From Candidatus Aenigmatarchaeota archaeon (GTDB taxonomy: Archaea; Aenigmatarchaeota; Aenigmatarchaeia; GW2011-AR5), in contig JACPRW010000006.1 in the NCBI GenBank assembly GCA_016193585.1, forward strand, positions 64,293 through 128,292: a DNA stretch of 64,000 nt, read 5' to 3'. How positions within the stretch are numbered: position 1 is the stretch's first letter; each line of letters starts with the position of its first letter. Under the pieces are notes generated by a model. That model ran no database searches, was not told the DNA's origin, and saw only the letters and a program-made list of their open reading frames with translations. Positions 1 through 64,000 of the stretch are shown here, one piece after another. Position numbers and translations under genes: made by a program.

Positions 1-170
1 GGAGCCCTGAAACTGAGGAAAGCTTCAGAGCATGTTTTCCGGGAGAAGATCCGGCATTAGCCAGGCTTGCGGGTTCGTATTTGCTTGACAACTTTGCCCA
101 GATTGCCGATGCAAACACCACTGTTTCTATTCCCAAAGAAGAGTTGAGAAGATTCGGCTTCAGAGCATGA
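1..170 (+). CDS. C-terminal end of an unknown protein (5' truncated by window edge)
   Basis: An open frame enters from the left edge (codons starting at base 3) and runs about 55 codons to TGA at 168-170, ending ...EELRRFGFRA. The readable part has ordinary composition (SPETEESFRACFPGEDPALARL...). It is not in the ORF track because it has no start inside the window. It converges with the next minus-strand gene, leaving 20 bp between the stops. I do not recognise the family. The frame is short, so a chance open frame is possible. Confidence 0.5.
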   Translation, partial: SPETEESFRACFPGEDPALARLAGSYLLDNFAQIADANTTVSIPKEELRRFGFRA

Positions 171-190
171 ATGCAGCTAAGCACCGCCGG

Positions 191-535
191 CTAGTCCTCT
201 TCAAGGTCAAATGGCCGCGGCGGCGTCCCTTCATCGTATTTCTTGAGCACGTCGATGATTTCGTCAGCGGGCGTTTTCCCCTTGTCGAGAACGAAGGTGA
301 CCGTATAGGTCGCCGCCAGCTTTGCTATCTTGCCGATGGCGAGCTGGGCGCCTGTCGCCTCCTCGAGCTCGGCTTTGAGGTCGTAGAAGCTTGCCTCGTT
401 TTCGTACTCGAACTCCTTGCCTGAAATCGTCACCGTCACCGCGTCAGCGGCGAGCTTGACCAGCTGTGCTTTTGCTTCCGCCTGCTCATTGTAGGCTTTG
501 ACAGCTTTTTCAACGTCCTTCTTTGCAAGCGTCAT
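191..535 (-). CDS. Conserved-looking small hypothetical protein, acidic C-terminus
   Basis: I start this gene at the internal ATG at 535 (MTLAKKDVEKAVKAYNEQ...), not at the track start. A TATA-like CTATATAAGC lies about 25 nt upstream of that codon, and the extra 23 residues would be translated from a hairpin repeat. The 114-residue product has a helical N-terminus and a beta-rich middle (DAVTVTISGKEFEYE..., ATYTVTFVLDKG), and ends in an acidic tail. No signal peptide or membrane segment is seen. Function unknown. Confidence 0.75.
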   Translation of the reverse strand: MTLAKKDVEKAVKAYNEQAEAKAQLVKLAADAVTVTISGKEFEYENEASFYDLKAELEEATGAQLAIGKIAKLAATYTVTFVLDKGKTPADEIIDVLKKYDEGTPPRPFDLEED

Positions 536-556
536 GGTAACCTTTCCGCCGCACAG

Positions 557-566
557 CTTATATAGT
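557..566 (-). promoter_or_regulatory. TATA-box promoter shared with edge of hairpin repeat
   Basis: On the minus strand CTATATAAGC lies about 25 nt before the ATG at 535, the spacing of a leaderless or near-leaderless archaeal promoter. The box overlaps the outer flank (TATAGTGAACC) of the stem-loop at 565-604, so the repeat and the promoter are physically joined. Confidence 0.6.
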
Positions 567-1020
567 GAACCAAGTAAATAATCAGGTATTATATCTTGGT
601 TCACTTACACCCAAAAAGCAAAGCTTTTTGGTGCACCGGAAAACTTTGTTTTCCGCGTGTAGCGGACAACAAAAGTACTATGTCGGTATTCTTTTGTTGG
701 TCCACTATAAAAGGTTTTTCAGTGCCAATCAATGATTGCTTTATAGTGAAACCAGAAAATGAAATCCCCTTTGTGACCACCACACAGATCTGGTGGTTTC
801 TTTGAGGATTTCTTTCGACTTCGTGCAAAGGACTTGTTAAGAAGTCCTTTGGCGACTTAGAAAAGCTCTGCTTTTCTCAAGTCTTCCCATTCATATGGTG
901 GAATCTCAGAGATTCCACCTATGCAGGTGGTGTTTTACTCCACCAAGCATCCGGTACATGAATGTGCTGGTTTTCTGAAGAAGTCAAAATAAACAGCATA
1001 TGTTTTCTGGTTTCACTATA
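562..1020. repeat. Branched array of nested inverted repeats ('hairpin tree')
   Basis: No gene is credible here. Inverted repeats nest without crossing. Hairpin 565-604 has stem GTGAACCAAG. At 606-661 a short stem TACAC/GTGTA encloses two hairpins (611-631, 638-654). Hairpin 664-703 has stem GGACAACAAAAG. A 19-bp stem (741-759 with 1002-1021, core TATAGTGAAACCAGAAAA) encloses GAAATCC 761-767/806-812 around 776-797. It also encloses GACTTC 817-822/980-985, which itself contains 826-851, 854-883 (with 860-876 inside) and CATTCAT 888-894/958-964. That last stem encloses 897-919 and 921-950. The two small track ORFs here (596-805 +, 601-828 -) are by-products. Confidence 0.85.
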
Positions 1021-1232
1021 ACCACAAGTCAGGCAGCAGATGCAAAGAAAAGCAACGCTTTTCCTGCACTGGAAGACTGCACGTCTTCCTTGTGCAACAA
1101 GGCATTCGGGATCTGCAACTCCGGAAAGCGGAAGCTTTCCGTGGTTGAGATCTCAAAAACCTCCGTTTTTGCAGATGCCATGCCCCGCGGAAACCACCGG
1201 CTGCAGCCGGTGGTGTAAAGGAGCATATCATC
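1021..1232 (-). repeat. Core-family hairpin element, copy E (expanded by inserted modules)
   Basis: Read on the minus strand it starts TGATATGCTCC..., followed by the palindrome ACCACCGGCTGCAGCCGGTGGT and the returning GGGGCATGGCAT arm. Compared with the compact copy at 24055-24172, it carries extra hairpins in the loops: CAAAAAC/GTTTTTG, GGAAAGC/GCTTTCC, GAAGAC/GTCTTC and GAAAAGC/GCTTTTC. It abuts the 741-1020 stem-loop directly. The overlapping small track ORFs are artefacts of the palindromes. From its end to the tRNA (1233-1354) I see nothing recognisable. Confidence 0.8.
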
Positions 1233-1354
1233 CCAGTGCTGAGGACCATGGTACCGTTGAACGCGAACGCATCGAGTAGTAGCAATGACGAAGGTTCCCG
1301 AGGGAGACTAGAGGATGAAGGCATGCGCAGGGTAGCGCACGCTGCGCATGGCAA

Positions 1355-1455
1355 GCCTCGTCCGAGAGTCGAACTCGGGGCCTTCACCTTACCAAGGTTT
1401 GACGGTGCGTTTCCTCGGAAACGCGCTGACGCTCTACCAACTGAGCTAACGAGGC
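1355..1455 (-). tRNA. tRNA-Thr (GGU anticodon) with a ~29-nt intron in the anticodon stem
   Basis: Minus strand: acceptor GCCTCGT/ACGAGGC, D arm GCTC-AGTTGGTA-GAGC, T arm CCGAG-TTCGACT-CTCGG, variable loop AGGCC, and T at the discriminator position with no encoded CCA. The anticodon loop is TTGGTAA (GGT anticodon). Its 3' stem GGTGA needs TCACC on the 5' side. This appears only if about 29 nt (1398-1426, or shifted by one) are removed between TCA and CC. The excised segment holds its own hairpin GCGTTTCC/GGAAACGC. The mature body is 72 nt plus the discriminator. The intron interrupts position ~29/30 rather than the canonical 37/38. U73 fits archaeal tRNA-Thr. A minus-strand AT-rich box lies about 25-35 nt upstream. 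Confidence 0.88.
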
Positions 1456-1514
1456 GCTTTTTGTAGTAATGCTATGAAACAAATAAATAAAAGATAGTTC
1501 CTTCTGCACGCGGA

Positions 1515-1736
1515 TTAGCGCGGCTGGTAGCTGTAGCGCTGCCCTTTCGGCCTTACAGCGCTGATGCTCGTGAGGTAGAGCACTGCCGCGAGTATGAGCA
1601 GCGAAGCACCGAACGCCATGTGCGCGGTGTGGCTTGCGCCAAGCCCCACGCCGGTTGACTCATGCAGGCTGTGCGGCGCAGCGAGGTAGAACACGCCGGC
1701 GAGCGCCGATGCGATTGCAGCATATTGTTTGTTCAT
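1515..1736 (-). CDS. Small membrane protein, two transmembrane segments
   Basis: The 73 residues hold two hydrophobic stretches (about 5-22 and 40-60, AHMAFGASLLILAAVLYL) and a short basic tail (VRPKGQRYSYQPR). It lies 4 bp downstream of another small two-TM protein on the same strand, so the two are probably co-transcribed and may act together in the membrane. I do not recognise a family. Confidence 0.6.
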   Translation of the reverse strand: MNKQYAAIASALAGVFYLAAPHSLHESTGVGLGASHTAHMAFGASLLILAAVLYLTSISAVRPKGQRYSYQPR

Positions 1737-1740
1737 GCGA

Positions 1741-1986
1741 TTACCTCCTTGTTGTCTTCTTCCTCCTCAACATCTCATGGAATGTGGCAACGAACGCGAT
1801 GATCATCCAGAGGAATAGCAGGACTGTCATGAACTGGAAGCTGAACTGGAGCCGCGCGCCCGCATACTGCGGGTTTTTTGCAGGGTCGAGCGTGTCAACG
1901 ACCCAGTATACTGCTGCAAGCGTCACGAGAACAAACGCGCTGACGAACAGCAGGTGCACCGGCAGCTTGCCGTACTGGCGCTTCAT
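1741..1986 (-). CDS. Small two-TM membrane protein
   Basis: The track ORF (178 aa) is a composite. Its first ~60 residues are a transposase relic followed by a G homopolymer. The credible gene starts at the internal ATG at 1986 (MKRQYGKLPVHLLFV...) and gives 81 residues: a TM helix at about 8-28, a loop DTLDPAKNPQYAGARL, a second TM at about 48-68 and a basic end (RRKKTTRR). An ATG at 2079 is a possible longer start. It precedes the 73-aa membrane protein by 4 bp. Function unknown. Confidence 0.6.
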   Translation of the reverse strand: MKRQYGKLPVHLLFVSAFVLVTLAAVYWVVDTLDPAKNPQYAGARLQFSFQFMTVLLFLWMIIAFVATFHEMLRRKKTTRR

Positions 1987-2091
1987 CTGGTATTGTTCTA
2001 CTTCCTGCTTAAAAAAGCTTGTTTGAGAACGTGATTCCTTCCAATAAACGTATGATGCCAAAGCCAGAAAATGAATCATCTCCGAAATTCT

Positions 2092-2104
2092 CCCCCCCCC
2101 CCCC
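2092..2104. repeat. 13-bp C homopolymer
   Basis: Thirteen consecutive C (G on the minus strand) lie between the transposase relic and the small membrane gene. A tract this long is prone to slippage in replication and in sequencing. It keeps the relic and the membrane gene in one artificial reading frame in this assembly. Confidence 0.9.
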
Positions 2105-2277
2105 ATCCAGTGGTCGATGAATTTCTTCGCGCTCTTCATTGCCCTGAATCCCGGGAAGCTGCGCTTGCAGCGCCAGAAATTCTCGATGATGTTATTGCCG
2201 TGCCTGAACGAGATGACTTTTTCATGCTGCACGTCGTAGCCAAAAACGCTGTGGATTGCAAAACCGTACGCAGGCAT
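2105..2277 (-). pseudogene. Remnant of a DDE transposase C-terminal region
   Basis: The frame reads ...HEKVISFRHGNNIIENFWRCKRSFPGFRAMKSAKKFIDHWM. 'N..IE.FWR..K...PGFR....A..FI..W' resembles the C-terminal end of integrase-like DDE transposases of the IS6/IS1 type. About 58 codons survive. The upstream catalytic part is absent because the TrmB gene stop lies at 2283. It runs into the G homopolymer and is dead as a transposase. Confidence 0.6.
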
Positions 2278-2282
2278 CTGGT

Positions 2283-3557
2283 CTATTCCTGACCGGTGCC
2301 GAATGCCGTCAGGTCTTTCTGCTGAGTTTCAATCTGCCGTATCCTCACGTTCATGGGAATCGCGTCAATCCACATGCGCTCCGCCATCTCCCGCATCATC
2401 TTGACGACATCCTTCATCGAGGTGATGATTGCCATGTCCTCAGGCTCGCTGAGGGCAACCGAATCGTTCTTTATCTCGCGCAGCGCGACGAACGAGTCGT
2501 CGAATATGTTGACAACGGCGTATATTTTGTCCATATGCCTGACTTCCACGTTGGCGAGGTCGGCAAGCACGCGCATGTTGTCGCTGGTTATGGGTGCCAT
2601 GAGCCTGATGCGCACCCCCCGCGCTGCGGCGGCGTCCATGTACTTCTTCCCCAGTTTGTACAGCCTGATAAGCCCGTTCGATGTTGTGCAGACGACAATG
2701 TCCTTCTGCGCGCCCGCATAGAGCCGCGGCAGGAGATGGTAGAATTCCTGCCTGCCGCGGATATAGCTCATCTCTTCTATCGGCTTTCCTGTCTCTATTT
2801 CGACCATTTTTTCCTTCGCGGCAGGTGCCGCGTTCCAGTGCTCCTCGAAAAACGTCTGAAGCAGCGCTATGAACTGCTGGTCCCTGCTGTGCAGCGCGAT
2901 AGGAGGGTCTGACCTGAACACCAGCATCTCCTTGTCGTCGATGATGGCGAGCTTCATCTGGAACTGCGTTTCGTAATGGCGAACGTCGGCGAATTTCATC
3001 CACTTGCCAACGATTTCCCTGTTGCCGACGCTTACCGGCCCCAGTACATGCATGGCGCCGCCTGATGCATGCGTCCTTCTGGCCGCATGCATCAGGCGGC
3101 GCATGTCCGAAGAATTAATGAGCAGGGATACATGCTTCTCAGCCATGCCGAGCATGTCCTCAAGCTTCTTGAAAATCATCGCCTTGCTCCGGACGATGGC
3201 GAAATAGCCGGTACCTTCCTCCCGAGGCTGCGGCTCCACCAGCGCTTTAAGGTACGCCTCGATTGCTCCTTTGGTCTCGTGGATGGCCTGAATCTTGTTC
3301 TGCCACTGGCGCACGGAGAACTGCGCAGCTTCGTTGAACGGGACAGCATTGAAGCGCTTGATTTTTTCGGGAATGATTTCGACGAATCCCTTCTCGTGCA
3401 GCCGCTCCATGAGCTCGTACATCTTGCTCCTCGGTATATGGGCTGCCTTGGCGACGTCGGATGCCCGCGCCTTCTTCGTCTGCAGCAGCACGATATACGC
3501 GCGTGCTTCGTTCTCGGTCAGTCCTACCGCCTTCAGCGCCGGGAACAGAATTTTCAT
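2283..3557 (-). CDS. TrmB-family transcriptional regulator
   Basis: The start is set at MKILFPALKAVGLTENEARAYIVLL, 7 codons inside the track ORF, giving 424 aa. The N-terminal ~75 residues are the TrmB winged helix (ARASDVAKAAHIPRSKMYELMERLHEKGFVE). The long C-terminal part, with two similar alpha/beta segments (AEKHVSLLINSSDMRRLM..., AQKDIVVCTTSNGLIRLYKLG), resembles the PLD-like sensor domain that follows the HTH in long TrmB proteins. Known members sense sugars or related ligands; the ligand here cannot be read. Its upstream region is filled by hairpin element 3571-3735, which may carry or disturb its promoter. Confidence 0.85.
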   Translation of the reverse strand: MKILFPALKAVGLTENEARAYIVLLQTKKARASDVAKAAHIPRSKMYELMERLHEKGFVEIIPEKIKRFNAVPFNEAAQFSVRQWQNKIQAIHETKGAIEAYLKALVEPQPREEGTGYFAIVRSKAMIFKKLEDMLGMAEKHVSLLINSSDMRRLMHAARRTHASGGAMHVLGPVSVGNREIVGKWMKFADVRHYETQFQMKLAIIDDKEMLVFRSDPPIALHSRDQQFIALLQTFFEEHWNAAPAAKEKMVEIETGKPIEEMSYIRGRQEFYHLLPRLYAGAQKDIVVCTTSNGLIRLYKLGKKYMDAAAARGVRIRLMAPITSDNMRVLADLANVEVRHMDKIYAVVNIFDDSFVALREIKNDSVALSEPEDMAIITSMKDVVKMMREMAERMWIDAIPMNVRIRQIETQQKDLTAFGTGQE

Positions 3558-3570
3558 GGGGCCACCTGTG

Positions 3571-3735
3571 CATGCCATGCTCCTTTACACCACCGGCTGC
3601 AGCCGGTGGTTTCCGCGGGGCATGGCATCTGCTGCCTGACTTGAGGTTAATCGAGGATTAACCTAAGTCGCCAAAAGACTTCACAGAAGTCTTTTGTACG
3701 AAGGCAGAATTTTCAAGGCATTCGAGATCACAAAA
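3571..3735 (+). repeat. Core-family hairpin element, copy A
   Basis: Shared core: outer arm ATGCCATGCTCC with GGGGCATGGCAT around ACCACCGGCTGCAGCCGGTGGT, then a GCTGCC...GGCAG stem. In its loop sit two inserted hairpins, AGGTTAATC/GATTAACCT and AAAGACTTC/GAAGTCTTT. The copy ends in CAAGGCATTCGAGATC. The same two inserted hairpins occur in the copy at 42711-42955. Downstream, 3736-3910 holds weak inverted repeats (GTATAC, CAAAAT/ATTTTG) and no gene. Confidence 0.8.
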
Positions 3736-3910
3736 TACATGCAATTTTGTCTGTCCTTCGGTAACAGAGTATACCATAACAGTAGTATACAATGCAGAAT
3801 TTATTAGTAAATGTAGGTGGGAAACTAATGGGATTTTATACTACGAAATTCGTTCAATTGTTACCAGTCCGTGTTACAGACACTCTTTTTTACGCTCCTG
3901 TTGACAAAGA

Positions 3911-4174
3911 ATGAAGCAGTACAAGTACGTGCGTCGTGCGGGTGTGGTTTGCATGAAACTGATGAAAGTGGACACTATACCATTGGTTGATTTCTGCCCT
4001 TCGTGCGGCTCTGCACAATTCACGCGCGAACATGCTGCTGCGTACTGTGTCGCGTGCTCACTGGTCATACTCAAGACCGTGTCACCGGATGATGACGTGG
4101 ATGACCGGCGAGTACGGCGCAGAAACCATATGTTCAAACGACTGCAGGGAATCAACGCACGGCATATAATTTAG
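3911..4174 (+). CDS. Small zinc-ribbon protein (87 aa)
   Basis: A single ribbon is visible, CPSCGSAQFTREHAAAYCVACSLVI (about residues 29-53), spaced like the TFIIB-type N-terminal ribbon. A basic, Arg-rich tail follows (DDRRVRRRNHMFKRLQ). It is the first of three consecutive tiny zinc-ribbon proteins on this strand. A nucleic-acid- or RNA-polymerase-associated role is plausible by fold only. The overlapping minus-strand ORF at 3874-4155 is rejected because it lacks such a motif. Confidence 0.75.
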   Translation: MKQYKYVRRAGVVCMKLMKVDTIPLVDFCPSCGSAQFTREHAAAYCVACSLVILKTVSPDDDVDDRRVRRRNHMFKRLQGINARHII

Positions 4175-4238
4175 GCAAAGGCTGTGCGTCCAGCGACCTC
4201 GCTTTTATGCAGGCTGCAAGGCGCACAGCCGCCGAGAA

Positions 4239-4281
4239 TGATATGCCCCTCTATAAGCAGTTTTCAAGGCATTCAAGATAA
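4239..4281 (+). repeat. Deletion remnant of core-family hairpin element, copy D
   Basis: Both outer ends of the core element are joined: TGATATGCCCCTCTATA runs straight into GCAGTTTTCAAGGCATTCAAGATAA. The internal palindromes are missing. This looks like a precise internal collapse of a longer copy. Confidence 0.75.
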
Positions 4282-4311
4282 CGAGGAACACGATGTCGTG
4301 AGGTGATGGCA

Positions 4312-4443
4312 ATGGCAGGACTGCGGTATGTGATTCCCGCCATCGCGCGATGCAGTGCATGCGGTTCCAGGGAATTCGCGACCGATGAAGGGCTGCGCTA
4401 CTGCAAAGCATGCGGAACGGTGCTTGAAGAAGTCTATGGCTGA
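4312..4443 (+). CDS. 43-aa zinc-ribbon miniprotein
   Basis: Too short for the ORF track. Frame: MAGLRYVIPAIARCSACGSREFATDEGLRYCKACGTVLEEVYG. The four cysteines (CSACG...CKACG) make one TFIIB-like ribbon and almost nothing else. A GAGGTGAT Shine-Dalgarno-like stretch precedes the second of two in-frame ATGs, so I start at 4312; ATG 4306 is the alternative. It lies between two other zinc-ribbon proteins. Confidence 0.65.
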   Translation: MAGLRYVIPAIARCSACGSREFATDEGLRYCKACGTVLEEVYG

Positions 4444-4448
4444 TATCC

Positions 4449-4592
4449 ATGAACCCTCTATGCTGCGGCAGGCAAATGCGGATGAATATGGAACTCGGAC
4501 GATTTGTTGAATTCCAATGCGACCGGTGTGGCGATGTTGCATACGCCAAACAGAGCGACGAACAGTACACCGCACACGTGCTCTCATGGTAA
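4449..4592 (+). CDS. 47-aa Cys-rich miniprotein
   Basis: Starts 5 bp after the previous stop. Frame: MNPLCCGRQMRMNMELGRFVEFQCDRCGDVAYAK...VLSW. The CC...CDRCG spacing suggests a zinc knuckle. It is the third member of the consecutive ribbon set 3911-4592. Not in the ORF track because of its length. It converges on alaX. Confidence 0.6.
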   Translation: MNPLCCGRQMRMNMELGRFVEFQCDRCGDVAYAKQSDEQYTAHVLSW

Positions 4593-4629
4593 GATGACGA
4601 ATTGCCCATACCAGAACTAGTTGTGCTGT

Positions 4630-5337
4630 TCATGGCTGGCGTAGTGCGAAATACACCCGCCGGTTGCTTTTGCCCTTATTTTCCATTCTGAGCAGTTCAA
4701 TGCGACCTACTTCGTCCGTATTGCTCACGTGCGTGCCGGCGTCTGCCTGGGTATCGACAGAGCCTATCTCCACTATGTGCAGCTCGCTCACGTTCGGAGG
4801 CAGCGCGGCCGCGAGCTTTACGACGCCGGGGATATGCAGTGCCTCTTCTCTTCTGAGGAAATAGGTTTTCACGGGTATGCGGCTCGCCAGCGCCTTGTTC
4901 GCCTTTTCAACGTATGACGCTATCGTTTCCCGGTCGAGCACATCCAGCGAAAAGTCGATGCGCGACTGGTCAATGCCGAGCTGGTTGCCGGTGATGAGCG
5001 CCCCTGCTTCCTTGTGGATGATGGCGCTCAGCACGTGCGCTGCCGTGTGCATGCGGCTCAGCGCATGCCGCCGCTGCCAGTCGATGACGCCGTGCACACG
5101 GTCGCCTGCGTGCAGCCCGGCAGCGTCAAGCTCGTGCACGATGGAACCGCCGGTTTTGGTGACGTTCGTGACCGTGTAGGTAACGCCATCAGCCACGAGT
5201 ACGCCCGTGTCGTTCGGTTGCCCGCCGCTGCTGGGGTAGAACGCAGTATTGTCCAGAATGACGTGCAGGCCGTTGACTGATACGACTGTGGCATCAAATT
5301 CGCGCAGGCCGTGGTCCTGCAGATAGAGGGGGCGCAT
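4630..5337 (-). CDS. alaX: AlaX-type alanyl-tRNA editing protein
   Basis: This protein hydrolyses mischarged Ser-tRNA(Ala), acting in trans beside AlaRS. The N-terminal beta-barrel motif is present (AFYPSSGGQPNDTG). The editing domain has HTAAH (HxxxH zinc site) and the second site as DAGTHVSNTDEVG, the usual (C/D)GGTHV block with Asp in the first position and Gly-to-Ala. I start at MRPLYLQDHGLREFDATV (5337), 7 codons inside the track ORF. The 235-aa length fits the medium AlaX class, without the alanyl-tRNA synthetase catalytic core. Confidence 0.9.
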   Translation of the reverse strand: MRPLYLQDHGLREFDATVVSVNGLHVILDNTAFYPSSGGQPNDTGVLVADGVTYTVTNVTKTGGSIVHELDAAGLHAGDRVHGVIDWQRRHALSRMHTAAHVLSAIIHKEAGALITGNQLGIDQSRIDFSLDVLDRETIASYVEKANKALASRIPVKTYFLRREEALHIPGVVKLAAALPPNVSELHIVEIGSVDTQADAGTHVSNTDEVGRIELLRMENKGKSNRRVYFALRQP

Positions 5338-5390
5338 TGCTAGCAATTGCCGGAGCAATTACTTAAGTTTGTCCCCGAAGCCTCGGCGAT

Positions 5391-5606
5391 TCAGCTGTAC
5401 TTCCGGTAGATGTACAGCACCGCCGCGATGCCGGCCAGCGAGAGTGCAATGAGGGGCACGATGCCGCTCTTCCCCGCAGCGTCGGATGGAGGCACGGTCG
5501 TGGCTGTCGTGCTTGTCGCTGTTTCCCGGGGGACGAGCGTTATCTCCCCGGCGATTTCCGCCTGCACGAATGCCAGAAACAGTAGAGCTGCGTACCAGCG
5601 CATCAT
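5391..5606 (-). CDS. Small exported membrane-anchored protein
   Basis: 71 residues. An N-terminal signal peptide (MRWYAALLFLAFVQAEIAG) is followed by a short Thr-rich linker (ATSTTATTVPPSDA), then a C-terminal TM helix (GIVPLIALSLAGIAAVLYIY) and RKYS. The layout is that of a miniature surface stub with a short cytosolic tail. The Thr linker matches the style of the large surface protein at 7889. It is divergent from corA with 36 bp between starts. Confidence 0.65.
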   Translation of the reverse strand: MMRWYAALLFLAFVQAEIAGEITLVPRETATSTTATTVPPSDAAGKSGIVPLIALSLAGIAAVLYIYRKYS

Positions 5607-5642
5607 AATCCTTATCTATTCCGCCAACCATTAAATATACTG

Positions 5643-6590
5643 ATGCTCGCGTCTATTTTCTATGCCGACAAGGGGAAGGTGAAAGCCGGGAAGCCCGACC
5701 AGTTCGGCACGCTCAAGAAGAAGCAGCTCTGGATCGACATACAGGACCCGACCAAGGCTGACATGGATTTCCTCAGAAAACACTTCCGCTTCCACAAGCT
5801 TGCGCTCGAAGACTGCATCCACGCCATCCAGCGGTCGAAAATCGACGACTACAAGAGCTTCTACTTCATGGCGATGCACGCGATTGCATACAGGAACGGC
5901 AAGCTCGCCGTTCAGGAGATTGATTTTTTCCTCGGGGAAACGTACGTCATTACCGTGCACCAAGGAAACGTCGCCTGCGTCGATGCGGTCAGGGAGCGGC
6001 TTGGCCATAACGGAATTCTCCAGCGCGGCGCTGATTTCACCCTCTACGTCATGCTCGACATCATGGTCGACAACCTCTTCCCTGTCACCGACGTGATTAA
6101 CGAACGACTCGACAGCATCGAGAACGAGATTTTCAAAACCCCGAAAAAGGATGTGGTGAGCAGGCTCTTCCACCTCCGCAGGGACATCCTCACGCTCAGA
6201 AGATACATAGGTCCTGAGCGGGAGGTCCTCAACGCCCTGACGCGGGGGGACGCGAAGTTCGTGGATGCAGGCACCATCCCCTACCTGCGGGATATTTACG
6301 ACCACCTCTACCGCATCGCCGAAAGCATCGACATCTCGCGCGACATCATCATTTCCTCGTTCGAGGCGTACCTGTCGACCATATCCAACCGCCTCAACGA
6401 GACCATGAAGACGCTCACCATCATCGCCACCATCATACTGCCGATGAGCCTCGTGGCGAGCATCTACGGCATGAACTTCAGGTTCATGCCCGAGCTGACC
6501 TGGGAATACGGCTATCCGTTTGCTTTAGGCGTTATGCTGCTCATCGCGGCCGTGATGCTGCTCTACTTCAGAAGGAAGGGGTGGCTGTGA
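5643..6590 (+). CDS. corA: CorA-family magnesium/divalent cation transporter
   Basis: 315 aa, normal for the family. A long N-terminal cytosolic alpha/beta domain (LWIDIQDPTKADMDFLRKHF...) leads to the stalk helix. Two C-terminal TM helices follow, with the diagnostic pore signature YGMNF after TM1 (LPMSLVASIYGMNFRFMPEL...). It should form a pentameric channel importing Mg2+ (or Co2+/Ni2+) across the cytoplasmic membrane. A TTAAATATA sequence lies only ~6-14 nt before the chosen ATG, too close for a normal TATA, so the promoter is uncertain. Confidence 0.93.
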   Translation: MLASIFYADKGKVKAGKPDQFGTLKKKQLWIDIQDPTKADMDFLRKHFRFHKLALEDCIHAIQRSKIDDYKSFYFMAMHAIAYRNGKLAVQEIDFFLGETYVITVHQGNVACVDAVRERLGHNGILQRGADFTLYVMLDIMVDNLFPVTDVINERLDSIENEIFKTPKKDVVSRLFHLRRDILTLRRYIGPEREVLNALTRGDAKFVDAGTIPYLRDIYDHLYRIAESIDISRDIIISSFEAYLSTISNRLNETMKTLTIIATIILPMSLVASIYGMNFRFMPELTWEYGYPFALGVMLLIAAVMLLYFRRKGWL

Positions 6591-6712
6591 CGTATGCGAT
6601 TAGCAGAAGTTCGCCCAGGCTATTTGGGGAATTTCGAAGGAATTTTCCTGCTAATCGCTGTTAAGCGTCCTGACGAAGTGAGGGCATGCAAGGCACGGGA
6701 AGATTTATTATA

Positions 6713-6835
6713 TGATATGCTCCTCTATACCACCGGCTGATTCACGGAGAGCGGAGCTCTCCTGAATTCCTTGCAGAACCAAGTTCTGCGAGGTTTCAGA
6801 GAACTTTGTTCCCTGCAAATCTCAAGGGGCTTACA
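6713..6835 (+). repeat. Core-family hairpin element, copy F (degenerate)
   Basis: It begins TGATATGCTCCTCTATACCACCGGCTGA like the other copies, but the second half of the palindrome is lost. Modular hairpins follow: GGAGAGC/GCTCTCC, GCAGAAC/GTTCTGC and an imperfect CAGAGAAC/GTTCCCTG. It sits immediately before the AT-rich methyltransferase gene. The 6591-6712 stretch between corA and the element holds no gene. Confidence 0.7.
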
Positions 6836-6838
6836 GAT

Positions 6839-7621
6839 ATGTCAAAGAAAGATGAACTAATTCGGCAATGGAAAAGTGATGAGAATGCACCATTTCAGGG
6901 ATGGAATTTTTCGTATTTGAAAGGACGGTATAAGGAAGGAGAGCCGAATTGGAACTATAAATCAATTGCAAAGAGATTGATTAAAAAATCAGATTCTGTT
7001 TTGGATATGGCAACTGGAGGAGGGGAAGCTTTTTCAGAAATTCTAACTGCATTCAAACGTAAAAAAGCCGTTGCAATTGAAGGTTATAAACCAAATGCTT
7101 CAGTTGCAAGAAAAAATCTAAGAAAACAGGGAGTAAAAGTCATTTACGCAAATGAAACTAAAAAACTTCCATTTAAAGATGAAGAATTTGACTTAGTTTT
7201 AAACAGGCACGGAGGATTTAATGCAAATGAATTAGCAAGAATTATTTCTTCTGGGGGTTTGTTTTTTACACAACAAGTGGATGGAAGAAATTTGAAAGAT
7301 TTGATGAAGGAATTTGAAACAGTTCCAAAATGGGAATCCAATACCCTATCAAATGTATCGAAGCAGTTAAAACACGTTGAGTTTGAGATTGTTAAAGCAG
7401 AAGAATGGGAAGGAAAAACTATTTTCAAAGACGTTGGAGCATTGATTTATTTTCTCAGGGCCATTCCTTGGATAGTTGATGATTTTAGTTTCAAAAAACA
7501 CCGAACCACCTTAGAAAGATTCCAAAAAAGAATTGAAAGTAAAGGCAAACTTGAGTTCACAGCAAGAAGATTTCTTATTTTAGCAAAGAAAAAGTATGGG
7601 GTGAGTTCTCGGGGGCTATGA
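6839..7621 (+). CDS. Class I SAM-dependent methyltransferase, likely horizontally acquired
   Basis: I start at MSKKDELIRQWKSDENAPFQGWNFS (6839); the track start lies in the repeat. Motif I is VLDMATGGGEAFSEIL, the acidic end of strand 2 is AIEGYKPNAS, and the motif IV region is FDLVLNRHGGFN, typical of the Methyltransf_11/25 group. The C-terminus is Lys/Phe-rich. The substrate is not evident. Codon use is strikingly A/T-rich compared with corA before it and the surface genes after it. Together with the upstream hairpin element, this suggests acquisition. Confidence 0.85.
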   Translation: MSKKDELIRQWKSDENAPFQGWNFSYLKGRYKEGEPNWNYKSIAKRLIKKSDSVLDMATGGGEAFSEILTAFKRKKAVAIEGYKPNASVARKNLRKQGVKVIYANETKKLPFKDEEFDLVLNRHGGFNANELARIISSGGLFFTQQVDGRNLKDLMKEFETVPKWESNTLSNVSKQLKHVEFEIVKAEEWEGKTIFKDVGALIYFLRAIPWIVDDFSFKKHRTTLERFQKRIESKGKLEFTARRFLILAKKKYGVSSRGL

Positions 7622-7696
7622 AGTGCCTTCCACTATTTTTGTATTTTAGTGCTGTCGAGCAATTGCGCCTAACGTCCCCACCGCACTGTCAAACCA

Positions 7697-7876
7697 CTAC
7701 TTCAGCGACTCGTCTATTTCCTTGAGCGTCGCAGAGATGTCCTCGACGTTCCTGCTGACGTTGGACACTGCCTGCTGCGCATCATCCTGGTTCTTGATGG
7801 TCGTCTGCTCGCCGGTGGTGCATCCCGATACGAACAGCAAGCCGACCAGCAATAGCGCGATAACGAATAGTTTCAT
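7697..7876 (-). CDS. 59-aa lipoprotein with helical tail
   Basis: Too short for the ORF track. MKLFVIALLLVGLLFVSGC is a signal peptide ending in a lipobox-like VSGC, so Cys19 would be lipidated and anchor the protein outside the membrane. The rest is a short polar helix with heptad-like spacing (QQAVSNVSRNVEDISATLKEIDESLK). A GGAGGG Shine-Dalgarno lies 7 nt upstream, and the start is 13 nt after the stop of the large surface protein, so they are one transcript. It resembles Lpp-like anchors only in layout. Confidence 0.75.
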   Translation of the reverse strand: MKLFVIALLLVGLLFVSGCTTGEQTTIKNQDDAQQAVSNVSRNVEDISATLKEIDESLK

Positions 7877-7888
7877 GCTCGTTCCCTC

Positions 7889-10363
7889 CTAAAATCCTCC
7901 GCCTGAAAATTGTTGCTGTGGACCTGGCTGACTAAACTGCTGCTGAGGCGGCTGGTTGAATTGTTGCTGCCCTGGCTGCCCGAATTGCTGCTGAGGCGGC
8001 TGGTTGAATTGTTGCTGCGGTTGATTAAATTGTTGTGGCGGCTGGTTGAACTGCTGCGGTGAGTCTGGTTCGTTGAATCGCTGCTGGGGACCAAACTCTT
8101 CATCACCAAAGTCCTCGGGTGTGGCTCTCGATGTGGTTCTTGACGAACCTCGTGACGATGAGCTCTGTTGGGAGCCGAAGTTCCTGCATTCCTCGAAGTT
8201 TTCAGGGTCGGAGCAGTATTCGGAGCATTCTTCCTCGCTCCTGCAGCCTCCCGGCCCTCCGGCATTTCTGCCGCCCCCATCATCAGGACACATGCCGGGG
8301 TTGTTGTTACACCACTTCATGATTTCTGCGAACGAGCCGGTGCAGTACTGCGGGATGAATTCTTTGGGATCCCCACGCGGCATGCCGAACGCATACTTGT
8401 CAAACGTGCAGGTCATGACATACGGAGGCTCAACGCCAGGAATGAAGCCTGCCGGCGGCCCTGTTTCTTCCGGCAGCTCGGCCTTGACGATGCATGCATT
8501 TCCTTCAAGTCCGGTAACCTCGAGCACCGGACCGTCGCTGCCTTCAGGACGGAATCGCACCGGCTTGCAGACCCTGAACGAGCGCTCAAAGCAGCCGCCG
8601 TCGGTCCCGCAATCTTTGGGCGCTGCGGTTCCCTTTGTTTTTGCCTCGCGCACGCTCGTCGTCAGTTCCTTCACGTCCTCATCAGTGCTCAGCATGAGAT
8701 AGACAATATCCTTGATGACGATATCCTTGATGTAGCGTATGTCGTGCTTGACTTCCATGATATCGTCGACGGTGAGGTCCTCGAGCCTGTCGCTCAGCTT
8801 GCGCTTTATCTCGTTGACCTTGTCCTTAGCCGCTGCGAACATGTCAGAGACGCGGCGGAATTTCTCCTCCTCGGGAGAATTGGTCGACTTGTAATAATCT
8901 GCAATCTCATCAGTCTGCCGCGCCAGCTTGTCCAGCGATATCCTCAGGTTTTCCAGCTTGAATGCGATTGCAAGCAGCTCAGTCGGCTCAGGCACTTCGT
9001 CTATCTGTTCGACTGAAATATCGGCATCGTCGCCGCGATGGATGCATTCGTTGAACGTCACGCAACCGCCTTCGTCGCGCTCCACGACAAGTTCGCCGCC
9101 GTCCTGCTTGCACGCCTGATACGCTTTCTTCGGCACGTCCCTCGCGCAGTCATCGAAGCCGCCACAACGCGTAATCGGGCAGCCGCGCGGGTCAAAATCC
9201 TTGACGATTTCAAGCCCTTTCATCCGGCATTCTTCCTCAAGCCGCTTTTTGAATTCAGGATTGGCCACTTCAGGGCACGCGCGCTGTTCCTGCGCACTGC
9301 ATCGTATAACCTTGCATCCTTTTTCGAATCTGATCATGACCGGAATGTCAAGCTTTTTGCACTTTTCGTCAATAGCCCTGAATTCTTCCGGTGATGGGCA
9401 CTTTCCCCGCTCGAACGGATTGGCTCTTTCCTCACCGAGCTCGCAGAAGAAGGACTCGCATCCTGAGGAGTCTTTCTTTGTTACCGGCGTCCCGCCCTCC
9501 TTCCGGCACTTGTCGAAGAGTTCTTTCTCCGGCGGCGGGCACTGGCGGTGGATTTCTTCCTCGCATATAACTTTCACGAATCCGCTCTGGGGGTCTTTTT
9601 CCTCCCTGCATCCTTTCGGCGGCGGGCACTGGTCGCACCCACAGCCGTCGCGGGACCTGAAGCAGCCGACCTTGCTGCCGTCAGGACAGGTGATGGAATC
9701 AGGGCACTGCGGCCCTGACCGGCAGTCCTGCGGGCAGTTGACGCCATCCTCGCCTATGTCGCACCGCTTGTCGCCGCAATACGCCCCCTTTCTCCCGCAA
9801 TCGTCCTGGCAGTTGTCAGCATTTTCGCCCTGTTCGCAAATGCCATTGCCGCAATCATGAAACTGTGGTACCGGTTCACAGAACGTATCAACATGACACC
9901 CTCTGCTGTCAAAAGATGGTTTGGGTACTTGCCCCTGTCCGCATGTCCTCGGCTGCGGCGGGGGTGGGCATGACGGACCCGGTTGTGGAGGAGGCGCTGA
10001 GGTTGTTGTGGTCGTTTGCGTGGTACTGGGAACAGTCGTGGTTGTGGTGGCCGTGTCTCCTGTTACTGGAACGGTAGTTGTCGTGGTTGCAGGCGGCACG
10101 GTTGTGGTGGTCGTGTCTCCTGTCGATGGAACAGTCGTGGTTGTGGTTGCAGGCGGCACGGTTGTTGTCGTGGTAGGCGCCGCTGTGGTGGTCGTTGTTT
10201 CCGGCACCGTTGTTGTCGTGGTAGGAGGAGCCGTTGTGGTGGTCGTCTCAGGGACGGTGGTAGTGGTCGTTTCCTCTTGCGCGAAGGCAACTGAAGCAAG
10301 AAGGATTACTGCAAGTGAAAAGAATAACTGACCGTACAGAAACTGTTTGCGATTGTGCGCCAT
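7889..10363 (-). CDS. Large exported Cys-rich surface protein
   Basis: About 824 aa from MAHNRKQFLYGQLFFSLAVILLASVAFAQ (signal peptide). Then come ~110 residues of TTTTTVPP-type linker, a probable O-glycosylated stalk. Next is a Cys-rich region of many modules, including two GNGICEQGENADNCQDDC / CGDKRCDIGEDGVNCPQDC repeats of the Myxococcus-type Cys-rich class. A helical, probably coiled-coil domain (LLAIAFKLENLRISLDKLARQTDEIADYY...) follows, then a further Cys-containing domain and a low-complexity QQQFNQPPQQ tail. No C-terminal TM is seen. I cannot assign a specific ligand. It is likely co-transcribed with the small lipoprotein downstream. Confidence 0.8.
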   Translation of the reverse strand: MAHNRKQFLYGQLFFSLAVILLASVAFAQEETTTTTVPETTTTTAPPTTTTTVPETTTTTAAPTTTTTVPPATTTTTVPSTGDTTTTTVPPATTTTTVPVTGDTATTTTTVPSTTQTTTTTSAPPPQPGPSCPPPPQPRTCGQGQVPKPSFDSRGCHVDTFCEPVPQFHDCGNGICEQGENADNCQDDCGRKGAYCGDKRCDIGEDGVNCPQDCRSGPQCPDSITCPDGSKVGCFRSRDGCGCDQCPPPKGCREEKDPQSGFVKVICEEEIHRQCPPPEKELFDKCRKEGGTPVTKKDSSGCESFFCELGEERANPFERGKCPSPEEFRAIDEKCKKLDIPVMIRFEKGCKVIRCSAQEQRACPEVANPEFKKRLEEECRMKGLEIVKDFDPRGCPITRCGGFDDCARDVPKKAYQACKQDGGELVVERDEGGCVTFNECIHRGDDADISVEQIDEVPEPTELLAIAFKLENLRISLDKLARQTDEIADYYKSTNSPEEEKFRRVSDMFAAAKDKVNEIKRKLSDRLEDLTVDDIMEVKHDIRYIKDIVIKDIVYLMLSTDEDVKELTTSVREAKTKGTAAPKDCGTDGGCFERSFRVCKPVRFRPEGSDGPVLEVTGLEGNACIVKAELPEETGPPAGFIPGVEPPYVMTCTFDKYAFGMPRGDPKEFIPQYCTGSFAEIMKWCNNNPGMCPDDGGGRNAGGPGGCRSEEECSEYCSDPENFEECRNFGSQQSSSSRGSSRTTSRATPEDFGDEEFGPQQRFNEPDSPQQFNQPPQQFNQPQQQFNQPPQQQFGQPGQQQFNQPPQQQFSQPGPQQQFSGGGF

Positions 10364-10478
10364 GACAATTATCATTGGTTCAGGGCGATATATAAAGATT
10401 GTGCCGACAATGGCTTTGTGGAAATTTCATCACGGCATCCGAAACAAGCTCTTAAATGTGTCATCGTATAATCTCATT

Positions 10479-10985
10479 ATGCGGGAGTTTGCCCTGTTCC
10501 TGTTCGGCATCATCATTATCGTGTTTATCGCGTACATTTACTACCTGCCGTCGCTCAGCAAGGCAATGCCCGAGGCGCCTGAACAGCCAGTCGACCTGCC
10601 GACCGAGGGCTACGAGCCGGTGCAGGTGACGGTGGTGGGGACGACGCTTGCCTTTGTGGGTAAATGCCGGGTCGTCAACATGGACATACTCGAGTCCCAG
10701 GCACTTTCGATACAGCAGGGACTGGAGCAAACAATCGGCGTACGGCCGACGACGCACGACGTCTTCAGCGATGTCACGGGGCATTTCAGCATACGCATAC
10801 CGCAGGTCCGCATCGAATCGTATGCAGATGACATTTATTTCGCCACCATCGTCGCCGTGAAAGGAAACAAAGTCCTCGAGACCGATGCGCGGCCGAGCGA
10901 TGCGGTCGCCATGGCTGTCCGAACCAATGCCACGATATACTTCAAGAAAACGCTGCTCGACAGCAACGGCATCGTAACCTGTTAA
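10479..10985 (+). CDS. Membrane-anchored bifunctional-nuclease (BFN/DUF151) domain protein
   Basis: Start chosen at MREFALFLFGIIIIVFIAYIYYLP, an N-terminal anchor. The rest matches the BFN fold, with the family signature DARPSDAVAMAVRTNATIYF near the end (compare R-SDAIALALR). BFN proteins have been described as nucleases, but in archaea they are often small cytosolic proteins; here the domain appears displayed outside the membrane. It is the first gene of a co-directional run of envelope genes (10479-17076). Catalytic competence cannot be judged from sequence. Confidence 0.75.
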   Translation: MREFALFLFGIIIIVFIAYIYYLPSLSKAMPEAPEQPVDLPTEGYEPVQVTVVGTTLAFVGKCRVVNMDILESQALSIQQGLEQTIGVRPTTHDVFSDVTGHFSIRIPQVRIESYADDIYFATIVAVKGNKVLETDARPSDAVAMAVRTNATIYFKKTLLDSNGIVTC

Positions 10986-11015
10986 CATCGTCGATTCTCA
11001 GACAAAGTGCATACC

Positions 11016-11771
11016 ATGAAGCTGCTGAAAATCACTCCGGTAAACTTGTTCCTGCTCCTTGCGCTCTGTTTCCTCGCGGGGTTTATCAGCGGCGTCTACA
11101 CGGTTCCCGAGCGACTCGTGGCGCACGAGGTGACGCGCTATGTCCCGCTCAACGTCACGGCGGAGGGGCACCGCGTCGAGATGCTCATCCCTGCGGTCGA
11201 TTCGGCAGGCAACGGCGTTGCGGGCAGGCTGCTCACCACGGTCAGGCCGGGCACCGGCCTCGTGCTCGTGAGCATCAATGACGTGCTTGCACAGTATGAT
11301 ACGCAGTTCTCGGGGAGAATTGCCGCGAAAGCCGCTGCATCGTATGCGAACATCACGCTTGACGAGTGGGACATCGTGTACACTATCGACGTCAACGCAA
11401 CGGCCATCGAGGGACCGAGCGCCGGCGCGGCGATGGCGGTGAGCATCGTCGCCGCTCTGCAGAACAGGACGCTCGACCCTTCGGTGAGCATTACCGGCAT
11501 CATCAACGAGGACGGGACTATCACGGGGGCGGGGTCGGTTCTCGAAAAAGCAAAGGCAATACGGAAGAACGGCGTATCCGTATTCCTTGTAGGTCCTGGC
11601 CAGGGCTCAGAACCGGCGCCGGTGCGGGAGAAGACGTGCGAAACCAGGAACGCTATCGAATACTGCAAAGTCGATTACGCGCAGAAGAAAACGAGCCTCG
11701 GAGAAAGGCTCGATATGACCATCGCCGAAGTAACCAATCTCGAGGAAGCGGTTGGCTATTTCCTCGACTGA
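11016..11771 (+). CDS. Membrane-anchored Lon-type (S16) serine protease domain
   Basis: MKLLKITPVNLFLLLALCFLAGFISGVY is an uncleaved anchor or signal. The S16 catalytic dyad is visible: Ser in EGPSAGAAMAVSI and Lys in AGSVLEKAKAIRKNGV. No AAA+ ATPase domain is present, so this is a stand-alone ATP-independent relative of archaeal LonB, facing outside if the N-terminus is a signal. A CETRNAIEYCKVDY insertion could form a disulfide. It fits the protein-quality-control theme of the surrounding envelope genes. Confidence 0.85.
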   Translation: MKLLKITPVNLFLLLALCFLAGFISGVYTVPERLVAHEVTRYVPLNVTAEGHRVEMLIPAVDSAGNGVAGRLLTTVRPGTGLVLVSINDVLAQYDTQFSGRIAAKAAASYANITLDEWDIVYTIDVNATAIEGPSAGAAMAVSIVAALQNRTLDPSVSITGIINEDGTITGAGSVLEKAKAIRKNGVSVFLVGPGQGSEPAPVREKTCETRNAIEYCKVDYAQKKTSLGERLDMTIAEVTNLEEAVGYFLD

Positions 11772-11788
11772 CACGCGGACGTGGTGCT

Positions 11789-12217
11789 ATGAAACCGCAT
11801 CTCGAAATCATCGTCATGCTTGCACTTATCGCTGCGCTGATGCTTGTGCTCACCGCCCCCCAGAAAACCGTTCTTACGCCATCCGAGATTGCCAAAAACG
11901 CAGACGCATACGTCGGCACGCTCGTCACGGTCAGGGGCACTGCCGACGCCTCTGGCATCGTGTGCACTCTTGCCGTCTGCCCGCCTGCAGACCCGTGCTG
12001 CAATTCATGTGGCGGAGCGCTGGTCATAACAGACGGCGTCATGCAACTGGCGCTCGAGGGAACGTACCAGGGGAAACACGTCGGATGCGGGGGCACGAAC
12101 TGCGACATCACCTGTTATCCGCTTGCAAAGGGCGGGCAGTATACGGTTAATGGAACACTTAACCACCGGTATGATGCATACGCCATCGCGCTCGAACACT
12201 ACCGTGAAGAGAAATGA
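11789..12217 (+). CDS. Anchored OB-like domain protein with Cys cluster
   Basis: I set the start at 11789 (MKPHLEIIVMLALIAALMLVL...), well inside the long track ORF, because it follows the protease stop by 17 bp and begins with a TM or signal. The domain LTPSEIAKNADAYVGTLVTVRGTADAS... has the 'Y.G..V.V.G.' pattern of OB-fold proteins. A Cys-rich insert follows (CTLAVCPPADPCCNSCGG, CGGTNCDITCY). The stop overlaps the next gene's ATG (ATGA), so translation is coupled to the giant subtilase. Specific role unknown. Confidence 0.7.
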   Translation: MKPHLEIIVMLALIAALMLVLTAPQKTVLTPSEIAKNADAYVGTLVTVRGTADASGIVCTLAVCPPADPCCNSCGGALVITDGVMQLALEGTYQGKHVGCGGTNCDITCYPLAKGGQYTVNGTLNHRYDAYAIALEHYREEK

Positions 12218-15200
12218 GATTCTTCTCCGGGATGATCATTGCTGCACTTATGATTACCGCTGTCGCCGTATTCTCCGCCCCCCAGCCGCCAGCCCTTGCA
12301 AACAACATTTTTCTTAAATCAAGAACCATCACCAACTACGGACCGCTTTCTTCCTTTTCCGCCAGGACAGGAGGCCATTATATAATACAATTCAGCCATG
12401 TACCGACGGACGACGGGAAAGCTGCACTGGAAGCAAACGGCATACTGCTGCTCAGCTACCTGCCGGACAAGGCATGGTACGCGTACGTGGAACCGGACGC
12501 AATGCTCACGAACGTCACCTACCTGGGGCCGGTCCTTCCGAACGACAAGCTGCCGCCGATGCTGCAGGAAGGCGTGCCTGACTGGATGCGCAACGGCGAC
12601 GCTACCGCCAATCTTTCGGTGACATTCTTCCCTGACGTATCACCGGACGATGCAGACCGCACCATAGAAGCGCACGGAGGCATCGTGAAGCGCCGCATGG
12701 CGGGCACTGCACGGGACGTGCAGCTTCCTGCAGAATCATTGCACAGCATCACGAACGAGGACGGCGTCAAATGGGTCGAGAACAGCAACACGCGTCTCGC
12801 CGCTCTCAACGACGGCGCCCGGAATGCCTCGGGGGTCACCGGCCTCCTCGACGCACCCTATCATCTCAACGGCACTGGCGTTGTCATAGCAGAATGGGAC
12901 CAGGGGTGGGCAGAGCGGACGCACAGCGCCCTGTCGGCAAAAACCACGCGCGGCGATGACGGCTGCACCGAAACAGAATGCGCCGACGACAGCCATGCGA
13001 CGCACGTTGCCGGCACCATGCTTGCCAACGGCAGCGGCTCGAACTACGCATACCGGGGCATGGCGCCCAACGCAACGCTGATAACGTACGAGTGGCCGGA
13101 CGACGGAACTTCGGAACTGTACAATGAGACCAACCTCTCGACTGCCGTGTACAATGCTTCCGTTTCCCAGAATTCGTGGGGTTACAGCACGCAGGCAAAC
13201 GGGTGCGGCATCATGGGAGACTACACCGCGTTCAGCGCAGCGTACGACAACATAATCCACGGCAATCAAAGCGTGACCAGCAGGACCATGACTATCGTAT
13301 TCGCTGCCGGCAACGACCGGTCAACAAATTCAGCGTACTGCGGCTCGCAAGGCCATACGTACAACACGACAACAGGGCCGGGAGGGACAGCGAAGAACAC
13401 CATCACGGTCGGCGCCGTCGACTCGGACACGTCTGCGATGACGTCGTTCAGCTCGTGGGGACCGACCGACGACGGAAGAATCAAGCCCGACGTCGTCGCT
13501 CCGGGGTGCGAGAACACCACCAACCTCAACGACGCCCTTGCGTACCGCTCCATCTGGTCGACCATCACGGGCAACACGTACAGCGGCTCGTGCGGCACCT
13601 CGATGGCGGCGCCGGTCGTTTCGGGCATCGCCGCGCTCATCTACCAGGATTACCGGCAGACGTTCAACCGGACACCGCTGCCATCAACGGTCAAGGCACT
13701 GCTTGTCCACACCGCGCGCGACGTGAACAACACCGGGCCTGACTACACGAGCGGCTACGGCATCGTCAATGCGACGGCTGCAATCGCCAAACTGCGGGAG
13801 GACAACAGGACCGATGTCGTCAAGGAGGGCAACGTAAGCCAGAACACTGCCGAGACGCACCAGCTAACGCTCTCCGGAAGGAGCGAACTAAAAATCACGC
13901 TTGCGTGGGATGATTACCAGGGAGACCCGAATGCAGCCAACGCGCTGGTCAACGACCTCGACCTGCTCGTGTATACCACCGCCGGCACCCGCTTCTTTCC
14001 GTGGACGCTCGACAAAACGAACCCTGCGACGGGAGCGGTGCAGACCCAGCGGGACGCGCTCAACAATATCGAGCAGGTCTACGTCGCCAACGCGAGCAGC
14101 GGAACCTGGAACATCACCATCAACGGGACCGCCGTCCCTAACGGCCCGCAAAACTATTCGCTCGTCATCAGCGTCACCGACACCACGCTCCCTGAGATAC
14201 GGTTCCTCACGCCTACTCCGGGAAACAGCTCAAACATCTCGTCATCGTGGGTTTACATCAACGCCACATCGAACGAGGTCATAACCGGCGCGGTGCTCGA
14301 ATGGAACAACGGCACCGTCACCAACTTCACCATGAGCGGCAACACCACGCACTTTTTTTACAACGCCACCAGCCTCGATAACCGGACGTACAGCTACAAG
14401 GTGTTCGTCAATGACACGGCGAACAACACCAACGTTTCCGACGTCAGATACGTCACGGTCGATACCATCGTCCCGCAGATTTCCATCTCGCTGCCGGCGA
14501 ACCTGACGTACAATTACACGCCCTCGCTCAACTTCAGCGCTTCGGACGCGTTCGGCCGGGTGGACCGCTGCTGGTTTGCGCTCAACAGGAACGAGACCAA
14601 TGCGACCATCAGCTCGTGCCAGAACCTGTCGCTCATCGGCGCTGAAGGATTCAACAATCTCACCGTGTACGTGAACGACACCGCGGGCAACACCAACTCC
14701 TCGCCGGTAAATTTCACCATCGACACCGTGCTCTCGGTCATCATGGTCACGAGCCCGAAAAATACGACGTACAACTACACGAACTTCACGCTCAACTACA
14801 GCGTCACCGACGTCGCCGTTTCATCGTGCTGGTTCCTCAACACAACCGGCGAGCGCATCAACCTTTCCGGCTGCATCAACGCGACGTTCAACGCGACGCC
14901 GAACAGCCAGAGCAACATCACGGTGTACGTCAACGACACCGCCAACAATACGCAGTCGTCCCAGATTTTTTTCAGCGTTGACATGAGCGTCCCCAACATC
15001 ACCGCCGCCTTTCCCCTCAACCAGACGTACAACTATACGCCCGGCATCAACTTCACGGTCACCAATGCCTTCGGCGCGCTCGACAACTGCTGGTATACCA
15101 ATGTGACAGCTTCATCGATATTCCTCCCCGCATGCGCCAACATCTCGGCAGGAAATTTCAGCGAGGGGATGAACGTTGTCAGGCTCTTCATCAATGATAC

Positions 15201-17076
15201 CGGCGGCAACCTCAACAGTTCCGCTGAGCTGAACTTCACCATAGACCTGCCGCCGCGGCTCTCGGTTCAGGCGCCGCTCAACAGCACGAATATTTCCTCG
15301 ACCAACGTCACGCTCAATTACACCGTAGGCGACACGTACGGCATCGACCGCTGCTGGCTCGTCAATACGAGCGGGAGCACCATTTTCCTTAATACAGGCC
15401 CCGGAGCCACGTGCGCGAACATCACGTTCCTCGGCGCCGAGAATCAGCCCAGCAACATCACCGTGTCGGTCAACGACACGAAAGGCAGCGTCAACTGGAC
15501 GCAGCTTTTCTTCACGGTCGACGGCATACTGCCTTTCATAACCTTCGAAAGCCCCACGCCCAACGCCACAACGAACGCGAGCACCGTCAGGCAGAACGCG
15601 AAAACGGTGCTCATCAACATCAGCGGAAACGAGAACCTCGACACCGTGACGCTCGAATGGAACGGCGCCAACGAAAGCATGGCAGGGAACTATACATCAT
15701 GGTCGAAGAACAAGTCAATAGCAACCCCGGGCAGCTACACCTTCAAGGTGTGGGCGAACGACACAGCAGGGAACAGGAACGTTTCTGAAAGCCGCACGTT
15801 CAACGTCACTGACACGGTGAAACCTGAGGTGACCGCGTCCTCGCCCACCGCGGGGACGTATTCGGCGAGCAACATATCGCTCAACTTCACCGCAGGCGAC
15901 AACTTCGCGGTTGACGCGTGCTGGTACCGGCTCAACGGAGGGGCGAACACCATGCTCGCGGGCTGCGCGAACATCACCTTTCTTGCCGCAACCGGCGGCA
16001 ACACGGTCAACCTCTCGGTCAACGATACCTCAGGAAACAGGAATGAAACGAGCATTGCGTTCACGTACACTGAGCCGACAACGACGACAACGACCGGCGG
16101 AGGCGGTTCCGCCGCCCCCTCTGCCACCACGAACACGTCGATACCCCAGCAGAACCAGACGAGCACGGTCAACATCACGGCAAACGGCACCGCAGAAATA
16201 AACGTCTCCATAAACGGGTCGGTAACCAAAATTGTTCTCAGGACGCTGCATGCTGCCACCAACGTGAAGGTGACCGTGAAGCGGCTTGCAGCAAAGCCTG
16301 CAGGAGTCGCGGCGCCGGCAGGCGCTGCCTTCGAATATCTCGACATAACCGCAGAAAACCTGAGCGCCGCCACCATAGACAGGGCAGCCATCCAGTTCAA
16401 TGTCAGCACTACGTGGCTCAGCGCAAACAACGTGACTGCCATGGATGTGCTCCTGAAGCGCTACAGCGGCAGTGCGTGGGAAAATCTCACGACAACAAAA
16501 CTACGTGAAACGGCATCCGTCGTCCTGTACGAAGCAACAACTCCGGGATTCTCCACATTCGCCATTGTCGCAGAGAAAGCGCCGTCGCCACTGACCGTCT
16601 GCGGCAACAGCGTCCGGGAAGGAGCAGAACAGTGCGATGGCACCGACCTCGCCGGCCAGTCGTGCAGCAGCAAAGGGTTTGCCAACGGCACGCTCAGGTG
16701 CACCAGCAGCTGCGCGTATGACACGAGCGTCTGCATGACAGCAGCGCAGCCGGCGTGCGGCAACGGCGTGTGCGAATCAGGAGAAAACGCGACATGTGCC
16801 CGGGACTGTGCACTGCAAGGCGACGGGCAGGGTGGCATTGACTTCATTCCTATCGTTATCGTCATTGCGGTGCTCGCCGGCCTCGCGTACGGAGCGAAAC
16901 GGTTCCTCGCCTCCCGGCAGGAGGAAACACAGGACGACCTGCTGCTCTTTGCCGTGAAGAGCCTCCAGGCAGGCTACAGCGTGAGCTACGTGAAGGAAAT
17001 ACTGCAGGACCGGGGCTACGACAAGGAAACCATCAGCAGCGTGCTGCGCAAGGCGATGAGGCGGGTTGCGAAGTGA
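12214..17076 (+). CDS. Giant cell-surface subtilisin-like protease (1620 aa)
   Basis: The signal peptide is MRFFSGMIIAALMITAVAVFSA. S8 catalytic residues are Asp229 (AEWDQGW), His264 (THVAGTM), Asn367 (FAAGND) and Ser463 (GTSMAAP). A jelly-roll P-like domain follows (ELKITLAWDDY...), then about six or seven Ig-like repeats of ~90 residues, each with NLTYNYTP.../VNDTAGN and one CW...C pair, rich in N-glycosylation sequons. Next come a TTTTTTGGGG linker, a PGF-pre-PGF domain (VNITANGTAEINVS...TPGFSTFAIVAEK), two Cys-rich repeats, a TM helix (FIPIVIVIAVLAGLAYGAK) and a ~45-residue cytosolic tail. It likely processes or degrades proteins at the S-layer. The DTG motif at the Asp is replaced by WDQG. 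Confidence 0.92.
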   Translation: MRFFSGMIIAALMITAVAVFSAPQPPALANNIFLKSRTITNYGPLSSFSARTGGHYIIQFSHVPTDDGKAALEANGILLLSYLPDKAWYAYVEPDAMLTNVTYLGPVLPNDKLPPMLQEGVPDWMRNGDATANLSVTFFPDVSPDDADRTIEAHGGIVKRRMAGTARDVQLPAESLHSITNEDGVKWVENSNTRLAALNDGARNASGVTGLLDAPYHLNGTGVVIAEWDQGWAERTHSALSAKTTRGDDGCTETECADDSHATHVAGTMLANGSGSNYAYRGMAPNATLITYEWPDDGTSELYNETNLSTAVYNASVSQNSWGYSTQANGCGIMGDYTAFSAAYDNIIHGNQSVTSRTMTIVFAAGNDRSTNSAYCGSQGHTYNTTTGPGGTAKNTITVGAVDSDTSAMTSFSSWGPTDDGRIKPDVVAPGCENTTNLNDALAYRSIWSTITGNTYSGSCGTSMAAPVVSGIAALIYQDYRQTFNRTPLPSTVKALLVHTARDVNNTGPDYTSGYGIVNATAAIAKLREDNRTDVVKEGNVSQNTAETHQLTLSGRSELKITLAWDDYQGDPNAANALVNDLDLLVYTTAGTRFFPWTLDKTNPATGAVQTQRDALNNIEQVYVANASSGTWNITINGTAVPNGPQNYSLVISVTDTTLPEIRFLTPTPGNSSNISSSWVYINATSNEVITGAVLEWNNGTVTNFTMSGNTTHFFYNATSLDNRTYSYKVFVNDTANNTNVSDVRYVTVDTIVPQISISLPANLTYNYTPSLNFSASDAFGRVDRCWFALNRNETNATISSCQNLSLIGAEGFNNLTVYVNDTAGNTNSSPVNFTIDTVLSVIMVTSPKNTTYNYTNFTLNYSVTDVAVSSCWFLNTTGERINLSGCINATFNATPNSQSNITVYVNDTANNTQSSQIFFSVDMSVPNITAAFPLNQTYNYTPGINFTVTNAFGALDNCWYTNVTASSIFLPACANISAGNFSEGMNVVRLFINDTGGNLNSSAELNFTIDLPPRLSVQAPLNSTNISSTNVTLNYTVGDTYGIDRCWLVNTSGSTIFLNTGPGATCANITFLGAENQPSNITVSVNDTKGSVNWTQLFFTVDGILPFITFESPTPNATTNASTVRQNAKTVLINISGNENLDTVTLEWNGANESMAGNYTSWSKNKSIATPGSYTFKVWANDTAGNRNVSESRTFNVTDTVKPEVTASSPTAGTYSASNISLNFTAGDNFAVDACWYRLNGGANTMLAGCANITFLAATGGNTVNLSVNDTSGNRNETSIAFTYTEPTTTTTTGGGGSAAPSATTNTSIPQQNQTSTVNITANGTAEINVSINGSVTKIVLRTLHAATNVKVTVKRLAAKPAGVAAPAGAAFEYLDITAENLSAATIDRAAIQFNVSTTWLSANNVTAMDVLLKRYSGSAWENLTTTKLRETASVVLYEATTPGFSTFAIVAEKAPSPLTVCGNSVREGAEQCDGTDLAGQSCSSKGFANGTLRCTSSCAYDTSVCMTAAQPACGNGVCESGENATCARDCALQGDGQGGIDFIPIVIVIAVLAGLAYGAKRFLASRQEETQDDLLLFAVKSLQAGYSVSYVKEILQDRGYDKETISSVLRKAMRRVAK

Positions 17077-17095
17077 CGGCGAACAGAACTCTGTT

Positions 17096-17113
17096 GGGCT
17101 TTGTTTAAGAAGT
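17096..17113 (+). repeat. Left terminal inverted repeat of the insertion element
   Basis: GGGCTTTGTTTAAGAAGT, an exact inverse of the right end. It lies 19 bp after the subtilase stop codon and 20 bp beyond the transposase stop. Confidence 0.9.
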
Positions 17114-17132
17114 CTGATTTTGCCTTGACATT

Positions 17133-18365
17133 TTAAACATCCTCCTCACTTTTTAAACAGAAATTGGGTTGTATTCCCAATTCATGCATTTCCTGAATTA
17201 TCACGCAGATGTTGTGGCAAAGAACCTTTAACAGAATTTCGTTTATTTGTGCTGTCTTGTCCTTGCTTCTTACTTTCGTGCCGAATTTTGCTTTTATCAT
17301 ACTGAATGTTGTTTCAATGTTAGACCTCGCATGATAGTGGTCTAAAAATCTCTCCCTGTTATATTCAAAATAAAGCCACATCTTTCTCCAGAGCCTGCAT
17401 CCCTTTGATGTGCGTTTTGTATTTTTCTTGAATGGGATGTAAGGCAAGGCATCGTATTCATTGACTAACTTGAAGTTCTTTCTGGACAAATACGCCTTAT
17501 CTGCAAGCACCTCAAAGATGCCAAAGTTCTTTCCTGTCTTATTCACTAATTCTGGAAGTATCGGGCAATCATTCGCATAAGCATCTGTAACTTTTATTCC
17601 TGTAATTATGTTTGTTTTCACGCCACAAATGGCATGGGCTTTGAGCCATATTCTCTTGTCCATATCCTTTCCGTATTTGGCATCAAACCATCTCTTGTAT
17701 TGGATTGTAGCAAAACCTGTGCTATCAACAGCAAACTTAGCCTCGCATCCCTTTAGAGGCAGACTGGATATTTCTATAAGTTTTTCCAGAATAGAAGTAA
17801 GTTCTTCATTTCTCATGTAATTGCTAATGCTGGAATAACAGCATATAGAATCAACAAAGCCTTCTTCGTGGGCTTGTCTCATGTCAGAAATAAACCTTCT
17901 ACAAGAGAATCCAGTATAAACCTTCAAAGCGGAAGCAAATACCATTTCGCCGAAAGCCATTTTAGGTCTGCCAAACTGATAATCTGGATTATCAATATTG
18001 CCACATAAATCCGCAAGCAGTCTCATGAATAGGTCTTTCTCATGTGTTTGTGCCTTGTTGTAGGCAGTCCAATTTTGCGGATATGTTATCCTCATGCTTT
18101 TTTCTATTGTGACATTTCCCTCCGAATCTGTTGTTTTCGTGATTATGAACTCCACTGCAAAACAATGTTTGCATGGCTGATGCCTTAGTTCGTAATCAGG
18201 GCAACTGCACTGCGAATGATAGCCATCTGAAATTACGAGGTATAGCCCCATACCGCTTTGCGATGGAACTAACCATCCTTCTTCTGTTTTCTTTATCTTG
18301 CAGTTCTTGGCAATTTTTAAGCCTCTCTGCTTTCTGACTTCATTTTCAATTTCTATTGTTTGCAT
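17133..18365 (-). CDS. DDE transposase with N-terminal SWIM zinc finger
   Basis: 410 aa. Residues ~50-75 form a SWIM finger (CSCPDYELRHQPCKH). The catalytic domain follows, with DSTGF for the first Asp, VLADKAYLSRKN for the second and RSNIETTFSMIKAKFG for the Glu, the IS4/IS5-like 'D...D...E with N-IE...K' layout. The SWIM finger probably binds DNA ends. The frame is intact, so the element may still be active. The gene ends 20 bp from the left inverted repeat and reads away from the passenger genes. Confidence 0.9.
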   Translation of the reverse strand: MQTIEIENEVRKQRGLKIAKNCKIKKTEEGWLVPSQSGMGLYLVISDGYHSQCSCPDYELRHQPCKHCFAVEFIITKTTDSEGNVTIEKSMRITYPQNWTAYNKAQTHEKDLFMRLLADLCGNIDNPDYQFGRPKMAFGEMVFASALKVYTGFSCRRFISDMRQAHEEGFVDSICCYSSISNYMRNEELTSILEKLIEISSLPLKGCEAKFAVDSTGFATIQYKRWFDAKYGKDMDKRIWLKAHAICGVKTNIITGIKVTDAYANDCPILPELVNKTGKNFGIFEVLADKAYLSRKNFKLVNEYDALPYIPFKKNTKRTSKGCRLWRKMWLYFEYNRERFLDHYHARSNIETTFSMIKAKFGTKVRSKDKTAQINEILLKVLCHNICVIIQEMHELGIQPNFCLKSEEDV

Positions 18366-18469
18366 CTTATCACCTTACTTTTATAGTATATGAATACATA
18401 ATAATATACAGATAAATATATAAAGCTTACTTACCAAATAATATACTATATAAGTATGATGTGATTTGC
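18366..18469. promoter_or_regulatory. Divergent AT-rich promoter region of transposase and zinc-ribbon gene
   Basis: 104 bp separate the two divergent starts. TATA-like stretches occur on both strands: TATAAGTATG and ATATACTATATAAG toward the zinc-ribbon gene, and TTTATATATTTATC toward the transposase. The near-palindromic ATAGTATAT/ATATACTAT could be an operator or a shared regulatory site. Confidence 0.55.
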
Positions 18470-18640
18470 ATGGGCAAGGTCAAGATTTCAGTTGATGGTT
18501 ATAGGTGCGAAAGATGCGAATATCAGTGGATACCACGCAAGGCAGACTATCCGAAAGTCTGCCCTCGCTGTAAGAGTCCCTATTGGGATAAGGCACGGAA
18601 AAGACCTGTTCAAGCAGATGCAAAGAAACTAAAAGTTTGA
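18470..18640 (+). CDS. 56-aa zinc-ribbon protein (passenger or partner of transposase)
   Basis: Too short for the track. MGKVKISVDGYRCERCEYQWIPRKADYPKVCPRCKSPYWDKARKRP... shows a CERC...CPRC ribbon with a basic tail, a common archaeal miniprotein form. It starts 104 bp from the transposase start on the opposite strand inside the element. It could regulate transposition or be an incidental passenger. The 18641-18925 stretch after it has a track ORF (18637-18957) with no recognisable motif and holds nothing I can call. Confidence 0.75.
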   Translation: MGKVKISVDGYRCERCEYQWIPRKADYPKVCPRCKSPYWDKARKRPVQADAKKLKV

Positions 18641-18925
18641 GATATATAATAAGGGAATCAGGTGGCGGTGCTTCCAATTCACAGCTTCCACGCCTCCGTT
18701 GTGGTTTCGTGCGGGTTGTTGCCCGCTTGTCATCGCTTCGTGGCTTGGGCATGTGTTGGTTGCGGGGAACGCCATCATCATTTTCCCTTCTCAATATATG
18801 CATAGAGTCTTTATATTCTTATCTGTTTTCAGCGATTTTCATCTATCCGTTTTCTGCTCTTATTTTAGAAGAGAAACGATGGGAAGCTTTAAATAGATTC
18901 CTAATTATCTTGTGGAAAGATAACT

Positions 18926-19603
18926 ATGTCAAAAATAGGAAATTACGAATACCCTGATTTGCGGGTTAGTGATGCTATAGACTTAGCTAAAAAATTCCAT
19001 GAGAAATTAAATGGAACTACACAAAGTCCTGATGCATTAGCTGGTGCTTGGGGACATAGTAGTGCGAAAAGTGGCACTTTCCTCGTAAAATTAGGTGCTA
19101 TGAGGAAATATGGTCTTATAGATGGCAGAGGTCAGAGTCTTGCATTGTCATCATTAGCCGAAAAAATACTATTTCCAAAAAAGGATGAATATGATGTCGC
19201 AGTAAAAGAAATGATATTCAAAATAGACATTTGGAAGAAACTATATGAAAGATTAAATGGTAAAGAACCAGACTCAAACTTCTGGATTATACTCCAAGAA
19301 ATTACCAATATTGATAGAGCCACGGCAAACGCAGAGGCAGATAAAATCAGTAAGTTTTATAAAGATGTCTTGTCATATTTGAAAGCAGGCGATACTAAAA
19401 TGTTCAATCAATCACCCACTCCTAATTTAGAACCTGATTATAGTGGCTCTATGCCATCTGCAGATATTCACAAGATAGACTTTGAAGGAATACTGATGCG
19501 TATTCCAAAAGAACATAATTCTATTGACACTGCTATAGAGCTTCTTCAGATGCTAAAGAAAAAGGAATCAACACGGCAAACGAGCAAAAGTAAAAAGGAA
19601 TAA
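18926..19603 (+). CDS. DUF5343-like winged-helix protein (passenger)
   Basis: 225 aa. The N-terminal half (YPDLRVSDAIDLAKKFHEKLNGTTQSPDALAGAWGHSSAKSGTFLVKLGAMRKYGLIDGRGQSLALSSLAEKIL) has the sequence pattern of DUF5343-like winged-helix domains. The rest is helical, with a polar C-terminal region ending in a Lys/Ser-rich tail. A TATA-like CTTTAAATAG lies ~30 nt before the start. DNA binding is inferred from the fold only. It converges on the 356-aa gene, leaving 97 bp between the stops. Passenger status and proximity suggest the two may work together. Confidence 0.65.
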   Translation: MSKIGNYEYPDLRVSDAIDLAKKFHEKLNGTTQSPDALAGAWGHSSAKSGTFLVKLGAMRKYGLIDGRGQSLALSSLAEKILFPKKDEYDVAVKEMIFKIDIWKKLYERLNGKEPDSNFWIILQEITNIDRATANAEADKISKFYKDVLSYLKAGDTKMFNQSPTPNLEPDYSGSMPSADIHKIDFEGILMRIPKEHNSIDTAIELLQMLKKKESTRQTSKSKKE

Positions 19604-19700
19604 AATTATAACTTACTACAAAGTAAGCGCAACCTTGGTATAGGGTACGCTGTAATAGTTAATTATATCAGTAAAGTATATAAGCATTCAGTGTAGGAAA

Positions 19701-20771
19701 CTACACCGACTTTTTAACCTCTTTTGAGATGGTTGAAATATCAAAACTCTTAAGTGATTTTCCCATTTTCTTCAAGGTTTCTATGGCTTTTTTACCTTCG
19801 TCAGAGAAATATACTGCATAGTCACCATTTTGTATCAATTGCGTATCTTCTTCTGACTTAAAAAATTTGACACACCCATCTAACATATTAGCAAATGTAA
19901 ATATAGTGTCCATTGTAGGTTCATTCTTTAGAGCTTCAGATGAAATAAATTGGTTCTTATCTTTGAAAACAAACACAATCGGATGTTTGTATCTATCTTT
20001 TACACGAATATTTTTAGAGTGCAGAGGAATTATTTTCCTGTAATGATATCCGCTAATTGAGTATTCGTAAACCTTATTATTCATTTCAGGCAATACAGAT
20101 CTAAAATTACCATATTGAATAAACTTCTTTTGTTTAGCGAGTCGTAGCTCTACGAGTTGTAGTGCTATATCAGCAGTAGAAATTAATGGATTACACTTAT
20201 CTCCACTTGGATATACGTGTATTGGTATATCACTTATTTCTTCCCATGCTTCTGTAATTCTACCCTGAAAACTATCAAGCATGGGTGTTATTCCATTTTT
20301 AATTAAGAAATCTTTTATTCTCCATACACATACGTAAGGAAAATAGTTATTCAGATGCTTTTCTACCAATTCATCAAAGTTCAATACACTATTTGAGAGT
20401 TTATGTTTAAGTTCTCTTTCCAATCTACCAAATGCCAAAGGAGTATCATCTTTTCTGAATAATGTATAAAATATATTAACAGCTTCTATTGAGGATGATA
20501 TATTTCTCCAAAATATCTGGTGAATAGGTATCCCACATTGAGCAAATATTTTACAGAAATCATAATTGCAATAAATAAACTTATCTTTGTCAATTCCGCA
20601 CGATTTTAATGTGGCATCTATAGCATTATCATACATATCTTTGAATTCGGAATAGTTTTTTGTAGAAATTCCACACCCTAAGACGCACTTAAAACTTTTT
20701 TGTTCGCCCGTATCTGGATGTATCCACTCTTTTTTAACTAAAATTGAGTCTATACCAATAGCTGATTCCAT
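19701..20771 (-). CDS. Unknown 356-aa passenger protein, possibly RNase H-like
   Basis: I do not recognise this protein with confidence. It begins GIDSILVKKEW and carries spaced acidic segments (KFIYCNYDFCKIF, ITPMLDSFQGRITEAWEEI, PLISTADIALQLVELRL). That order, with strand-Asp and a late 'AD' on a helix, recalls DUF3800/RNase H-fold proteins, but this is inference. The C-terminal third (from about 250) is mixed alpha/beta. Codon use is AT-rich like the rest of the element. It reads toward the DUF5343-like gene. A defence or maintenance role is only suggested by its location in a mobile element. Confidence 0.6.
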   Translation of the reverse strand: MESAIGIDSILVKKEWIHPDTGEQKSFKCVLGCGISTKNYSEFKDMYDNAIDATLKSCGIDKDKFIYCNYDFCKIFAQCGIPIHQIFWRNISSSIEAVNIFYTLFRKDDTPLAFGRLERELKHKLSNSVLNFDELVEKHLNNYFPYVCVWRIKDFLIKNGITPMLDSFQGRITEAWEEISDIPIHVYPSGDKCNPLISTADIALQLVELRLAKQKKFIQYGNFRSVLPEMNNKVYEYSISGYHYRKIIPLHSKNIRVKDRYKHPIVFVFKDKNQFISSEALKNEPTMDTIFTFANMLDGCVKFFKSEEDTQLIQNGDYAVYFSDEGKKAIETLKKMGKSLKSFDISTISKEVKKSV

Positions 20772-20963
20772 TATAGTAAATAGACAAAAATAATTAAATA
20801 GATATAAAATTCTGTAAAGTTGTTTATTAACACTTACGCAATAGGCATTTTTAATCTTTTAGAAATATTCAGCAAGGCTATTATTATTGTTCTATTGTCT
20901 GTCATAGTAAATATATACTTGAATGACTTTTTAAACAAAAACCCGACTTTCTAAACAAGTGCC

Positions 20964-20981
20964 ACTTCTTAAACAAAGCCC
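20964..20981 (-). repeat. Right terminal inverted repeat of the insertion element
   Basis: ACTTCTTAAACAAAGCCC, the exact reverse complement of the left end. It is preceded by two more (T)TTAAACA / CTAAACA repeats within 35 bp. Confidence 0.9.
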
Positions 20982-20997
20982 CCCCTGTTGTATAACC

Positions 20998-21005
20998 TTT
21001 ATATA
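20998..21005 (+). promoter_or_regulatory. TATA box of the Tat lipoprotein gene
   Basis: TTTATATA lies 23-30 nt upstream of the ATG at 21028, which implies a leaderless transcript. It lies just outside the right end of the insertion element, so the element did not remove the core promoter but separated it from its former upstream DNA. Confidence 0.6.
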
Positions 21006-21027
21006 CCACTTGATAGTAATGATATTT

Positions 21028-21867
21028 ATGCTTACCAGAAGGGCGCTTTTGCAGGGAGCAGCGGCAGCTGCCGGCACCCTGCTTGCAGGCTGTGCTTCAC
21101 CCGGCGTGCCTGCTCCTGCTGCCACCGCGCTTCCTGAACCGTCAGCCACGCCCCTCCCCACTCCTACCGAACCTGCTCCGCCGACAGCTACTGCTGCCCC
21201 GCCGGCCACAGCAACCGTTGAGCCTCTCCCCACTCCTTCAGTGCGCATAGTTAACCCTGCGCTGCAACTGCCTCCGTGGTGGTATGCGGACAAGGGAGCT
21301 AATCCAACACCGCCGCTGATAAGCAGAACCTACCGCATGGTAGACATGCTGGAACTCGTCATCCAGCCCAGCTACAGCTGGTGCCATGACTGCGACCCCT
21401 CCACCCCAGCGGAAACACGACGGGACGCTTTTGCCTATGCGCTCTACCAGAATCCTGGCAGGCAGCGGGGCGATCCCACGGCACGGGGCAGAGCCCTGCG
21501 ATGGGAGCAGCTCATCGACAAGGTACTACACCCGTATCTGGAAAGCACGTCAGCAGATACGCAGTATTTTCCAGACGACTCCATTGCGGTAATGGAACTT
21601 ACCACCTACTTGCACCCCTCACTGATGCCAGCAACACAGGAACCGTGCGGCGCATTAGAAGCGACAGCACATACTATTTTCAGATCATACACCCCACTCT
21701 ATCAGGCATGCGATCCAGAAACCGCTACCTACCGGGAACTTAGCGAAATGCCTGACGGCACGCTCATGCGGCTGGGCATCTCAGCTCAAGGGTATGCGTC
21801 GGTGACAACCGTCAGCCCTGCTGACGTTACCCATGGCAGCTACAAAGAGGCTTTTCTGGAGTATTAG
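21028..21867 (+). CDS. Tat-exported lipoprotein of unknown function
   Basis: MLTRRALLQGAAAAAGTLLAGC combines a twin-arginine motif with a lipobox, so the folded protein should be exported by Tat and lipidated at Cys22. A ~50-residue Pro/Thr/Ala linker follows (EPSATPLPTPTEPAPPT...). The folded domain (about 80-279) has several Cys and His (SYSWCHDCDPSTPAETRRDAF, QEPCGALEATAHTIF, YQACDPETATYREL) that could bind a metal or form disulfides. No family is recognised. The start follows the TATA box by ~25 nt; the track start lies upstream in the element end. Its stop codon overlaps the first arm of the hairpin array 21866-22058. Confidence 0.75.
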   Translation: MLTRRALLQGAAAAAGTLLAGCASPGVPAPAATALPEPSATPLPTPTEPAPPTATAAPPATATVEPLPTPSVRIVNPALQLPPWWYADKGANPTPPLISRTYRMVDMLELVIQPSYSWCHDCDPSTPAETRRDAFAYALYQNPGRQRGDPTARGRALRWEQLIDKVLHPYLESTSADTQYFPDDSIAVMELTTYLHPSLMPATQEPCGALEATAHTIFRSYTPLYQACDPETATYRELSEMPDGTLMRLGISAQGYASVTTVSPADVTHGSYKEAFLEY

Positions 21868-22058
21868 GATTTGCACAAGATATGGTGAATTGCACTAGTT
21901 ATGTCCTGATATTATTTGCAATTCACCTATAGAAAATTGCGCGTTAATACGACATAAGCTGCGCAATTATCTATATGTTACATGATATCGTGCAAATTCT
22001 ATATATCTATATAGCGAATTGCATTTTCATGTTGCACACCCAATGCAATTCTCTATAA
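21866..22058 (+). repeat. Three-hairpin array with outer closing stem, copy 1
   Basis: Outer arms AGGATTTGCAC (21866) and GTGCAAATTCT (to ~22000) enclose two hairpins: GGTGAATTGCA/TGCAATTCACC and AATTGCGC/GCGCAATT. The loops contain TATGTCCTGATATTA and TAATACGACATA, which are near reverse complements of each other. A third hairpin follows at 22012-22054 (GAATTGCATT/AATGCAATTC). The second copy at 42478-42660 differs by paired, compensating changes. The stretch 22059-22296 beyond it holds no convincing gene; two minus-strand track ORFs there look like relic or shadow sequence. Confidence 0.85.
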
Positions 22059-22296
22059 GTTGAAGGCAACCCGCGTAAAAAGTTCATAGAAAAATCCAAA
22101 ATTTGCGAAGCAAAGCGATGAGTTGACTCGTCTGTTTTGAAAAGGGAACGTGCCGCCGGCTGGACTCCGGGTTCTGTTTGGAATGTTTCGGCCGCTTCTT
22201 GATGTCTCTGTAGATATAGGCTGATAGAAACTTCGCATGCATAGGTCAAAAAGCTTATATACTAAAGTGAATAGTATTATTCATTAAGTGAATATA

Positions 22297-22920
22297 ATGA
22301 GACAGGAAACTGCATTAAAAATAATCGCTCTTCTGAGGAAAGATTTAGATAGGGGTATTACTATTCTTGAAATATCAAAAAGGCTTACGATAGGCTACAG
22401 GCCTGCTTACAATCATGTAAGCACTATGGAAAAAGAAGGCATAATAGCAATTAATAAAGTAGGCAATGCAAAACAATGCTTTCTAAACTTAGAGAATGCT
22501 AAATGCAGGCATTTTCTGGCTGAAACCGATATGCTCAGAAAAGAAGAGTTGCTAAAAACGAACCAGAAACTTAAAGCTGTTCTTGAAAACCTAACAACAA
22601 AGTTAAACGAAACAAATATAGCAGACATTCACTCCATAGTCCTGTTTGGTAGCTATGCAAAAGGTACGGCAACTAAATCATCGGATGTAGACCTTTTGTT
22701 TATTGTAGCCGACATAAAAGACAAATCTGTGAGAGAAAGGATAGAGCGTGAGTGCGCGGGCTATCAGTATTCTCATAATGTCAAAGTAAGCCCGCTGATT
22801 ACTGATGTAATAGAATTCAAAAAAATGCTGAAATCAAAAGAATTAAATGTCGGTAAAGAAGCAAGAGCATACGGGTTGCCTTTATACGGTTCTGAAGTAT
22901 TCTGGAGGCTGATGGCATGA
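22297..22920 (+). CDS. Winged-helix-minimal nucleotidyltransferase fusion (MNT antitoxin-like)
   Basis: Start set at ATG 22297 (MRQETALKIIALLRKDLDRGITILEISKRL), nine bases inside the GTG-initiated track ORF. Residues ~1-70 are a winged HTH. Residues ~105-150 carry the nucleotidyltransferase signature GSYAKGTATKSSDVDLLF (GS...DxD). In HEPN-MNT modules the MNT protein neutralises the HEPN RNase, in characterised cases by adding AMP residues. The extra HTH would let it also act as its own repressor. Its TGA overlaps the next ATG (ATGA), which ties the two genes together translationally. AT-rich. Confidence 0.85.
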   Translation: MRQETALKIIALLRKDLDRGITILEISKRLTIGYRPAYNHVSTMEKEGIIAINKVGNAKQCFLNLENAKCRHFLAETDMLRKEELLKTNQKLKAVLENLTTKLNETNIADIHSIVLFGSYAKGTATKSSDVDLLFIVADIKDKSVRERIERECAGYQYSHNVKVSPLITDVIEFKKMLKSKELNVGKEARAYGLPLYGSEVFWRLMA

Positions 22921-23477
22921 AAAGAAGCGAGTTTCTGAAAAGAAAGATTGCCAACTATCTGAGAAAAGAACAGCTTTTGAAAAAGCAGGAATACACGAAG
23001 CTTGAAAAGCCGTTTCTGGCAAAGGCGAGGAAGAACTTTGCACTTGCAAGCCTCATGTTCAAGATTTCTGAGCAGGATGACTTCAAAAAAGCACTGGAGC
23101 TCCCAGAATCATTCGAAACATACGAATGGGTTATCATAGTTTCATATTACGGAATGTATACGTCTGCGTTAGCTGCATTAGCAAAGCTGGGTTTCAAGTC
23201 AAAAAGCCACGCTGCAACTATAGCTGTGCTTGAACATCATTATGTCAGAAAAGAGAAGCTGAAAGCGAAGCATGTAGATAATCTGTCAAAAGCATATACA
23301 CTAAGCGAGAAGCTCATAACAAAGCTGGTTGAAACGAAAACAAAAAGAGAAACAGCACAGTACGATGCAACACCGGCTATCTCAAGAGAAATGGCGAAAA
23401 CCGCGCTGGCGGACACAGACGAGTTTGTAACGAAAGTTGAGGAAATATTAAGCAGTTATAGCAATACAAGGAAATAA
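22917..23477 (+). CDS. HEPN-domain protein (partner of MNT; putative RNase toxin)
   Basis: 186 aa, helical. A four-helix HEPN pattern is visible: KPFLAKARKNFALASLMFKIS, then YEWVIIVSYYGMYTSALAALAKLGFKSKSHAATIAVLEHHYV, then KTKRETAQYDATPAISREMAKTALADTDEFVTKVEEIL. The active-site region reads RETAQYD, as in UPF0332-like HEPN proteins, rather than the strict RxxxxH of strong HEPN RNases, so nuclease activity is uncertain. The 4-nt overlap with the MNT gene is typical of this toxin-antitoxin class. Confidence 0.8.
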   Translation: MKRSEFLKRKIANYLRKEQLLKKQEYTKLEKPFLAKARKNFALASLMFKISEQDDFKKALELPESFETYEWVIIVSYYGMYTSALAALAKLGFKSKSHAATIAVLEHHYVRKEKLKAKHVDNLSKAYTLSEKLITKLVETKTKRETAQYDATPAISREMAKTALADTDEFVTKVEEILSSYSNTRK

Positions 23478-23506
23478 ACACGATATGACTTCCTTGTTTG
23501 CTATAT

Positions 23507-23549
23507 GTGAAACAAGAAGTAATATGTCGGTATTATTTTCTTGTTTCAC
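23507..23549 (+). repeat. Stem-loop with conserved TATGTCGGTATTA loop
   Basis: GTGAAACAAGAA and TTCTTGTTTCAC form a 12-bp stem around GTAATATGTCGGTATTATT, followed directly by TATAAAA. The loop matches the one at 664-703 although the stems differ. It lies between the HEPN gene and the small membrane gene. Confidence 0.8.
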
Positions 23550-23621
23550 TATAAAATGATGTTATCGTTATTGTAAGGGCTTATATCTTTATTTGAAAAA
23601 TTAACATAGGAGATAAGAAAA

Positions 23622-24053
23622 ATGAATAAGAATCAGTGGTATGGAAGTGCGATATTATTCTTTCTTTTAGGAACTTATCTAGTGTGGGTATCATCATTAT
23701 TTACGATTAATATCTATAGTTCTGACACTACTCTTATAATCAAGATAGTAATGTCAATATTGAATACATTCTGTTTGTTTGGATTCATCTTCTGCATGAC
23801 AAATGGTTATCATCAGAAAACGCCTGCTCAAGAGTGGGCTGAAGTGGAATTGGTAAAACGTGATATTGAATTTCATATGGAACTATCGGAAATGTCAATA
23901 AAGGAGAGGGAAGAATTTCTAAGAGGATACTTCAAAACATTGATTGATATCTCAAAAGGGAAGAAATCTTTAGGTGAAACTGTAGAAGAAACAATAATAA
24001 GAGTTCTTGAAAAACTACAGAAAGAAGATAGTAAAAAGAAAAGACTAGCATAA
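23622..24053 (+). CDS. Small two-TM membrane protein with helical cytosolic tail
   Basis: 143 aa. Two hydrophobic segments (SAILFFLLGTYLVWVSSLF and IVMSILNTFCLFGFIFCM) are followed by a ~85-residue charged helical domain (EWAEVELVKRDIEFHMELSEMSIKEREEFLRGYFKTLID...). An AGGAGAT ribosome site precedes the start. AT-rich like the HEPN-MNT pair upstream, so it may belong to the same acquired block. Function unknown. Confidence 0.65.
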   Translation: MNKNQWYGSAILFFLLGTYLVWVSSLFTINIYSSDTTLIIKIVMSILNTFCLFGFIFCMTNGYHQKTPAQEWAEVELVKRDIEFHMELSEMSIKEREEFLRGYFKTLIDISKGKKSLGETVEETIIRVLEKLQKEDSKKKRLA

Positions 24054-24054
24054 A

Positions 24055-24172
24055 TGATATGCTCCTATATACCACCGACTGAAGTCGGTGGTTTCCGTGG
24101 AGCATGGCATCCCGAATGCCTTGTGTCGCATCTGCTGCCTGAAGGCAGCGGTTTTCAAGGCATTCAAGATAA
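24055..24172 (+). repeat. Core-family hairpin element, copy C (compact reference copy)
   Basis: This is the simplest full copy. ATGCTCC...GGAGCAT closes on ACCACCGACTGAAGTCGGTGGT. Then GGCAT/ATGCC follows, and GAATGCCTTG...CAAGGCATTC encloses GCTGCC-TGAA-GGCAGC. Longer copies can be derived from it by adding hairpins at two or three loop positions. It starts two bases after the stop of the membrane gene. The rest of the gap up to 24281 holds no gene. Confidence 0.85.
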
Positions 24173-24281
24173 ATTTTATCTTTGTATACAACTTGTGCTA
24201 TTGGTATTGTGTTCTTGTTTCACCATAACCGGATTTTTGCAACTGCTCCTTGACGCTCCCGTCATCACTGCATTCAAGACT

Positions 24282-24896
24282 TCATTTACCTTTCATCGCC
24301 CTGTACGCCGCCGCAATCCCAGCACCGAACACGAAGCCGCCGATGTGCGCCCAGAAGGCGATGCCGCCGCCTGAGCCGAACAGGCCGAGGAACTGCATGG
24401 CGAACCACAGCCCGAGCATGGCGTACGCGGGCAGCGTGAACCGCTGGTAGAACGGTCCTATCGTGTGTACTTTCGCATGGGGGAAGAAGACGGCGTAGGC
24501 GCCGAGCACGCCTGATATCGCGCCCGAAGCGCCTATGGTCGGTATGATGGACGCGGTATCGGAAAGGTAGTGCACGAGCGCAGCCGCGAGGCCCGACGCA
24601 AGATAGAACATGACGTACCCTATTTTGCCGAACTTGTCCTCGACGTTGTCGCCGAACAGGAACAGGAACCACATGTTGCCGAAAATATGGCCGATGCCGC
24701 CGTGCAGGAACATCGACGTGAACAGCGTCAGCAGCACAAAGTCTGCTGGTATGAAGCCGTAGGTGTTTATGATATGCTCAAAATCCGTAAGGCTCCACAC
24801 AAATGCAGCAACTGCCATGGCAATTATCGCGTAGGTTACATACGGCCGCGATTTCGCCACATTGTCGTCCTTGTAGGGAAAGAACTGGCCTTTCAT
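24282..24896 (-). CDS. Rhomboid-family intramembrane serine protease
   Basis: 204 aa with six hydrophobic segments. Diagnostic motifs are the LTLFTSMFLHGGIGHIFGNMWFLFLFG loop (HxxxN region), the catalytic Ser in GASGAISGVLGAY and the His in FWAHIGGFVFGAG. Rhomboids cut TM substrates within the membrane; the substrate here is unknown. The start MKGQFFPYKDDNVAKSRPYVTY fits the family N-terminus. It is divergent from the Ste24-like protease gene, so two membrane proteases sit back to back. Confidence 0.93.
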   Translation of the reverse strand: MKGQFFPYKDDNVAKSRPYVTYAIIAMAVAAFVWSLTDFEHIINTYGFIPADFVLLTLFTSMFLHGGIGHIFGNMWFLFLFGDNVEDKFGKIGYVMFYLASGLAAALVHYLSDTASIIPTIGASGAISGVLGAYAVFFPHAKVHTIGPFYQRFTLPAYAMLGLWFAMQFLGLFGSGGGIAFWAHIGGFVFGAGIAAAYRAMKGK

Positions 24897-25020
24897 ATGA
24901 TACCCTCTTACCTTTTCCCAGACTATTTAAAATGCCACCGGCTGCGAATGCATTTAAGCAGTGTCCTGCACCACGAGGTTAAAAGCCTTTTGCCTCAGTA
25001 CATACCTCACGAGTGAGTCT

Positions 25021-26166
25021 ATGCAACGCCGCTATCCGTACGAGTTCGACCCGAAGAAGAGGAAGCGTGCCGAGCAGTACCGCCGGGGGAAGCTGCACCT
25101 GTACGGCATCGGCCTGCTCGTTTCCCTTGCAACACTGCTTTCCGTGCTTGTGTCAGGGCTGCATCTCGTCATCCGCGACGTCAGCCTGCACACGCCGTTC
25201 CCCGCTCTTGCCAACGGGCTGCTCGTCCTTGCAGTGCTTACCGTCGCCCAGCTGCCGGTCACGTTCTACTCGACGTACGTCTACGAACATGCATTTCATC
25301 TGTCGCGCTACACGCTTGCCAGATGGGCGCGCGATTTTCTGAAGTTCACCCTCGTCCAGTACGCATTCGCGCTTGCCATGATAGGGCTGCTGTACGCGTC
25401 CTTCGGCATGTTTTCCCCGTGGTGGGCATACGCAGGCGTCGCGTTCCTGTTCCTCTCCGGCCTGATGAGCTACGTCTTCCCGGTCATCGTGCTGCCGTTC
25501 CTGTGGAAAACCGAGCCGTACGCTGACGAAGCCATGAAACGAAAGCTGCTCCGGCTCTGCAGGAAGCTGGGAGTCACCGGCATACAGAACGTCGTGGTCA
25601 TCAGGGAGAGCGAAAAGTCGGTGAAACCGAACGCCGTTTTTGCCGGGTTCGGCACCACGAAACAGATAGGCCTCTACGACACGCTGCTCACTGCATTCAC
25701 GCGCGACGAGATAGAAACGGTCATCGGCCACGAGCTGGGCCACTGCGTCAACAAGGACATAGCGCGCAGCCTCCTGCTCGAGGCGCTCCTCATTTTCCCG
25801 CTGCTCTTCATCATCGACAGAGGCGTCGCGTTGTTCGGCCCGGCTTTCGGCGTGGCAGCAATCAGCGATGGCGCGTCGCTGGCGCTCATCGCCCTGCTCT
25901 ACGGCTCGCTCAATTTCATGCTCATGCCCATCACCAACAGCTACTCGCGCCACCGCGAGGCGCATGCCGACGCGTTCGCGCTCGAGCACGTCCGGAAGCC
26001 GCTTGCCCAGATATCGGCTGAAAAAAGGCTTGCCGACATGCACCTGGCTGAACTGGAGGCGCACCCATTGACAGAATTATGGCTCCTCTCGCACCCGCCG
26101 ACCATCAAGCGCATCAGGATGGCCGAGGAGTGGGAAGAAAGGCGCAAAAAACGGATATATAGCTGA
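25021..26166 (+). CDS. Membrane zinc metalloprotease, M48 (Ste24/HtpX-like)
   Basis: The start is MQRRYPYEFDPKKRKRAEQYRR (25021), 20 codons inside the track ORF, giving 381 aa. Several N-terminal TM helices with the M48 N-terminal pattern (YVYEHAFHLSRYTLARWARDFLK) lead to the HELGH zinc motif (VIGHELGHCVNKD). The third ligand Glu is probably in SRHREAHADAFAL. M48 enzymes degrade misfolded membrane proteins or process prenylated peptides; the former is more likely in an archaeon. Confidence 0.9.
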   Translation: MQRRYPYEFDPKKRKRAEQYRRGKLHLYGIGLLVSLATLLSVLVSGLHLVIRDVSLHTPFPALANGLLVLAVLTVAQLPVTFYSTYVYEHAFHLSRYTLARWARDFLKFTLVQYAFALAMIGLLYASFGMFSPWWAYAGVAFLFLSGLMSYVFPVIVLPFLWKTEPYADEAMKRKLLRLCRKLGVTGIQNVVVIRESEKSVKPNAVFAGFGTTKQIGLYDTLLTAFTRDEIETVIGHELGHCVNKDIARSLLLEALLIFPLLFIIDRGVALFGPAFGVAAISDGASLALIALLYGSLNFMLMPITNSYSRHREAHADAFALEHVRKPLAQISAEKRLADMHLAELEAHPLTELWLLSHPPTIKRIRMAEEWEERRKKRIYS

Positions 26167-26256
26167 CCAACTTAATATTCAGGTATTACACAAGTTGGTC
26201 ACCTATAGTGAACCAAGTTATAATATCCGGATTCTTTACTTGGTTAACTATAAATA
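26164..26256 (+). repeat. Two adjacent stem-loops abutting the histone-gene TATA box
   Basis: Stem-loop 1 (26164-26201) has TGACCAACTT/AAGTTGGTCA around AATATTCAGGTATTACAC. Stem-loop 2 (26207-26251) has TAGTGAACCAAGT/ACTTGGTTAACTA around TATAATATCCGGATTCTTT. The loops are variants of one theme, and the second stem is the one used at 565-604. The second ends in CTATAAATAG (26248-26257), a TATA box about 50 nt before the histone-fold gene. The first overlaps the protease stop. Confidence 0.8.
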
Positions 26257-26304
26257 GTAGGGCAGCGAATAGAAATTACATTGAGCATCAGAGGTGGTAC
26301 TACA

Positions 26305-26475
26305 ATGGCTTTGGTTGTCGCTTCGCAGGTAAAGGAGCAAATAAAGAAGGCTGAGATGCAGTGCGCCGGCGAGTTCTGCGACGCGCTTGACAAGAAGGTC
26401 GAGGCGCTCGTCAACGACGCGCTCTCCCGCGCAAAGTCGAACGACCGCAAGACCGTGCGCGCAGGGGACCTGTAA
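26305..26475 (+). CDS. Short histone-fold protein
   Basis: 56 aa: MALVVASQVKEQIKKAEMQCAGEFCDALDKKVEALVNDALSRAKSNDRKTVRAGDL. The last ~40 residues match an archaeal histone fold (long central helix, then NDRKTVRAGDL as loop 2/helix 3 start), ending exactly at the conserved 'DL'. It is shorter than HMf-type histones (~67 aa) and resembles single-domain VNDAL..RAK.N.RKTV..DL proteins found in many archaea. A GGTGG ribosome site and the TATA box at 26248-26257 support this start. Likely DNA-binding, chromatin-associated. Confidence 0.8.
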   Translation: MALVVASQVKEQIKKAEMQCAGEFCDALDKKVEALVNDALSRAKSNDRKTVRAGDL

Positions 26476-26561
26476 GCGCATCAGGACGGAAACAGGCGGT
26501 GCCTGCTTTTTTCATTTTACTGACTCCTCGTTTACCTTTATCTGTTGGCTGTGCGTTTGCT

Positions 26562-27728
26562 ATGTCGCTCAAAGACGTGCTTGCTGCGCCGGGCATCAAA
26601 TCGGTGCTCTTCACGCTGTTCATGACGAGCTTCGGCTTCGGCGTCATCCTTCCCATCCTGCCGTTCTATGCGCTGTCGATGGGCGCGAAACCGTTCGACC
26701 TCGGCATACTTACCGCGGTATTTGCGTTCATGAGCCTTGTCTTCAGCCCGCTCATGGGGAAGCTCGGCGACCGCTACGGCAGGAAGAAGGTGCTCCTCGT
26801 TTCGGCAGCCGGCTTTGCTGCTTCCTACCTGCTGTTCGCATTCTCGGACACGCTCGCCATGGCCTTCGTTGCGCGGGCGCTTCAGGGCGTGTGCGCTGCA
26901 GGCATGTTCCCGACGTGCATCTCGCTGCTCTCTGACCTGACAACGGAACAGCAGCGGGGGCGGGTGATGGGAATGGTCGGCATGGCATTTTCGCTGGGCT
27001 TCATTATTGGGCCTGCGTTCGGCGGCCTCGCCTCGTCTCTATCGGTGCCGACCGCATTTCTCCTGTCAGCGGCGCTCGCAGCGGCCAACGCCGTTTCGGT
27101 GTTCTTTTTCATACGCGAGCCGCATGAAAAGCCTGAAAGCAGGGATATCATGGGGAAAGAGCTGTCGCTGCTGGAGCACCTGTCCTCGCCGATAGCGTTC
27201 CTGTTCCTGGCCTCCTCCATAATCACCTTCATGATAGGCGGCCTTGATGCAGTGCTGGCGCTCTTTACAGCAGAGAAAATGCGCTTCTCTTCTGCGCATG
27301 TCGGGCTGGTATTCACCTACATAGGGCTGCTTATCATGACGATGCAGTACCTGTCCGGCAGCCTCATCAACAAGCACGGCGAGTTCAGGCTCATCCAGCT
27401 CGGCCTCGTGCTTTCGGGTGCCGGCTTCTTCCTGCTTTCGTTCGCCAGCGACTGGATATCACTGCTGCTGCCGCTTGCGGTGTTCGTTTCAGGAAACGCG
27501 ATGGTCTTTCCGTCGGTCATTTCCCTGCTCACCAAGAAGGTGACCGGCAGGCGCGGCGCCGTGCTCGGCCTGAACTCGTCGTTCCAGTCGCTGGGCCAGA
27601 TGGTCGGGCCGCTGTTCGGCGGCTTCCTCTACGGCATCAACCACACGTACGCGTTCATCGGCTTCGCGCTGGCGATATGGGCGTACTTCCTTGTCTTTTC
27701 ATTCATCGCACGGAAGAAGCTGGCGTAG
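26562..27728 (+). CDS. MFS transporter (multidrug/sugar efflux type)
   Basis: Start chosen at MSLKDVLAAPGIKSVLFTLFMTSFGFGVILPILPFY (26562), giving 388 aa with about 12 TM helices. The loop 2-3 MFS signature is clear: GKLGDRYGRKKVLLV. Loop 8-9 is degenerate. Near TM5 the GxxxGPxxGG motif reads GFIIGPAFGGLAS, typical of drug:H+ antiporters. Substrate not predictable. A second MFS gene at 55755 is unrelated in context. Confidence 0.9.
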   Translation: MSLKDVLAAPGIKSVLFTLFMTSFGFGVILPILPFYALSMGAKPFDLGILTAVFAFMSLVFSPLMGKLGDRYGRKKVLLVSAAGFAASYLLFAFSDTLAMAFVARALQGVCAAGMFPTCISLLSDLTTEQQRGRVMGMVGMAFSLGFIIGPAFGGLASSLSVPTAFLLSAALAAANAVSVFFFIREPHEKPESRDIMGKELSLLEHLSSPIAFLFLASSIITFMIGGLDAVLALFTAEKMRFSSAHVGLVFTYIGLLIMTMQYLSGSLINKHGEFRLIQLGLVLSGAGFFLLSFASDWISLLLPLAVFVSGNAMVFPSVISLLTKKVTGRRGAVLGLNSSFQSLGQMVGPLFGGFLYGINHTYAFIGFALAIWAYFLVFSFIARKKLA

Positions 27729-27784
27729 GCGCCACTTAGTAAAGGCTTATAAATATTATCAAGTTTCTAGTTATTAGTGATACT

Positions 27785-28009
27785 ATGAAAAACTACAAGC
27801 TTTCGGTGATCGTTGAGAAGGATAAAAATGGCTATTATGCGTATTGCCCTGAACTGCAGGGATGCTATAGCCAGGGGGATACATACGAGGAGGTTATAAA
27901 TAATATCAGGGATGCAATAAAGCTTCACCTACAGGACATGATAGAAAACGGGGAGGAAATACCGCAAGTCGAAATGGCGAGCCTTACGAATATTGAGGTT
28001 GCGGTATGA
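27785..28009 (+). CDS. hicB: HicB-like antitoxin
   Basis: 74 aa: MKNYKLSVIVEKDKNGYYAYCPELQGCYSQGDTYEEVINNIRDAIKLHLQDMIENGEEIP... is the classic HicB RNase H-like fold ('G.Y.A.cPeL.Gc.s.GdT.eEA..ni.eAI'). No separate DNA-binding domain follows. It overlaps hicA by 4 nt (ATGA). A TATA box CTTATAAAT at 27746-27754 lies ~31 nt upstream, so hicB leads the operon. Its product should block the HicA mRNA interferase. Confidence 0.92.
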   Translation: MKNYKLSVIVEKDKNGYYAYCPELQGCYSQGDTYEEVINNIRDAIKLHLQDMIENGEEIPQVEMASLTNIEVAV

Positions 28010-28224
28010 AATTGCCGCGCTTGACGGCACAAGAAATTATTAAAATTCTGGAAAAGAAAGGTTTTGTTCTCGCACGCCAGAGCGGCGGCCACCGGATTTA
28101 CAGAAACGAGAAAGGTGTCAGAATAACAGTTCCGTTCCATGCCGGCAAAATTCTGCACCCAAAAATAATCAAAAGCATAATGCGGGACGCCGAAATGAAT
28201 GAAGATGATTTCAGGAAGAAATAG
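28006..28224 (+). CDS. hicA: HicA-like mRNA interferase toxin
   Basis: 72 aa: MKLPRLTAQEIIKILEKKGFVLARQSGGHRIYRNEKG-VRITVPFHAGKILHPKIIKSIMRDAEMNEDDF. The dsRBD-like HicA fold and the catalytic His are visible (SGGHRIYRN, 'G.HRIY' motif). With hicB it forms a complete type II toxin-antitoxin module; order antitoxin-toxin. Confidence 0.92.
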   Translation: MKLPRLTAQEIIKILEKKGFVLARQSGGHRIYRNEKGVRITVPFHAGKILHPKIIKSIMRDAEMNEDDFRKK

Positions 28225-28406
28225 TTATGTTCTTCCCTGACTTTTTCTTATTTTTTCACGAATGAGAGACTCACGCTTTGTAGCTGGTGAGCAAAAGCGA
28301 ACTAACGGGAGAGGATGCACAAAGAACAGGGCACAACATCAAGAGCACCATCAGGAAAAGGCTCAGCAATGAAATTACATGACTGTTGCCGATACCGACA
28401 GGATAA

Positions 28407-28646
28407 GGTGCTTTGGTTAAAGATTCTGCAAGCAGAAGGATTCTGCTTTCTGATACATTCGAGTTCCTGACTGTAGGTTTGGCAAAATCCGAAATCGAAT
28501 ATCACAAACAGGAAATCATGGATAAAGCAAAAGTCACTGAAGAAGAATCCAATAAAATTGACGATATGGTGTGCGTGGCAACGCCATACGGCGATGCAAT
28601 TGCGCTCTCGGGAACGCCCTGCGGCACCGCGTCATGCCAGTCGTAG
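28407..28646 (+). pseudogene. Truncated PIN-domain (VapC-like) fragment
   Basis: Frame: GALVKDSASRRILLSDTFEFLTVGLAKSEIEYHKQEIMDKAKVTEEESNKIDD resembles residues ~12-65 of archaeal PIN proteins (...L.ALIKDS.TR.LLLS..FEF.T......EI..HK.EI..KA...EEE...). The first strand with the catalytic Asp is missing because TAA at 28404 lies just upstream. After NKIDD the frame runs into unrelated sequence (MVCVATPYGDAIAL...). Both catalytic halves are absent, so this is a relic. It follows the HicBA genes, so this spot seems to collect toxin genes. The 28225-28406 stretch contains nothing recognisable. Confidence 0.55.
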
Positions 28647-28903
28647 GGCGCCTGCACGAGGAACTTGACCCTGTCGCCTCCAGCGACCTGCCGCCTGAAG
28701 ACCGCAGAATGGCGGATACGTATCTGCTGCCCGGGCATGTGTGCCCGAACGGCATCGAGCACGGGCATGCACCTCCTGTAGGCATTGTCTACCGGATCGG
28801 CATTGAGCCGATTCCTCGGGAACGGGAAGCAGCGATCCTCGGCGCAGTGAGGGACTGTTATCCTGGTCATATTGTCTACTTGTCGCCGCTGGCACCGGCA
28901 TGA
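28634..28903 (+). CDS. Hypothetical protein, 89 aa
   Basis: MPVVGRLHEELDPVASSDLPPEDRRMADTYLLPGHVCPNGIEHGHAPPVGIVYRIGIEPIPREREAAILGAVRDCYPGHIVYLSPLAPA. Start overlaps the end of the PIN fragment ORF. Composition looks protein-like, but a minus-strand ORF (28502-28870) also looks partly plausible, so strand assignment is uncertain. No family recognised. It converges with the Lrp gene. Confidence 0.45.
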   Translation: MPVVGRLHEELDPVASSDLPPEDRRMADTYLLPGHVCPNGIEHGHAPPVGIVYRIGIEPIPREREAAILGAVRDCYPGHIVYLSPLAPA

Positions 28904-28906
28904 ACA

Positions 28907-29347
28907 TCAGAAGCTCTCCAGTATCACGGCGGTTTGCGTTCTGTCCACACCCTGCACATTCCGCAGGTAGGTGGTTACAAATTCGTTGAGCTGCGCGATG
29001 TCCTGGGTTCTGATTTTTACGATGATGTCGCTCGTGCCGGTGACCATCGAAACCTCGTCGACAAACTCGTGCTGCTTGAGCTGCGCGGCAAGCTGGTGCT
29101 GCGTTACCTGCTTCTTCTTGAGCAAATGGTAATCGACGGTGATGAGGACATATGCGGCAATGTTTCGCCGTATCTTCCCTTCGTCGACGACAACCGTGTA
29201 GCCCCTGATGACGCCGGTTTTCTCCATGCGCTTCATCCGGTTGAAGGCGGTCGTCGCCGCGATGCCCGTCTTCTTCGCCAGCTCCTGCGCGGAAAGCCGG
29301 CCGTCCCTCTTCAGCTCCTTCAGAATTTTTATGTCTTTTTCGTCCAT
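28907..29347 (-). CDS. Lrp/AsnC-family transcriptional regulator
   Basis: 146 aa from MDEKDIKILKELKRDGRLSAQELAKKTGIAATTAFNRMKRMEKTGVIRGYTVVVD. This is the N-terminal Lrp HTH followed by the RAM ligand-binding domain (AAYVLITVDYHLLKKK...FVDEVSMVTGTSDIIVKIRTQDIAQLNEFVTTYLRNVQGVDRTQTAVIL). The usual Gly-containing ligand motif of the RAM domain appears as VTGTSD. It is divergent from an unknown gene. The inverted TATTCCA...TGGAATA in the shared spacer suggests autoregulation. Confidence 0.92.
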   Translation of the reverse strand: MDEKDIKILKELKRDGRLSAQELAKKTGIAATTAFNRMKRMEKTGVIRGYTVVVDEGKIRRNIAAYVLITVDYHLLKKKQVTQHQLAAQLKQHEFVDEVSMVTGTSDIIVKIRTQDIAQLNEFVTTYLRNVQGVDRTQTAVILESF

Positions 29348-29360
29348 CATATAGAACGTT

Positions 29361-29409
29361 TATTCCATTACATCTTTAAATATGATATTTTCATTCTTTA
29401 TGTGGAATA
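29361..29409. promoter_or_regulatory. Divergent promoter region with inverted TATTCCA/TGGAATA half-sites
   Basis: TATTCCA (29361-29367) and its inverse TGGAATA (29403-29409) flank the AT-rich core (CTTTAAATATGAT for Lrp; TTTATATAG just to the right for 29448). The ~42-bp centre-to-centre spacing is four helical turns, as expected for an Lrp octamer or dimer-of-dimers operator. Proposed, not proven. Confidence 0.45.
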
Positions 29410-29447
29410 TTTATATAGTTATCCGATAAGGGGAGGACGGTGATACG

Positions 29448-29876
29448 ATGTCAGACCGCTATGCGTTTATGGCACCCGATGCCAGGAGAACAGTCGTGAA
29501 GGGGCTTCGCGATTACCGCGGCCGCTGCCTGCGGCCGCTGCTGGAGATGCTCGGTGCCGAGGTGTACGACCCCGTGCATCTTGGAACGCTGCTGAGAGGG
29601 GCGATTGAGCAGCACAAAACCTATCTTAATGCAAAGGAGTGGCGCGCTTCGGTCACAGGAGAAATTTATCTCGGACAACCTGATTACCAGTTAGCCGACG
29701 AGGTTCTCGGACGGTTGCAGCGCATACACGCAGATCTGGAACACGTGCCGCTCGCCGATGTGCATAACACTGGCACGGCATCGTATGTCGCATACGCCAT
29801 ACGGCAGCAGGCTGCAGACCTGCTTGAGCGGATGCTCCAGGATTTCCCTGAACTGAGGGATGATTGGGGTGCATGA
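29448..29876 (+). CDS. Hypothetical protein, 142 aa
   Basis: MSDRYAFMAPDARRTVVKGLRDYRGRCLRPLLEMLG... is soluble and largely helical, with no motif I recognise. A TATA-like ATTTATATAG lies ~30 nt upstream and GGGGAGGACGGTG provides a ribosome site. It is followed with a 4-bp gap by the 251-aa unknown gene, so they form an operon divergent from Lrp, which may regulate them. Confidence 0.7.
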   Translation: MSDRYAFMAPDARRTVVKGLRDYRGRCLRPLLEMLGAEVYDPVHLGTLLRGAIEQHKTYLNAKEWRASVTGEIYLGQPDYQLADEVLGRLQRIHADLEHVPLADVHNTGTASYVAYAIRQQAADLLERMLQDFPELRDDWGA

Positions 29877-29880
29877 CCGC

Positions 29881-30636
29881 ATGCCGAATTTCGATTCCGG
29901 CGGCTCTATAGTGAAAGAACTCCGGACGCACAGGCCGGGTTATTTCCAGCCATTTCCCTATGACAATTTTCTGGCTGCGGTACAAGCCCTCGCAGCAGCT
30001 GCCCTGGAGCCGGATTTTTACCATGAGGTCGGCCTGGCTGGTTATGCACGCCCCCGGGCGATATACGTTGTGCATGGCAGCAGTGATTCCGTGCCATTGG
30101 CCGGCATTGAGGCGGCAAAAGGATGGCCAGAGGTAACGCTGCACACGCACCTGCCAGGCAGCGCGCTTCCCTTCTTTCCGACTGTCGATGACTTTATTGT
30201 TCATTCCAGGTTCAGAACCTATGAACAAGGGATGCAGGCATATGCAGCCTTAGTAAGCAGAGACGTTCGTTTCCGTAAAGGCGCTGATGTCATACTTTCA
30301 CGGGCTGGCAGGCGCCACTACCTGACCAAATACGGCTTTGATGAAGGGTTCTCGCATCCTGACAGCGGCACGTGCATATGGCCGGACAACGAACAAGGCA
30401 CAGGCGTCAGAAGCCGGTTTTACAGGGCAGGCGTGCCATGCGAAATCGTCACCGAGGCTCCACTTCCGGAAATCGATGTTATGCGGGTGCTCAAGCCATC
30501 AGGAAGGGCTGCAATTGATGTCGTATCCCTTTACATAGCAGAGGCTATCCACGCCAGGCACGGCGATGCATTGTTCTTCGACAGGGAACTGGACTGGTAC
30601 GAAGAGGGGAAGAAGGAATTCATGCTCGATGTCTAG
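29881..30636 (+). CDS. Hypothetical protein with HxH...D segment (distantly JAMM-like?)
   Basis: I start at MPNFDSGGSIVKELRTH (29881), after a GGGGTG ribosome site; ATG 29860 is the alternative and would overlap the previous gene. The 251-aa protein contains RAIYVVHGSS...LHTHLPGSALPFFPTVDDFIVHSRF. HxH followed at distance by T..D with a preceding strand recalls the JAMM/MPN+ metalloprotease signature (HxHx7-10Sx2D) with Ser replaced by Thr. This is weak. The remainder is unrecognised. Downstream, 30637-30855 contains only a 26-codon open frame (VDKAVVFTQEGTVLVGKNVRNARYRR) that may be a gene fragment. Confidence 0.65.
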   Translation: MPNFDSGGSIVKELRTHRPGYFQPFPYDNFLAAVQALAAAALEPDFYHEVGLAGYARPRAIYVVHGSSDSVPLAGIEAAKGWPEVTLHTHLPGSALPFFPTVDDFIVHSRFRTYEQGMQAYAALVSRDVRFRKGADVILSRAGRRHYLTKYGFDEGFSHPDSGTCIWPDNEQGTGVRSRFYRAGVPCEIVTEAPLPEIDVMRVLKPSGRAAIDVVSLYIAEAIHARHGDALFFDRELDWYEEGKKEFMLDV

Positions 30637-30855
30637 CAGAGAGCCTGAGAGCTGCCGCCTCGTGGCACATCACGCGTGGACAAGGCTGTCGTTTTTACGC
30701 AGGAGGGAACGGTGCTCGTCGGAAAGAACGTGAGAAATGCCAGATACAGGCGATAGAGCAAATGACAGAAATTTTTATGCAGGATAGTGCCTTCGCGAGC
30801 TGACATACTATGCCTGAAAATTAATGTCAGCGACTATAAAAAGAAACGAAGGTTG

Positions 30856-31110
30856 ATGACGATGCCAAACTCTGATATGGGCGGCTACGCGCACCATAAG
30901 CCGCGGGGAGTAAGCCGCGCATTTGTACTGAAAGCTGTTGCTGACGAGAAACTCGGCACATGTGATGGGGTACTGAGCGAAATTACGGTTTACGATATCG
31001 GGCGCCTGCCGAAAGGTTCGTATACAGCGGCTCCAGAAGGGTCGCCGGAATACCGGGCGCTGCAGAATGACCCGGCGTACCGTGAAGTCATTATTCTGCC
31101 GCCGAGATAA
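30856..31110 (+). CDS. Hypothetical protein, 84 aa
   Basis: Start at MTMPNSDMGGYAHHKPRGVSRAFVLKAVADEKLGT (30856), or two codons later; AAGG sits just upstream. The track start lies in a region without a ribosome site. A small soluble protein with a beta-rich end (EITVYDIGRLPKGSYT...YREVIILPPR). Family unknown. It converges with the zinc-ribbon gene with 14 bp between stops. Confidence 0.6.
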   Translation: MTMPNSDMGGYAHHKPRGVSRAFVLKAVADEKLGTCDGVLSEITVYDIGRLPKGSYTAAPEGSPEYRALQNDPAYREVIILPPR

Positions 31111-31124
31111 CCGGAAAGAACGAG

Positions 31125-31376
31125 TCAGTCCTCCTCGTAGTCAGGGTCTTCTTCCCATTTCTCCTCGAGCTCTTCTTCCTCGTGCGTGGCGAGCTCCGGC
31201 TCGCTCTCGGTGATGACGGTGACCGCCATGCCCCCGCTCGCGTTCTTCGCGACCTCGTACTCGGTGCCGCATTCCGCGCACGTCACCGGCCGCTCCTTCT
31301 TCTGGACAGTCTTGACGGTCAGCTTTTCGCTGCATTCGACGCACTGGAACGTGTCTCCATCAACATCAAATTGCAT
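31125..31376 (-). CDS. Zinc-ribbon protein with acidic tail
   Basis: 83 aa from MQFDVDGDTFQCVECSEKLTVKTVQKKERPVTCAECGTEYEVAKNASGG... The CVEC...CAECG ribbon occupies residues ~12-36. The C-terminal 30 residues are strongly acidic (EEEELEEKWEEDPDYEED), a pattern of small archaeal transcription or translation accessory proteins. The earlier in-frame ATG at 31394 adds six residues that look less natural. Confidence 0.75.
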   Translation of the reverse strand: MQFDVDGDTFQCVECSEKLTVKTVQKKERPVTCAECGTEYEVAKNASGGMAVTVITESEPELATHEEEELEEKWEEDPDYEED

Positions 31377-31584
31377 GCGCTCCACACATAACACCTATGA
31401 TTACCACGCCTTCCAAGAATTTAAAGATTTTCTGAAGCATAGGTTAACGGCATTTCGCCATGAAATCTTTCAGCACAACACGACAGCACTCAACGCCAAC
31501 GCACGAACGCCTTCTCCACGTGGTTGCGTACACCGCCCGAAACATGGCGCCTGTGCCAATAGAAATTTAAGCTTGTTCGCCATA

Positions 31585-31860
31585 ATGAATCACTTGCTAT
31601 TTCAAGGCGCATCATCTATGACCCCTGCACGCAGTTCCCGCCGCGGTTCGTTACGAATAGAATTTGCCGGCAGGCTCTATCAGGGTGGCGGTGATGTAAC
31701 TTTTTTCCAGGGAAAGCAACTGTACCCGCGCCCGGAGGCGGAGGGCGACCATATTTTGGGTCTTGGTTCGTACATACCACATCATTTTTTTGACAAGGAT
31801 GGTATTCGGTATACCATCAAGGTAACGGACAACAAAGTTACCATAACCATCAAGCAGTAG
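31585..31860 (+). CDS. Hypothetical protein, ~91 aa
   Basis: MNHLLFQGASSMTPARSSRRGSLRIEFAGRLYQGGGDVTFFQGKQLYPRPEAEGDHILGLGSYIPHHFFDKDGIRYTIKVTDNKVTITIKQ. A weak TATA (AAATTTAAG) lies ~15-22 nt before ATG 31585; ATG 31618 is the alternative start. The C-terminal half is regular beta (GIRYTIKVTDNKVTITIKQ). No family recognised. The 31395-31584 stretch has no gene. Confidence 0.55.
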   Translation: MNHLLFQGASSMTPARSSRRGSLRIEFAGRLYQGGGDVTFFQGKQLYPRPEAEGDHILGLGSYIPHHFFDKDGIRYTIKVTDNKVTITIKQ

Positions 31861-31926
31861 TCGTGGATTTCTTTTCGAATTCACTCAGACAGTTTTCTGG
31901 AGGATTCAAAAAACCAGTAATCCTGA

Positions 31927-32547
31927 TTACGCCGCAATCTTCTGCTTGATTTTCTTGAGCCTGAAGATGTTCTCGCGGTCCAGTTCCTCCAGGCGCAGCG
32001 TGATAAAGGCTGCCGCAAGCCTGAGCCGGGGGATGACGATGAATTCCAGCGAATTGACGCGCCGCTTCGTCCGCTCGATCTCGATAAGAATGTTCCTCAA
32101 CTTCGTTTCCACTTCCGCGGCCATGACGACCGCCTCGAGCAGCTCCTCGTACGCCCTCACCATTTCCTCGAGCCGTATTGACGACGACAACAGGCCGTAG
32201 CCGCGCTCGGCGAGCGTTTTCTTTATCGTGCCGTGCCTGATGACCGGGATGCTCACGCCCATGACGTTCCGGACGTCCAGTTCGATGGACGGCCGCTCCT
32301 TGAGCGCGTAGGAGAGCGTCTTTATCTCCACCGCGCCGTCCAGCGCAAGCGCGAGCTGCAGCTTCCGGTGCGCGATGCCGTACTTCTCGTTGAGGTCCCT
32401 GCGTACGGTCTTCGCTTCCTTGAGGACGCTGAAGAATTCCATGATGAGTCCGTCGCGCTTCTTCTTGAGCAGCTTGTAGCCCGACTGCGCCAGCCGTATC
32501 TGCTTCTTGAGCTTGATGAGCTCGGACCTGGTCGGCTTGACGTTCAT
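31927..32547 (-). CDS. atpD: A-type ATP synthase subunit D (central stalk)
   Basis: 206 aa from MNVKPTRSELIKLKKQIRLAQSGYKLLKKKRDGLIMEF, the classical start of subunit D. Long N- and C-terminal helices (…RRVNSLEFIVIPRLRLAAAFITLRLEELDRENIFRLKKIK) form the coiled-coil rotor shaft inside A3B3. It is last in the operon, 32 bp after atpB. Length is normal. Confidence 0.95.
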   Translation of the reverse strand: MNVKPTRSELIKLKKQIRLAQSGYKLLKKKRDGLIMEFFSVLKEAKTVRRDLNEKYGIAHRKLQLALALDGAVEIKTLSYALKERPSIELDVRNVMGVSIPVIRHGTIKKTLAERGYGLLSSSIRLEEMVRAYEELLEAVVMAAEVETKLRNILIEIERTKRRVNSLEFIVIPRLRLAAAFITLRLEELDRENIFRLKKIKQKIAA

Positions 32548-32579
32548 CATAGGAACCACACTATGCTCTATTCCGAAGA

Positions 32580-33974
32580 CTACTGCTCAGATTCTTTTTT
32601 CTGATAGTACTTCGCCTTGTGCTCTGACGATATGCGCGTCAATTCTTCTTCAGGCAGGGCTGCGAGCAGCTCCCATGCAAGGTCGAGCGTCTGCTCGATG
32701 CTCCTGTCCTCGTGCAACCCCTGGTTGACGAAGCGCAGCTCGAACTGCTCCGCGAACGCAAGGAATTTCCTGTCCCTCATCGAGAGTGCTTCCTCGCCAA
32801 CGATGGACGCGAGGCTGCGGAGGTCGCGGCCGTCGGCGTAGCCGGCGTAGAGCTGGTCGCTCACCTGCTTGTGGTCCTCGCGCGTCTTGCCCTTGCCGAT
32901 GCCCTGATTCATGAGCCTCGAGAGGCACGGGATGACGTCGATGGCGGGATAGATGCCCTTCCGGTGCAGCTCGCGTGAAAGAACAATTTGCCCTTCGGTG
33001 ATGTAGCCGGTGAGGTCGGGTATCGGGTGCGTTATGTCATCGCCCGGCATGGTGAGTATCGGCAGCTGCGTGATGCTGCCCTTCCGTCCCTTTATCATGC
33101 CGGCGCGCTCGTAGATCGTCGACAGGTCAGTGTACATGTAGCCCGGATAGCCGCGGCGTGCGGGTATCTCCTCGCGCGCCGAGCTGATCTCGCGGAGCGC
33201 ATCGCAGTACGTGGTCATGTCGGTGAGGATGACAAGGATGTGCATGTTCTTCTGGTAGGCAAGAAATTCAGCCGCAGTCAGCGCGAGGCGCGGCGTTATG
33301 AGGCGCTCGATTGCCGGGTCGTTCGCAAGATTCATGAACACCGCAGCGCGCTCGAGCGCGCCGGTCTCCTCGAAGCTCGCGATGAATTTGCGCGCCTCTT
33401 CGTTCGTGATGCCCATTGCAGCGAACACGACGGCGAACGACTCCTCGCCACCAAGCACCTTTGCCTGGCGGGCTATCTGGAGCGCGATATCATTGTGCGG
33501 CAGGCCGGAACCCGAGAAGATGGGAAGCTTCTGCCCCCGCACCAGCGTGTTCATGCAGTCGATGGTCGATACGCCGGTCTGGATGAACTCCTCTGGAGGC
33601 CCCCGCGAGTACGGGTTGATGGCGCTGCCGGTTATTTCCAGCTCGTCCCCGGCAACAATGGCAGGCTTACCGTCAATAGGATTGCCGGTGCCGTCGAATA
33701 CCCTCCCGAGCATGTCGTCGCTTACTTTGAGCCGTATGACATCGCCAAGGAAGCGGATGTGCGCTGACCTGTCGATGCCGCTGGTCCCTTCGAAGCTCTG
33801 GACAACAACGGCATCGCGCGACGTGTCGAGCACCTGTCCCAGCCGGCGCTCGCCGTTCGAGAGGCGTATGCTCACGAGCTCGCCGTAACCGACCGGGTGC
33901 GTTTTCTCCGCGAAAATGAGCGGCCCTGCAATGGATGTTATCGTCCTGTACTCCTTCAATGCGTCCAGATTCAT
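32580..33974 (-). CDS. atpB: A-type ATP synthase subunit B
   Basis: 464 aa, full length: [36 protein letters not shown]... The nucleotide-binding-fold region keeps the B-subunit pattern with a degenerate P-loop ([23 protein letters not shown]), as expected for the non-catalytic subunit. Signature segments [21 protein letters not shown] and [18 protein letters not shown] are intact. Its ATG overlaps the stop of the 54-aa upstream gene (ATGA), and a GAGGTGG ribosome site lies within that small gene. Confidence 0.97.
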
Positions 33975-34135
33975 AGAGCCACCTCATTAGTTGTTGGGTA
34001 CGCCTCATCGAGAAGCCTTTTTGCAATGTCGTACGTTCCATGTTCTATATCGATGCCACGCCGCGGGTTCTGCCCGGGCGGGTGTAATTCCCTGTCGAGC
34101 CGCATTTCACTATCTGCAAGCACGTAGCCGGTCAT
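33971..34135 (-). CDS. Unannotated 54-aa protein between atpA and atpB
   Basis: Below the ORF-track cut-off. Frame: [60 protein letters not shown] ribosome site lies 5 nt before the ATG, 11 nt after the atpA stop, and the stop overlaps the atpB ATG by 4 nt. The arrangement is what one expects for a real translationally coupled gene. No motif recognised; C-terminal half is a predicted helix ([12 protein letters not shown]). Could be an assembly or regulatory peptide of the A1 head, or only a coupling leader for atpB. Confidence 0.6.
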
Positions 34136-34146
34136 GTATCTCCCGT

Positions 34147-37100
34147 TTATTTTTTCGTGATGAGTCCGTTTATTTCGCTATCGATTGCCTTTTCAGCTTC
34201 GCTGAGGATTGCCTCATAGTCCCTGTTGAATTTCGCCTCGCCGATTTTTGATTTTGACTTGATTGCAATAATCTGCTTGACCGGCACGCCTGCCTTGAGC
34301 GCAGCCCGCGCCTGGTCGCCGTAGTGCATGATGGTCGTCATGATGCGGTAACTCTTTTTCACGTCGCTGTACGCATCGACCTCATGGAAGGCGTTCTGCT
34401 GCAGGAAGAACTCCCGTATGAGGCGCGCAATGTCCAGCGTGAGCTGCTCGCGCTCAGGGAGCGCATCGCTGCCGATAAGCTGCACAATCTCCTGCAGCTT
34501 CTCCTCCTCGGTGAGCAGTTTCTTGATCTCCCGCACGTAGAGCGGCCAGTCGCGCGCGACGTTGCTCTTGTACCATTCGTTGATGGTGTCTTCATACTGG
34601 CTATACGAGGTGAGCCAATTAATCGACGGAAAGTGCCTCCTGTTCGCCAGCTTCGCGTCAAGCGCCCAGAACGCCTTGGTAACGCGGAGCGTCGCCTGCG
34701 TCACCGGCTCCGAGAGGTCGCCGCCTGGAGGCGACACCGCGCCGATGACGGTGATAGAGCCTTCGCTGCCGTTGAGCAGCACTGCTTTGCCCGCGCGCTC
34801 GTAGAACTCGGAGAGGCGCGCAGAGAGGTACGCAGGATAGCCTTCTTCTCCCGGCATTTCCTCGAGGCGCGAAGAGATTTCGCGCATGGCCTCGGCCCAT
34901 CGCGACGTCGAGTCTGCCATGAGCGCGACGTCGTACCCCATGTCCCTGAAGTATTCGGCAATCGTTACGCCCGTGTAGATGGACGCCTCGCGCGCCGCGA
35001 CCGGCATGTTGCTCGTGTTTGCGATGAGCACCGTGCGCTCCATGAGCGGCTTGCCGCTTTTCGGGTCGACGAGCACGGGGAATTCCTTGAGCACCTCGGT
35101 CATCTCGTTGCCGCGCTCGCCGCAGCCGACGTAGACGATCACCGACGCGTCGCTCCACTTCGCAAGCGACTGCTGGGCCACGGTGTTGTGAAGAATCATC
35201 GGCAGATTACCGCCGATAAAATTATGTGTCTCAGGAACAGTTATGTCGTACACATCTGTTTCCTCATTGATTGTTTCTATTTCGGTTATCTCATCGCAGT
35301 GCACATAATCCAAGGCTTTTGCGAATTTTTCGAGAGTTTCCGAATGCAGGGCATGTGTTATCTTCTGGAACGTCTCTGTTGTTTGGTTCTGGTCAACGTA
35401 ATACCCGGCGGTAGATATGCCCTGTTTCTGGAGTGACCACGGCTTTGTCGTTCCAAGTATCTGCCTGAACAGCTTGCTCGTCATTGGCACTATATCAGTT
35501 GAGCTGCAGTAATATTTCTTGCTGTAGTAAGGGTGTATTTTAATCGCTTCTTTTGGTGCTATGAATATTCTGTAATATACCTTCCCTTTTACTTTCTTCT
35601 CGCTGCATTTGTTCAATACACCCATCCTCAACAAAAGATACGCAATGCCTTCTGCCATTTCTTTGCTTGCAGTTGCTATTTCTATGTCATTCCTGCTTAC
35701 ATGGCCGTCGCAGCTGATGTAGGCAACCAGGAAGCTTTTTATCACTGATTCAGGTGAATTCAGAAGTGTAGCGGGAACATTGATTTTATTAGACTTCTGT
35801 CTTAACGGATAGTCCAATAACTGTAACACATTAATCAAAGCCCTGCTGGAAATACTGACTGCTTCTACTGTTCTTGCCCAGAACTCCTTTGTCTCGACAC
35901 CAAATAATTCTTTCGCAAGACAAGAAAATCGTTCTCTCAGGCGTGCGTCCTTATTGAAGAAGATTATTGTTTCGCCGCCTCGTATCATGCCGTCTGCCAT
36001 GAGGTATCCAAGAAACTCTGCAAATGCTTCATCCATGTATTCGTGAATCTTGATTGGTCTCGACTGCCGCTCTGTTTTTATATGGCTTATCTTTATGCTC
36101 TTTCCTGTCACCTTCTCGAGTTTCTTGACAAATGACAGTGTCGGCTTATTAACTTTTGTGTAGAAATTCAGCAAGGTCTTGTAATTCAGACCAAGAAGTG
36201 CTGCTAGTTGTTTTTTTGTTATTTTCCTTTCGCTGGTGAACGAATCTATCAGCAGAGAGATTTCTTCTATGGCATTGCTGTCAGCGACTCTGCACTCAAA
36301 TTCCAAATCCATTTTTTGGTAATCAGCATCCATTTCCAACTTTCTCGGAGAAATAATGTAATCGCCTTCTTTCAGTCTGTACGCCTCCGTTTCCATGATA
36401 CTGAGATTTTCATCAACTTTATACAGTTTGTGAATAGGCGTTATTTTCACTTTTTTACCGGAGCGTGTCTTTATCGCTATTACCTGTTTTGTTTTTCCTT
36501 TGTATACGTGGGTAGCTTTTGTCTCGACTATTTTCTCTCCGTCGAAGGTGTGAACAGATAACGGTCTTTCGAGCGCTATTATTTTTTCTTCCCCGCTTTC
36601 AGTTACACTACCTCGTGCGTTATCGAAAACACGTTTTATATGAACTAATTTACCATCTGCAAGTATCTTCGTATCGCCTGTCACGCACTTTCCGCTCCCA
36701 AATGGACCGGGAATCGCTGCAGTGCCGCCCTTGGCTACCGGAAACAAGGCGTCTATAATCCGCTGGCCGGTGAGCAGCGGAACCACTGGTATGACCTTTT
36801 CCCGCACCGGCCTCGGCAGTCGTATCGGCCACTTCTGGCAGAGCTTCAGCTCATGTGTGCCGACGCTTGCAATAGTTTCCTCGACGGTGAAGTTGCCCTC
36901 CTTTATTTCAGTGAGCATGCCTTCAACGCCGTGCGGGACAAGTATCCGGTGCTCAATGACACCACCTTCCTTCACGGTCCCGATGACATCGCCCGCCCTG
37001 ACTGCGTCGCCTTTCTTCTTTAACGGAACAAAATGCCATTTCTTTTTTCTGTCGAGCGCAGGGACAACCGCGCCGCGCAGGATGAAATCGCCCATTATCG

Positions 37101-37377
37101 CCTTGAGCGCGGGAAGCGGCCGCTGGATGCCGTCATAGATGCTCGTGAGCAGCCCGGGGCCGAGGTCAACGGTGAGCGGCGAGCCCGTGTTTTCCACCGG
37201 CTCGCCGGGCTTCAGGCCTGACGTATCTTCGTATACCTGTATGACCGTCCGGTCAGACTTTATCTGGATGACTTCGCCGAGCAGCTTCTCGTCGCCTACT
37301 TTGACCACGTCGTACATCCGGGCATCTAGGCCTTCGGCAGTAACGACCGGACCGGAAACGCGGTATATCTTTGCCAC
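34147..37377 (-). CDS. atpA: A-type ATP synthase catalytic subunit A, interrupted by an intein
   Basis: The extein is ~575 aa and begins AKIYRVSGPVVTAEGL. I start at GTG 37377 because GGAGGG lies 7 nt before it and the family starts here; the track ATG adds 12 unlike residues. Walker A is GPFGSGK|T, split by the intein after Lys. The non-homologous insert (KKKWHFVPLKKKGDAVRAGDVIG) typical of A subunits, VYVGCGERGNEM, and SRWAEAMREISSRLEEMPGEEGYP are all present. It drives ATP synthesis or hydrolysis in the A3B3 head. It is preceded by the triple 55-bp repeat after atpF. Confidence 0.97.
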   Translation of the reverse strand: MAKIYRVSGPVVTAEGLDARMYDVVKVGDEKLLGEVIQIKSDRTVIQVYEDTSGLKPGEPVENTGSPLTVDLGPGLLTSIYDGIQRPLPALKAIMGDFILRGAVVPALDRKKKWHFVPLKKKGDAVRAGDVIGTVKEGGVIEHRILVPHGVEGMLTEIKEGNFTVEETIASVGTHELKLCQKWPIRLPRPVREKVIPVVPLLTGQRIIDALFPVAKGGTAAIPGPFGSGKCVTGDTKILADGKLVHIKRVFDNARGSVTESGEEKIIALERPLSVHTFDGEKIVETKATHVYKGKTKQVIAIKTRSGKKVKITPIHKLYKVDENLSIMETEAYRLKEGDYIISPRKLEMDADYQKMDLEFECRVADSNAIEEISLLIDSFTSERKITKKQLAALLGLNYKTLLNFYTKVNKPTLSFVKKLEKVTGKSIKISHIKTERQSRPIKIHEYMDEAFAEFLGYLMADGMIRGGETIIFFNKDARLRERFSCLAKELFGVETKEFWARTVEAVSISSRALINVLQLLDYPLRQKSNKINVPATLLNSPESVIKSFLVAYISCDGHVSRNDIEIATASKEMAEGIAYLLLRMGVLNKCSEKKVKGKVYYRIFIAPKEAIKIHPYYSKKYYCSSTDIVPMTSKLFRQILGTTKPWSLQKQGISTAGYYVDQNQTTETFQKITHALHSETLEKFAKALDYVHCDEITEIETINEETDVYDITVPETHNFIGGNLPMILHNTVAQQSLAKWSDASVIVYVGCGERGNEMTEVLKEFPVLVDPKSGKPLMERTVLIANTSNMPVAAREASIYTGVTIAEYFRDMGYDVALMADSTSRWAEAMREISSRLEEMPGEEGYPAYLSARLSEFYERAGKAVLLNGSEGSITVIGAVSPPGGDLSEPVTQATLRVTKAFWALDAKLANRRHFPSINWLTSYSQYEDTINEWYKSNVARDWPLYVREIKKLLTEEEKLQEIVQLIGSDALPEREQLTLDIARLIREFFLQQNAFHEVDAYSDVKKSYRIMTTIMHYGDQARAALKAGVPVKQIIAIKSKSKIGEAKFNRDYEAILSEAEKAIDSEINGLITKK
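35185..36687 (-). other. AtpA (VMA-type) intein with LAGLIDADG endonuclease, 501 aa
   Basis: It begins at Cys (CVTGDTKILADGKLVHIKRV) and ends in Asn (...DVYDITVPETHNFIGGNLPMILHN), followed by Thr of the Walker A motif. Splicing blocks A, B and G are visible. The homing endonuclease has both LAGLIDADG-like blocks, LGYLMADGMIRGG and VAYISCDGHVSRN. Between block B and the endonuclease lies an HTH-like segment (ITKKQLAALLGLNYKTLLNFYTKVNKPTLSFVKKLEKVTG), an unusual DNA-binding insert. The site (GSGK|T) is the known VMA insertion point of archaeal ATPases. Codon use is more AT-rich than the extein. Confidence 0.95.
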
Positions 37378-37403
37378 TGCAATCCCTCCATTCATTTCCA
37401 TAA

Positions 37404-37605
37404 TCAGAACCACTCGCTGTCCGCTCGCAGTTCCGATACCTCCACTTACTTTTTGAAGTCAGAACCACTCGCTGTCCGCTCGCAGTTCCGATACCTCCAC
37501 TTACTTTTTGAAGTCAGAACCACTCGCTGTCCGCTCGCAGTTCCGATACGAGGAGAAGCTTTGCTTCTCCTGTACGTGAAAACCTTATGGTCTTCACTGT
37601 ACCTC
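37404..37605 (-). repeat. Triplicated 55-bp intergenic repeat with inserted hairpins
   Basis: Units start at 37404, 37459 and 37514 (TCAGAACCACTCGCTGTCCG...); the first two are identical 55-mers. The third is interrupted after CCGATAC by two hairpins, GGAGAAGC/GCTTCTCC and GTACGTGAA/TTCACTGTAC, then resumes CTCCACTTACTT. A fourth partial copy (37913-37950) lies just before the atpF start. On the coding strand each unit holds GGAGGTATCGG and an imperfect stem CGGAACTGCGAGC/GCGAGTGGTTCTG with two adjacent G-A mismatches. The repeats occupy the whole atpF-atpA spacer. Confidence 0.9.
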
Positions 37606-37608
37606 CAC

Positions 37609-37911
37609 TTACTTCCACAGGTCAACGCCGAGCGAGCGCTTGATCATGAGCCGCAAATTCTCCTCGGCCTCGATGTCGTGCGACAGCGTCACGACCGTCG
37701 GGCGCACCTTGGTCATCGCTATCTCCCTGTTCCGTTCCGAAAGCTGCGCGAACGTCTTCTTGTCCATCACGGCGATGCCCACGTCATCGCTGTCCATGAC
37801 CTGCTCGAACGTCCTGTTGACCGTGTCCTTCCCGACGATGAACGACTTCCGCACGCCGGCTATATGGAAGCCCAGCACAAACTGCTCATCGCCGATGACC
37901 GCTATCTCCAT
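37609..37911 (-). CDS. atpF: A-type ATP synthase subunit F
   Basis: Start at MEIAVIGDEQFVLGFHIAGVRKSF (37911), the family N-terminus; the longer track ORF would translate a repeat unit. 100 aa with the Rossmann-like F fold and a C-terminal regulatory helix (EAEENLRLMIKRSLGVDLWK). It belongs to the central stalk with D. The spacer upstream of its ATG carries a fourth copy of the 55-bp repeat core. Confidence 0.93.
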   Translation of the reverse strand: MEIAVIGDEQFVLGFHIAGVRKSFIVGKDTVNRTFEQVMDSDDVGIAVMDKKTFAQLSERNREIAMTKVRPTVVTLSHDIEAEENLRLMIKRSLGVDLWK

Positions 37912-38002
37912 ATCAGAACCACTCACTTCGTTCGCAGTTCCGATACCTCCTATTACCTGCAGGGGATCAGAACCCATTCATTTTATTTCATAACCTTTCA
38001 GA

Positions 38003-39046
38003 TTATGCAGCTACTATAAGATTCCTTTCGATGAACTCGTTTTCAAGTCCCGAAACCTTCGCGTTGATCACGAGCCGCAGGTTGCGGATTTCTATTTCCT
38101 TCGCAAGCAGGTAGCCGAATATCGGCGCTACCGATGTCGGCTTGACGTGCAGCAGCTTGAACGCGTACTGCAGCAGGAATTTCTCGATGTTGTTTTCGAG
38201 GTTCGCCGGGTTGCTTTCGATGTTTTCTGCAAGGGACGCGTACCTGCTCGCTTTGAGCACTTCGCCCATTTTCACGATATCTTCTGCTTCGAGCAGCCGC
38301 GCGACAACATCTTTCTTTTCGGCGACCAGAAACTGTTCGGCAGTTCTTTTGTCGACGCCCGCCGTCTTCAGCTTGACCACGTTGCGTATGTTCGTGAGCT
38401 CGACGAGGTTGCGCATGAAATCGCGCAGCATCGGCACCGGCATCGCCTTCGACGCGTCAAGCAGCTTCCGGTAGTATGCCATATCGAGGGCATTCTCGAT
38501 CGACGCGAGGTCGCCGGCCTGATACCAGCCAAGCAGCGCGTCGGCCTCGACGCCCGTCATTTTCTTGATTTCCCAAGCCATCGCTTCAGGCTCCGCCTTG
38601 TGCAGTGCCCTGCACACGCTGTAGGTCGTCGGCTCCACGGAAATGATGCCATAGCGTATGTGTTCTTTGCCGAGCCCGTTCATCTTCACACGCACGACAA
38701 TCTTGAGGTTGTTGACGACCCATTTATTCGCATACATCTGGACCACCTGCCTGACCTCCTCGTCAATGGAGATTTTCAGGAGCTTGTTCACCGTGCCGGC
38801 GAGGTTGACATTGAGCGCGAGGTTGATGAGTTCCATGCCCCTGAAATATTTCGAAAGCCTGATGATTTCCTTCTTGTACTGGTGCTCCTCGAGGAACCGT
38901 ATGATTTCATGAATGCCCATGCTCCGCATTCTTATATAGTCATCGCGCTCAAGGAGTTCTGACTTCATTACCATGATGCGTGCCGTCGTATACGGGTAGG
39001 TGCTGAACTTCAATGGCGCTTCTCTGAGTTGTACGAGCATTCGCAT
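38003..39046 (-). CDS. atpC: A-type ATP synthase subunit C
   Basis: 347 aa; pattern of V-ATPase subunit d/A-ATPase C (LLERDDYIRMRSMGIHEIIRFLEEHQYKKEIIRLS..., PTSVAPIFGYLLAKEIEIRNLRLVINAKVSGLENEFIERNL). It couples the central stalk to the membrane rotor ring. It starts directly after atpE's stop (adjacent bases 39047/39046). All-helical as expected. Confidence 0.95.
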   Translation of the reverse strand: MRMLVQLREAPLKFSTYPYTTARIMVMKSELLERDDYIRMRSMGIHEIIRFLEEHQYKKEIIRLSKYFRGMELINLALNVNLAGTVNKLLKISIDEEVRQVVQMYANKWVVNNLKIVVRVKMNGLGKEHIRYGIISVEPTTYSVCRALHKAEPEAMAWEIKKMTGVEADALLGWYQAGDLASIENALDMAYYRKLLDASKAMPVPMLRDFMRNLVELTNIRNVVKLKTAGVDKRTAEQFLVAEKKDVVARLLEAEDIVKMGEVLKASRYASLAENIESNPANLENNIEKFLLQYAFKLLHVKPTSVAPIFGYLLAKEIEIRNLRLVINAKVSGLENEFIERNLIVAA

Positions 39047-39604
39047 TCACCGTTTGCCAAAAAGGATTGCATGCACCTTTCCGAATGTGCGGCTTCTGAT
39101 TATTTCATCGATTAGCTCCATGCTGAGATTAATCGTTGTGCTGCCGTCCTTGCTTTCCAGGATGACGCCCCCTTTTATGGGCGCTGCCTTCACCACAGGG
39201 AACAATTTTTTTGCAGCCTCGATATCCCTTGCTGCAACATACAGCGTGCCGATGTCACCGGCATCTTTCTTGCCGAGCTCGTAGAGCATCCCGAGCGTGC
39301 TGTCCCTGTCCTTCTCAAGGCCTGCATAGAAGCTCTTGTACAGCGACTCGATGGCATCCATGAGCGCGCGGTGCATGATTTCCTTCGATTTCATGCGCGC
39401 CTTGGCAGCTTCGCGCACCCGCGCCTGCTCTATGGCGCGTTCAGCCGAGCGGTTGAGCTCCTCTTTCCGTGCTGCCATTTCCTTCCGGGCTTCTGCAAGT
39501 ATTCGCTCGCGCTCGCGCTTTCCCTCGTCCTGCAGTTCCTTTGCCCGTGCCTCTGCTTCGCGGATGATTTCATCGGCAACTTTCCTGATGTCTATGTATA
39601 TCAC
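39047..39604 (-). CDS. atpE: A-type ATP synthase subunit E (peripheral stalk)
   Basis: 185 aa: a long charged coiled coil (DEIIREAEARAKELQDEGKRERERILAEARKEMAARKEEL...) followed by the globular C-terminal domain (GGVILESKDGSTTINLSMELIDEIIRSRTFGKVHAILFGKR). It pairs with subunit H to make the stator. Located 44 bp downstream of atpK. Confidence 0.95.
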   Translation of the reverse strand: MIYIDIRKVADEIIREAEARAKELQDEGKRERERILAEARKEMAARKEELNRSAERAIEQARVREAAKARMKSKEIMHRALMDAIESLYKSFYAGLEKDRDSTLGMLYELGKKDAGDIGTLYVAARDIEAAKKLFPVVKAAPIKGGVILESKDGSTTINLSMELIDEIIRSRTFGKVHAILFGKR

Positions 39605-39648
39605 CTATTCTGTTCTATCCCTGAGCATTCTGCGCGACTGGTTGCGCC

Positions 39649-39864
39649 TTACCCGCCGAGTATCTGCAGCGCAACGACGAGTCCGAAGATGACGAGCGTT
39701 TCCGGAATGACCGTCAGGATAAGCCCCTTGCTGAACAGTTCCTCTTTCTCCGCCATCGCCCCAATCGCCGCGGCACCTATTTCCTTTTCTGCTATGCCTG
39801 CGCCTATTGCGCTCAATCCGATTGCCAATCCAGCGCCAACCGCTGCCATTCCCTCAACTGCCAT
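39649..39864 (-). CDS. atpK: A-type ATP synthase proteolipid (c) subunit K
   Basis: 71 aa, one two-helix hairpin: MAVEGMAAVGAGLAIGLSAIGAGIAEKEIGAAAIGAMAEKEELFSKGLILTVIPETLVIFGLVVALQILGG. The ion-binding Glu is in TM2 (IPETLVIFG). The GxG-rich TM1 lacks the Gln found in well-known Na+ rings (Ala occupies the place), so a proton ring is a little more likely; this is inference. The ~320 bp before it are full of hairpins, unlike the other tightly packed genes of the operon. Confidence 0.93.
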   Translation of the reverse strand: MAVEGMAAVGAGLAIGLSAIGAGIAEKEIGAAAIGAMAEKEELFSKGLILTVIPETLVIFGLVVALQILGG

Positions 39865-39911
39865 GTGCTCACCTCATTTTATTCAACTGCATGATTGCTT
39901 TTCTTTTACCT

Positions 39912-40175
39912 TTTAATACCCTGCATTCGACGCTTGGCTTTTCGAATGCATCGTATCCCATTTTATTTATTAATACCCTGCATTCGACGCTTGGCTTTTC
40001 GAATGCATCATGCTCAGAAAGCATGCGCTTTCCGGCACATCAGAAGCATTGCCTCTGCATGTATTCCTTATTTATTGTTCATTACTTATAGCAGATTGTA
40101 ATAATAATGGAACTTTATATCACAATCTGCTATAGGGAAAGAACATTGTAAAATGTTCCAAAATCAATGTTCTTT
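39912..40175 (-). repeat. Hairpin cluster between atpI and atpK
   Basis: In transcription order: hairpin 40138-40175 (AAAGAACATTG/CAATGTTCTTT), hairpin 40087-40134 (TATAGCAGATTGT/ACAATCTGCTATA), then two short modules near 40015-40060 (CAGAAAGC..GCTTTCCGG; CAGAAGC..). Two direct copies of a 36-bp unit (39915-39951 and 39970-40006; GCATTCGA/TCGAATGC stem) follow. There is no gene in the 318-bp gap. It probably sets RNA processing or stability between the atpI and atpK cistrons. Confidence 0.8.
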
Positions 40176-40182
40176 ACTATTA

Positions 40183-41997
40183 TTACTTGCTCCCGAATGG
40201 CCTGTACGGCTTGCCTGAACCATGGTAAAACTTGGTGAACATCTCGACGTAGTGCAGCCGGAGCGACTGTAGGAACCCGTCGAGAATGCCCAGCGCGAGG
40301 TTGATGGTGTGCCCGAGCAGCAGCACGACCACGCCCAGCACGACTCCTATGCCGCCTCCGGCAAACAGGCCGCCCGCCATCGCGTTCACGACCATGGCTA
40401 CTGAGGCCGATGCAAGACCGATAGCAGCAAGCCGCAGATATGACAGAATATTGCCGATGAGCGATGGTATCTCGATGATGCCCACCATGCCCTCTCCCTT
40501 GAGCAGGGCACCCACCGACAGCACAAACAGCGCTGCGGGGATGGACATGCCCACCGACACGACATTCGCGTAGTTGAGCAGCAGGAGCATGAGGCTCGCC
40601 TGGATGCCAATCCACGAGAGCTTCGCCATAACTGCCTTGGCGAGCCCGTGACGCCTGCGCTCGTTGATGAATCCGAGCAGGAAGCCGGTATTGATGTGCA
40701 CAACCCCGAGAACCACGGACGCAAGGATGAGCTCCTTGACCTCGTGAAGCCGGTGCACGTACGGGTGAAGCTGGGCGCCCAACAATTCCTCCTGGCCAAA
40801 TGCCTCGCCGAACACAAAGCCAAACGCAATCGTGGCAAGCGCTGACAATATGGTGATGTCGACAAGCGCGCGCATCCTGCCTGACCTGAAACGGAGCGCA
40901 AGCGCGAGCGCGAGCAGCACAAGACCGTATCCTATATCGCCGAGCATCATGCCGTAAAACAGCGGGAAGGTGATAAACATGAGGAAGCTTGGGTCTATCT
41001 CGTCGTATTTCGGCAGCGAATACAGGTTGAGGAAAAATTCGAACGGCTGGACGGCTTTCGGGTTTTCCATTTTGGTCGGCCCCTCCTTCGCTTCGTCAAC
41101 TTTGATATAAATGCTCGGGCTGATATTCGGCAGCTTTTCGAGAAGCTGCGCCGTGTGTTTCGCCGGCACCCAGCCCTGGATGATAAAGACGTATTCGCTT
41201 GCCGCAAACTTGAGCGGCGCCTCCGACCGCTCGACCATGGAAAGCAGCTTCTCTTCCACGCCGGCGAGCAGCCCGCCGTACTCGCTGCCAACGGATTCAA
41301 GCTCTCCGAGGAGCGACGCTTTCTTTTCCTTGAGGCTGGTGAGCTCCTGCTGCGCGTTTGCAAGCCCTTCCTTGACGCTGCCGGACGGCTTTATTCTCAG
41401 CTTGACGTCAGTACAGCGCGCCTTCGCCAAGGCGGCGTCAAGCGCTTCCCTGCGGTCCTTGCGGACAAACATCACGAACGGCGACGGCTTCTCGCCCCTG
41501 CCGCAAAAAAGCGCAGCGCCCTCGCCCTCGAGCGCTCCGGGGTTTTCAGCAAAGCCGGAAACCATAGCAAGCGTACGGTATTCGCCAAGAATACGGGAAT
41601 CAGCAATGCCGCACCGCTCCAGAAAGCTGTACTCCTCGATGGTCTTTTCCTGTTCCTTGATGCGGTCGCCTGTCTCCTTGATGCGGTTGTTGAGTGAATC
41701 AACGTCGTTCCGCAGCTTCCGCAGAAAGCCGTCTATTTTTCTGATGTTCCACGCGACCTTCTTGGAACCTGCATGGTCGAGGAATATCTGGCGCTTGATA
41801 GCCTGTATGATGAGGAGGAGCTCTGAAATGCGGTCCGCGTCCTTCGACGGCGCTCCGATGCCGAGGTCGCCCTGCTTCCGGGGAACGTACTCCTCGATAT
41901 GAAGCGCCTTGAGGCGGTACAGTGTGTTGATTATTTCTTGCATGTGGGCTTTCGGCGCCGCAATAGTCACCTTAGCCATCCTTTCTGGATAGAACAT
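40183..41997 (-). CDS. atpI: A-type ATP synthase subunit I/a
   Basis: 604 aa from MFYPERMAKVTIAAPKAHMQEIINTLYRLKALHIEEY, the usual N-terminus; the track start adds 8 residues. An N-terminal soluble arm with coiled coils (DVDSLNNRIKETGDRIKEQEKTIEEY) precedes the C-terminal membrane half with ~7-8 TM helices, including FYGMMLGDIGYGLVLL. The conserved region with the essential Arg is near SLIGNILSYLRLAAIGLA. It forms the ion half-channels. It overlaps the end of atpH by 26 bp. Confidence 0.95.
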   Translation of the reverse strand: MFYPERMAKVTIAAPKAHMQEIINTLYRLKALHIEEYVPRKQGDLGIGAPSKDADRISELLLIIQAIKRQIFLDHAGSKKVAWNIRKIDGFLRKLRNDVDSLNNRIKETGDRIKEQEKTIEEYSFLERCGIADSRILGEYRTLAMVSGFAENPGALEGEGAALFCGRGEKPSPFVMFVRKDRREALDAALAKARCTDVKLRIKPSGSVKEGLANAQQELTSLKEKKASLLGELESVGSEYGGLLAGVEEKLLSMVERSEAPLKFAASEYVFIIQGWVPAKHTAQLLEKLPNISPSIYIKVDEAKEGPTKMENPKAVQPFEFFLNLYSLPKYDEIDPSFLMFITFPLFYGMMLGDIGYGLVLLALALALRFRSGRMRALVDITILSALATIAFGFVFGEAFGQEELLGAQLHPYVHRLHEVKELILASVVLGVVHINTGFLLGFINERRRHGLAKAVMAKLSWIGIQASLMLLLLNYANVVSVGMSIPAALFVLSVGALLKGEGMVGIIEIPSLIGNILSYLRLAAIGLASASVAMVVNAMAGGLFAGGGIGVVLGVVVLLLGHTINLALGILDGFLQSLRLHYVEMFTKFYHGSGKPYRPFGSK

Positions 41998-42322
41998 GCG
42001 CTTCTCCTCGGAGCGCGGCATCGAACGTTTCCTTCAGCAAGCGCCGCGCTTCGTCCTCCTTAGACCGGTCAGACCTGATTTTCTTGCTTTCTTCCAGGGA
42101 CTTCCGCACCGCTGCGTCAGCATCCGCAATTATTTTCGCGGTCTCCTGCCCGACCATGTCGTCCATCTGCTTTCCAAGACGCTCAGCTTCTGTTTCCCTG
42201 AACCGCGCTGCTTCCTGTTCAGCTTCGCGGATGAGCGCGTCTTTTTGCTTCGTGGCGTCTTCGACGACTGCCTTGGCGCGCTCCTCGGCCTTCTTGATTT
42301 CGATAAGCAGTTCTTCCTCCAT
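41972..42322 (-). CDS. atpH: A-type ATP synthase subunit H (peripheral stalk)
   Basis: 116 aa, almost entirely one coiled coil: MEEELLIEIKKAEERAKAVVEDATKQKDALIREAEQEAARF... It dimerises with E to form the stator. First gene of the H-I-K-E-C-F-A-B-D operon. Its 5' side is occupied by modular hairpins. Confidence 0.92.
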   Translation of the reverse strand: MEEELLIEIKKAEERAKAVVEDATKQKDALIREAEQEAARFRETEAERLGKQMDDMVGQETAKIIADADAAVRKSLEESKKIRSDRSKEDEARRLLKETFDAALRGEAHVLSRKDG

Positions 42323-42345
42323 AATATCCCCCGCTCCGCGTGTCG

Positions 42346-42475
42346 CGTTCAGAAAGCATACACTTTCTGACGCCTCGAAGAGCTCCGCTCTTCAAGGTAT
42401 CCCATAGTATGCCGTGTCGTGCTCAAAGAACCTGTGAAGTTCTTTGGCACAGCAGAAGCATTGCTTCTGCATGTA
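42346..42475 (-). repeat. Modular hairpins upstream of atpH
   Basis: Four short stem-loops in a row: CAGAAAG/CTTTCTG, GAAGAGC/GCTCTTC, CAAAGAAC/GTTCTTTG and CAGAAGC/GCTTCTG. They follow the purine arm-C / loop / G-pyrimidine arm rule seen in the trees. No open frame of note. Any leader of the ATP synthase operon would be transcribed through them. Confidence 0.75.
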
Positions 42476-42477
42476 TT

Positions 42478-42660
42478 AGGATTTGAACAAGATATATGGT
42501 GAATTGCACTGGTTATGTCCTGATATTATTTGCAATTCACCTATAGAAAATTGCGCGTTAATACGACATAAGCTGCGCAATTATCTATACTACGATCATC
42601 ATTCAAATCCTATATAGCGAATTGAATTTCCGTGTAGTGTAAATAATTCAATTCTCTATA
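42478..42660 (+). repeat. Three-hairpin array with outer closing stem, copy 2
   Basis: Nearly identical to 21866-22058 in the first two inner hairpins. The outer stem has changed from TTTGCA/TGCAAA to TTTGAA/TTCAAA, and the third stem from GAATTGCATT/AATGCAATTC to GAATTGAATT/AATTCAATTC. In both cases the pairing is kept. The third loop is unrelated to copy 1. The two copies are 20 kb apart in unrelated contexts. Confidence 0.88.
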
Positions 42661-42710
42661 TCCCATGTTATGGGTATCGCATGCAATAGCACGCGTGACG
42701 TATCCGTTAG

Positions 42711-42955
42711 TTATCTTGAATGCCTTGAAAACTGCTGCCTTCGTACAAAAGACTTCCGTGAAGTCTTTTGGCGACTTAGGTTAATCCTCGATTAACCTCA
42801 AGTCAGGCAGCAGATGCAACACAAGGCATTCGGGATCTTCAAAGAGCTCTGCTCTTTGAGATCTCAACTGCGGAAAGCTTCCACTTTCCGCAGTTGCAGA
42901 TGCCATGCTCCACGGAAACCACCGACTTCAGTCGGTGGTATACAGGAGCATATCA
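42711..42955 (-). repeat. Core-family hairpin element, copy B (largest clean tree)
   Basis: Minus strand: TGATATGCTCCTGTATA, then ACCACCGACTGAAGTCGGTGGT and GGAGCATGGCAT. A first insertion follows (CTGCGGAAAG/CTTTCCGCAG and CAAAGAGC/GCTCTTTG), then GAATGCCTTG. A second insertion lies inside GCTGCC/GGCAGC (AGGTTAATC/GATTAACCT and CAAAAGACTTC/GAAGTCTTTTG), before CAAGGCATTCAAGATAAC. All insertions lie at loop positions of copy C and keep perfect nesting. Confidence 0.88.
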
Positions 42956-43025
42956 TTCTTTGTCATTTCTTCCCAGTCCCGCCGCTCATCTCGCTGGTTG
43001 CGTAAAGACGGTGAAAAAACGGCCT

Positions 43026-43241
43026 ATGGTGATTATCTATTGTAAGGATAAAAAGCTAATTCCACGTCGCAGCTGCTTGTACAAGAAGAACGTTTCTTCG
43101 CTGGCACTCAGGAAGGAGTGCAGGGTTGATACGTGCGGAAAGCGGAGCTTTCTGACGTGCCAAAGAACCTTTGGTTCTTTGAGCAAGGGCAAGAACCTCC
43201 TAATAATATTGTACCATGCCTACCTAGGAGTTGGGGGTTGA
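43026..43241 (+). CDS. Possible small Cys-rich protein, 3' part disrupted by hairpins
   Basis: MVIIYCKDKKLIPRRSCLYKKNVSSLALRKECRVDTCG is protein-like, with four spaced Cys. After codon ~38 the frame runs through two modular hairpins (GGAAAGC/GCTTTCT and CAAAGAACC/GGTTCTTTG), giving an unlikely tail. Either a real ~40-aa gene lost its end to a hairpin insertion or this is spurious. The 42956-43025 and 43242-43269 gaps hold nothing else apart from a half-formed AAAGAACC/GGTTCT hairpin. Confidence 0.3.
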   Translation: MVIIYCKDKKLIPRRSCLYKKNVSSLALRKECRVDTCGKRSFLTCQRTFGSLSKGKNLLIILYHAYLGVGG

Positions 43242-43269
43242 TAAGGGAAAGAACCATGGGTTCTGTCCC

Positions 43270-43578
43270 TTATTTGTACTCCCGCCACACGTGCCTGCAC
43301 TCCACGCAGCGGAAGAACTGCGTCGGCGGCTCGTCGATGGAGCGCGTCTGGATGAGCCAGTAGTATGACTTGTCATGGTGGCACTTCGGGCACTCCTTTT
43401 CCATCACCGGCAGGTCGGGCTCATTGTCCTCGATGACGACGATTTCCGTTTTCTTCGTCTCGTCCGTCAGCCTGCTGTCGAACGGCTTCTCAACCTCCCT
43501 GCCGCAGTTCCTGCAGCGGCGCACGTTCTCGCGCGCCGGCACGAGCAGCCCGCCACAGTCGCAAAACTCAACATCCAT
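43270..43578 (-). CDS. tfs: Transcription factor S (TFS/RPB9-like)
   Basis: 102 aa from MDVEFCDCGGLLVPARENVRRCRNCGREVEK. The N-terminal RPB9 ribbon (CDCGG...CRNCG) is followed by a TFIIS-type C-terminal ribbon, CPKCHHDKSYYWLIQTRSIDEPPTQFFRCVECRHVWREYK. The acidic hairpin tip that drives RNA cleavage appears as RSIDEPPT (TRSxDEP), so cleavage-stimulating function is likely. It binds RNA polymerase and rescues arrested complexes. Monocistronic-looking, ~95 bp before tpiA. Confidence 0.95.
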   Translation of the reverse strand: MDVEFCDCGGLLVPARENVRRCRNCGREVEKPFDSRLTDETKKTEIVVIEDNEPDLPVMEKECPKCHHDKSYYWLIQTRSIDEPPTQFFRCVECRHVWREYK

Positions 43579-43672
43579 AATCAGAACAGCCCCGCGTGCA
43601 TCCAAACCATGCCTGCATCATTGGCTTACCCTATTCGCCGCAGCAAGGATAAAAAGACGATTCATCTGCGCC

Positions 43673-44317
43673 TCATTTCATGGCTTCGGCAAGCTCGGTC
43701 AGCGCACGCTCGGGGCTAGCTGCCTTGACGATGCCCGACGCAACGAGGATGCCGCGGGCGCCGAGCTTTTTTGCGATTGCAACGTCGTTGCCGTTCTTGA
43801 TGCCCGCGCCGACGAGCACGTTGCACCGAATCTTCTTCACTGAATTGCTGATGAGCTCGGGCTTCGCGGTTGACACGGATACGGCGCCGCCGATAAGTTC
43901 CGGAGGCTCGACGGCGATGTAATCAGGCCCGAACCGCGCTATATTCATGCCCTCCTCGTCGTTCGCAGCGCATGCGACAGACGTCATGCCCAGGCTCTTG
44001 AGCTTCTTGACGCATGCATCAACCTGCCTGAGCTCGAGCCGCTGCTCAGAATGGTTGATGAGCGACCCTGATGCGCCTGCCTCGTGCAGCGCTTCCGCAA
44101 GCGTAGCGCCGGTGTGCGCACCGTAGTCTACCGCATCGATATGCTGCGCAAAAACAGGTATTGAAACAAAATCAGCGACGCTCCTGACATCAGCCGCCTG
44201 CGCAGCAACAGTTATTCCCGCACCTGTTTTCTTTGCCACCTGCTCGCAGATTTCCGCAAGCCTCACCGCATTGCTGCCTGTTGCCTCCCGGTAGGTCTTG
44301 AAATTTACTATAATCAT
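43673..44317 (-). CDS. tpiA: Triosephosphate isomerase (archaeal type)
   Basis: 214 aa, the short archaeal length. Interconverts DHAP and glyceraldehyde-3-P. The catalytic Lys is in the N-terminal NFKTYREATG, His in GSLINHSEQR, Glu in IAVEPPELIG, and the phosphate loop in VLVGAGIKNG/GILVASGIVKA. Enzymes of this class form tetramers. Suggests glycolysis or gluconeogenesis in the host. Upstream A/T-rich ACTATACACG may include its promoter. Confidence 0.96.
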   Translation of the reverse strand: MIIVNFKTYREATGSNAVRLAEICEQVAKKTGAGITVAAQAADVRSVADFVSIPVFAQHIDAVDYGAHTGATLAEALHEAGASGSLINHSEQRLELRQVDACVKKLKSLGMTSVACAANDEEGMNIARFGPDYIAVEPPELIGGAVSVSTAKPELISNSVKKIRCNVLVGAGIKNGNDVAIAKKLGARGILVASGIVKAASPERALTELAEAMK

Positions 44318-44354
44318 TACGTGTATAGTAAACTAAACGAATAAAAAGATAGAA

Positions 44355-45647
44355 TTACTGCTCGCGCAGATAGCCCCAGTTGTGGAGCTTGTCGCTGTCC
44401 TCGAACCAGCGGTCGCCGATGTCCTTGCGGTAGTACATGTTCGGTATCATGATGTCATCAACCCTGTTGTAGACCTGTTTCTGCGCCTGGCGCATCGTCG
44501 GGCCGATGCCGACGACGATGAGGACGACGCCGGCGTGGCCGGCCACAAGCCAGTTACCGTTGACACGCTTCACGTCTTCTATATGGATGCCTTCGATATC
44601 GGGCTTCTTGAAAAGTATCACCGCGTCCTTTGAATTGTCCTCGAACGTTCTCTTGTCCTTGAACGGGAACGGCGGCACCACCACCCGCACGCCGACCTGA
44701 AAACCGCTCCGCGTCCTGAATTTCGTCAGGTCGCCTTTCGCGAGCCCGTAAAGGAATTCGCCGGTGGGGGTAATCATTGCTTCCTGCTGGATGCTTATCG
44801 TCGGATAGCCGAACCTGCTCGTGAATTCAAGCGGGTAGATGCCATTGCTGTTCACGATGCAGTTAAGGTCGATATACCCGACGTACCCCTCTTCTTTCAG
44901 CCGCGGTTCCATCTTCTTGAGCGTGGCATTGAACAGCCTGTTCGGCTCGCTCCAGAATGCCGTTGTCCCCATCTCGCCGGTCGATGGCCCTATTTCTCCC
45001 GGGAACAGTTTCTTGTGCTCGAAATTGACGTGAATCGGGTGCGCGAACTCGGTGCCATTGAAAAAGCCGCCGACAGCTGCCTCGACGCCGACAATCCGCC
45101 GCTGGAGCTGGAACTCCTTTATCTTCTTGGACCACGCGCGCTTGTAGTTTTCCAGCACCTGTATGACGTCCTTGCCGTCTTCTTCCTCGCCGACAAAAAG
45201 CAGCTGCTTGAGGTTCTGCGCCTCGCCGCTCGGCTTTATCACGTAGCGGTGGGGGTTTTGCTGCACAAACGAGACGGCATCATCAAATGACGTGAAATTT
45301 TCCTGCGGAATAATGGGCACACCTGCGCCCTTAAGTTCCTGCTGGCCGAACGCGCGGTCATCCTCGAGCTTGTCGGTATACGGCGTGCCGCCGACGACGA
45401 GCTTGCCCTCGCTGCGCAGTTTCTGCGCCTTCTTTCCCTGTCCGAGGACGTCGTCGAAAACGATGACATCCGCCCAGCCGACCTCATTTTCCCAGCTGTC
45501 CGTCTTCTCGACGAAGCCGTCGGCGACGTCCTTCTCGTCCTCGCCCTCGATGAAGTACTTTACCTGATTGCCCTCCTTCGTAACCTGCCACGCTATGTCA
45601 CTGATGAGGGCGTCTATAGAAACAAACAGAAACTTTTTCGGCTCCAT
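44355..45647 (-). CDS. PurD-like ATP-grasp ligase (phosphoribosylamine-glycine ligase family)
   Basis: 430 aa. ATP-grasp lobes are visible: YVIKPSGEAQNLKQLLFVGEE (ATP lysine), VGVEAAVGGFFNGTEF, GEIGPSTGEMGTTAFW, and LEFTSRFGYPT for the Mg-binding E...R region. This is the PurD arrangement. The N-terminal domain lacks the canonical GGREHA motif (it reads FVSIDALISDIAWQV), and no other purine genes are nearby. So either it is a divergent GAR synthetase or a related ATP-grasp ligase with another substrate. Family call firm, substrate not. Confidence 0.8.
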   Translation of the reverse strand: MEPKKFLFVSIDALISDIAWQVTKEGNQVKYFIEGEDEKDVADGFVEKTDSWENEVGWADVIVFDDVLGQGKKAQKLRSEGKLVVGGTPYTDKLEDDRAFGQQELKGAGVPIIPQENFTSFDDAVSFVQQNPHRYVIKPSGEAQNLKQLLFVGEEEDGKDVIQVLENYKRAWSKKIKEFQLQRRIVGVEAAVGGFFNGTEFAHPIHVNFEHKKLFPGEIGPSTGEMGTTAFWSEPNRLFNATLKKMEPRLKEEGYVGYIDLNCIVNSNGIYPLEFTSRFGYPTISIQQEAMITPTGEFLYGLAKGDLTKFRTRSGFQVGVRVVVPPFPFKDKRTFEDNSKDAVILFKKPDIEGIHIEDVKRVNGNWLVAGHAGVVLIVVGIGPTMRQAQKQVYNRVDDIMIPNMYYRKDIGDRWFEDSDKLHNWGYLREQ

Positions 45648-45782
45648 ACCAATTGTGCAACGCTATCTATACACCAAGAAACCTTCGTTCCAGAGATGAT
45701 TTCGTTGATGATACTCTGCTTGTACATATAGTCACCGGAATTTTTAAATCTATGCGAGAATTCACGTGCTGGTTGCGCCATC

Positions 45783-45947
45783 TCAGTGCACGATGTCCAG
45801 GATTTCCTTTATTACCATGAATACGCCGACTGCAATCAAGGCGATGCCGCCGAGGCTGTTGCCGGTCACACCCTGCCAGGTCACCCATAGACCTATGCCA
45901 ACGCCGAAAATGCTCAGGAACAGATAGAGCGCAGCGAAGCCTTTCAT
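45783..45947 (-). CDS. Small two-TM membrane protein (54 aa)
   Basis: MKGFAALYLFLSIFGVGIGLWVTWQGVTGNSLGGIALIAVGVFMVIKEILDIVH. Two hydrophobic helices are joined by a WQGVTGNSLGG turn. A GGGTGG ribosome site lies ~5 nt upstream of ATG 45947, which is why I do not use the longer track ORF. TATTTAAATT ~60 nt upstream may be the promoter. Function unknown. The 45648-45782 gap has no gene. Confidence 0.65.
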   Translation of the reverse strand: MKGFAALYLFLSIFGVGIGLWVTWQGVTGNSLGGIALIAVGVFMVIKEILDIVH

Positions 45948-46027
45948 CGGTCCACCCTTTGTCGCGCCAACGATATGTCGGTGAGGATACACAGCAGTGC
46001 ACGTGAAAATTTAAATAACTACACTAC

Positions 46028-46429
46028 TCACCAGAATTCTTCTTTCATTCCCGCGCCGAGACGCCGGTACACGCCGGTTTTCAGCACCTTGAGGCCGAGG
46101 AGCGCACATTTCAGGCGCGCCGGTGATATGGGGATGCCGAGCGCATCGAGCATGTCCTGCCTGCTCACGCGCCGCGCATCGTCAAGCGTTTTGCCCGCGA
46201 CCATCTCGGTGAGCATGCTCGCTGCCGCCTGCGATATCGCGCAGCCGTGGCCGCTGAATTTTATCTCTTTAATTATGCTCCCTTCTAGCTTGACGTGCAT
46301 CTCTATTTCGTCGCCGCACAGCGGGTTGAGGTCCCGCTCCATGATGTCAGCACCCCTGATGGTGCCGTAGTTCCGCGGATGGCGGTAGTAGTCGAGGATG
46401 ATAGCGGTGTACATGTCAGAGCCTGGCAT
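46028..46429 (-). CDS. sufU: SufU/IscU-type Fe-S scaffold protein
   Basis: 133 aa. MPGSDMYTAIILDYYRHPRNYGTI matches the N-terminus of the family. The three scaffold Cys are at LCGDEIE, GHGCAIS and RLKCALLGLK. As a scaffold or zinc-dependent sulfur acceptor it would work with SufS upstream. A GGTGAT precedes the start. Last gene of the suf operon. Confidence 0.93.
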   Translation of the reverse strand: MPGSDMYTAIILDYYRHPRNYGTIRGADIMERDLNPLCGDEIEMHVKLEGSIIKEIKFSGHGCAISQAAASMLTEMVAGKTLDDARRVSRQDMLDALGIPISPARLKCALLGLKVLKTGVYRRLGAGMKEEFW

Positions 46430-46433
46430 AGCA

Positions 46434-46730
46434 TCACCGCGAATAAAAAACGCCGTGAACGATTGCGTACACGCGCAAAAACCGGCGTGCTGTCAAAGAA
46501 CCGTCGCGGGCAGAGCCATTGATGCCCGAGGCACAGAAATTGACCCCTGCTATACTGCCCTCGTTTTCTGGTGTAACAAGGTAGTCGGGCATTGTCTGTG
46601 GTGCATAGGGAGGCAATGGGTGCTCCTGCAGATAAGCACGCAACCCTTCGTCCCCGTGCCTCTCCAGCACAAATTTCGCATCATACCAGTAATTGAAGTA
46701 ATCATGGTTAAGTCTGCTGTATTGGCTCAT
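46434..46730 (-). CDS. Unknown protein between sufS and sufU
   Basis: 98 aa: MSQYSRLNHDYFNYWYDAKFVLERHGDEGLRAYLQEHPLPPYAPQTMPDYLVTPENEGSIAGVNFCASGING... Its ATG overlaps the sufS stop (ATGA) and it ends 4 bp before sufU, so it is translated as part of the operon. The Tyr/Trp-rich first half has no match I recall. The C-terminal ~25 residues (ARRFLRVYAIVHGVFYSR) look less natural, and a frameshift there is possible. One Cys. Confidence 0.6.
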   Translation of the reverse strand: MSQYSRLNHDYFNYWYDAKFVLERHGDEGLRAYLQEHPLPPYAPQTMPDYLVTPENEGSIAGVNFCASGINGSARDGSLTARRFLRVYAIVHGVFYSR

Positions 46731-47944
46731 ACGCCGAACACCTTCTTTGCCTTTTCCAGGGCACGGGCAAGCGTTTCTATTTCTTCCTTCGTGTTGTAGA
46801 TGTAGAAGCTCGCGCGCGCCGCAGCATCGATGCCCAGCCGCTTCATGAGCGGCATGGCGCAGTGGTGCCCCGAGCGGACTGCGATGCCCGCCTCGTCCAG
46901 AATGGTTGAGAGGTCATGCGAGTGTATGTCGCCGAGATTGAACGAGATGACGCCACCTTTCTGCTCAGCGCTGCGCGGACCGTACATCGTCATGCCGCCA
47001 ACTTCCTGCAGGCGCCTGAGCGCGTAGGCAGTCAGCGACTGCTCATGCTTGCGCACGTTTCGCATGCCCAGTTTTTGTAAGTATTCGACAGCAGCGCCGA
47101 GCGCGACAGCACCGGCAAAATCCGGCGTTCCCGGCTCGAACTTCCACGGAGCCTCGCGAAACGTCGTCTTCTCGAGAGAAACCTCCTTGATGATGTCGCT
47201 GCCGAGCATGAACGGCCCCATGGAATCCAGTAATTCCTTCCTTCCCCACAACACGCCGGTGCCCGTCGGCGCGAGCATCTTGTGGCCGGAAAAGACAAGG
47301 AAATCGCAGCCGATATTCCCTACATCGACAGGCATGTGCGGCACGCTCTGCGCGCCATCCACAAGGCAGCGTGCGCCTGCATCGTGCGCTAGCTTTGCTA
47401 TATCTTTGACTGGATTAATTGTTCCCAGAACATTCGATGCATGAGCCACCGTCACGAGCTTTGTCTTCCTCGTGACGAGCCGCTCGTAATCCTCCATGCG
47501 CAGCGTGCCGTCTTCGTTAATGTCAACAAATTCCAGCTTCACGCCCTTCTCCTGCAGCGACTGCCACGGCACGATGTTGCTGTGGTGCTCCATGACCGTT
47601 GCAACGATTTCGTCACCCTGCCGGAGGTTGTGACGGGCCCACGCATAGAGAACAATGTTTATCGCCTCGGTCGCGTTCCTGACGAAAACAATCTCATCAT
47701 GCCCCGCGCCGATGAAGCCTGCAACGCGTTCCCTCGCCGTGTCGTACCGCTCGGTCGCTTCCTGCGACAGCGTGTGGACTGCGCGGTGGACGTTCGCGTT
47801 GTGCAGGCTGTAGAAATCGCTGAGCGCCTCAATGACCTGGACGGGCTTCTGCGCCGTCGCAGCGTTGTCCAGATAGACCAGCCGCTTGCCGTGCACCTTC
47901 CGCTTCAGAATGGGGAAATCCTTCCGTATTTTTTCTGCGTTCAT
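46727..47944 (-). CDS. sufS: Cysteine desulfurase SufS
   Basis: 405 aa from MNAEKIRKDFPILKRKVHGKRLVYLDNAATAQKP. The PLP Lys lies in VFSGHKMLAPTGTGVLWG, and the persulfide Cys in the type II position within AVRSGHHCAMPLMKRLG. MEHHSNIVPWQ and HASNVLG are also present. It provides sulfur for SufBCD/SufU. Its ATG overlaps the sufD stop by 4 nt. Confidence 0.97.
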   Translation of the reverse strand: MNAEKIRKDFPILKRKVHGKRLVYLDNAATAQKPVQVIEALSDFYSLHNANVHRAVHTLSQEATERYDTARERVAGFIGAGHDEIVFVRNATEAINIVLYAWARHNLRQGDEIVATVMEHHSNIVPWQSLQEKGVKLEFVDINEDGTLRMEDYERLVTRKTKLVTVAHASNVLGTINPVKDIAKLAHDAGARCLVDGAQSVPHMPVDVGNIGCDFLVFSGHKMLAPTGTGVLWGRKELLDSMGPFMLGSDIIKEVSLEKTTFREAPWKFEPGTPDFAGAVALGAAVEYLQKLGMRNVRKHEQSLTAYALRRLQEVGGMTMYGPRSAEQKGGVISFNLGDIHSHDLSTILDEAGIAVRSGHHCAMPLMKRLGIDAAARASFYIYNTKEEIETLARALEKAKKVFGV

Positions 47945-49059
47945 TGCTGCCACTTTTCCTCGATAAGACGGTTGAGCTCTTTGCTGGCATCGCCCGCAAC
48001 CTGCAGCGCGGGCGCGAGAAACCCGAGGGCTACGAGCCTGCGCGCATCGTTCCTGTCGATGCCTCTCGAGCGAAGGTAAAATATCTTTTCCTCGTCAATA
48101 GGGCTCACGAAGCCCGAATGCTTCGCCTTGATGTCGTTCGCTTCTATCTCCATGAACGGCATCGGCTCTGCCTTTGCTTGGGAGCTCACCAGTAGGATGT
48201 GCTCTCCCAGGAATGAGTCAGAACCGTCGGCGCCTTTTTCGATGCGCGCGAGACCCTGCGTCAGCGCGCGCGCCGAGCCGCCGAGGATGCCTTTTGTCGT
48301 CGAATAGCCTTTCGTGTGCGGCGTCTCGTGGCGTATATTCGTGTGCAATTCAAATGTTTGCGCGCCGCTTCCGAAAAATATCTCGAGGTCCTGCGCCTCC
48401 GCCCCCTTTCCCTGCAGCATGATGTCGCGCCTCGCGCGCACGGTGCTGCCGCCGAGCGTTCCGGTGACCCAGGCGAGCTTCGCGTCCCTGCCGAGGAAGA
48501 CGCGCTGCGCCATGATGCCCTTGGTTTGCTGGTCAAGATTCTGGAGCGTCGTGTACTGCAGCGAAGCGCCGTCCCTGACGTAGACATCAACGTGCATGCT
48601 CCACACCCCGGCATTTTCCGACGCCAGCGACTGCACAAGGTTGAGCGTTGCGCCGTTTTCGACAATAATGACGCTCCGCGCAAAGCACGGTTTTGCTGCG
48701 AATGCCCTGAGCGGCACCGCCGCGCTCATGCCGGAAGGGATGCGCAGCACAAAGCCCGCATTGCAGAGCGCATTATTCATGGCGGCGTATTTGCTTTCTT
48801 CTTCCGCGAACGTCATGAGCTCCGGGTATGCTTCGAGCGCAGAGAACGCATTGTCAAATATGGCGCCTTCCGGTACGACCGCATCAAACGGGCTGGGAAT
48901 CTGCTCTGCCTGCAGTTCTCTTTCCTCAAGCGAAAGGCTCGCGTACTTGCTCTTATCCCATGCAAGGCTCCTGAAACGGCTGAGATTCCTTTGTCTGAAG
49001 CTGCGGAACCAGACGCTTTCGCGCTCAGACAACCCCTCGACAACAGCATCAAGCGACAT
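47941..49059 (-). CDS. sufD: SufD, Fe-S assembly protein (SufBD family)
   Basis: 372 aa. The N-terminal helical region (DKSKYASLSLEERELQAEQIP) and the beta-helix core lead into the family end EANDIKAKHSGFVSPIDEEKIFYLRSRGIDRNDARRLVALGFL. It lacks the VEGC.AP cysteine segment of SufB, so D rather than a second B. It forms SufB-C2-D with its neighbours. Its ATG and the sufB stop share one base (TAATG). Confidence 0.93.
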   Translation of the reverse strand: MSLDAVVEGLSERESVWFRSFRQRNLSRFRSLAWDKSKYASLSLEERELQAEQIPSPFDAVVPEGAIFDNAFSALEAYPELMTFAEEESKYAAMNNALCNAGFVLRIPSGMSAAVPLRAFAAKPCFARSVIIVENGATLNLVQSLASENAGVWSMHVDVYVRDGASLQYTTLQNLDQQTKGIMAQRVFLGRDAKLAWVTGTLGGSTVRARRDIMLQGKGAEAQDLEIFFGSGAQTFELHTNIRHETPHTKGYSTTKGILGGSARALTQGLARIEKGADGSDSFLGEHILLVSSQAKAEPMPFMEIEANDIKAKHSGFVSPIDEEKIFYLRSRGIDRNDARRLVALGFLAPALQVAGDASKELNRLIEEKWQQ

Positions 49060-51683
49060 TAGCCAACAGCCCCCTCCATCTCCAGCTGGATGAGCTTGTT
49101 CATCTCAACGGCGTATTCCATGGGAAGCTCCTTGACGAATTCCTGGATGAACCCGAGAACTATCATCGCCAGCGCTTCGGCCTCGGTGAGCCCGCGGCTC
49201 ATCAGGTAGAACACCTTTTCCTCGCCTATCTTGCCGACCGTCGCCTCGTGCGTCACCGTCGTATCCTCCTCATAGATTTCCATGTACGGGTAGGTGTCGC
49301 TCCGCGACTGCCCGTCGAGTATGAGCGCGTCACAGCGCACGGTCGACTTCACGTTCTTGCATCCGGGCGCGACGTGCAGCAGCCCCCGGTACGACGTCCT
49401 GCCGCCGTTCTTGCTGACCGACTTCGATATAATCTTCGATGTCGTATCCGATGCAAAATGAAGCGCCTTGCCTCCCGCGTCCTGGTGCTGGCCTCTGCCT
49501 GCGTAGGCGACCGAGAGTATGTCGGCTTTCGCCCGCTTTCCGAGAAGATACACGCTCGGAAACTTCATCGTGATTTTGCTGCCGATATTCGCATCAACCC
49601 ATTCCACGAGCGCGTTCTCGTAGGCATGGGCTCGTTTCGTCACGAGATTGTAGACGTTGCCTGACCAGTTCTGTATGGTCGTGTAGCGCAATTTTGCGCC
49701 TCTCAGCGCTACCAGCTCGACAACAGCCGCATGGAGCGAATCGCGGGCGTAGACCGGCGCTGTGCAATTATGAACAATCACTCCATTGGCTACATAACTT
49801 TCGTCATCTTCTACACTGAAATTAAATACAGGGACGTTTTCAACATTTCTTGAGGAGATGCTTTTTATAGGCACAAAGGCGTAGCTCTCAGTTATCTGCG
49901 CGTATGATTTTGCATTAATATTCTTTAGCATCTGGAACATCACCTGATGTCCCACAGCAACTTCATTTGACGGATAAGCTCCGACAGTTTCAGCAAAAAT
50001 TCTTAGATAAGATCCGCCAACATACACACAGTACATTGCTTTTCTGTTTCCGTGTCTATTCTGCACGTTTATGCTAGCGAAGATGTTCATGCGCAGCAGA
50101 ATGTCACGAATAGATTTTGCCAGACGCTTTGATACAGTATTCATTCTGAACATGCGCTTCACGCCCCATGAATACTGATGCATCATAAAGCTGCCATCAC
50201 CCCTCCAAAAGCCTTTGATTAACTCTTTCTGTTTTTCCATGCTTTCATGCAAGACCCATTTAGGAATATGCTTGTTCTGGGCGCCCTTGCCAAATTGTGA
50301 CTCAAAGAATCTTGCGGCTGCGGTGGAGCTAAGCACAATCGATATCCCGTTCTTGTAAGGCTTGTTTTCGATAGGTTTTTTTCCAAAGTACCTTTCAAGA
50401 ATGCTCTTGACATCATCTATGAACTGTCTTTCTTTTTCATTGAAGGTGAATGACAGATAATGCCCGCCTATTATGCTGCCTTCAGCAAGATAATAGCCAG
50501 CCATGCGAAAAAAGTCCGCGTCTGTCTTGATACGTAGGTTTACGTTCCTGAAACCATGTCTTCCTCTTCCAATTCTTACCTGAAAATCTCTTTCCGCTTC
50601 GTCCCTGACTGTCCTATCGATAGGAATTGCTATATAGTCGCCTTTCTCAAGTCTGCCGGCTTCTATCCATTCAGGTTCCCATGCAATATTCTTGTATTCG
50701 CTTTTCTGCCTCTTTACTGCAAGAAAAGGATGCTCCGAAGTGACCTTAATATCTTCAGATGTATCACCGTAATACTGAATTGAGTATAATGGACCTGTAT
50801 AAGGTCTTACGTGCGTATGATAAACTGTCTTATGCTGCAAAGCATGCGTTAAAACATTGTCTCCAACCTTAACGTCCTCTATGGGCTTACTACCATCTGC
50901 TGTTACGACCGGTGCACCCTTTGTGAAGCAACCCTCGACGTAGTGCACGCGCGAGCCCTCGTCGGCGATGATGAGCGTGCGCTCGAACTGGCCGAAGCTC
51001 TCGGAATTGATGCGGAAGTACGCCTGCAGCGGCATCGCGACCTCAACGCCGGGAGGGATGTAGATGAACGAGCCGCCCGAGAAAACAGCCGAGTTGAGCG
51101 CGGCGAACTTGTTGTCCTCGGGCGGAACGACCGTGGAGAAGTATTTCCTGAACAGCGACTGGATTCTCTCGACAAATGATGCGTCGTAGCCGAGGTCGAT
51201 GATTTCCTGTTTCTTCTCTGGTATGAGTGCCTGGTCGGGAGAAACGAATATGACGCCCTGCTTCGCCAGTTCCTTCCTCACGTTATGGTAGACGTTTTCG
51301 CTTTCATATTGCACCCCCACTCCTGCAAGAAATTTGCGCTCGGCTTCCGGAATTCCCAGCCGCTCGAATGTGTTACGGATGCGCTCAGGAACCTCGTCCC
51401 AGGAATGTTCCTGTTTTTCTGTGGGCTTGAGATAGTAAATTATTTTATCAAAATCTATTGCAGAAAGATCTGCGCCCCACATCGGCACCGGTTTTTTCAT
51501 AAATGTATCGAGCGCCCGAAGGCGGAAATCCAGAAGCCATTTCGGCTCTTCCTTGGTCCGCGATATCATTTCTACGACTTCGCGCGACAGGCCGGGCTTC
51601 GCTTTCACGAGCGCCTTCACGGGGTCGTGGAAGCCGTACTTTGACTCGTAGTCAGACCGCAGGTCGAGCAGGTTTGTTTTCAT
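49059..51683 (-). CDS. sufB: SufB, Fe-S assembly scaffold, interrupted by an intein
   Basis: Extein ~486 aa from MKTNLLDLRSDYESKYGFHDPVKALVKAKPGLS. GGGTGG lies ahead of ATG 51683, which overlaps the stop of the upstream unknown gene (ATGA). It contains FAALNSAVFSGGSFIYIPPGVEV and the scaffold segment VHYVEG|CTAPVYARDSLHAAVVELVAL, where the intein splits the gene before the conserved Cys. The end has HEATVGKIGEEKVFYLMSRGLTEAEA. It builds and transfers [4Fe-4S] clusters within SufBC2D. Confidence 0.96.
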   Translation of the reverse strand: MKTNLLDLRSDYESKYGFHDPVKALVKAKPGLSREVVEMISRTKEEPKWLLDFRLRALDTFMKKPVPMWGADLSAIDFDKIIYYLKPTEKQEHSWDEVPERIRNTFERLGIPEAERKFLAGVGVQYESENVYHNVRKELAKQGVIFVSPDQALIPEKKQEIIDLGYDASFVERIQSLFRKYFSTVVPPEDNKFAALNSAVFSGGSFIYIPPGVEVAMPLQAYFRINSESFGQFERTLIIADEGSRVHYVEGCFTKGAPVVTADGSKPIEDVKVGDNVLTHALQHKTVYHTHVRPYTGPLYSIQYYGDTSEDIKVTSEHPFLAVKRQKSEYKNIAWEPEWIEAGRLEKGDYIAIPIDRTVRDEAERDFQVRIGRGRHGFRNVNLRIKTDADFFRMAGYYLAEGSIIGGHYLSFTFNEKERQFIDDVKSILERYFGKKPIENKPYKNGISIVLSSTAAARFFESQFGKGAQNKHIPKWVLHESMEKQKELIKGFWRGDGSFMMHQYSWGVKRMFRMNTVSKRLAKSIRDILLRMNIFASINVQNRHGNRKAMYCVYVGGSYLRIFAETVGAYPSNEVAVGHQVMFQMLKNINAKSYAQITESYAFVPIKSISSRNVENVPVFNFSVEDDESYVANGVIVHNCTAPVYARDSLHAAVVELVALRGAKLRYTTIQNWSGNVYNLVTKRAHAYENALVEWVDANIGSKITMKFPSVYLLGKRAKADILSVAYAGRGQHQDAGGKALHFASDTTSKIISKSVSKNGGRTSYRGLLHVAPGCKNVKSTVRCDALILDGQSRSDTYPYMEIYEEDTTVTHEATVGKIGEEKVFYLMSRGLTEAEALAMIVLGFIQEFVKELPMEYAVEMNKLIQLEMEGAVG
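49767..50930 (-). other. SufB intein with LAGLIDADG endonuclease, 388 aa
   Basis: It starts at CFTKGAPVVTADGSKPIEDVKVGDNVLTH (block A), has block B TSEHPFLAVKR, endonuclease blocks MAGYYLAEGSIIGG and IKGFWRGDGSFMM, and ends PVFNFSVEDDESYVANGVIVHN before Cys+1. It sits at VEG|C, the same conserved position used by other reported SufB inteins. Because splicing restores the scaffold Cys region, Fe-S assembly depends on intein excision. Codon use is AT-richer than the extein. Confidence 0.95.
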
Positions 51684-52042
51684 ACAGTCCACCCAGTATG
51701 TCCTGAGTACCATGGCGGTAATTCATTAGCATGGTGTTCAGGGAAATTTTTTGTCGGTCCTATGATACTAGCTGTACCACCGCTTATTGCAGATATGACA
51801 TATCTGTCAACATCTATCGTATTTCCATCTCGTCTTGCTATTTCATAGGTTATTGTGCTGCTATTGGTACTATTCCAAACACCAACACCCACTATCTTTT
51901 GACTTAAATCAGGATTATTGAAGATAAACTCATTTTGCAAAGGTATGAAAATAGAACCTCCTGATATTGTAGAACCGTGTGATACTCTGAGTCTATTGTA
52001 TTCCTCTTCTGAAAGGAATTTGTACTTTCCAACCTCAAGCAT
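51680..52042 (-). CDS. Unknown protein encoded between sufC and sufB
   Basis: 120 aa from MLEVGKYKFLSEEEYNRLRVSHGSTISGGSIFIPLQNEFIFNNPDLSQKIVGVGVWNSTNSSTITYEIARRDGNTIDVDRYVISAISGG... Start chosen one base after the sufC stop, with GGTG upstream; ATG 52060 is an alternative. The stop overlaps the sufB ATG. Nothing like it is part of the standard Suf operon. The protein is beta-rich and has no Cys. Codon use is AT-richer than both neighbours, suggesting later insertion, yet the coupling is seamless. Confidence 0.65.
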   Translation of the reverse strand: MLEVGKYKFLSEEEYNRLRVSHGSTISGGSIFIPLQNEFIFNNPDLSQKIVGVGVWNSTNSSTITYEIARRDGNTIDVDRYVISAISGGTASIIGPTKNFPEHHANELPPWYSGHTGWTV

Positions 52043-52043
52043 T

Positions 52044-52805
52044 TTATTCACCTTGTCCATCTCCCTTTTCCATGAGCCAGTTGTAGCCCTTTTTCTCGAG
52101 CTCGTGCGCCAGCTCATGACCCCCTGATTTCACTATCTTCCCGCTTATCATGACGTGGACGAAATCCGGCCGGAGGTAGGCGAGGATGCGCTGGTAGTGC
52201 GTGATGACCAGCGAGCCGAAACCGTTCCCGCGCAAGGAGTTGAGCGCCTTCGCAACGAGCTGGAGCGAGTCGATATCAAGCCCCGAGTCGGTCTCGTCGA
52301 GTACGGCGATCTCAGGCTTGAGCATGAGCAGCTGCAGGATTTCAGCGCGCTTCTTCTCGCCGCCGGAGAACCCGTAGTTGAGCGAGCGCTCTGCAAACGC
52401 CTTCTCAAGGCCGAGGAACGAGAGATTTTTATCAAGCTCCTCTCTGAACGACTGCATCGCCTTGAATGCGCGCTTCTCTTCGGGATTTTTTGACCGCACA
52501 ACGGTGAAGAGGAACTGGGACAAATTCAGCCCCTCGATTTCCTGCGGGTACTGGAACGCGAGGAACATGCCGAGCCGTGCCCGCTTGTCAGGCGTCAGCG
52601 GAAGCATGTCCTGGCCGTTGAAACGCAGTTCGCCGCCGGTGACCGTGTAGCGCGGGTGGCCCATGAGGACGTGCGCGAGCGTTGATTTTCCGGAGCCGTT
52701 GGGGCCCATGATTGCGTGGATTTCCCCTTTCCTGACCGTAAGGTCCAATCCCTTGACTATCTCCTTGGTGTCGATACTCACGTGAAGATTTTTGATTTCT
52801 AACAT
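52044..52805 (-). CDS. sufC: SufC, ABC-type ATPase of the SufBCD complex
   Basis: 253 aa from MLEIKNLHVSIDTKEIVKGLDLTVRKGEIHAIMGPNGSGKSTLAHVLMG. Walker A is GPNGSGKST, the signature LNYGFSGGEKKRAEILQLL, Walker B EIAVLDETDSGLDID, and the switch VITHYQRIL. Normal length. First structural gene of the operon, 6 bp after the PadR-like regulator. Confidence 0.97.
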   Translation of the reverse strand: MLEIKNLHVSIDTKEIVKGLDLTVRKGEIHAIMGPNGSGKSTLAHVLMGHPRYTVTGGELRFNGQDMLPLTPDKRARLGMFLAFQYPQEIEGLNLSQFLFTVVRSKNPEEKRAFKAMQSFREELDKNLSFLGLEKAFAERSLNYGFSGGEKKRAEILQLLMLKPEIAVLDETDSGLDIDSLQLVAKALNSLRGNGFGSLVITHYQRILAYLRPDFVHVMISGKIVKSGGHELAHELEKKGYNWLMEKGDGQGE

Positions 52806-52811
52806 CATGAA

Positions 52812-53213
52812 TCACTTCTTCAGTCCCGGCCGCTCGACGCAGCGCTCGCACACGAAATCGTGGAAGATGCCGAAAAACGTCCTGCAGAAATCCCAGCACG
52901 CCTCGTTCACCGCGCGCTTGCCCCTGGCTGTGGTGCTGTACACGATGCGCCGGGCGTCGGTTTCCCGGCGGACAAGACTGTATTCCTCGAGCTTCTGCAG
53001 CGTCGGGTATAGCGTGCCCTGCGCTATCTTGGTCTTCTTCACCTTGTTGAGCTCTTTCATGAGCTCGTAACCGTGCATGGGCCTGTCATTGAGTATCCAG
53101 AGAATCTGCAGCTGGAGCATGCCGACGTCTATGTCGCTGAACTTCCGGTCCCCGAATATCTCCTTCTCGGTCGGCGGCAGAAAGATGACGGGATTATGTC
53201 GTTCTACCGACAT
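52812..53213 (-). CDS. PadR-family regulator leading the suf operon, Cys-rich C-terminus
   Basis: 133 aa from MSVERHNPVIFLPPTEKEIFGDRKFSDIDVGMLQLQILWILNDRPMHGYELMKELNKVKKTKIAQGTLYPTLQKLEEYSLVRRETDARRIVYSTTARGKR. The PadR winged helix is clear (MHGYEL..., GTLYPTLQKLE). The C-terminal helix carries four Cys (ACWDFCRTFFGIFHDFVCERC) with spacing fit for a metal or Fe-S cluster. Being first in the suf operon it is a good candidate for an Fe-S-sensing repressor, but no such function is established for this family member. Start at 53213 follows a TATA box by ~25 nt. Confidence 0.85.
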   Translation of the reverse strand: MSVERHNPVIFLPPTEKEIFGDRKFSDIDVGMLQLQILWILNDRPMHGYELMKELNKVKKTKIAQGTLYPTLQKLEEYSLVRRETDARRIVYSTTARGKRAVNEACWDFCRTFFGIFHDFVCERCVERPGLKK

Positions 53214-53232
53214 GTTGATAGTTGTGCACAGA

Positions 53233-53245
53233 AGAATATTTAAAG
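53233..53245 (-). promoter_or_regulatory. TATA box of the suf operon, with nearby palindrome GTGCAC
   Basis: On the minus strand CCTTTAAATATTC precedes ATG 53213 by about 20-32 nt. GTGCAC lies between the box and the start, at the transcription start region, where a repressor would block initiation. The ferredoxin gene diverges from here. Confidence 0.55.
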
Positions 53246-53354
53246 GATGCATCGCTGGACTCTGTTTTCTTTTCAAACATCGTTATCTTTTTATCTTTAC
53301 GCGAAGCAAATACGTAAACCACCAGTGCCGCCTTCTCCAGGGCAGGGAAAACAT

Positions 53355-53630
53355 ATGGCAAAAGTCCGCTACCGCATCGAATACGAGCGCAAGGGGTGCA
53401 TCGGGGCAGGCGTGTGCGCCGCGCTCGCGCCTGAACGCTGGGAAATGAACCAGGACGGCAAGGCAGACCTCGTCGACGGCACGCCGATGACCGGCAACGA
53501 AGGCTGGTTTGTCCTTGAAATCGAAGAAGAGGAATTCGAGCCGAACAAGATGTCGGCTGAAGGCTGCCCTGCGGTCGTGATACACATCTACCGCCTCAAC
53601 GAGGACGGCACCGAAGAGAAAATAATATAA
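53355..53630 (+). CDS. Small ferredoxin-like protein
   Basis: 91 aa: MAKVRYRIEYERKGCIGAGVCAALAPERWEMNQDGKADL...MSAEGCPAVVIHIYRL. The CxxxxxC...CP pattern is that of single-cluster ferredoxins of the Fer4_13/19 type. Only three Cys are in the core, so a [3Fe-4S] or a [4Fe-4S] cluster with a non-Cys ligand is expected. It diverges from the suf operon and leads a short Fe-S gene run with 53661 and 53845. Confidence 0.85.
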   Translation: MAKVRYRIEYERKGCIGAGVCAALAPERWEMNQDGKADLVDGTPMTGNEGWFVLEIEEEEFEPNKMSAEGCPAVVIHIYRLNEDGTEEKII

Positions 53631-53660
53631 GCTTAAAAGGTCAGTATTTCTACCGATACT

Positions 53661-53855
53661 ATGCCCATTGATTTTCCTGACATACAAAGAAGAACAGGAA
53701 TTGCATTATCGGGCGAAGACCAAAGGACTTTGCTTGTTTACCGTACATGGTGGCAGGAAGGATTAAGCCCTAGAAATTACATGCCGAATGACACGTATGC
53801 ACGGGCGCGTGAAATTCTCATTGCATATGTCAGGGGGGATTTCCATGGAAACTGA
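53661..53855 (+). CDS. Small helical protein, 64 aa
   Basis: MPIDFPDIQRRTGIALSGEDQRTLLVYRTWWQEGLSPRNYMPNDTYARAREILIAYVRGDFHGN. No Cys or recognised motif. The last 11 bp overlap the start of the DUF1858-HesB gene, so translation is linked. The GGGGGGAT ribosome site of the next gene lies within its end. Confidence 0.6.
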   Translation: MPIDFPDIQRRTGIALSGEDQRTLLVYRTWWQEGLSPRNYMPNDTYARAREILIAYVRGDFHGN

Positions 53856-54423
53856 ATCAAAACAGATAACGAAAGACATGACCATTTCTGACATTCTCGC
53901 GAAATATCCGGAGAGCGCCGGCATCATGCAGGCGTACGGCCTGCACTGCTTCGGCTGCCATGTCAACGTGTACGAAAGCCTGGAGGGCGGCACGCTCGGG
54001 CACGGCATGGACGAATCGGTTCTTAACTCGATGATTCAGGAACTCAACGACTTCGTGAGCCGCAAGCAGACCGAGCAGCCTGCATCCCAGGAACAGGGTA
54101 CCATTACCCTGACGCAGGCGGCTGCCGACAAGGTCCTTGGCCTCATGAAGGCGCAGAACAAGGAAAACAACGGCCTGCGCGTCGAGGTTCTGCGGGGCGG
54201 CTGCGCCGGGTACATGTACAACATGGACTTCGAGGAGCAGCAACAGGCACACGACATGGTCATCGAGGACAAGGGCGTGCGCATGTTCGTCGACAACCAG
54301 AGCATGGAGCACCTCAAGGGCACGGAAATCGACTACGTCGAGGGCCTGCAGGAATCAGGATTCAAGATCAACAACCCCAACGCCCGCTCGAGCTGCGGCT
54401 GTGGAAAGAGCCACGGGGTTTAA
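53845..54423 (+). CDS. DUF1858-HesB/IscA fusion, Fe-S carrier protein
   Basis: 192 aa from METESKQITKDMTISDILAKYPESAGIMQAYGLHCFGCHVNVYESLEGGTLGHGM. Residues ~8-70 are a DUF1858 domain with the CFGC motif. Residues ~90-190 are an A-type carrier (TITLTQAAADKVLGLMKAQNKENNGLRVEVLRGGCAGYMYNMDFEE...SSCGCGKSH), with the three usual ligands at GGCAGY and CGCG. The fusion joins a possible redox or metal-binding CxxC module to an Fe-S carrier. It lies beside, but divergent from, the suf operon, fitting delivery of clusters made by SufBCD. Confidence 0.9.
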   Translation: METESKQITKDMTISDILAKYPESAGIMQAYGLHCFGCHVNVYESLEGGTLGHGMDESVLNSMIQELNDFVSRKQTEQPASQEQGTITLTQAAADKVLGLMKAQNKENNGLRVEVLRGGCAGYMYNMDFEEQQQAHDMVIEDKGVRMFVDNQSMEHLKGTEIDYVEGLQESGFKINNPNARSSCGCGKSHGV

Positions 54424-54545
54424 TTCATGGTATTAGAGATTATTTTTTCTGCGCATAATAAATTAAATAGGAAACCTACAGTTTCCTATGACTAGCCTTT
54501 TGAAACAAACGACTAATTTTTAGAGCATGTTATGGAAATAGTGAT

Positions 54546-55082
54546 TTAATCCACAGGACTGATAATATCTTTTATATCTACCCACATAGTTTTCGCATTC
54601 TCCAGCATTTCAGGTGTTATTCCCTTCTGATAAAAATATAGAGCTTCTAAAGATTCACGTATGCTAATAGCTTCTTCCAATAGTTCTTTGAACTTTTTGT
54701 CATCGATTTTGAATGGTTTTGTATCTTTTCCTATCAAATAAACTTCATTTAAATGTATCAGACTGAGTCTATGTGCAAAGTTATTCCTTGCCTCTAACAT
54801 CTTATTTAGTCTCTTTACAAGATTTTCTTGCGTAGATATCAGTTCATCAGGCAATTTAAGCTTCCCGAACATTTTAACCTTTGTAGAAAAAGTAAAATTT
54901 TCCCAGAGTAACATGTCGGAAAATAAATCGTGGTGCTCTTGTTTAATGAGATTATAAACAATCACTCCATCAAGGATATTTTCTATTTCTGTGTTTGCGT
55001 CTATTATTTCGCCTCGCATTCTAATAAGCTTTTGTCCGAGTTCAATCATTTTAGCCTTTTCTTGAGGAGTAACTTCTCTCAT
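54546..55082 (-). CDS. HEPN-like helical protein with RNNFAH motif
   Basis: 178 aa, all helical: ...NAMIE-style core NTEIENILDGVIVYNLIKQEHHDLFSDMLLWENFTFSTKVKMFGKLK, then KRLNKMLEARNNFAHRLSLIHL. RNNFAH fits the RxxxxH active-site rule of HEPN RNases. No MNT partner gene is adjacent, so any antitoxin is missing or not needed. AT-rich relative to both flanking genes, likely acquired. Nuclease activity is inference. Confidence 0.7.
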   Translation of the reverse strand: MREVTPQEKAKMIELGQKLIRMRGEIIDANTEIENILDGVIVYNLIKQEHHDLFSDMLLWENFTFSTKVKMFGKLKLPDELISTQENLVKRLNKMLEARNNFAHRLSLIHLNEVYLIGKDTKPFKIDDKKFKELLEEAISIRESLEALYFYQKGITPEMLENAKTMWVDIKDIISPVD

Positions 55083-55158
55083 AAACCTTAGAATCGTCTC
55101 AATTCTTTAATAGCTTATATTGGCTAATTTCAATATCAATTCAAGGTAGAAAAAATTC

Positions 55159-55500
55159 TTACGCCCCTTCCCGCGCCACGCGCGCGGTGGACGGCGTCAC
55201 GATGACCCAGTCCTCGCCGACACCGGCGATGTCGCCATCGAGCGTCGCGCAGGCGGTCTTCATCTTCGAGATAGCGTGCTTGAGCTCGTCAAGATTCTGG
55301 TCTTTCAGTTCCCTGATCTTCACCACGACAATGTTGCCCTGGCGGACGGCGCGCATGACCTTGTCGACGTCAGCGAGGCTTTCAAGCTTCTCGATCATGA
55401 TGCTGATTTTCTTCTGCTCTTCCTCTTCGAGCGGGAGCTCGGTGTACGCATCAGCATCGTCCACGACCTTTTCTTCCTTTTTCAGAAACGGCAATCTCAC
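55159..55500 (-). CDS. sepF: SepF, archaeal FtsZ membrane anchor
   Basis: 113 aa. N-terminal short amphipathic start (MRLPFLKKEEKV), acidic linker (LPLEEEEQKK), then the SepF core: IMIEKLESLADVDKVMRAVRQGNIVVVKIRELKDQNLDELKHAISKMKTACATLDGDIAGVGEDWVIVTPSTARV. In archaea SepF links FtsZ to the membrane at the division site. ftsZ itself is not in the window. Confidence 0.92.
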   Translation of the reverse strand: MRLPFLKKEEKVVDDADAYTELPLEEEEQKKISIMIEKLESLADVDKVMRAVRQGNIVVVKIRELKDQNLDELKHAISKMKTACATLDGDIAGVGEDWVIVTPSTARVAREGA

Positions 55501-55587
55501 ATGAACACCTGTTGCCTACTATCACTTTCGAAATATAAAAAGCTATAGGGGAAAAAATGGAGAAAGCTTAAATAGCACCGCAACATA

Positions 55588-55758
55588 ATGCTCTGTAACC
55601 GTATTTTCCTCATGCGTGAGACAATGCCCCCGCCGCTTACCAGACAGACCAGCAAATCGGCTGGCAGACTAAAATGCGTCATCTGCGGCAGCGACCTTGC
55701 ACAGGCAAGCGCCGGCATCGTCTGCAACCCCTGCAGGGATGCTTTCAGGCGGCGTTAG
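55588..55758 (+). CDS. 56-aa zinc-ribbon miniprotein
   Basis: Below the track cut-off. MLCNRIFLMRETMPPPLTRQTSKSAGRLKCVICGSDLAQASAGIVCNPCRDAFRRR. The CVICG...CNPC ribbon takes the C-terminal half. A TATA-like CTTAAATAGC lies ~15-25 nt upstream; ATG 55612 is an alternative start. It overlaps the stop of the convergent MFS gene by 4 bp. Confidence 0.65.
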   Translation: MLCNRIFLMRETMPPPLTRQTSKSAGRLKCVICGSDLAQASAGIVCNPCRDAFRRR

Positions 55759-57398
55759 CCTGGTCCTCCGAAACCGTCCATTGACTGGCGTGTTTTCCGC
55801 TTTACTTGTTCCTCGAAATGCTCGATATCCCTCATCATCCGTTCCTTCAGTTTCTTGAGCTCGTACGGGTAGCGGAACGTATACGCCACGCTGTGCACCA
55901 GCCCCTTAGCAGGCTCGATGCCGATGGCGTGCCAGAATACATACCGTATCGGAACAACGTCTTCTTTCGGCTTGACCTCCCCGAGCTTCGTTATGAACGT
56001 CAGCGACAGAAGCCGCAGCACAAGCGATATAAGGAAGACAATCTGCAGGCCGTAGAGCCATGCGATGCTCGAGCTCTTGAAGGTCTCGGCGAGCACACCG
56101 CCGGCAAGCGTGCCGAGCACGATTGCCAAGCCCTTGAAGAACGCATGGTTTGCAACGTAGGTCGGCCGCTTTTCTGTTGGCGTCACCGCAAGGATGTAGT
56201 TGAAGCCGGCGAGCTCGAATCCCGCCCATGCAAAAGCTGAGAATCCCTCGACAAGCAGCACCTCGCCTGGCGAGCGGATGAACAGGTAGAAGAACGGTAT
56301 GAGGCATACCATGACGCCGGTGAGCATGATGATTTTTCGCTCTCCGAAGCGGTCCGCGAGCTTTCCCCAGTGGGGCTGCGCGCCGATGCCGGCCAGCGCG
56401 CCGAATGCCACGATAACCGCGTACCAGAGGTAGCTCAGCTTGAGGTCAACAAGCATGTACACGGCGAAGAACGGCGCTGCGACATACGTCGCAAAGCTCA
56501 TCCCGCTGAGGAACAGCGTGAACATGACAAGATTCTTGTTGAGCTTGAGCGAATTGAGCGTTTCCCTCGGCAACAGGGAAAACGCGTGGCGGTAATGGTA
56601 GCCAGTACGAAGCGGCAGCTCATAAATCCTCAGAAAGAACGCCACGGAAAGGAGGCCGAGCACAATGGAAAGCGCGAAAATAGCCTGAAAGCCTGTGGTC
56701 GTGATGAGCCATCCTACTGCGAGTATGGTGGCGAGCGACGCCAGGCCCATTATCATGTTGCGCCTGCCGAAATACCGTCCGCGCATTTCGTCAGGAACGA
56801 TGTCGCCGATGAGACTTGTCCATGCCGGCGTCCTCAGTGAGTTGAAGAAGCTGTAGATGGCGTAGCACACGATGAGCGCCACGACGCTTGTTCCGCCGAG
56901 GAACGGCAGCAGCACGACGGGAACCCATGCAAGCCGCGAAATGATAGTCGAGAACGCCCATATATGCTTCCGGCTCATCCGCCGTGTCAGAAGCGCTCCA
57001 GGAACCTGGGACAGTGTCGCAGCAAGATGGAACGCAGCATTGAGCACACCCACTTCTGCATTCGACGCGTTGAGTGCTACTGCGTACGGCGTGACGTATG
57101 CAGTGGCGATGGTACTGGATGCGGAATTGAACGCGCCTTCAATTGTGGAATAGTGGAGGCTTTTATTCACCAGTTCCGGCTTCATTTTCCTGCGCTCTTC
57201 GAGATACCCGCGGACAAGGACTTCGTGGCCCGGGTCCTTTTCCTTCCGTGCTGCGCCATCGCCAGCGGCTTTGACCGGAGGCTGCCCAGGTTCCTTACGG
57301 CTTGTTTTCTCGATGACCTTTGGCTCCTTCCTTTCCGTGGGCGCGGTGTACCCCTTCGTGAACAGCTCGCGCGCTTCCCTGCTCGCCTTTTTCGGCAT
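55755..57398 (-). CDS. MFS transporter with long cytosolic N-terminus
   Basis: 547 aa from MPKKASREARELFTKGYTAPTERKEPKV... (57398); the track ORF extends 73 codons further upstream into an unlikely region. A ~95-residue charged N-terminal tail precedes ~12 TM helices. Signatures: PDEMRGRYFGRRNMIMG (loop 4-5 type) and AQPHWGKLADRFGERKIIML (second-half G...DR.G.R). C-terminal tail ~60 residues, basic and helical. Substrate unknown. Confidence 0.88.
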   Translation of the reverse strand: MPKKASREARELFTKGYTAPTERKEPKVIEKTSRKEPGQPPVKAAGDGAARKEKDPGHEVLVRGYLEERRKMKPELVNKSLHYSTIEGAFNSASSTIATAYVTPYAVALNASNAEVGVLNAAFHLAATLSQVPGALLTRRMSRKHIWAFSTIISRLAWVPVVLLPFLGGTSVVALIVCYAIYSFFNSLRTPAWTSLIGDIVPDEMRGRYFGRRNMIMGLASLATILAVGWLITTTGFQAIFALSIVLGLLSVAFFLRIYELPLRTGYHYRHAFSLLPRETLNSLKLNKNLVMFTLFLSGMSFATYVAAPFFAVYMLVDLKLSYLWYAVIVAFGALAGIGAQPHWGKLADRFGERKIIMLTGVMVCLIPFFYLFIRSPGEVLLVEGFSAFAWAGFELAGFNYILAVTPTEKRPTYVANHAFFKGLAIVLGTLAGGVLAETFKSSSIAWLYGLQIVFLISLVLRLLSLTFITKLGEVKPKEDVVPIRYVFWHAIGIEPAKGLVHSVAYTFRYPYELKKLKERMMRDIEHFEEQVKRKTRQSMDGFGGPG

Positions 57399-57492
57399 AT
57401 GACTTGTTTTACCGCGCCAAACATAATAAAGGCATTCGGCTTGCGGGTTTCCTGAGTCTGCTATTTTTATACTTTCCGCGGAACCTTCTCGC

Positions 57493-58128
57493 ATGCCCAA
57501 GGCACTTATCGAGCAGCTGAACACCATGCGGGCGTTCCCGAAAACAGATGCAGCGGATGCCATCCGTGCTGTGGAGTTCGAGCTGGTGCATGAATTATCG
57601 CCGTTCGCCAGAGCCAACAGCAGGGAACAAACATTCGCGGAGCTTCACTATGCCGCGCGACGATGGGAGCCATTCGCATGGACCGAGTACCGCTTGTATT
57701 TTCCCGGACCGAAACTATGGGTCAAGCCGCGGCCGCTTCTTCATGCCCTGCCAGACGAAGACTATCGCCGCATGGAAGAACTGGAACCGGGCTACGAGTT
57801 TGCTTCATTCGCCATCCAGCGGAACGGCGGCGTCGAAATGCTCGTTCCCCTGCTCTACGATACCGCACGCGCGACACTTAAGGAACTTGGGATTGCTGAA
57901 GTGCGCGGCGACGCGTGCGTGCCAGCGCACATGAAACACAGGACCACGTACCGAAACAGCGGCGAGTACGAAACAGCGCGCCGCGGACGGATGCACCCTT
58001 CGCTGGGCGAAACAACGGTGCGCGACAGCCTGCTCGCCTCATACGAAGCCGCAGGAGGGAGACTGCCGCCTGGGAACCTGCTCGCCGTGCTCACGGACTA
58101 TTCGCGCATCATTGGGCGGAACCTCTAG
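57493..58128 (+). CDS. Hypothetical protein, 211 aa
   Basis: MPKALIEQLNTMRAFPKTDAADAIRAVEFELVHELSPFARANSREQTFAELHYAARRWEPFAWTEYRLYFPGPKLWVKPRPLLHALPDEDYRRMEELEPGYEFASFAIQRNGGVEMLVPLLYD... Mixed alpha/beta and soluble, with no motif I recognise. It is divergent from the MFS gene. Its last 20 bp overlap the convergent phosphoribosyltransferase gene. Confidence 0.7.
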   Translation: MPKALIEQLNTMRAFPKTDAADAIRAVEFELVHELSPFARANSREQTFAELHYAARRWEPFAWTEYRLYFPGPKLWVKPRPLLHALPDEDYRRMEELEPGYEFASFAIQRNGGVEMLVPLLYDTARATLKELGIAEVRGDACVPAHMKHRTTYRNSGEYETARRGRMHPSLGETTVRDSLLASYEAAGGRLPPGNLLAVLTDYSRIIGRNL

Positions 58129-58747
58129 CCCGTGATTTTTCCAGTATATTGATAACCTCCCTATCCGCCACGTCGCCGAATTCTTCGTAGTAGCTGCCAA
58201 CGGCGAAGCGGAGGTCGTGCGCGACGTGCAAACAAACGAGTTCGTCGCACGCGCTCGTGACGAGCTCGTGCGCATCAGCTGCCGCCACCGGCACGGCGAC
58301 GATGATTTTTTCCGGCTTGCGCAGCTGCACGGAAGCAATCGCCGCGAGCATGGTGCAGCCTGTCGCGAGTCCGTCGTCGACGATGACGACCTCCCTGCCC
58401 TTGAGCCGCGGGAATTTTCTTCCGTACAGGTTCTCCCGCCGCTCTATTTCCTTGCGGACACCGGCTTCTATGCGGCGCAACTCCCCGCCGCCGACACCGA
58501 GATGGCTTTTCGCTGCTTCGTCGTAGAGCGGCTTCCCCTCGCGTGTCATGGCGCCGAACGCGGCTTCCGGCGACGACGGCAGCGCTATCTTGCGCACAAT
58601 GAGTACGCCGAGCATGCAGCGCAGCTTCTCCGCAACCGGTTTTGCGACAACAACGCCGCCGCGCGGTATGCCGAGGACAACAGCATTCCGCGCGACGATG
58701 TTCCGGGCAAGCAGCCCCCCTGCTTCGATGCGATTCCTGAATCTCAT
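58109..58747 (-). CDS. Phosphoribosyltransferase (PRTase-fold)
   Basis: 212 aa. The PRPP-binding signature VVIVDDGLATGCTMLAAI is clear, and an early GIPRGGVVVAKPVAEKL loop matches the PPi loop of type I PRTases. This subgroup, ~200 aa with 'R.GG..LA..L...VVLGIPRGGV', is often annotated as a putative PRTase of unknown base specificity. Located 4 bp downstream of RNase HIII, so co-transcribed with it. Confidence 0.85.
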   Translation of the reverse strand: MRFRNRIEAGGLLARNIVARNAVVLGIPRGGVVVAKPVAEKLRCMLGVLIVRKIALPSSPEAAFGAMTREGKPLYDEAAKSHLGVGGGELRRIEAGVRKEIERRENLYGRKFPRLKGREVVIVDDGLATGCTMLAAIASVQLRKPEKIIVAVPVAAADAHELVTSACDELVCLHVAHDLRFAVGSYYEEFGDVADREVINILEKSRARGSAQ

Positions 58748-58751
58748 GCAC

Positions 58752-59387
58752 CTATTTTGCAGCCTGAGCTAAAATTCTCTTCGTTATCTTGAAGTGGAGC
58801 TTTGCGACAAAGCCCAGTGACTCAGTGCCGTGCGTCTGCACCATCTGCCGTGCCGCGTCCTCGACGTGGGTGGCACCCTTCGGCAGCACCATGCCGACTT
58901 CCCTGCCGAGCATCCGGAGCGTTGCCAGGAATTCCTGGCGGGCGAGGATAGATGCCGCGGCAACCGCGGTATCCTGCTCGGCATGTATCCTTTGCAGCAG
59001 CTGTACTTTTTTTCCTTTCTCGAAAAGCGCGTCCTTCACCAGTTTCTCGTCGCCGAACTTGTCGGTGATGACAACATCGCACTCCACATGGTCGAGCACG
59101 TTTTCTATGGCGCGCGAATGGCCCCATGCAAGAAGGCGGTTGAGCGACTTGAATTTCGCGTACAGCATGTTGTACTTTTCGGGCGATATCCGCACGATGT
59201 CGTGCATGCAGAGCTTCCTGATTTTTGCAGCGAGTCCCTTGACTGCGGCATCAGAAAGCATCTTCGAGTCCTTGACGCCGAGCGCCTTCAGTCTCGATTC
59301 CGTCTGGTCGTCGACGTAGACCGCTGCAACGACGAGATAGCCGAAGTAGTCCCCCTTCCCCGCCTCATCGACGCCGATGTGGGGCAT
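58752..59387 (-). CDS. rnhC: Ribonuclease HIII-type enzyme
   Basis: 211 aa: MPHIGVDEAGKGDYFGYLVVAAVYVDDQ. The GxDEAGKGDYFG block, with the extended GDxFG, is the HIII signature rather than HII (DEAGRG..GP). Further acidic residues lie in CDVVITDKFGDEK and the SILAR.EF block (HAEQDTAVAAASILARQEFL). The N-terminal TBP-like substrate domain of bacterial HIII is absent. It should cleave RNA in RNA-DNA hybrids. Archaea usually have HII, so this is noteworthy. Confidence 0.88.
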   Translation of the reverse strand: MPHIGVDEAGKGDYFGYLVVAAVYVDDQTESRLKALGVKDSKMLSDAAVKGLAAKIRKLCMHDIVRISPEKYNMLYAKFKSLNRLLAWGHSRAIENVLDHVECDVVITDKFGDEKLVKDALFEKGKKVQLLQRIHAEQDTAVAAASILARQEFLATLRMLGREVGMVLPKGATHVEDAARQMVQTHGTESLGFVAKLHFKITKRILAQAAK

Positions 59388-59437
59388 AGTAATTTATAGT
59401 GCCGGAACGAATATTTAATGGAGTGGCAGGGAAAACC

Positions 59438-59764
59438 ATGGTTTTCGGCAAAATCACCGGCTATGTGCAATTTCTCCTCAGCCCGCGGAGAAAAATCTAC
59501 GGCCTGCGGAAAAGATACGACTGGATCCGCGAGCGCGCGGACAGGCAGCACAACAGGGAACGGCGCCTCGCTGCTCTCAAGCTTCTCGACCAGATTGAGC
59601 CGACGCTCGTGCTGCTCGAGGAGCAGCAGATATCGGGGTACGAGCGCAACCGGATGATTATATACGTGAAATCAGGCGTCGAGCAGGCGAAGGAGCTCAT
59701 GAAGAGCGGCTACAAACCGCCCTATGCACAGCCTCCCGTGCAGCCGCAGCAGCGCAGAAGATGA
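59438..59764 (+). CDS. Small basic helical protein
   Basis: 108 aa from MVFGKITGYVQFLLSPRRKIYGLRKRYDWIRERADRQHNRERRLAALKLLDQIEPTLVLLEEQQISGYERNRMIIYVKSGVEQAKELMKSGYKPPYAQPPVQPQQRRR. A long amphipathic helix and a Pro/Gln/Arg tail. No family recognised. Divergent from rnhC with ~50 bp between starts. The 59765-59902 stretch has only T-rich sequence that may terminate transcription. Confidence 0.65.
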   Translation: MVFGKITGYVQFLLSPRRKIYGLRKRYDWIRERADRQHNRERRLAALKLLDQIEPTLVLLEEQQISGYERNRMIIYVKSGVEQAKELMKSGYKPPYAQPPVQPQQRRR

Positions 59765-59902
59765 GATGGAGCGCGTCGCAGTCCGGCGTTTTTGATTTTT
59801 TTGCAAAATACTTTTTCTCACTCATTCAGAAAAAATCTTTAAATGCAGCCTGTCGCTAATAATAGCAGGTTCCTTCCAGAACCGAGTACATCACATATAT
59901 TC

Positions 59903-60046
59903 ATGGTGTGTTCTGACATGATGAAACTGTCTATTTCCCGGTGCGCCGAATGCAGCAAGACGAGGCTCGTCGACCGGATCAAGGAACGCTGGGTCTGCTT
60001 CGCATGCAAGCAGAAGATAAGCCCCAGATCAAAAGTCGCCGCCTGA
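59903..60046 (+). CDS. Zinc-ribbon miniprotein (47 aa)
   Basis: MVCSDMMKLSISRCAECSKTRLVDRIKERWVCFACKQKISPRSKVAA. CAEC...CFAC ribbon. ATG 59918 or 59921 (MMKLS...) are alternative starts. A TATA-like CTTTAAATG at ~59835 would put transcription start near 59862. Fifth or sixth tiny zinc-ribbon protein of the window. Confidence 0.65.
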   Translation: MVCSDMMKLSISRCAECSKTRLVDRIKERWVCFACKQKISPRSKVAA

Positions 60047-60048
60047 TC

Positions 60049-60123
60049 AATTACGAATATTGTGCTGATTGCTTTTCAATCGCACAAATTGTCAGGTTTT
60101 GAGAATCTGACAATACCGTAATT
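60049..60123. other. Small three-way-junction inverted-repeat structure
   Basis: AATTACG (60049-60055) pairs with CGTAATT (60117-60123) and encloses two adjacent hairpins: TTGTGC.GATTG/CAATC.GCACAA (60060-60087) and ATTGTCAG/CTGACAAT (60088-60114). No T tract follows, so it is not a simple terminator. It is the same architecture as the branched elements, in miniature. The rest of the gap to 60207 has no gene. Confidence 0.7.
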
Positions 60124-60207
60124 CTCTCCACGGTTTACGAATCCCGTAAATCCCATTAATTTCCCACTGTTTTAAGAATATTTCCGCATAGTACATCTTG
60201 CATTTCT

Positions 60208-61557
60208 ATGCGGTCAGTGGTAAAATACAACAGCGGATCAATGACGACGCTGCCCAGGCTTGAAAAGATAGGGACGTACCTGAGCGAGCACCGGGGACGC
60301 AAAGGAAGAGACGGGATTGCTGCGGTCGCTGTTGCTTTCGGCGATACAACGGATGACGTAGCGCATTCGCTCTACCTGCGCAAAGCTGCCAACGGCCCCA
60401 ACTCCTTCAGAGCCGACCCTGAGTATTTGTTCCGCCGCTACGGGAATCTTGTGAGCGATTTGCATGACGAGCATCTGAACAAATTCATGGATGCAATCTA
60501 TCGTTCCTGTTCCCCGTACTTCAGTGGTGAGGCTGACCATCTGCAGCAATGGCTGCTCGCTCTGCCTGACAGGGCAGCAGCTTACGTTCTCCACGCGTAT
60601 CTTCGCCAGGCTGGCATCCAATCCACGCTTGCTGACGTTACTGACACCCTGTTTCCGGTAATCCTGCCGAAAAGGGGAACGGCAGACGAGGTCGACCTCG
60701 AAGAGTCGCGCAAAATTGCAGCAGCGTATGCATTGCATCTAAAAAACGGCATTCTCGTCGTCCCCGGCGGCGTTGGCGTATACGGCAGGGAGGTGCGGAC
60801 GCTCGGCAGGGGAGGCGGCGATACCACCGCTGCTACCCTTGGCTATACGCTTGGCGCAGAAGACGTGACATTTGTATCGCGGAGTCCGCTGACAGCGGCG
60901 CCCCGGAGGTTCGTCGACGACGCACCGCCTGTTGATGAAATAGATCTGAAAGAAGCAGAGGTCGCCGGAGCATTTGGAGCAGGGCTGCAAACCGACAGGG
61001 CTGTCGAGCCGCTGGGAGCCTTCTTCGCTGCTAATCCCCACGGACGCGTGCGCATAACCGATGATGACATGAACCACGCGACCCGCATCAATCCTGATGC
61101 CACCCCGGTGACGGTAAGGTTTATCGTATCAACGGATATCGAGCGGTACGGCATGCGGGGCAATGTGGGAGCCGTTTTCGCCAGGCTGTGCGACACCCCT
61201 GCCGACTGGTTCGACCTCGGCGGAAGGAGCAGGTACCAGAACATCGGCGTCTCGCTGAGGGGGCGCGAGCTTGTCCGCGATGTGCTCGAAGCGGCTGTTC
61301 GCGCGGGCGAAATCATGGTGGCATACTCAGGCAACGAGGACGCGTATATTGCCGCAGCCGGATCGGGCATGCTGGGAGGAATGGACATCGAACGAAGGGC
61401 CAAAGCGGCATTAACTGATGTCGATATCTTCAAAACGCCCGATGCGAGCAGCATAGGCCGCAAGTCCGGGGTCATAGAAGTTGTCGTTGACAAGGCCGAT
61501 GAGCCGAAGGTCGTGCAGGCGTGGTACCGTGAGCTTATTGAAAAACCGGCAGCTTAG
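60208..61557 (+). CDS. Aspartokinase-like protein with altered N-terminal motif
   Basis: 449 aa. The amino-acid-kinase core is visible in LVVPGGVGVYGREVRTLGRGGGDTTAATLGYTLGAEDVTFVSRSPL, equal to the aspartokinase LGRGGSDTTA block, followed by IDLKEAEVAGAFGAGLQ (compare SY-EA-ELA-GAK). A C-terminal ACT-like region (PVTVRFIVSTDI..., NIGVSLRGRELVRDVLEAAVRAGEIMVAYSGNEDAYIAAAGSGMLGG) follows. The N-terminal KFGGTS motif reads VVKYNSGSM: Lys kept, Gly-Gly lost. No lysine or threonine pathway genes lie nearby. Activity on aspartate is uncertain. It converges on rad50 with a 4-bp overlap. Confidence 0.75.
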   Translation: MRSVVKYNSGSMTTLPRLEKIGTYLSEHRGRKGRDGIAAVAVAFGDTTDDVAHSLYLRKAANGPNSFRADPEYLFRRYGNLVSDLHDEHLNKFMDAIYRSCSPYFSGEADHLQQWLLALPDRAAAYVLHAYLRQAGIQSTLADVTDTLFPVILPKRGTADEVDLEESRKIAAAYALHLKNGILVVPGGVGVYGREVRTLGRGGGDTTAATLGYTLGAEDVTFVSRSPLTAAPRRFVDDAPPVDEIDLKEAEVAGAFGAGLQTDRAVEPLGAFFAANPHGRVRITDDDMNHATRINPDATPVTVRFIVSTDIERYGMRGNVGAVFARLCDTPADWFDLGGRSRYQNIGVSLRGRELVRDVLEAAVRAGEIMVAYSGNEDAYIAAAGSGMLGGMDIERRAKAALTDVDIFKTPDASSIGRKSGVIEVVVDKADEPKVVQAWYRELIEKPAA

Positions 61558-63584
61558 TTTTCCTTCACCACCCTCGACACGTGCTGGTCCTTGGCAATCC
61601 GGATGACGCTGTCGACGAAGGTGTCTATCTTCGGCTCGTGCGATACGATAACAACCTGTTGCAGCCCCAGCTCCCGTATCACGTCCCGTATCCTGTCGAG
61701 CTGTTCCGGGCTGAAGCCGTCCGTCGGCTCGTCAAGGATGAGGACATCCTTTGTCTGTATCGTTTCTATCATCATGTTGATGACCTTGTTGAGCGCAAGC
61801 CGGTACGCAAGCGCGACCGCCGTCTTCTCCCCGCCTGAAAGGTTCGCGTAGTCGGTCTCGAAGCTGTTCTGCTCGATGACCGGCGAGAAGCTCTCGTCTA
61901 TTTTCACGTCAAGATTTTCCTCGCCCATGATGACCGAAAACCAGTGCCTGAAGAACGCATCGAATTCCCTCTGGATGGCGAGCATGACGTGGCGCTCCAT
62001 CACGTCCATGAGGGTTGCCAGATACTGGTCAAGCCAGTTGATGACATCGCCGAGCTGCGCGCCTTCCTCAGCCGCCTTCTGTTTTCCATCCATCTCAGCC
62101 GACAGTGCCTGCACGCGCTGCCCTGTATCTTCGATTTTCTGCTCTGCCTTCGCCATCGCCCGTTCCAGCGCAAGCTTCTCAAGCGTCAGCTGGTGGGCAG
62201 CTTTCTCGATATCGGCATACTGCGCTTCAAGCAGCGCGCTGCGCCCGGCTCCAGGAACAAGAAGGGCGAGGTCCCTGCTCAGGACAGCTATTTCGCTGTC
62301 CAGCGCTGCGCGCTCTGCTTCAGCCTTCTCTTTCCTGCCGCGCATGTCGGCATGCAGCTGTTCGTGATGCGCCTTTTTCTCGCTGTCGAACATGAACTTC
62401 CGTATCGCTTCCTGTTCTTTCCTCAGGTTGAGCAGCTGCTCCTCAATCGAGGCAAGCTGCGCGTCAAGTTGCTCCATGAGTGCGCGCTTGCTGTCCACGC
62501 TCCTCGAGAACAGCTGCATGTCGTCCACCTTCCTGCCACAGACCGAGCACATGCCTTCATTGAGAATCGACTCATGGTTCTTCGCGTCTGCACGGACGAT
62601 AGCGCGGTGCTGCATAACATCATCACGCTCCTTCTCCGTGCGCCGTATTTCATTATGTATGGTACGCTCGTCCCGCCGGGGCTGCTCGAGCAATGCGTAC
62701 CGGCCCATCTCGCGCGCAGCGGAAGCCAGCTTTGCTTCAAGGACGTCACGTTCGTCATCAATGCCGCGCAGCCGCACCCTTCGCGTCTTGATTTCGGTCT
62801 CCTTCTGTACGACCTGCTGCTTCAGCTTCTGCGTTTCTGCAATAGCTTCCCTGAGCCCTGCGAGACCTGCGCGGCTGGCCTCGATCTGCCCGTTAAGCTT
62901 CTGGATTCCTTCCGCTGTGCGTGCCTGCTCCTCCTTCAGCGTTACCAGCAGCAACTCCTTCTCCTCCTTTTCCCTCACCGTGGCATCGATATCCTTTGCC
63001 AGCGCGTCCTTCTCGCGCTTGCGGCTGCGCAGTTCTGCCAGAAGCAGGCGGGAATTCTCCCTGATAATTCGGTATTTGTCGATGCCGAACAGCTTTCTCA
63101 GAACGTCCATGCGGAGTTCCTGGTCGAACAATATGTATTTCATCTGCTCCTGCGGCGTGTACACCGTGTACCGGAACAGCGGGATGTTCTTCCTGAGCGC
63201 TGCTTTCGGGTAGCCGAACAGTTGCAGTATGCGGGCTTTCATCTCGGTCGGCATGAGTTCCTCGAATACACCGCCGACTTCTATGCCGCCTGCGTGCTGG
63301 CCAATACCGCCGGTGTTCCTCCGCAGCGTGCGCGTGATGACGATGCGCTTCCCATCCAGCTCGAATTCCAGTTCCACCGAGCCGGCATTCTTTCCGTGCC
63401 GGAGCAGCTCGGAGCCGGCAATCTCGCCTTTCTGCAGGCCGAAGAACGCGAAATCAATGGCAAGGAGGATGGTCGACTTCCCCGACCCGATGTCTCCCGA
63501 GAGCAGCACCGAGCCTAACGGAAAGACTATTGTCTCGTCAACGTAGGAACGGATGTTCTTCAGCTTGAGGGACTTGAGAATCAC
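61554..63584 (-). CDS. rad50: Rad50 DNA double-strand-break repair ATPase
   Basis: 676 aa. N-terminal Walker A (LLSGDIGSGKSTILLAIDFAFFG), long antiparallel coiled coil with a zinc hook CSVCGRK near the middle (~residue 345), C-terminal signature YANLSGGEKTAVALAYRLALN and Walker B DVLILDEPTDGF. Shorter than most archaeal Rad50 (~880 aa), so the coiled-coil arms are short. It forms the MR complex with Mre11, encoded 11 bp upstream in the same operon. Its C-terminal end overlaps the aspartokinase-like gene. Confidence 0.95.
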   Translation of the reverse strand: MILKSLKLKNIRSYVDETIVFPLGSVLLSGDIGSGKSTILLAIDFAFFGLQKGEIAGSELLRHGKNAGSVELEFELDGKRIVITRTLRRNTGGIGQHAGGIEVGGVFEELMPTEMKARILQLFGYPKAALRKNIPLFRYTVYTPQEQMKYILFDQELRMDVLRKLFGIDKYRIIRENSRLLLAELRSRKREKDALAKDIDATVREKEEKELLLVTLKEEQARTAEGIQKLNGQIEASRAGLAGLREAIAETQKLKQQVVQKETEIKTRRVRLRGIDDERDVLEAKLASAAREMGRYALLEQPRRDERTIHNEIRRTEKERDDVMQHRAIVRADAKNHESILNEGMCSVCGRKVDDMQLFSRSVDSKRALMEQLDAQLASIEEQLLNLRKEQEAIRKFMFDSEKKAHHEQLHADMRGRKEKAEAERAALDSEIAVLSRDLALLVPGAGRSALLEAQYADIEKAAHQLTLEKLALERAMAKAEQKIEDTGQRVQALSAEMDGKQKAAEEGAQLGDVINWLDQYLATLMDVMERHVMLAIQREFDAFFRHWFSVIMGEENLDVKIDESFSPVIEQNSFETDYANLSGGEKTAVALAYRLALNKVINMMIETIQTKDVLILDEPTDGFSPEQLDRIRDVIRELGLQQVVIVSHEPKIDTFVDSVIRIAKDQHVSRVVKEN

Positions 63585-63595
63585 AACAACTGCCT

Positions 63596-64000
63596 CTAAT
63601 CCATGCCGAGCGCGCGGCGGGCGTTGCCGAGGATGCGCTCTTCATATGTCTGGCTGTACTCCCCTTCCTGCTTCTCATCGTTGAGGGCTTCCATAAGCCT
63701 CGTGGTCGCCGCACCTTCATCCGTGAACGGCGAGCGGATTTTTCCCACATGCTCGCGGATAATCATTTTTTCCAGCTCCTCGATTGACGCGGTATGGCGC
63801 ACCTGTATCTGCTCGAGCTCTTTGGTCGTCATCTGCGACGTGCTCCTCTTGACAGCAAAGGCACCCTTCATGTACGCCGCTGCGCACAGCGAGCGGAAGT
63901 CGATGCCAGACGGCCTGCCGTCGAGGACCCCGCGGACACGCAGGAGCACGATGGAACCCTGCATCGACGCGGCAGCGATGCGGCCGTGGATTTCCGCTTC
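63596..64000 (-). CDS. mre11: Mre11 nuclease, C-terminal part (5' end beyond window)
   Basis: The frame stays open to base 64000 on the minus strand (...EAEIHGRIAAASMQGSIVLLRVRGVLDGRPSGIDFRSLCAAAYMKGAFAVKRSTSQMTTKELEQIQVRHTAS...). The L.GRPSGIDF segment and the helical tail (TRLMEALNDEKQEGEYSQTYEERILGNARRALGMD), which would bind the Rad50 coiled-coil base, support Mre11. The phosphoesterase domain lies outside the window, so catalytic residues cannot be checked. The track ATG at 63964 is internal. Confidence 0.85.
   Translation of the reverse strand, partial: EAEIHGRIAAASMQGSIVLLRVRGVLDGRPSGIDFRSLCAAAYMKGAFAVKRSTSQMTTKELEQIQVRHTASIEELEKMIIREHVGKIRSPFTDEGAATTRLMEALNDEKQEGEYSQTYEERILGNARRALGMD

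Follow-up and report, generated by a model that had tools for sequence, protein, structure and literature searches.

At several places in the window, by which we mean the whole 64,000-nucleotide stretch of contig JACPRW010000006.1 that was analysed, hairpins with unlike stems share versions of one loop and are edged by TATA. This raises the question of whether they are promoters or operators that spread ready-made, as the original prediction proposed, or elements of another kind whose TATA edges have a different origin.

Hairpins with variable stems and a common loop

All five hairpins that had been reported were present when the sequence was checked, and all of them folded far better as single-stranded DNA than shuffled sequences did (z from -3.2 to -7.9). 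Perfect pairing, which had been claimed for every stem, was found in three of them (10-12 bp), while the other two carry a bulge or a mismatch:

23507-23549, + strand: hairpin E, right-hand half of element N-E; 12-bp perfect stem GTGAAACAAGAA, loop GTAATATGTCGGTATTATT; covariance model score 65.4 bits
564-605: hairpin with a perfect 11-bp stem
26164-26201: hairpin with a perfect 10-bp stem
660-707 and 26206-26250: hairpins with imperfect stems (bulge or mismatch) and at most 8-10 bp of continuous pairing

The suggested search of the genome with the loop motif bore the prediction out: with at most one mismatch allowed, ATATGTCGGTATT[AC] has 32 matches in the 1.17-Mb genome and its reversed control none, and every place read belongs to a hairpin element, complete or truncated. 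TATA-flanked hairpins numbered 175 in 336 kb, compared with one in locally shuffled sequence, these 336 kb being genome stretches picked around matches and not a random sample.

Organization of the two-hairpin elements

We demonstrate that the hairpins are halves of a larger element with the plan TATAG-stem1-loop1-stem1'-TATA-stem2-loop2-stem2'-CTATA and a length of about 91-145 bp. As loop2 is approximately the reverse complement of loop1, the two hairpin halves together make up an inverted repeat. The 336 kb around the matches contain 145 element islands totalling 21.8 kb, with about a dozen stem families, and some copies bear short hairpins between the two halves (the m block), other such inserts being found in relatives. 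The window holds the following copies, among which those at 21883-21973, 42497-42587, and 40089-40179 and the partner hairpin at 23459-23503 are additional to the hairpins first reported:

563-707, + strand: element A-m-B, 145 bp; hairpin A 563-607, short-hairpin insert m about 608-659, hairpin B 660-707; TA at 561-562 and 708-709
21883-21973, - strand: element G-F, 91 bp; TA at 21881-21882 and 21974-21975
22008-22057, + strand: single TATA-flanked hairpin H, stem GAATTGCATT; similar hairpin at 42611-42660
23459-23551, + strand: element N-E, 93 bp, which includes the hairpin 23507-23549; TA at 23457-23458 and 23552-23553
26160-26250, + strand: element C-D, 91 bp; C 26160-26205, D 26206-26250; TA at 26158-26159 and 26251-26252
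40089-40179, + strand: two-hairpin element of the GGAAC/GTTCC loop class, 15 copies; TTA at 40086-40088 and 40180-40182
42497-42587, - strand: second G-F copy; TA at 42495-42496 and 42588-42589

Copies of A-m-B are carried by tens of other sites, and G-F has 51 matching pieces in the genome, with most full copies 97-99% identical. Hairpin H is probably a relic related to the two-hairpin elements. Two of the window elements provide the stop codon of a gene that they shorten: N-E cuts the 3' end of the upstream HEPN ORF and supplies its stop (23475-23477), and the M48 protease ORF upstream of C-D ends, at 26166, with a TGA stop that the element provides. The HEPN ORF truncated by N-E belongs to an MNT-HEPN type pair at 22288-23477, composed of a nucleotidyltransferase with a winged helix and the HEPN protein. 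Another class of short hairpins, with stems of 6-8 bp (e.g., GGTAAAGC-TTT-GCTTTACC) and TGTACAG or GTGCACC linkers, is located at 608-659, 820-930, 42340-42460, and 42740-42940; here and in relatives, variants of this class form cargo between the halves of the mobile elements.

Mobility and target site

It had been supposed that the elements could spread, and they do, being multi-copy, nested, and flanked by a duplicated TA, with near-identical copies (97-100% identity). TA stands on both sides of the elements, the rejoined flanks read WTAW, and the dinucleotide is duplicated at the insertion point, with TNA duplicated in some families; one family displays matched 3-bp duplications, TGA/TGA or TAA/TAA, exact in seven of nine cases. 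Nested insertions, each with one extra TA, comprise A-B in the loops of F and G, N-E in that of A, and G-F in those of A and D. Because uninterrupted copies of the interrupted hosts are abundant, the empty site is known; in F it reads GGACA-TA-ACCAG, and once filled, the site carries a TA to the left and to the right of the insert. These insertions demonstrate both the mobility of the elements and their target, while their nesting in loops is no proof of a loop preference, since TA is nearly absent from the stems. The matched duplications are true target duplications, for which a DDE-type cut-and-paste enzyme is to be expected and HUH transposition is not.

The elements are short and non-coding, end in terminal inverted repeats, duplicate their target, and occur in many copies, and they constitute a new variant of miniature inverted-repeat element (MITE). 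We therefore propose, with a probability of roughly 0.78, that TA-targeting miniature non-autonomous transposons, moved in trans by a putative transposase, have the hairpins as their terminal inverted repeats. Such an enzyme would recognize as the end the terminal TATAG together with the conserved loop on a DNA hairpin, either extruded or read as a dyad, and would cut the element out and paste it at TA. Pasting at TA would create TATA at both junctions, and the promoter-like edges would be a by-product of target plus end sequence.

Co-variation of the stems and distribution among relatives

A search with the loop only, run on 145 genomes, stayed at background level except in the genome of origin; it is uninformative because loops drift between species, and a covariance model was needed, which was built from nine hairpins. 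This model gave at least 143 matches in the genome of origin. Among 58 relatives, it was positive in 16 of the 18 genomes of the same family and, elsewhere in the order, in five genomes belonging to the two families f3 and f4, with no match in the families f2, f5, and f6; all 28 genomes from the rest of the class, outside the order, were negative. The GenBank titles of the matching contigs name Candidatus Aenigmatarchaeota. Stem patterns of the genome of origin matched nothing in collections of genome contigs or viral contigs, while a stem pattern from a relative matched Aenigmatarchaeota MAGs; two further viral scans, plasmids, and phages returned no match. Such elements are not reported for Candidatus Aenigmatarchaeota in the literature that we searched, and they would add a large, order-wide superfamily of mobile elements to this DPANN lineage with genomes of about 1 Mb.

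Co-variation at the DNA level is demonstrated by 138 matches in relatives, aligned by fitting to the structure, in which 96.7% of the stem cells are paired (71% in shuffles) and 280 cells hold double changes (67.5 +/- 6 in shuffles). Independent alignment of 38 right-hand hairpins with MAFFT gave 98.0% paired cells versus 79%, and 62 double changes versus 16.7. G-U cells (16) are rarer than mismatches (42) among 1292 cells, which favours a DNA hairpin or dyad over RNA. Part of the pairing could stem from a mutational process that perfects palindromes and not from selection. The right-hand loop, ATAATATCCKGATTATTT, is conserved across the order, and the originally described combination of variable stem and conserved loop thus extends well beyond the window. 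This combination makes it plausible that a protein recognizes the loop, with a transposase as the most likely candidate. A more far-reaching idea, tentative and on balance doubtful, is that the ends are recognized mainly by shape, as an extruded hairpin with an almost free stem sequence and a conserved loop; one enzyme would then move many sequence families, and stems would drift freely with compensation. In these elements nature supplies a collection of DNA hairpins with variable stems and constant loops, on which structure versus sequence reading by a transposase becomes directly testable.

Search for the mobilizing enzyme

The genome of origin, which is 91% complete, yielded no transposase with such ends; Y1_Tnp, DDE_3, and Resolvase were among the families searched there, and none of the three matched. 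In relatives, apart from HIT-type proteins, the search of ORFs for an HUH-type transposase motif returned nothing but isolated matches that look like chance, and no autonomous copy was seen in 616 kb. The sole intact DDE transposase, at 17133-18365, is nearest to IS5 and has a SWIM zinc finger; it was rejected as the parent, as different ends are indicated by its inverted repeat GGGCTTTGTTTAAGAAGT, located at about 17098 and at about 20968-20985. Together with three passenger ORFs, it forms a transposon at about 17098-20985 that is represented elsewhere in the genome by fragments only. The only lead to the parent is a decayed DDE gene at L206:1650-2230 (IS982/IS5-like, weak matches), which adjoins a TATAG hairpin and is interrupted by a two-hairpin element; this is the only candidate for ends that the MITE would have in common with an autonomous IS in the same genome. 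A solo copy of the L206 hairpin is located at L076:1412-1468.

Comparison with known elements

Among elements already described, the Correia/NEMIS repeats (CREE) of Neisseria come closest (PMC2649163, PMC2229807). These are non-coding, about 105-155 bp long, end in TATAG[CT]G, duplicate TA, and are moved by an enzyme that is unknown; their short and long forms differ by an insert of about 50 bp, and promoters form at their ends (PMC2649163). The likeness lies in the TATAG[CT]G ends, the TA target, and the size classes, and the Correia terminal repeat TATAG[CT]GGATTAACAAAAATCAGGAC resembles the ends described here; the family itself is defined by a 26-bp repeat, TATAG[CT]GGATTA...TCAGGAC/CCGGTAC. 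When our ends were compared beyond TATAG with Correia repeat sequences (from PMC2649163), the mean score was reached by 0 of 400 shuffles and the best single score by 73 of 400, so that the average similarity exceeds that of shuffles, the best pair does not, and the comparison falls short of demonstrating common descent. In contrast to Correia/NEMIS, the elements have an archaeal host, each end is a covarying hairpin, one genome holds many stem families, TNA is duplicated in some families, and the positional bias is toward gene ends, not starts. A link to the long-unexplained Correia elements is possible. RUP and other TA-flanked MITEs have been attributed to IS630 (PMC2229807). RUP is similar in its length of about 107 bp, terminal inverted repeats, TA target, intergenic location, and nesting in other repeats; the present elements differ from IS630 or Tc1-mariner MITEs, which duplicate TA only and depend on a DDE_3 transposase, in that DDE_3 is absent, the ends are hairpins, and some families duplicate three bases (TNA).

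REPINs and REPs are tagged palindromes in inverted pairs with complementary stem changes, and they lie near gene 3' ends (PMC3733652). It is unlikely, yet worth weighing, that the elements are of this kind and move as single strands by a Y1/HUH transposase (RAYT or IS200/IS605-type) that recognizes a tagged hairpin. Each consists of two inverted hairpins with the common base tag TATAG, to be compared with the REP tag GTAG (PMC3733652), their stems change in complementary fashion at the DNA level, and they too lie near gene 3' ends. In the left hairpins, a T four pairs up from the base is recurrently extra-helical. Hairpin ends with an extra-helical T are what is recognized in IS200/IS605. However, the tag is not GTAG, the loops are long (15-22 nt) and conserved, the target is duplicated, and matched TGA or TAA duplications are unexpected from HUH transposition. 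Moreover, the searches reported above yielded neither a Y1_Tnp (RAYT or TnpA) gene in the genome of origin nor an HUH-type transposase in the ORFs of the relatives examined, and, unlike in IS200/IS605, the loops are inverted and not parallel. We retain transposition by a TA-targeting enzyme acting in trans as the preferred reading.

TATA boxes and position relative to genes

The original prediction was to be tested by whether the hairpins cluster within 60 bp of start codons. The 224 ends of 112 intergenic islands were compared with control WTAW sites, using mechanical ORF calls with approximate starts. Only 21 ends (9.4%) lay within 60 bp of an ORF start versus 13.3% in the control (p = 0.10), and stops were enriched instead, with 18.3% of the ends within 60 bp versus 9.7% (p = 0.0002). 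The enrichment at stops and the stable folds would suit a structured RNA, that is, terminators or 3'-end stabilizers that spread with genes and are selected as RNA hairpins. This account is very improbable, given the near absence of G-U pairs (16 of 1292 cells), the occurrence of both orientations, also inside each other's loops, and the fact that Rfam covariance models at the gathering threshold matched only a tRNA in the window.

The TATA noticed at the stem edges is indeed there, and it is found at every junction because the WTAW target adjoins ends reading TATAG and CTATA, the duplicated TA completing the box. At 557 and 26249, where gene promoters had been placed, the rejoined flanks (cagcttaTAaaagg and ggataTAaatag) already contain a TATA-like box, so the insertion regenerated the box and did not bring it. 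Least credible of all is a regulatory role in the host, in which selection would keep the hairpins at gene starts as promoters or as operators bound through the loop: junction TATA boxes near some genes (557-563, 26249-26256, L178:2453-2459) and the conserved loop speak for it, but starts are depleted or neutral, the elements are nested and truncated, 33 of the 145 islands overlap predicted ORFs, and the position test rules it out as a general function. The spreading of promoters as a general role is likewise unsupported. Single promoter exaptations are likely, for example at L178:2453-2459, where the junction TATA stands about 24 bp ahead of an ATG. Finally, inverted copies of hairpin elements lie at both ends of a relative's contig (L190:36-169 and 10032-10165), which suggests that these repeats break metagenome assemblies.
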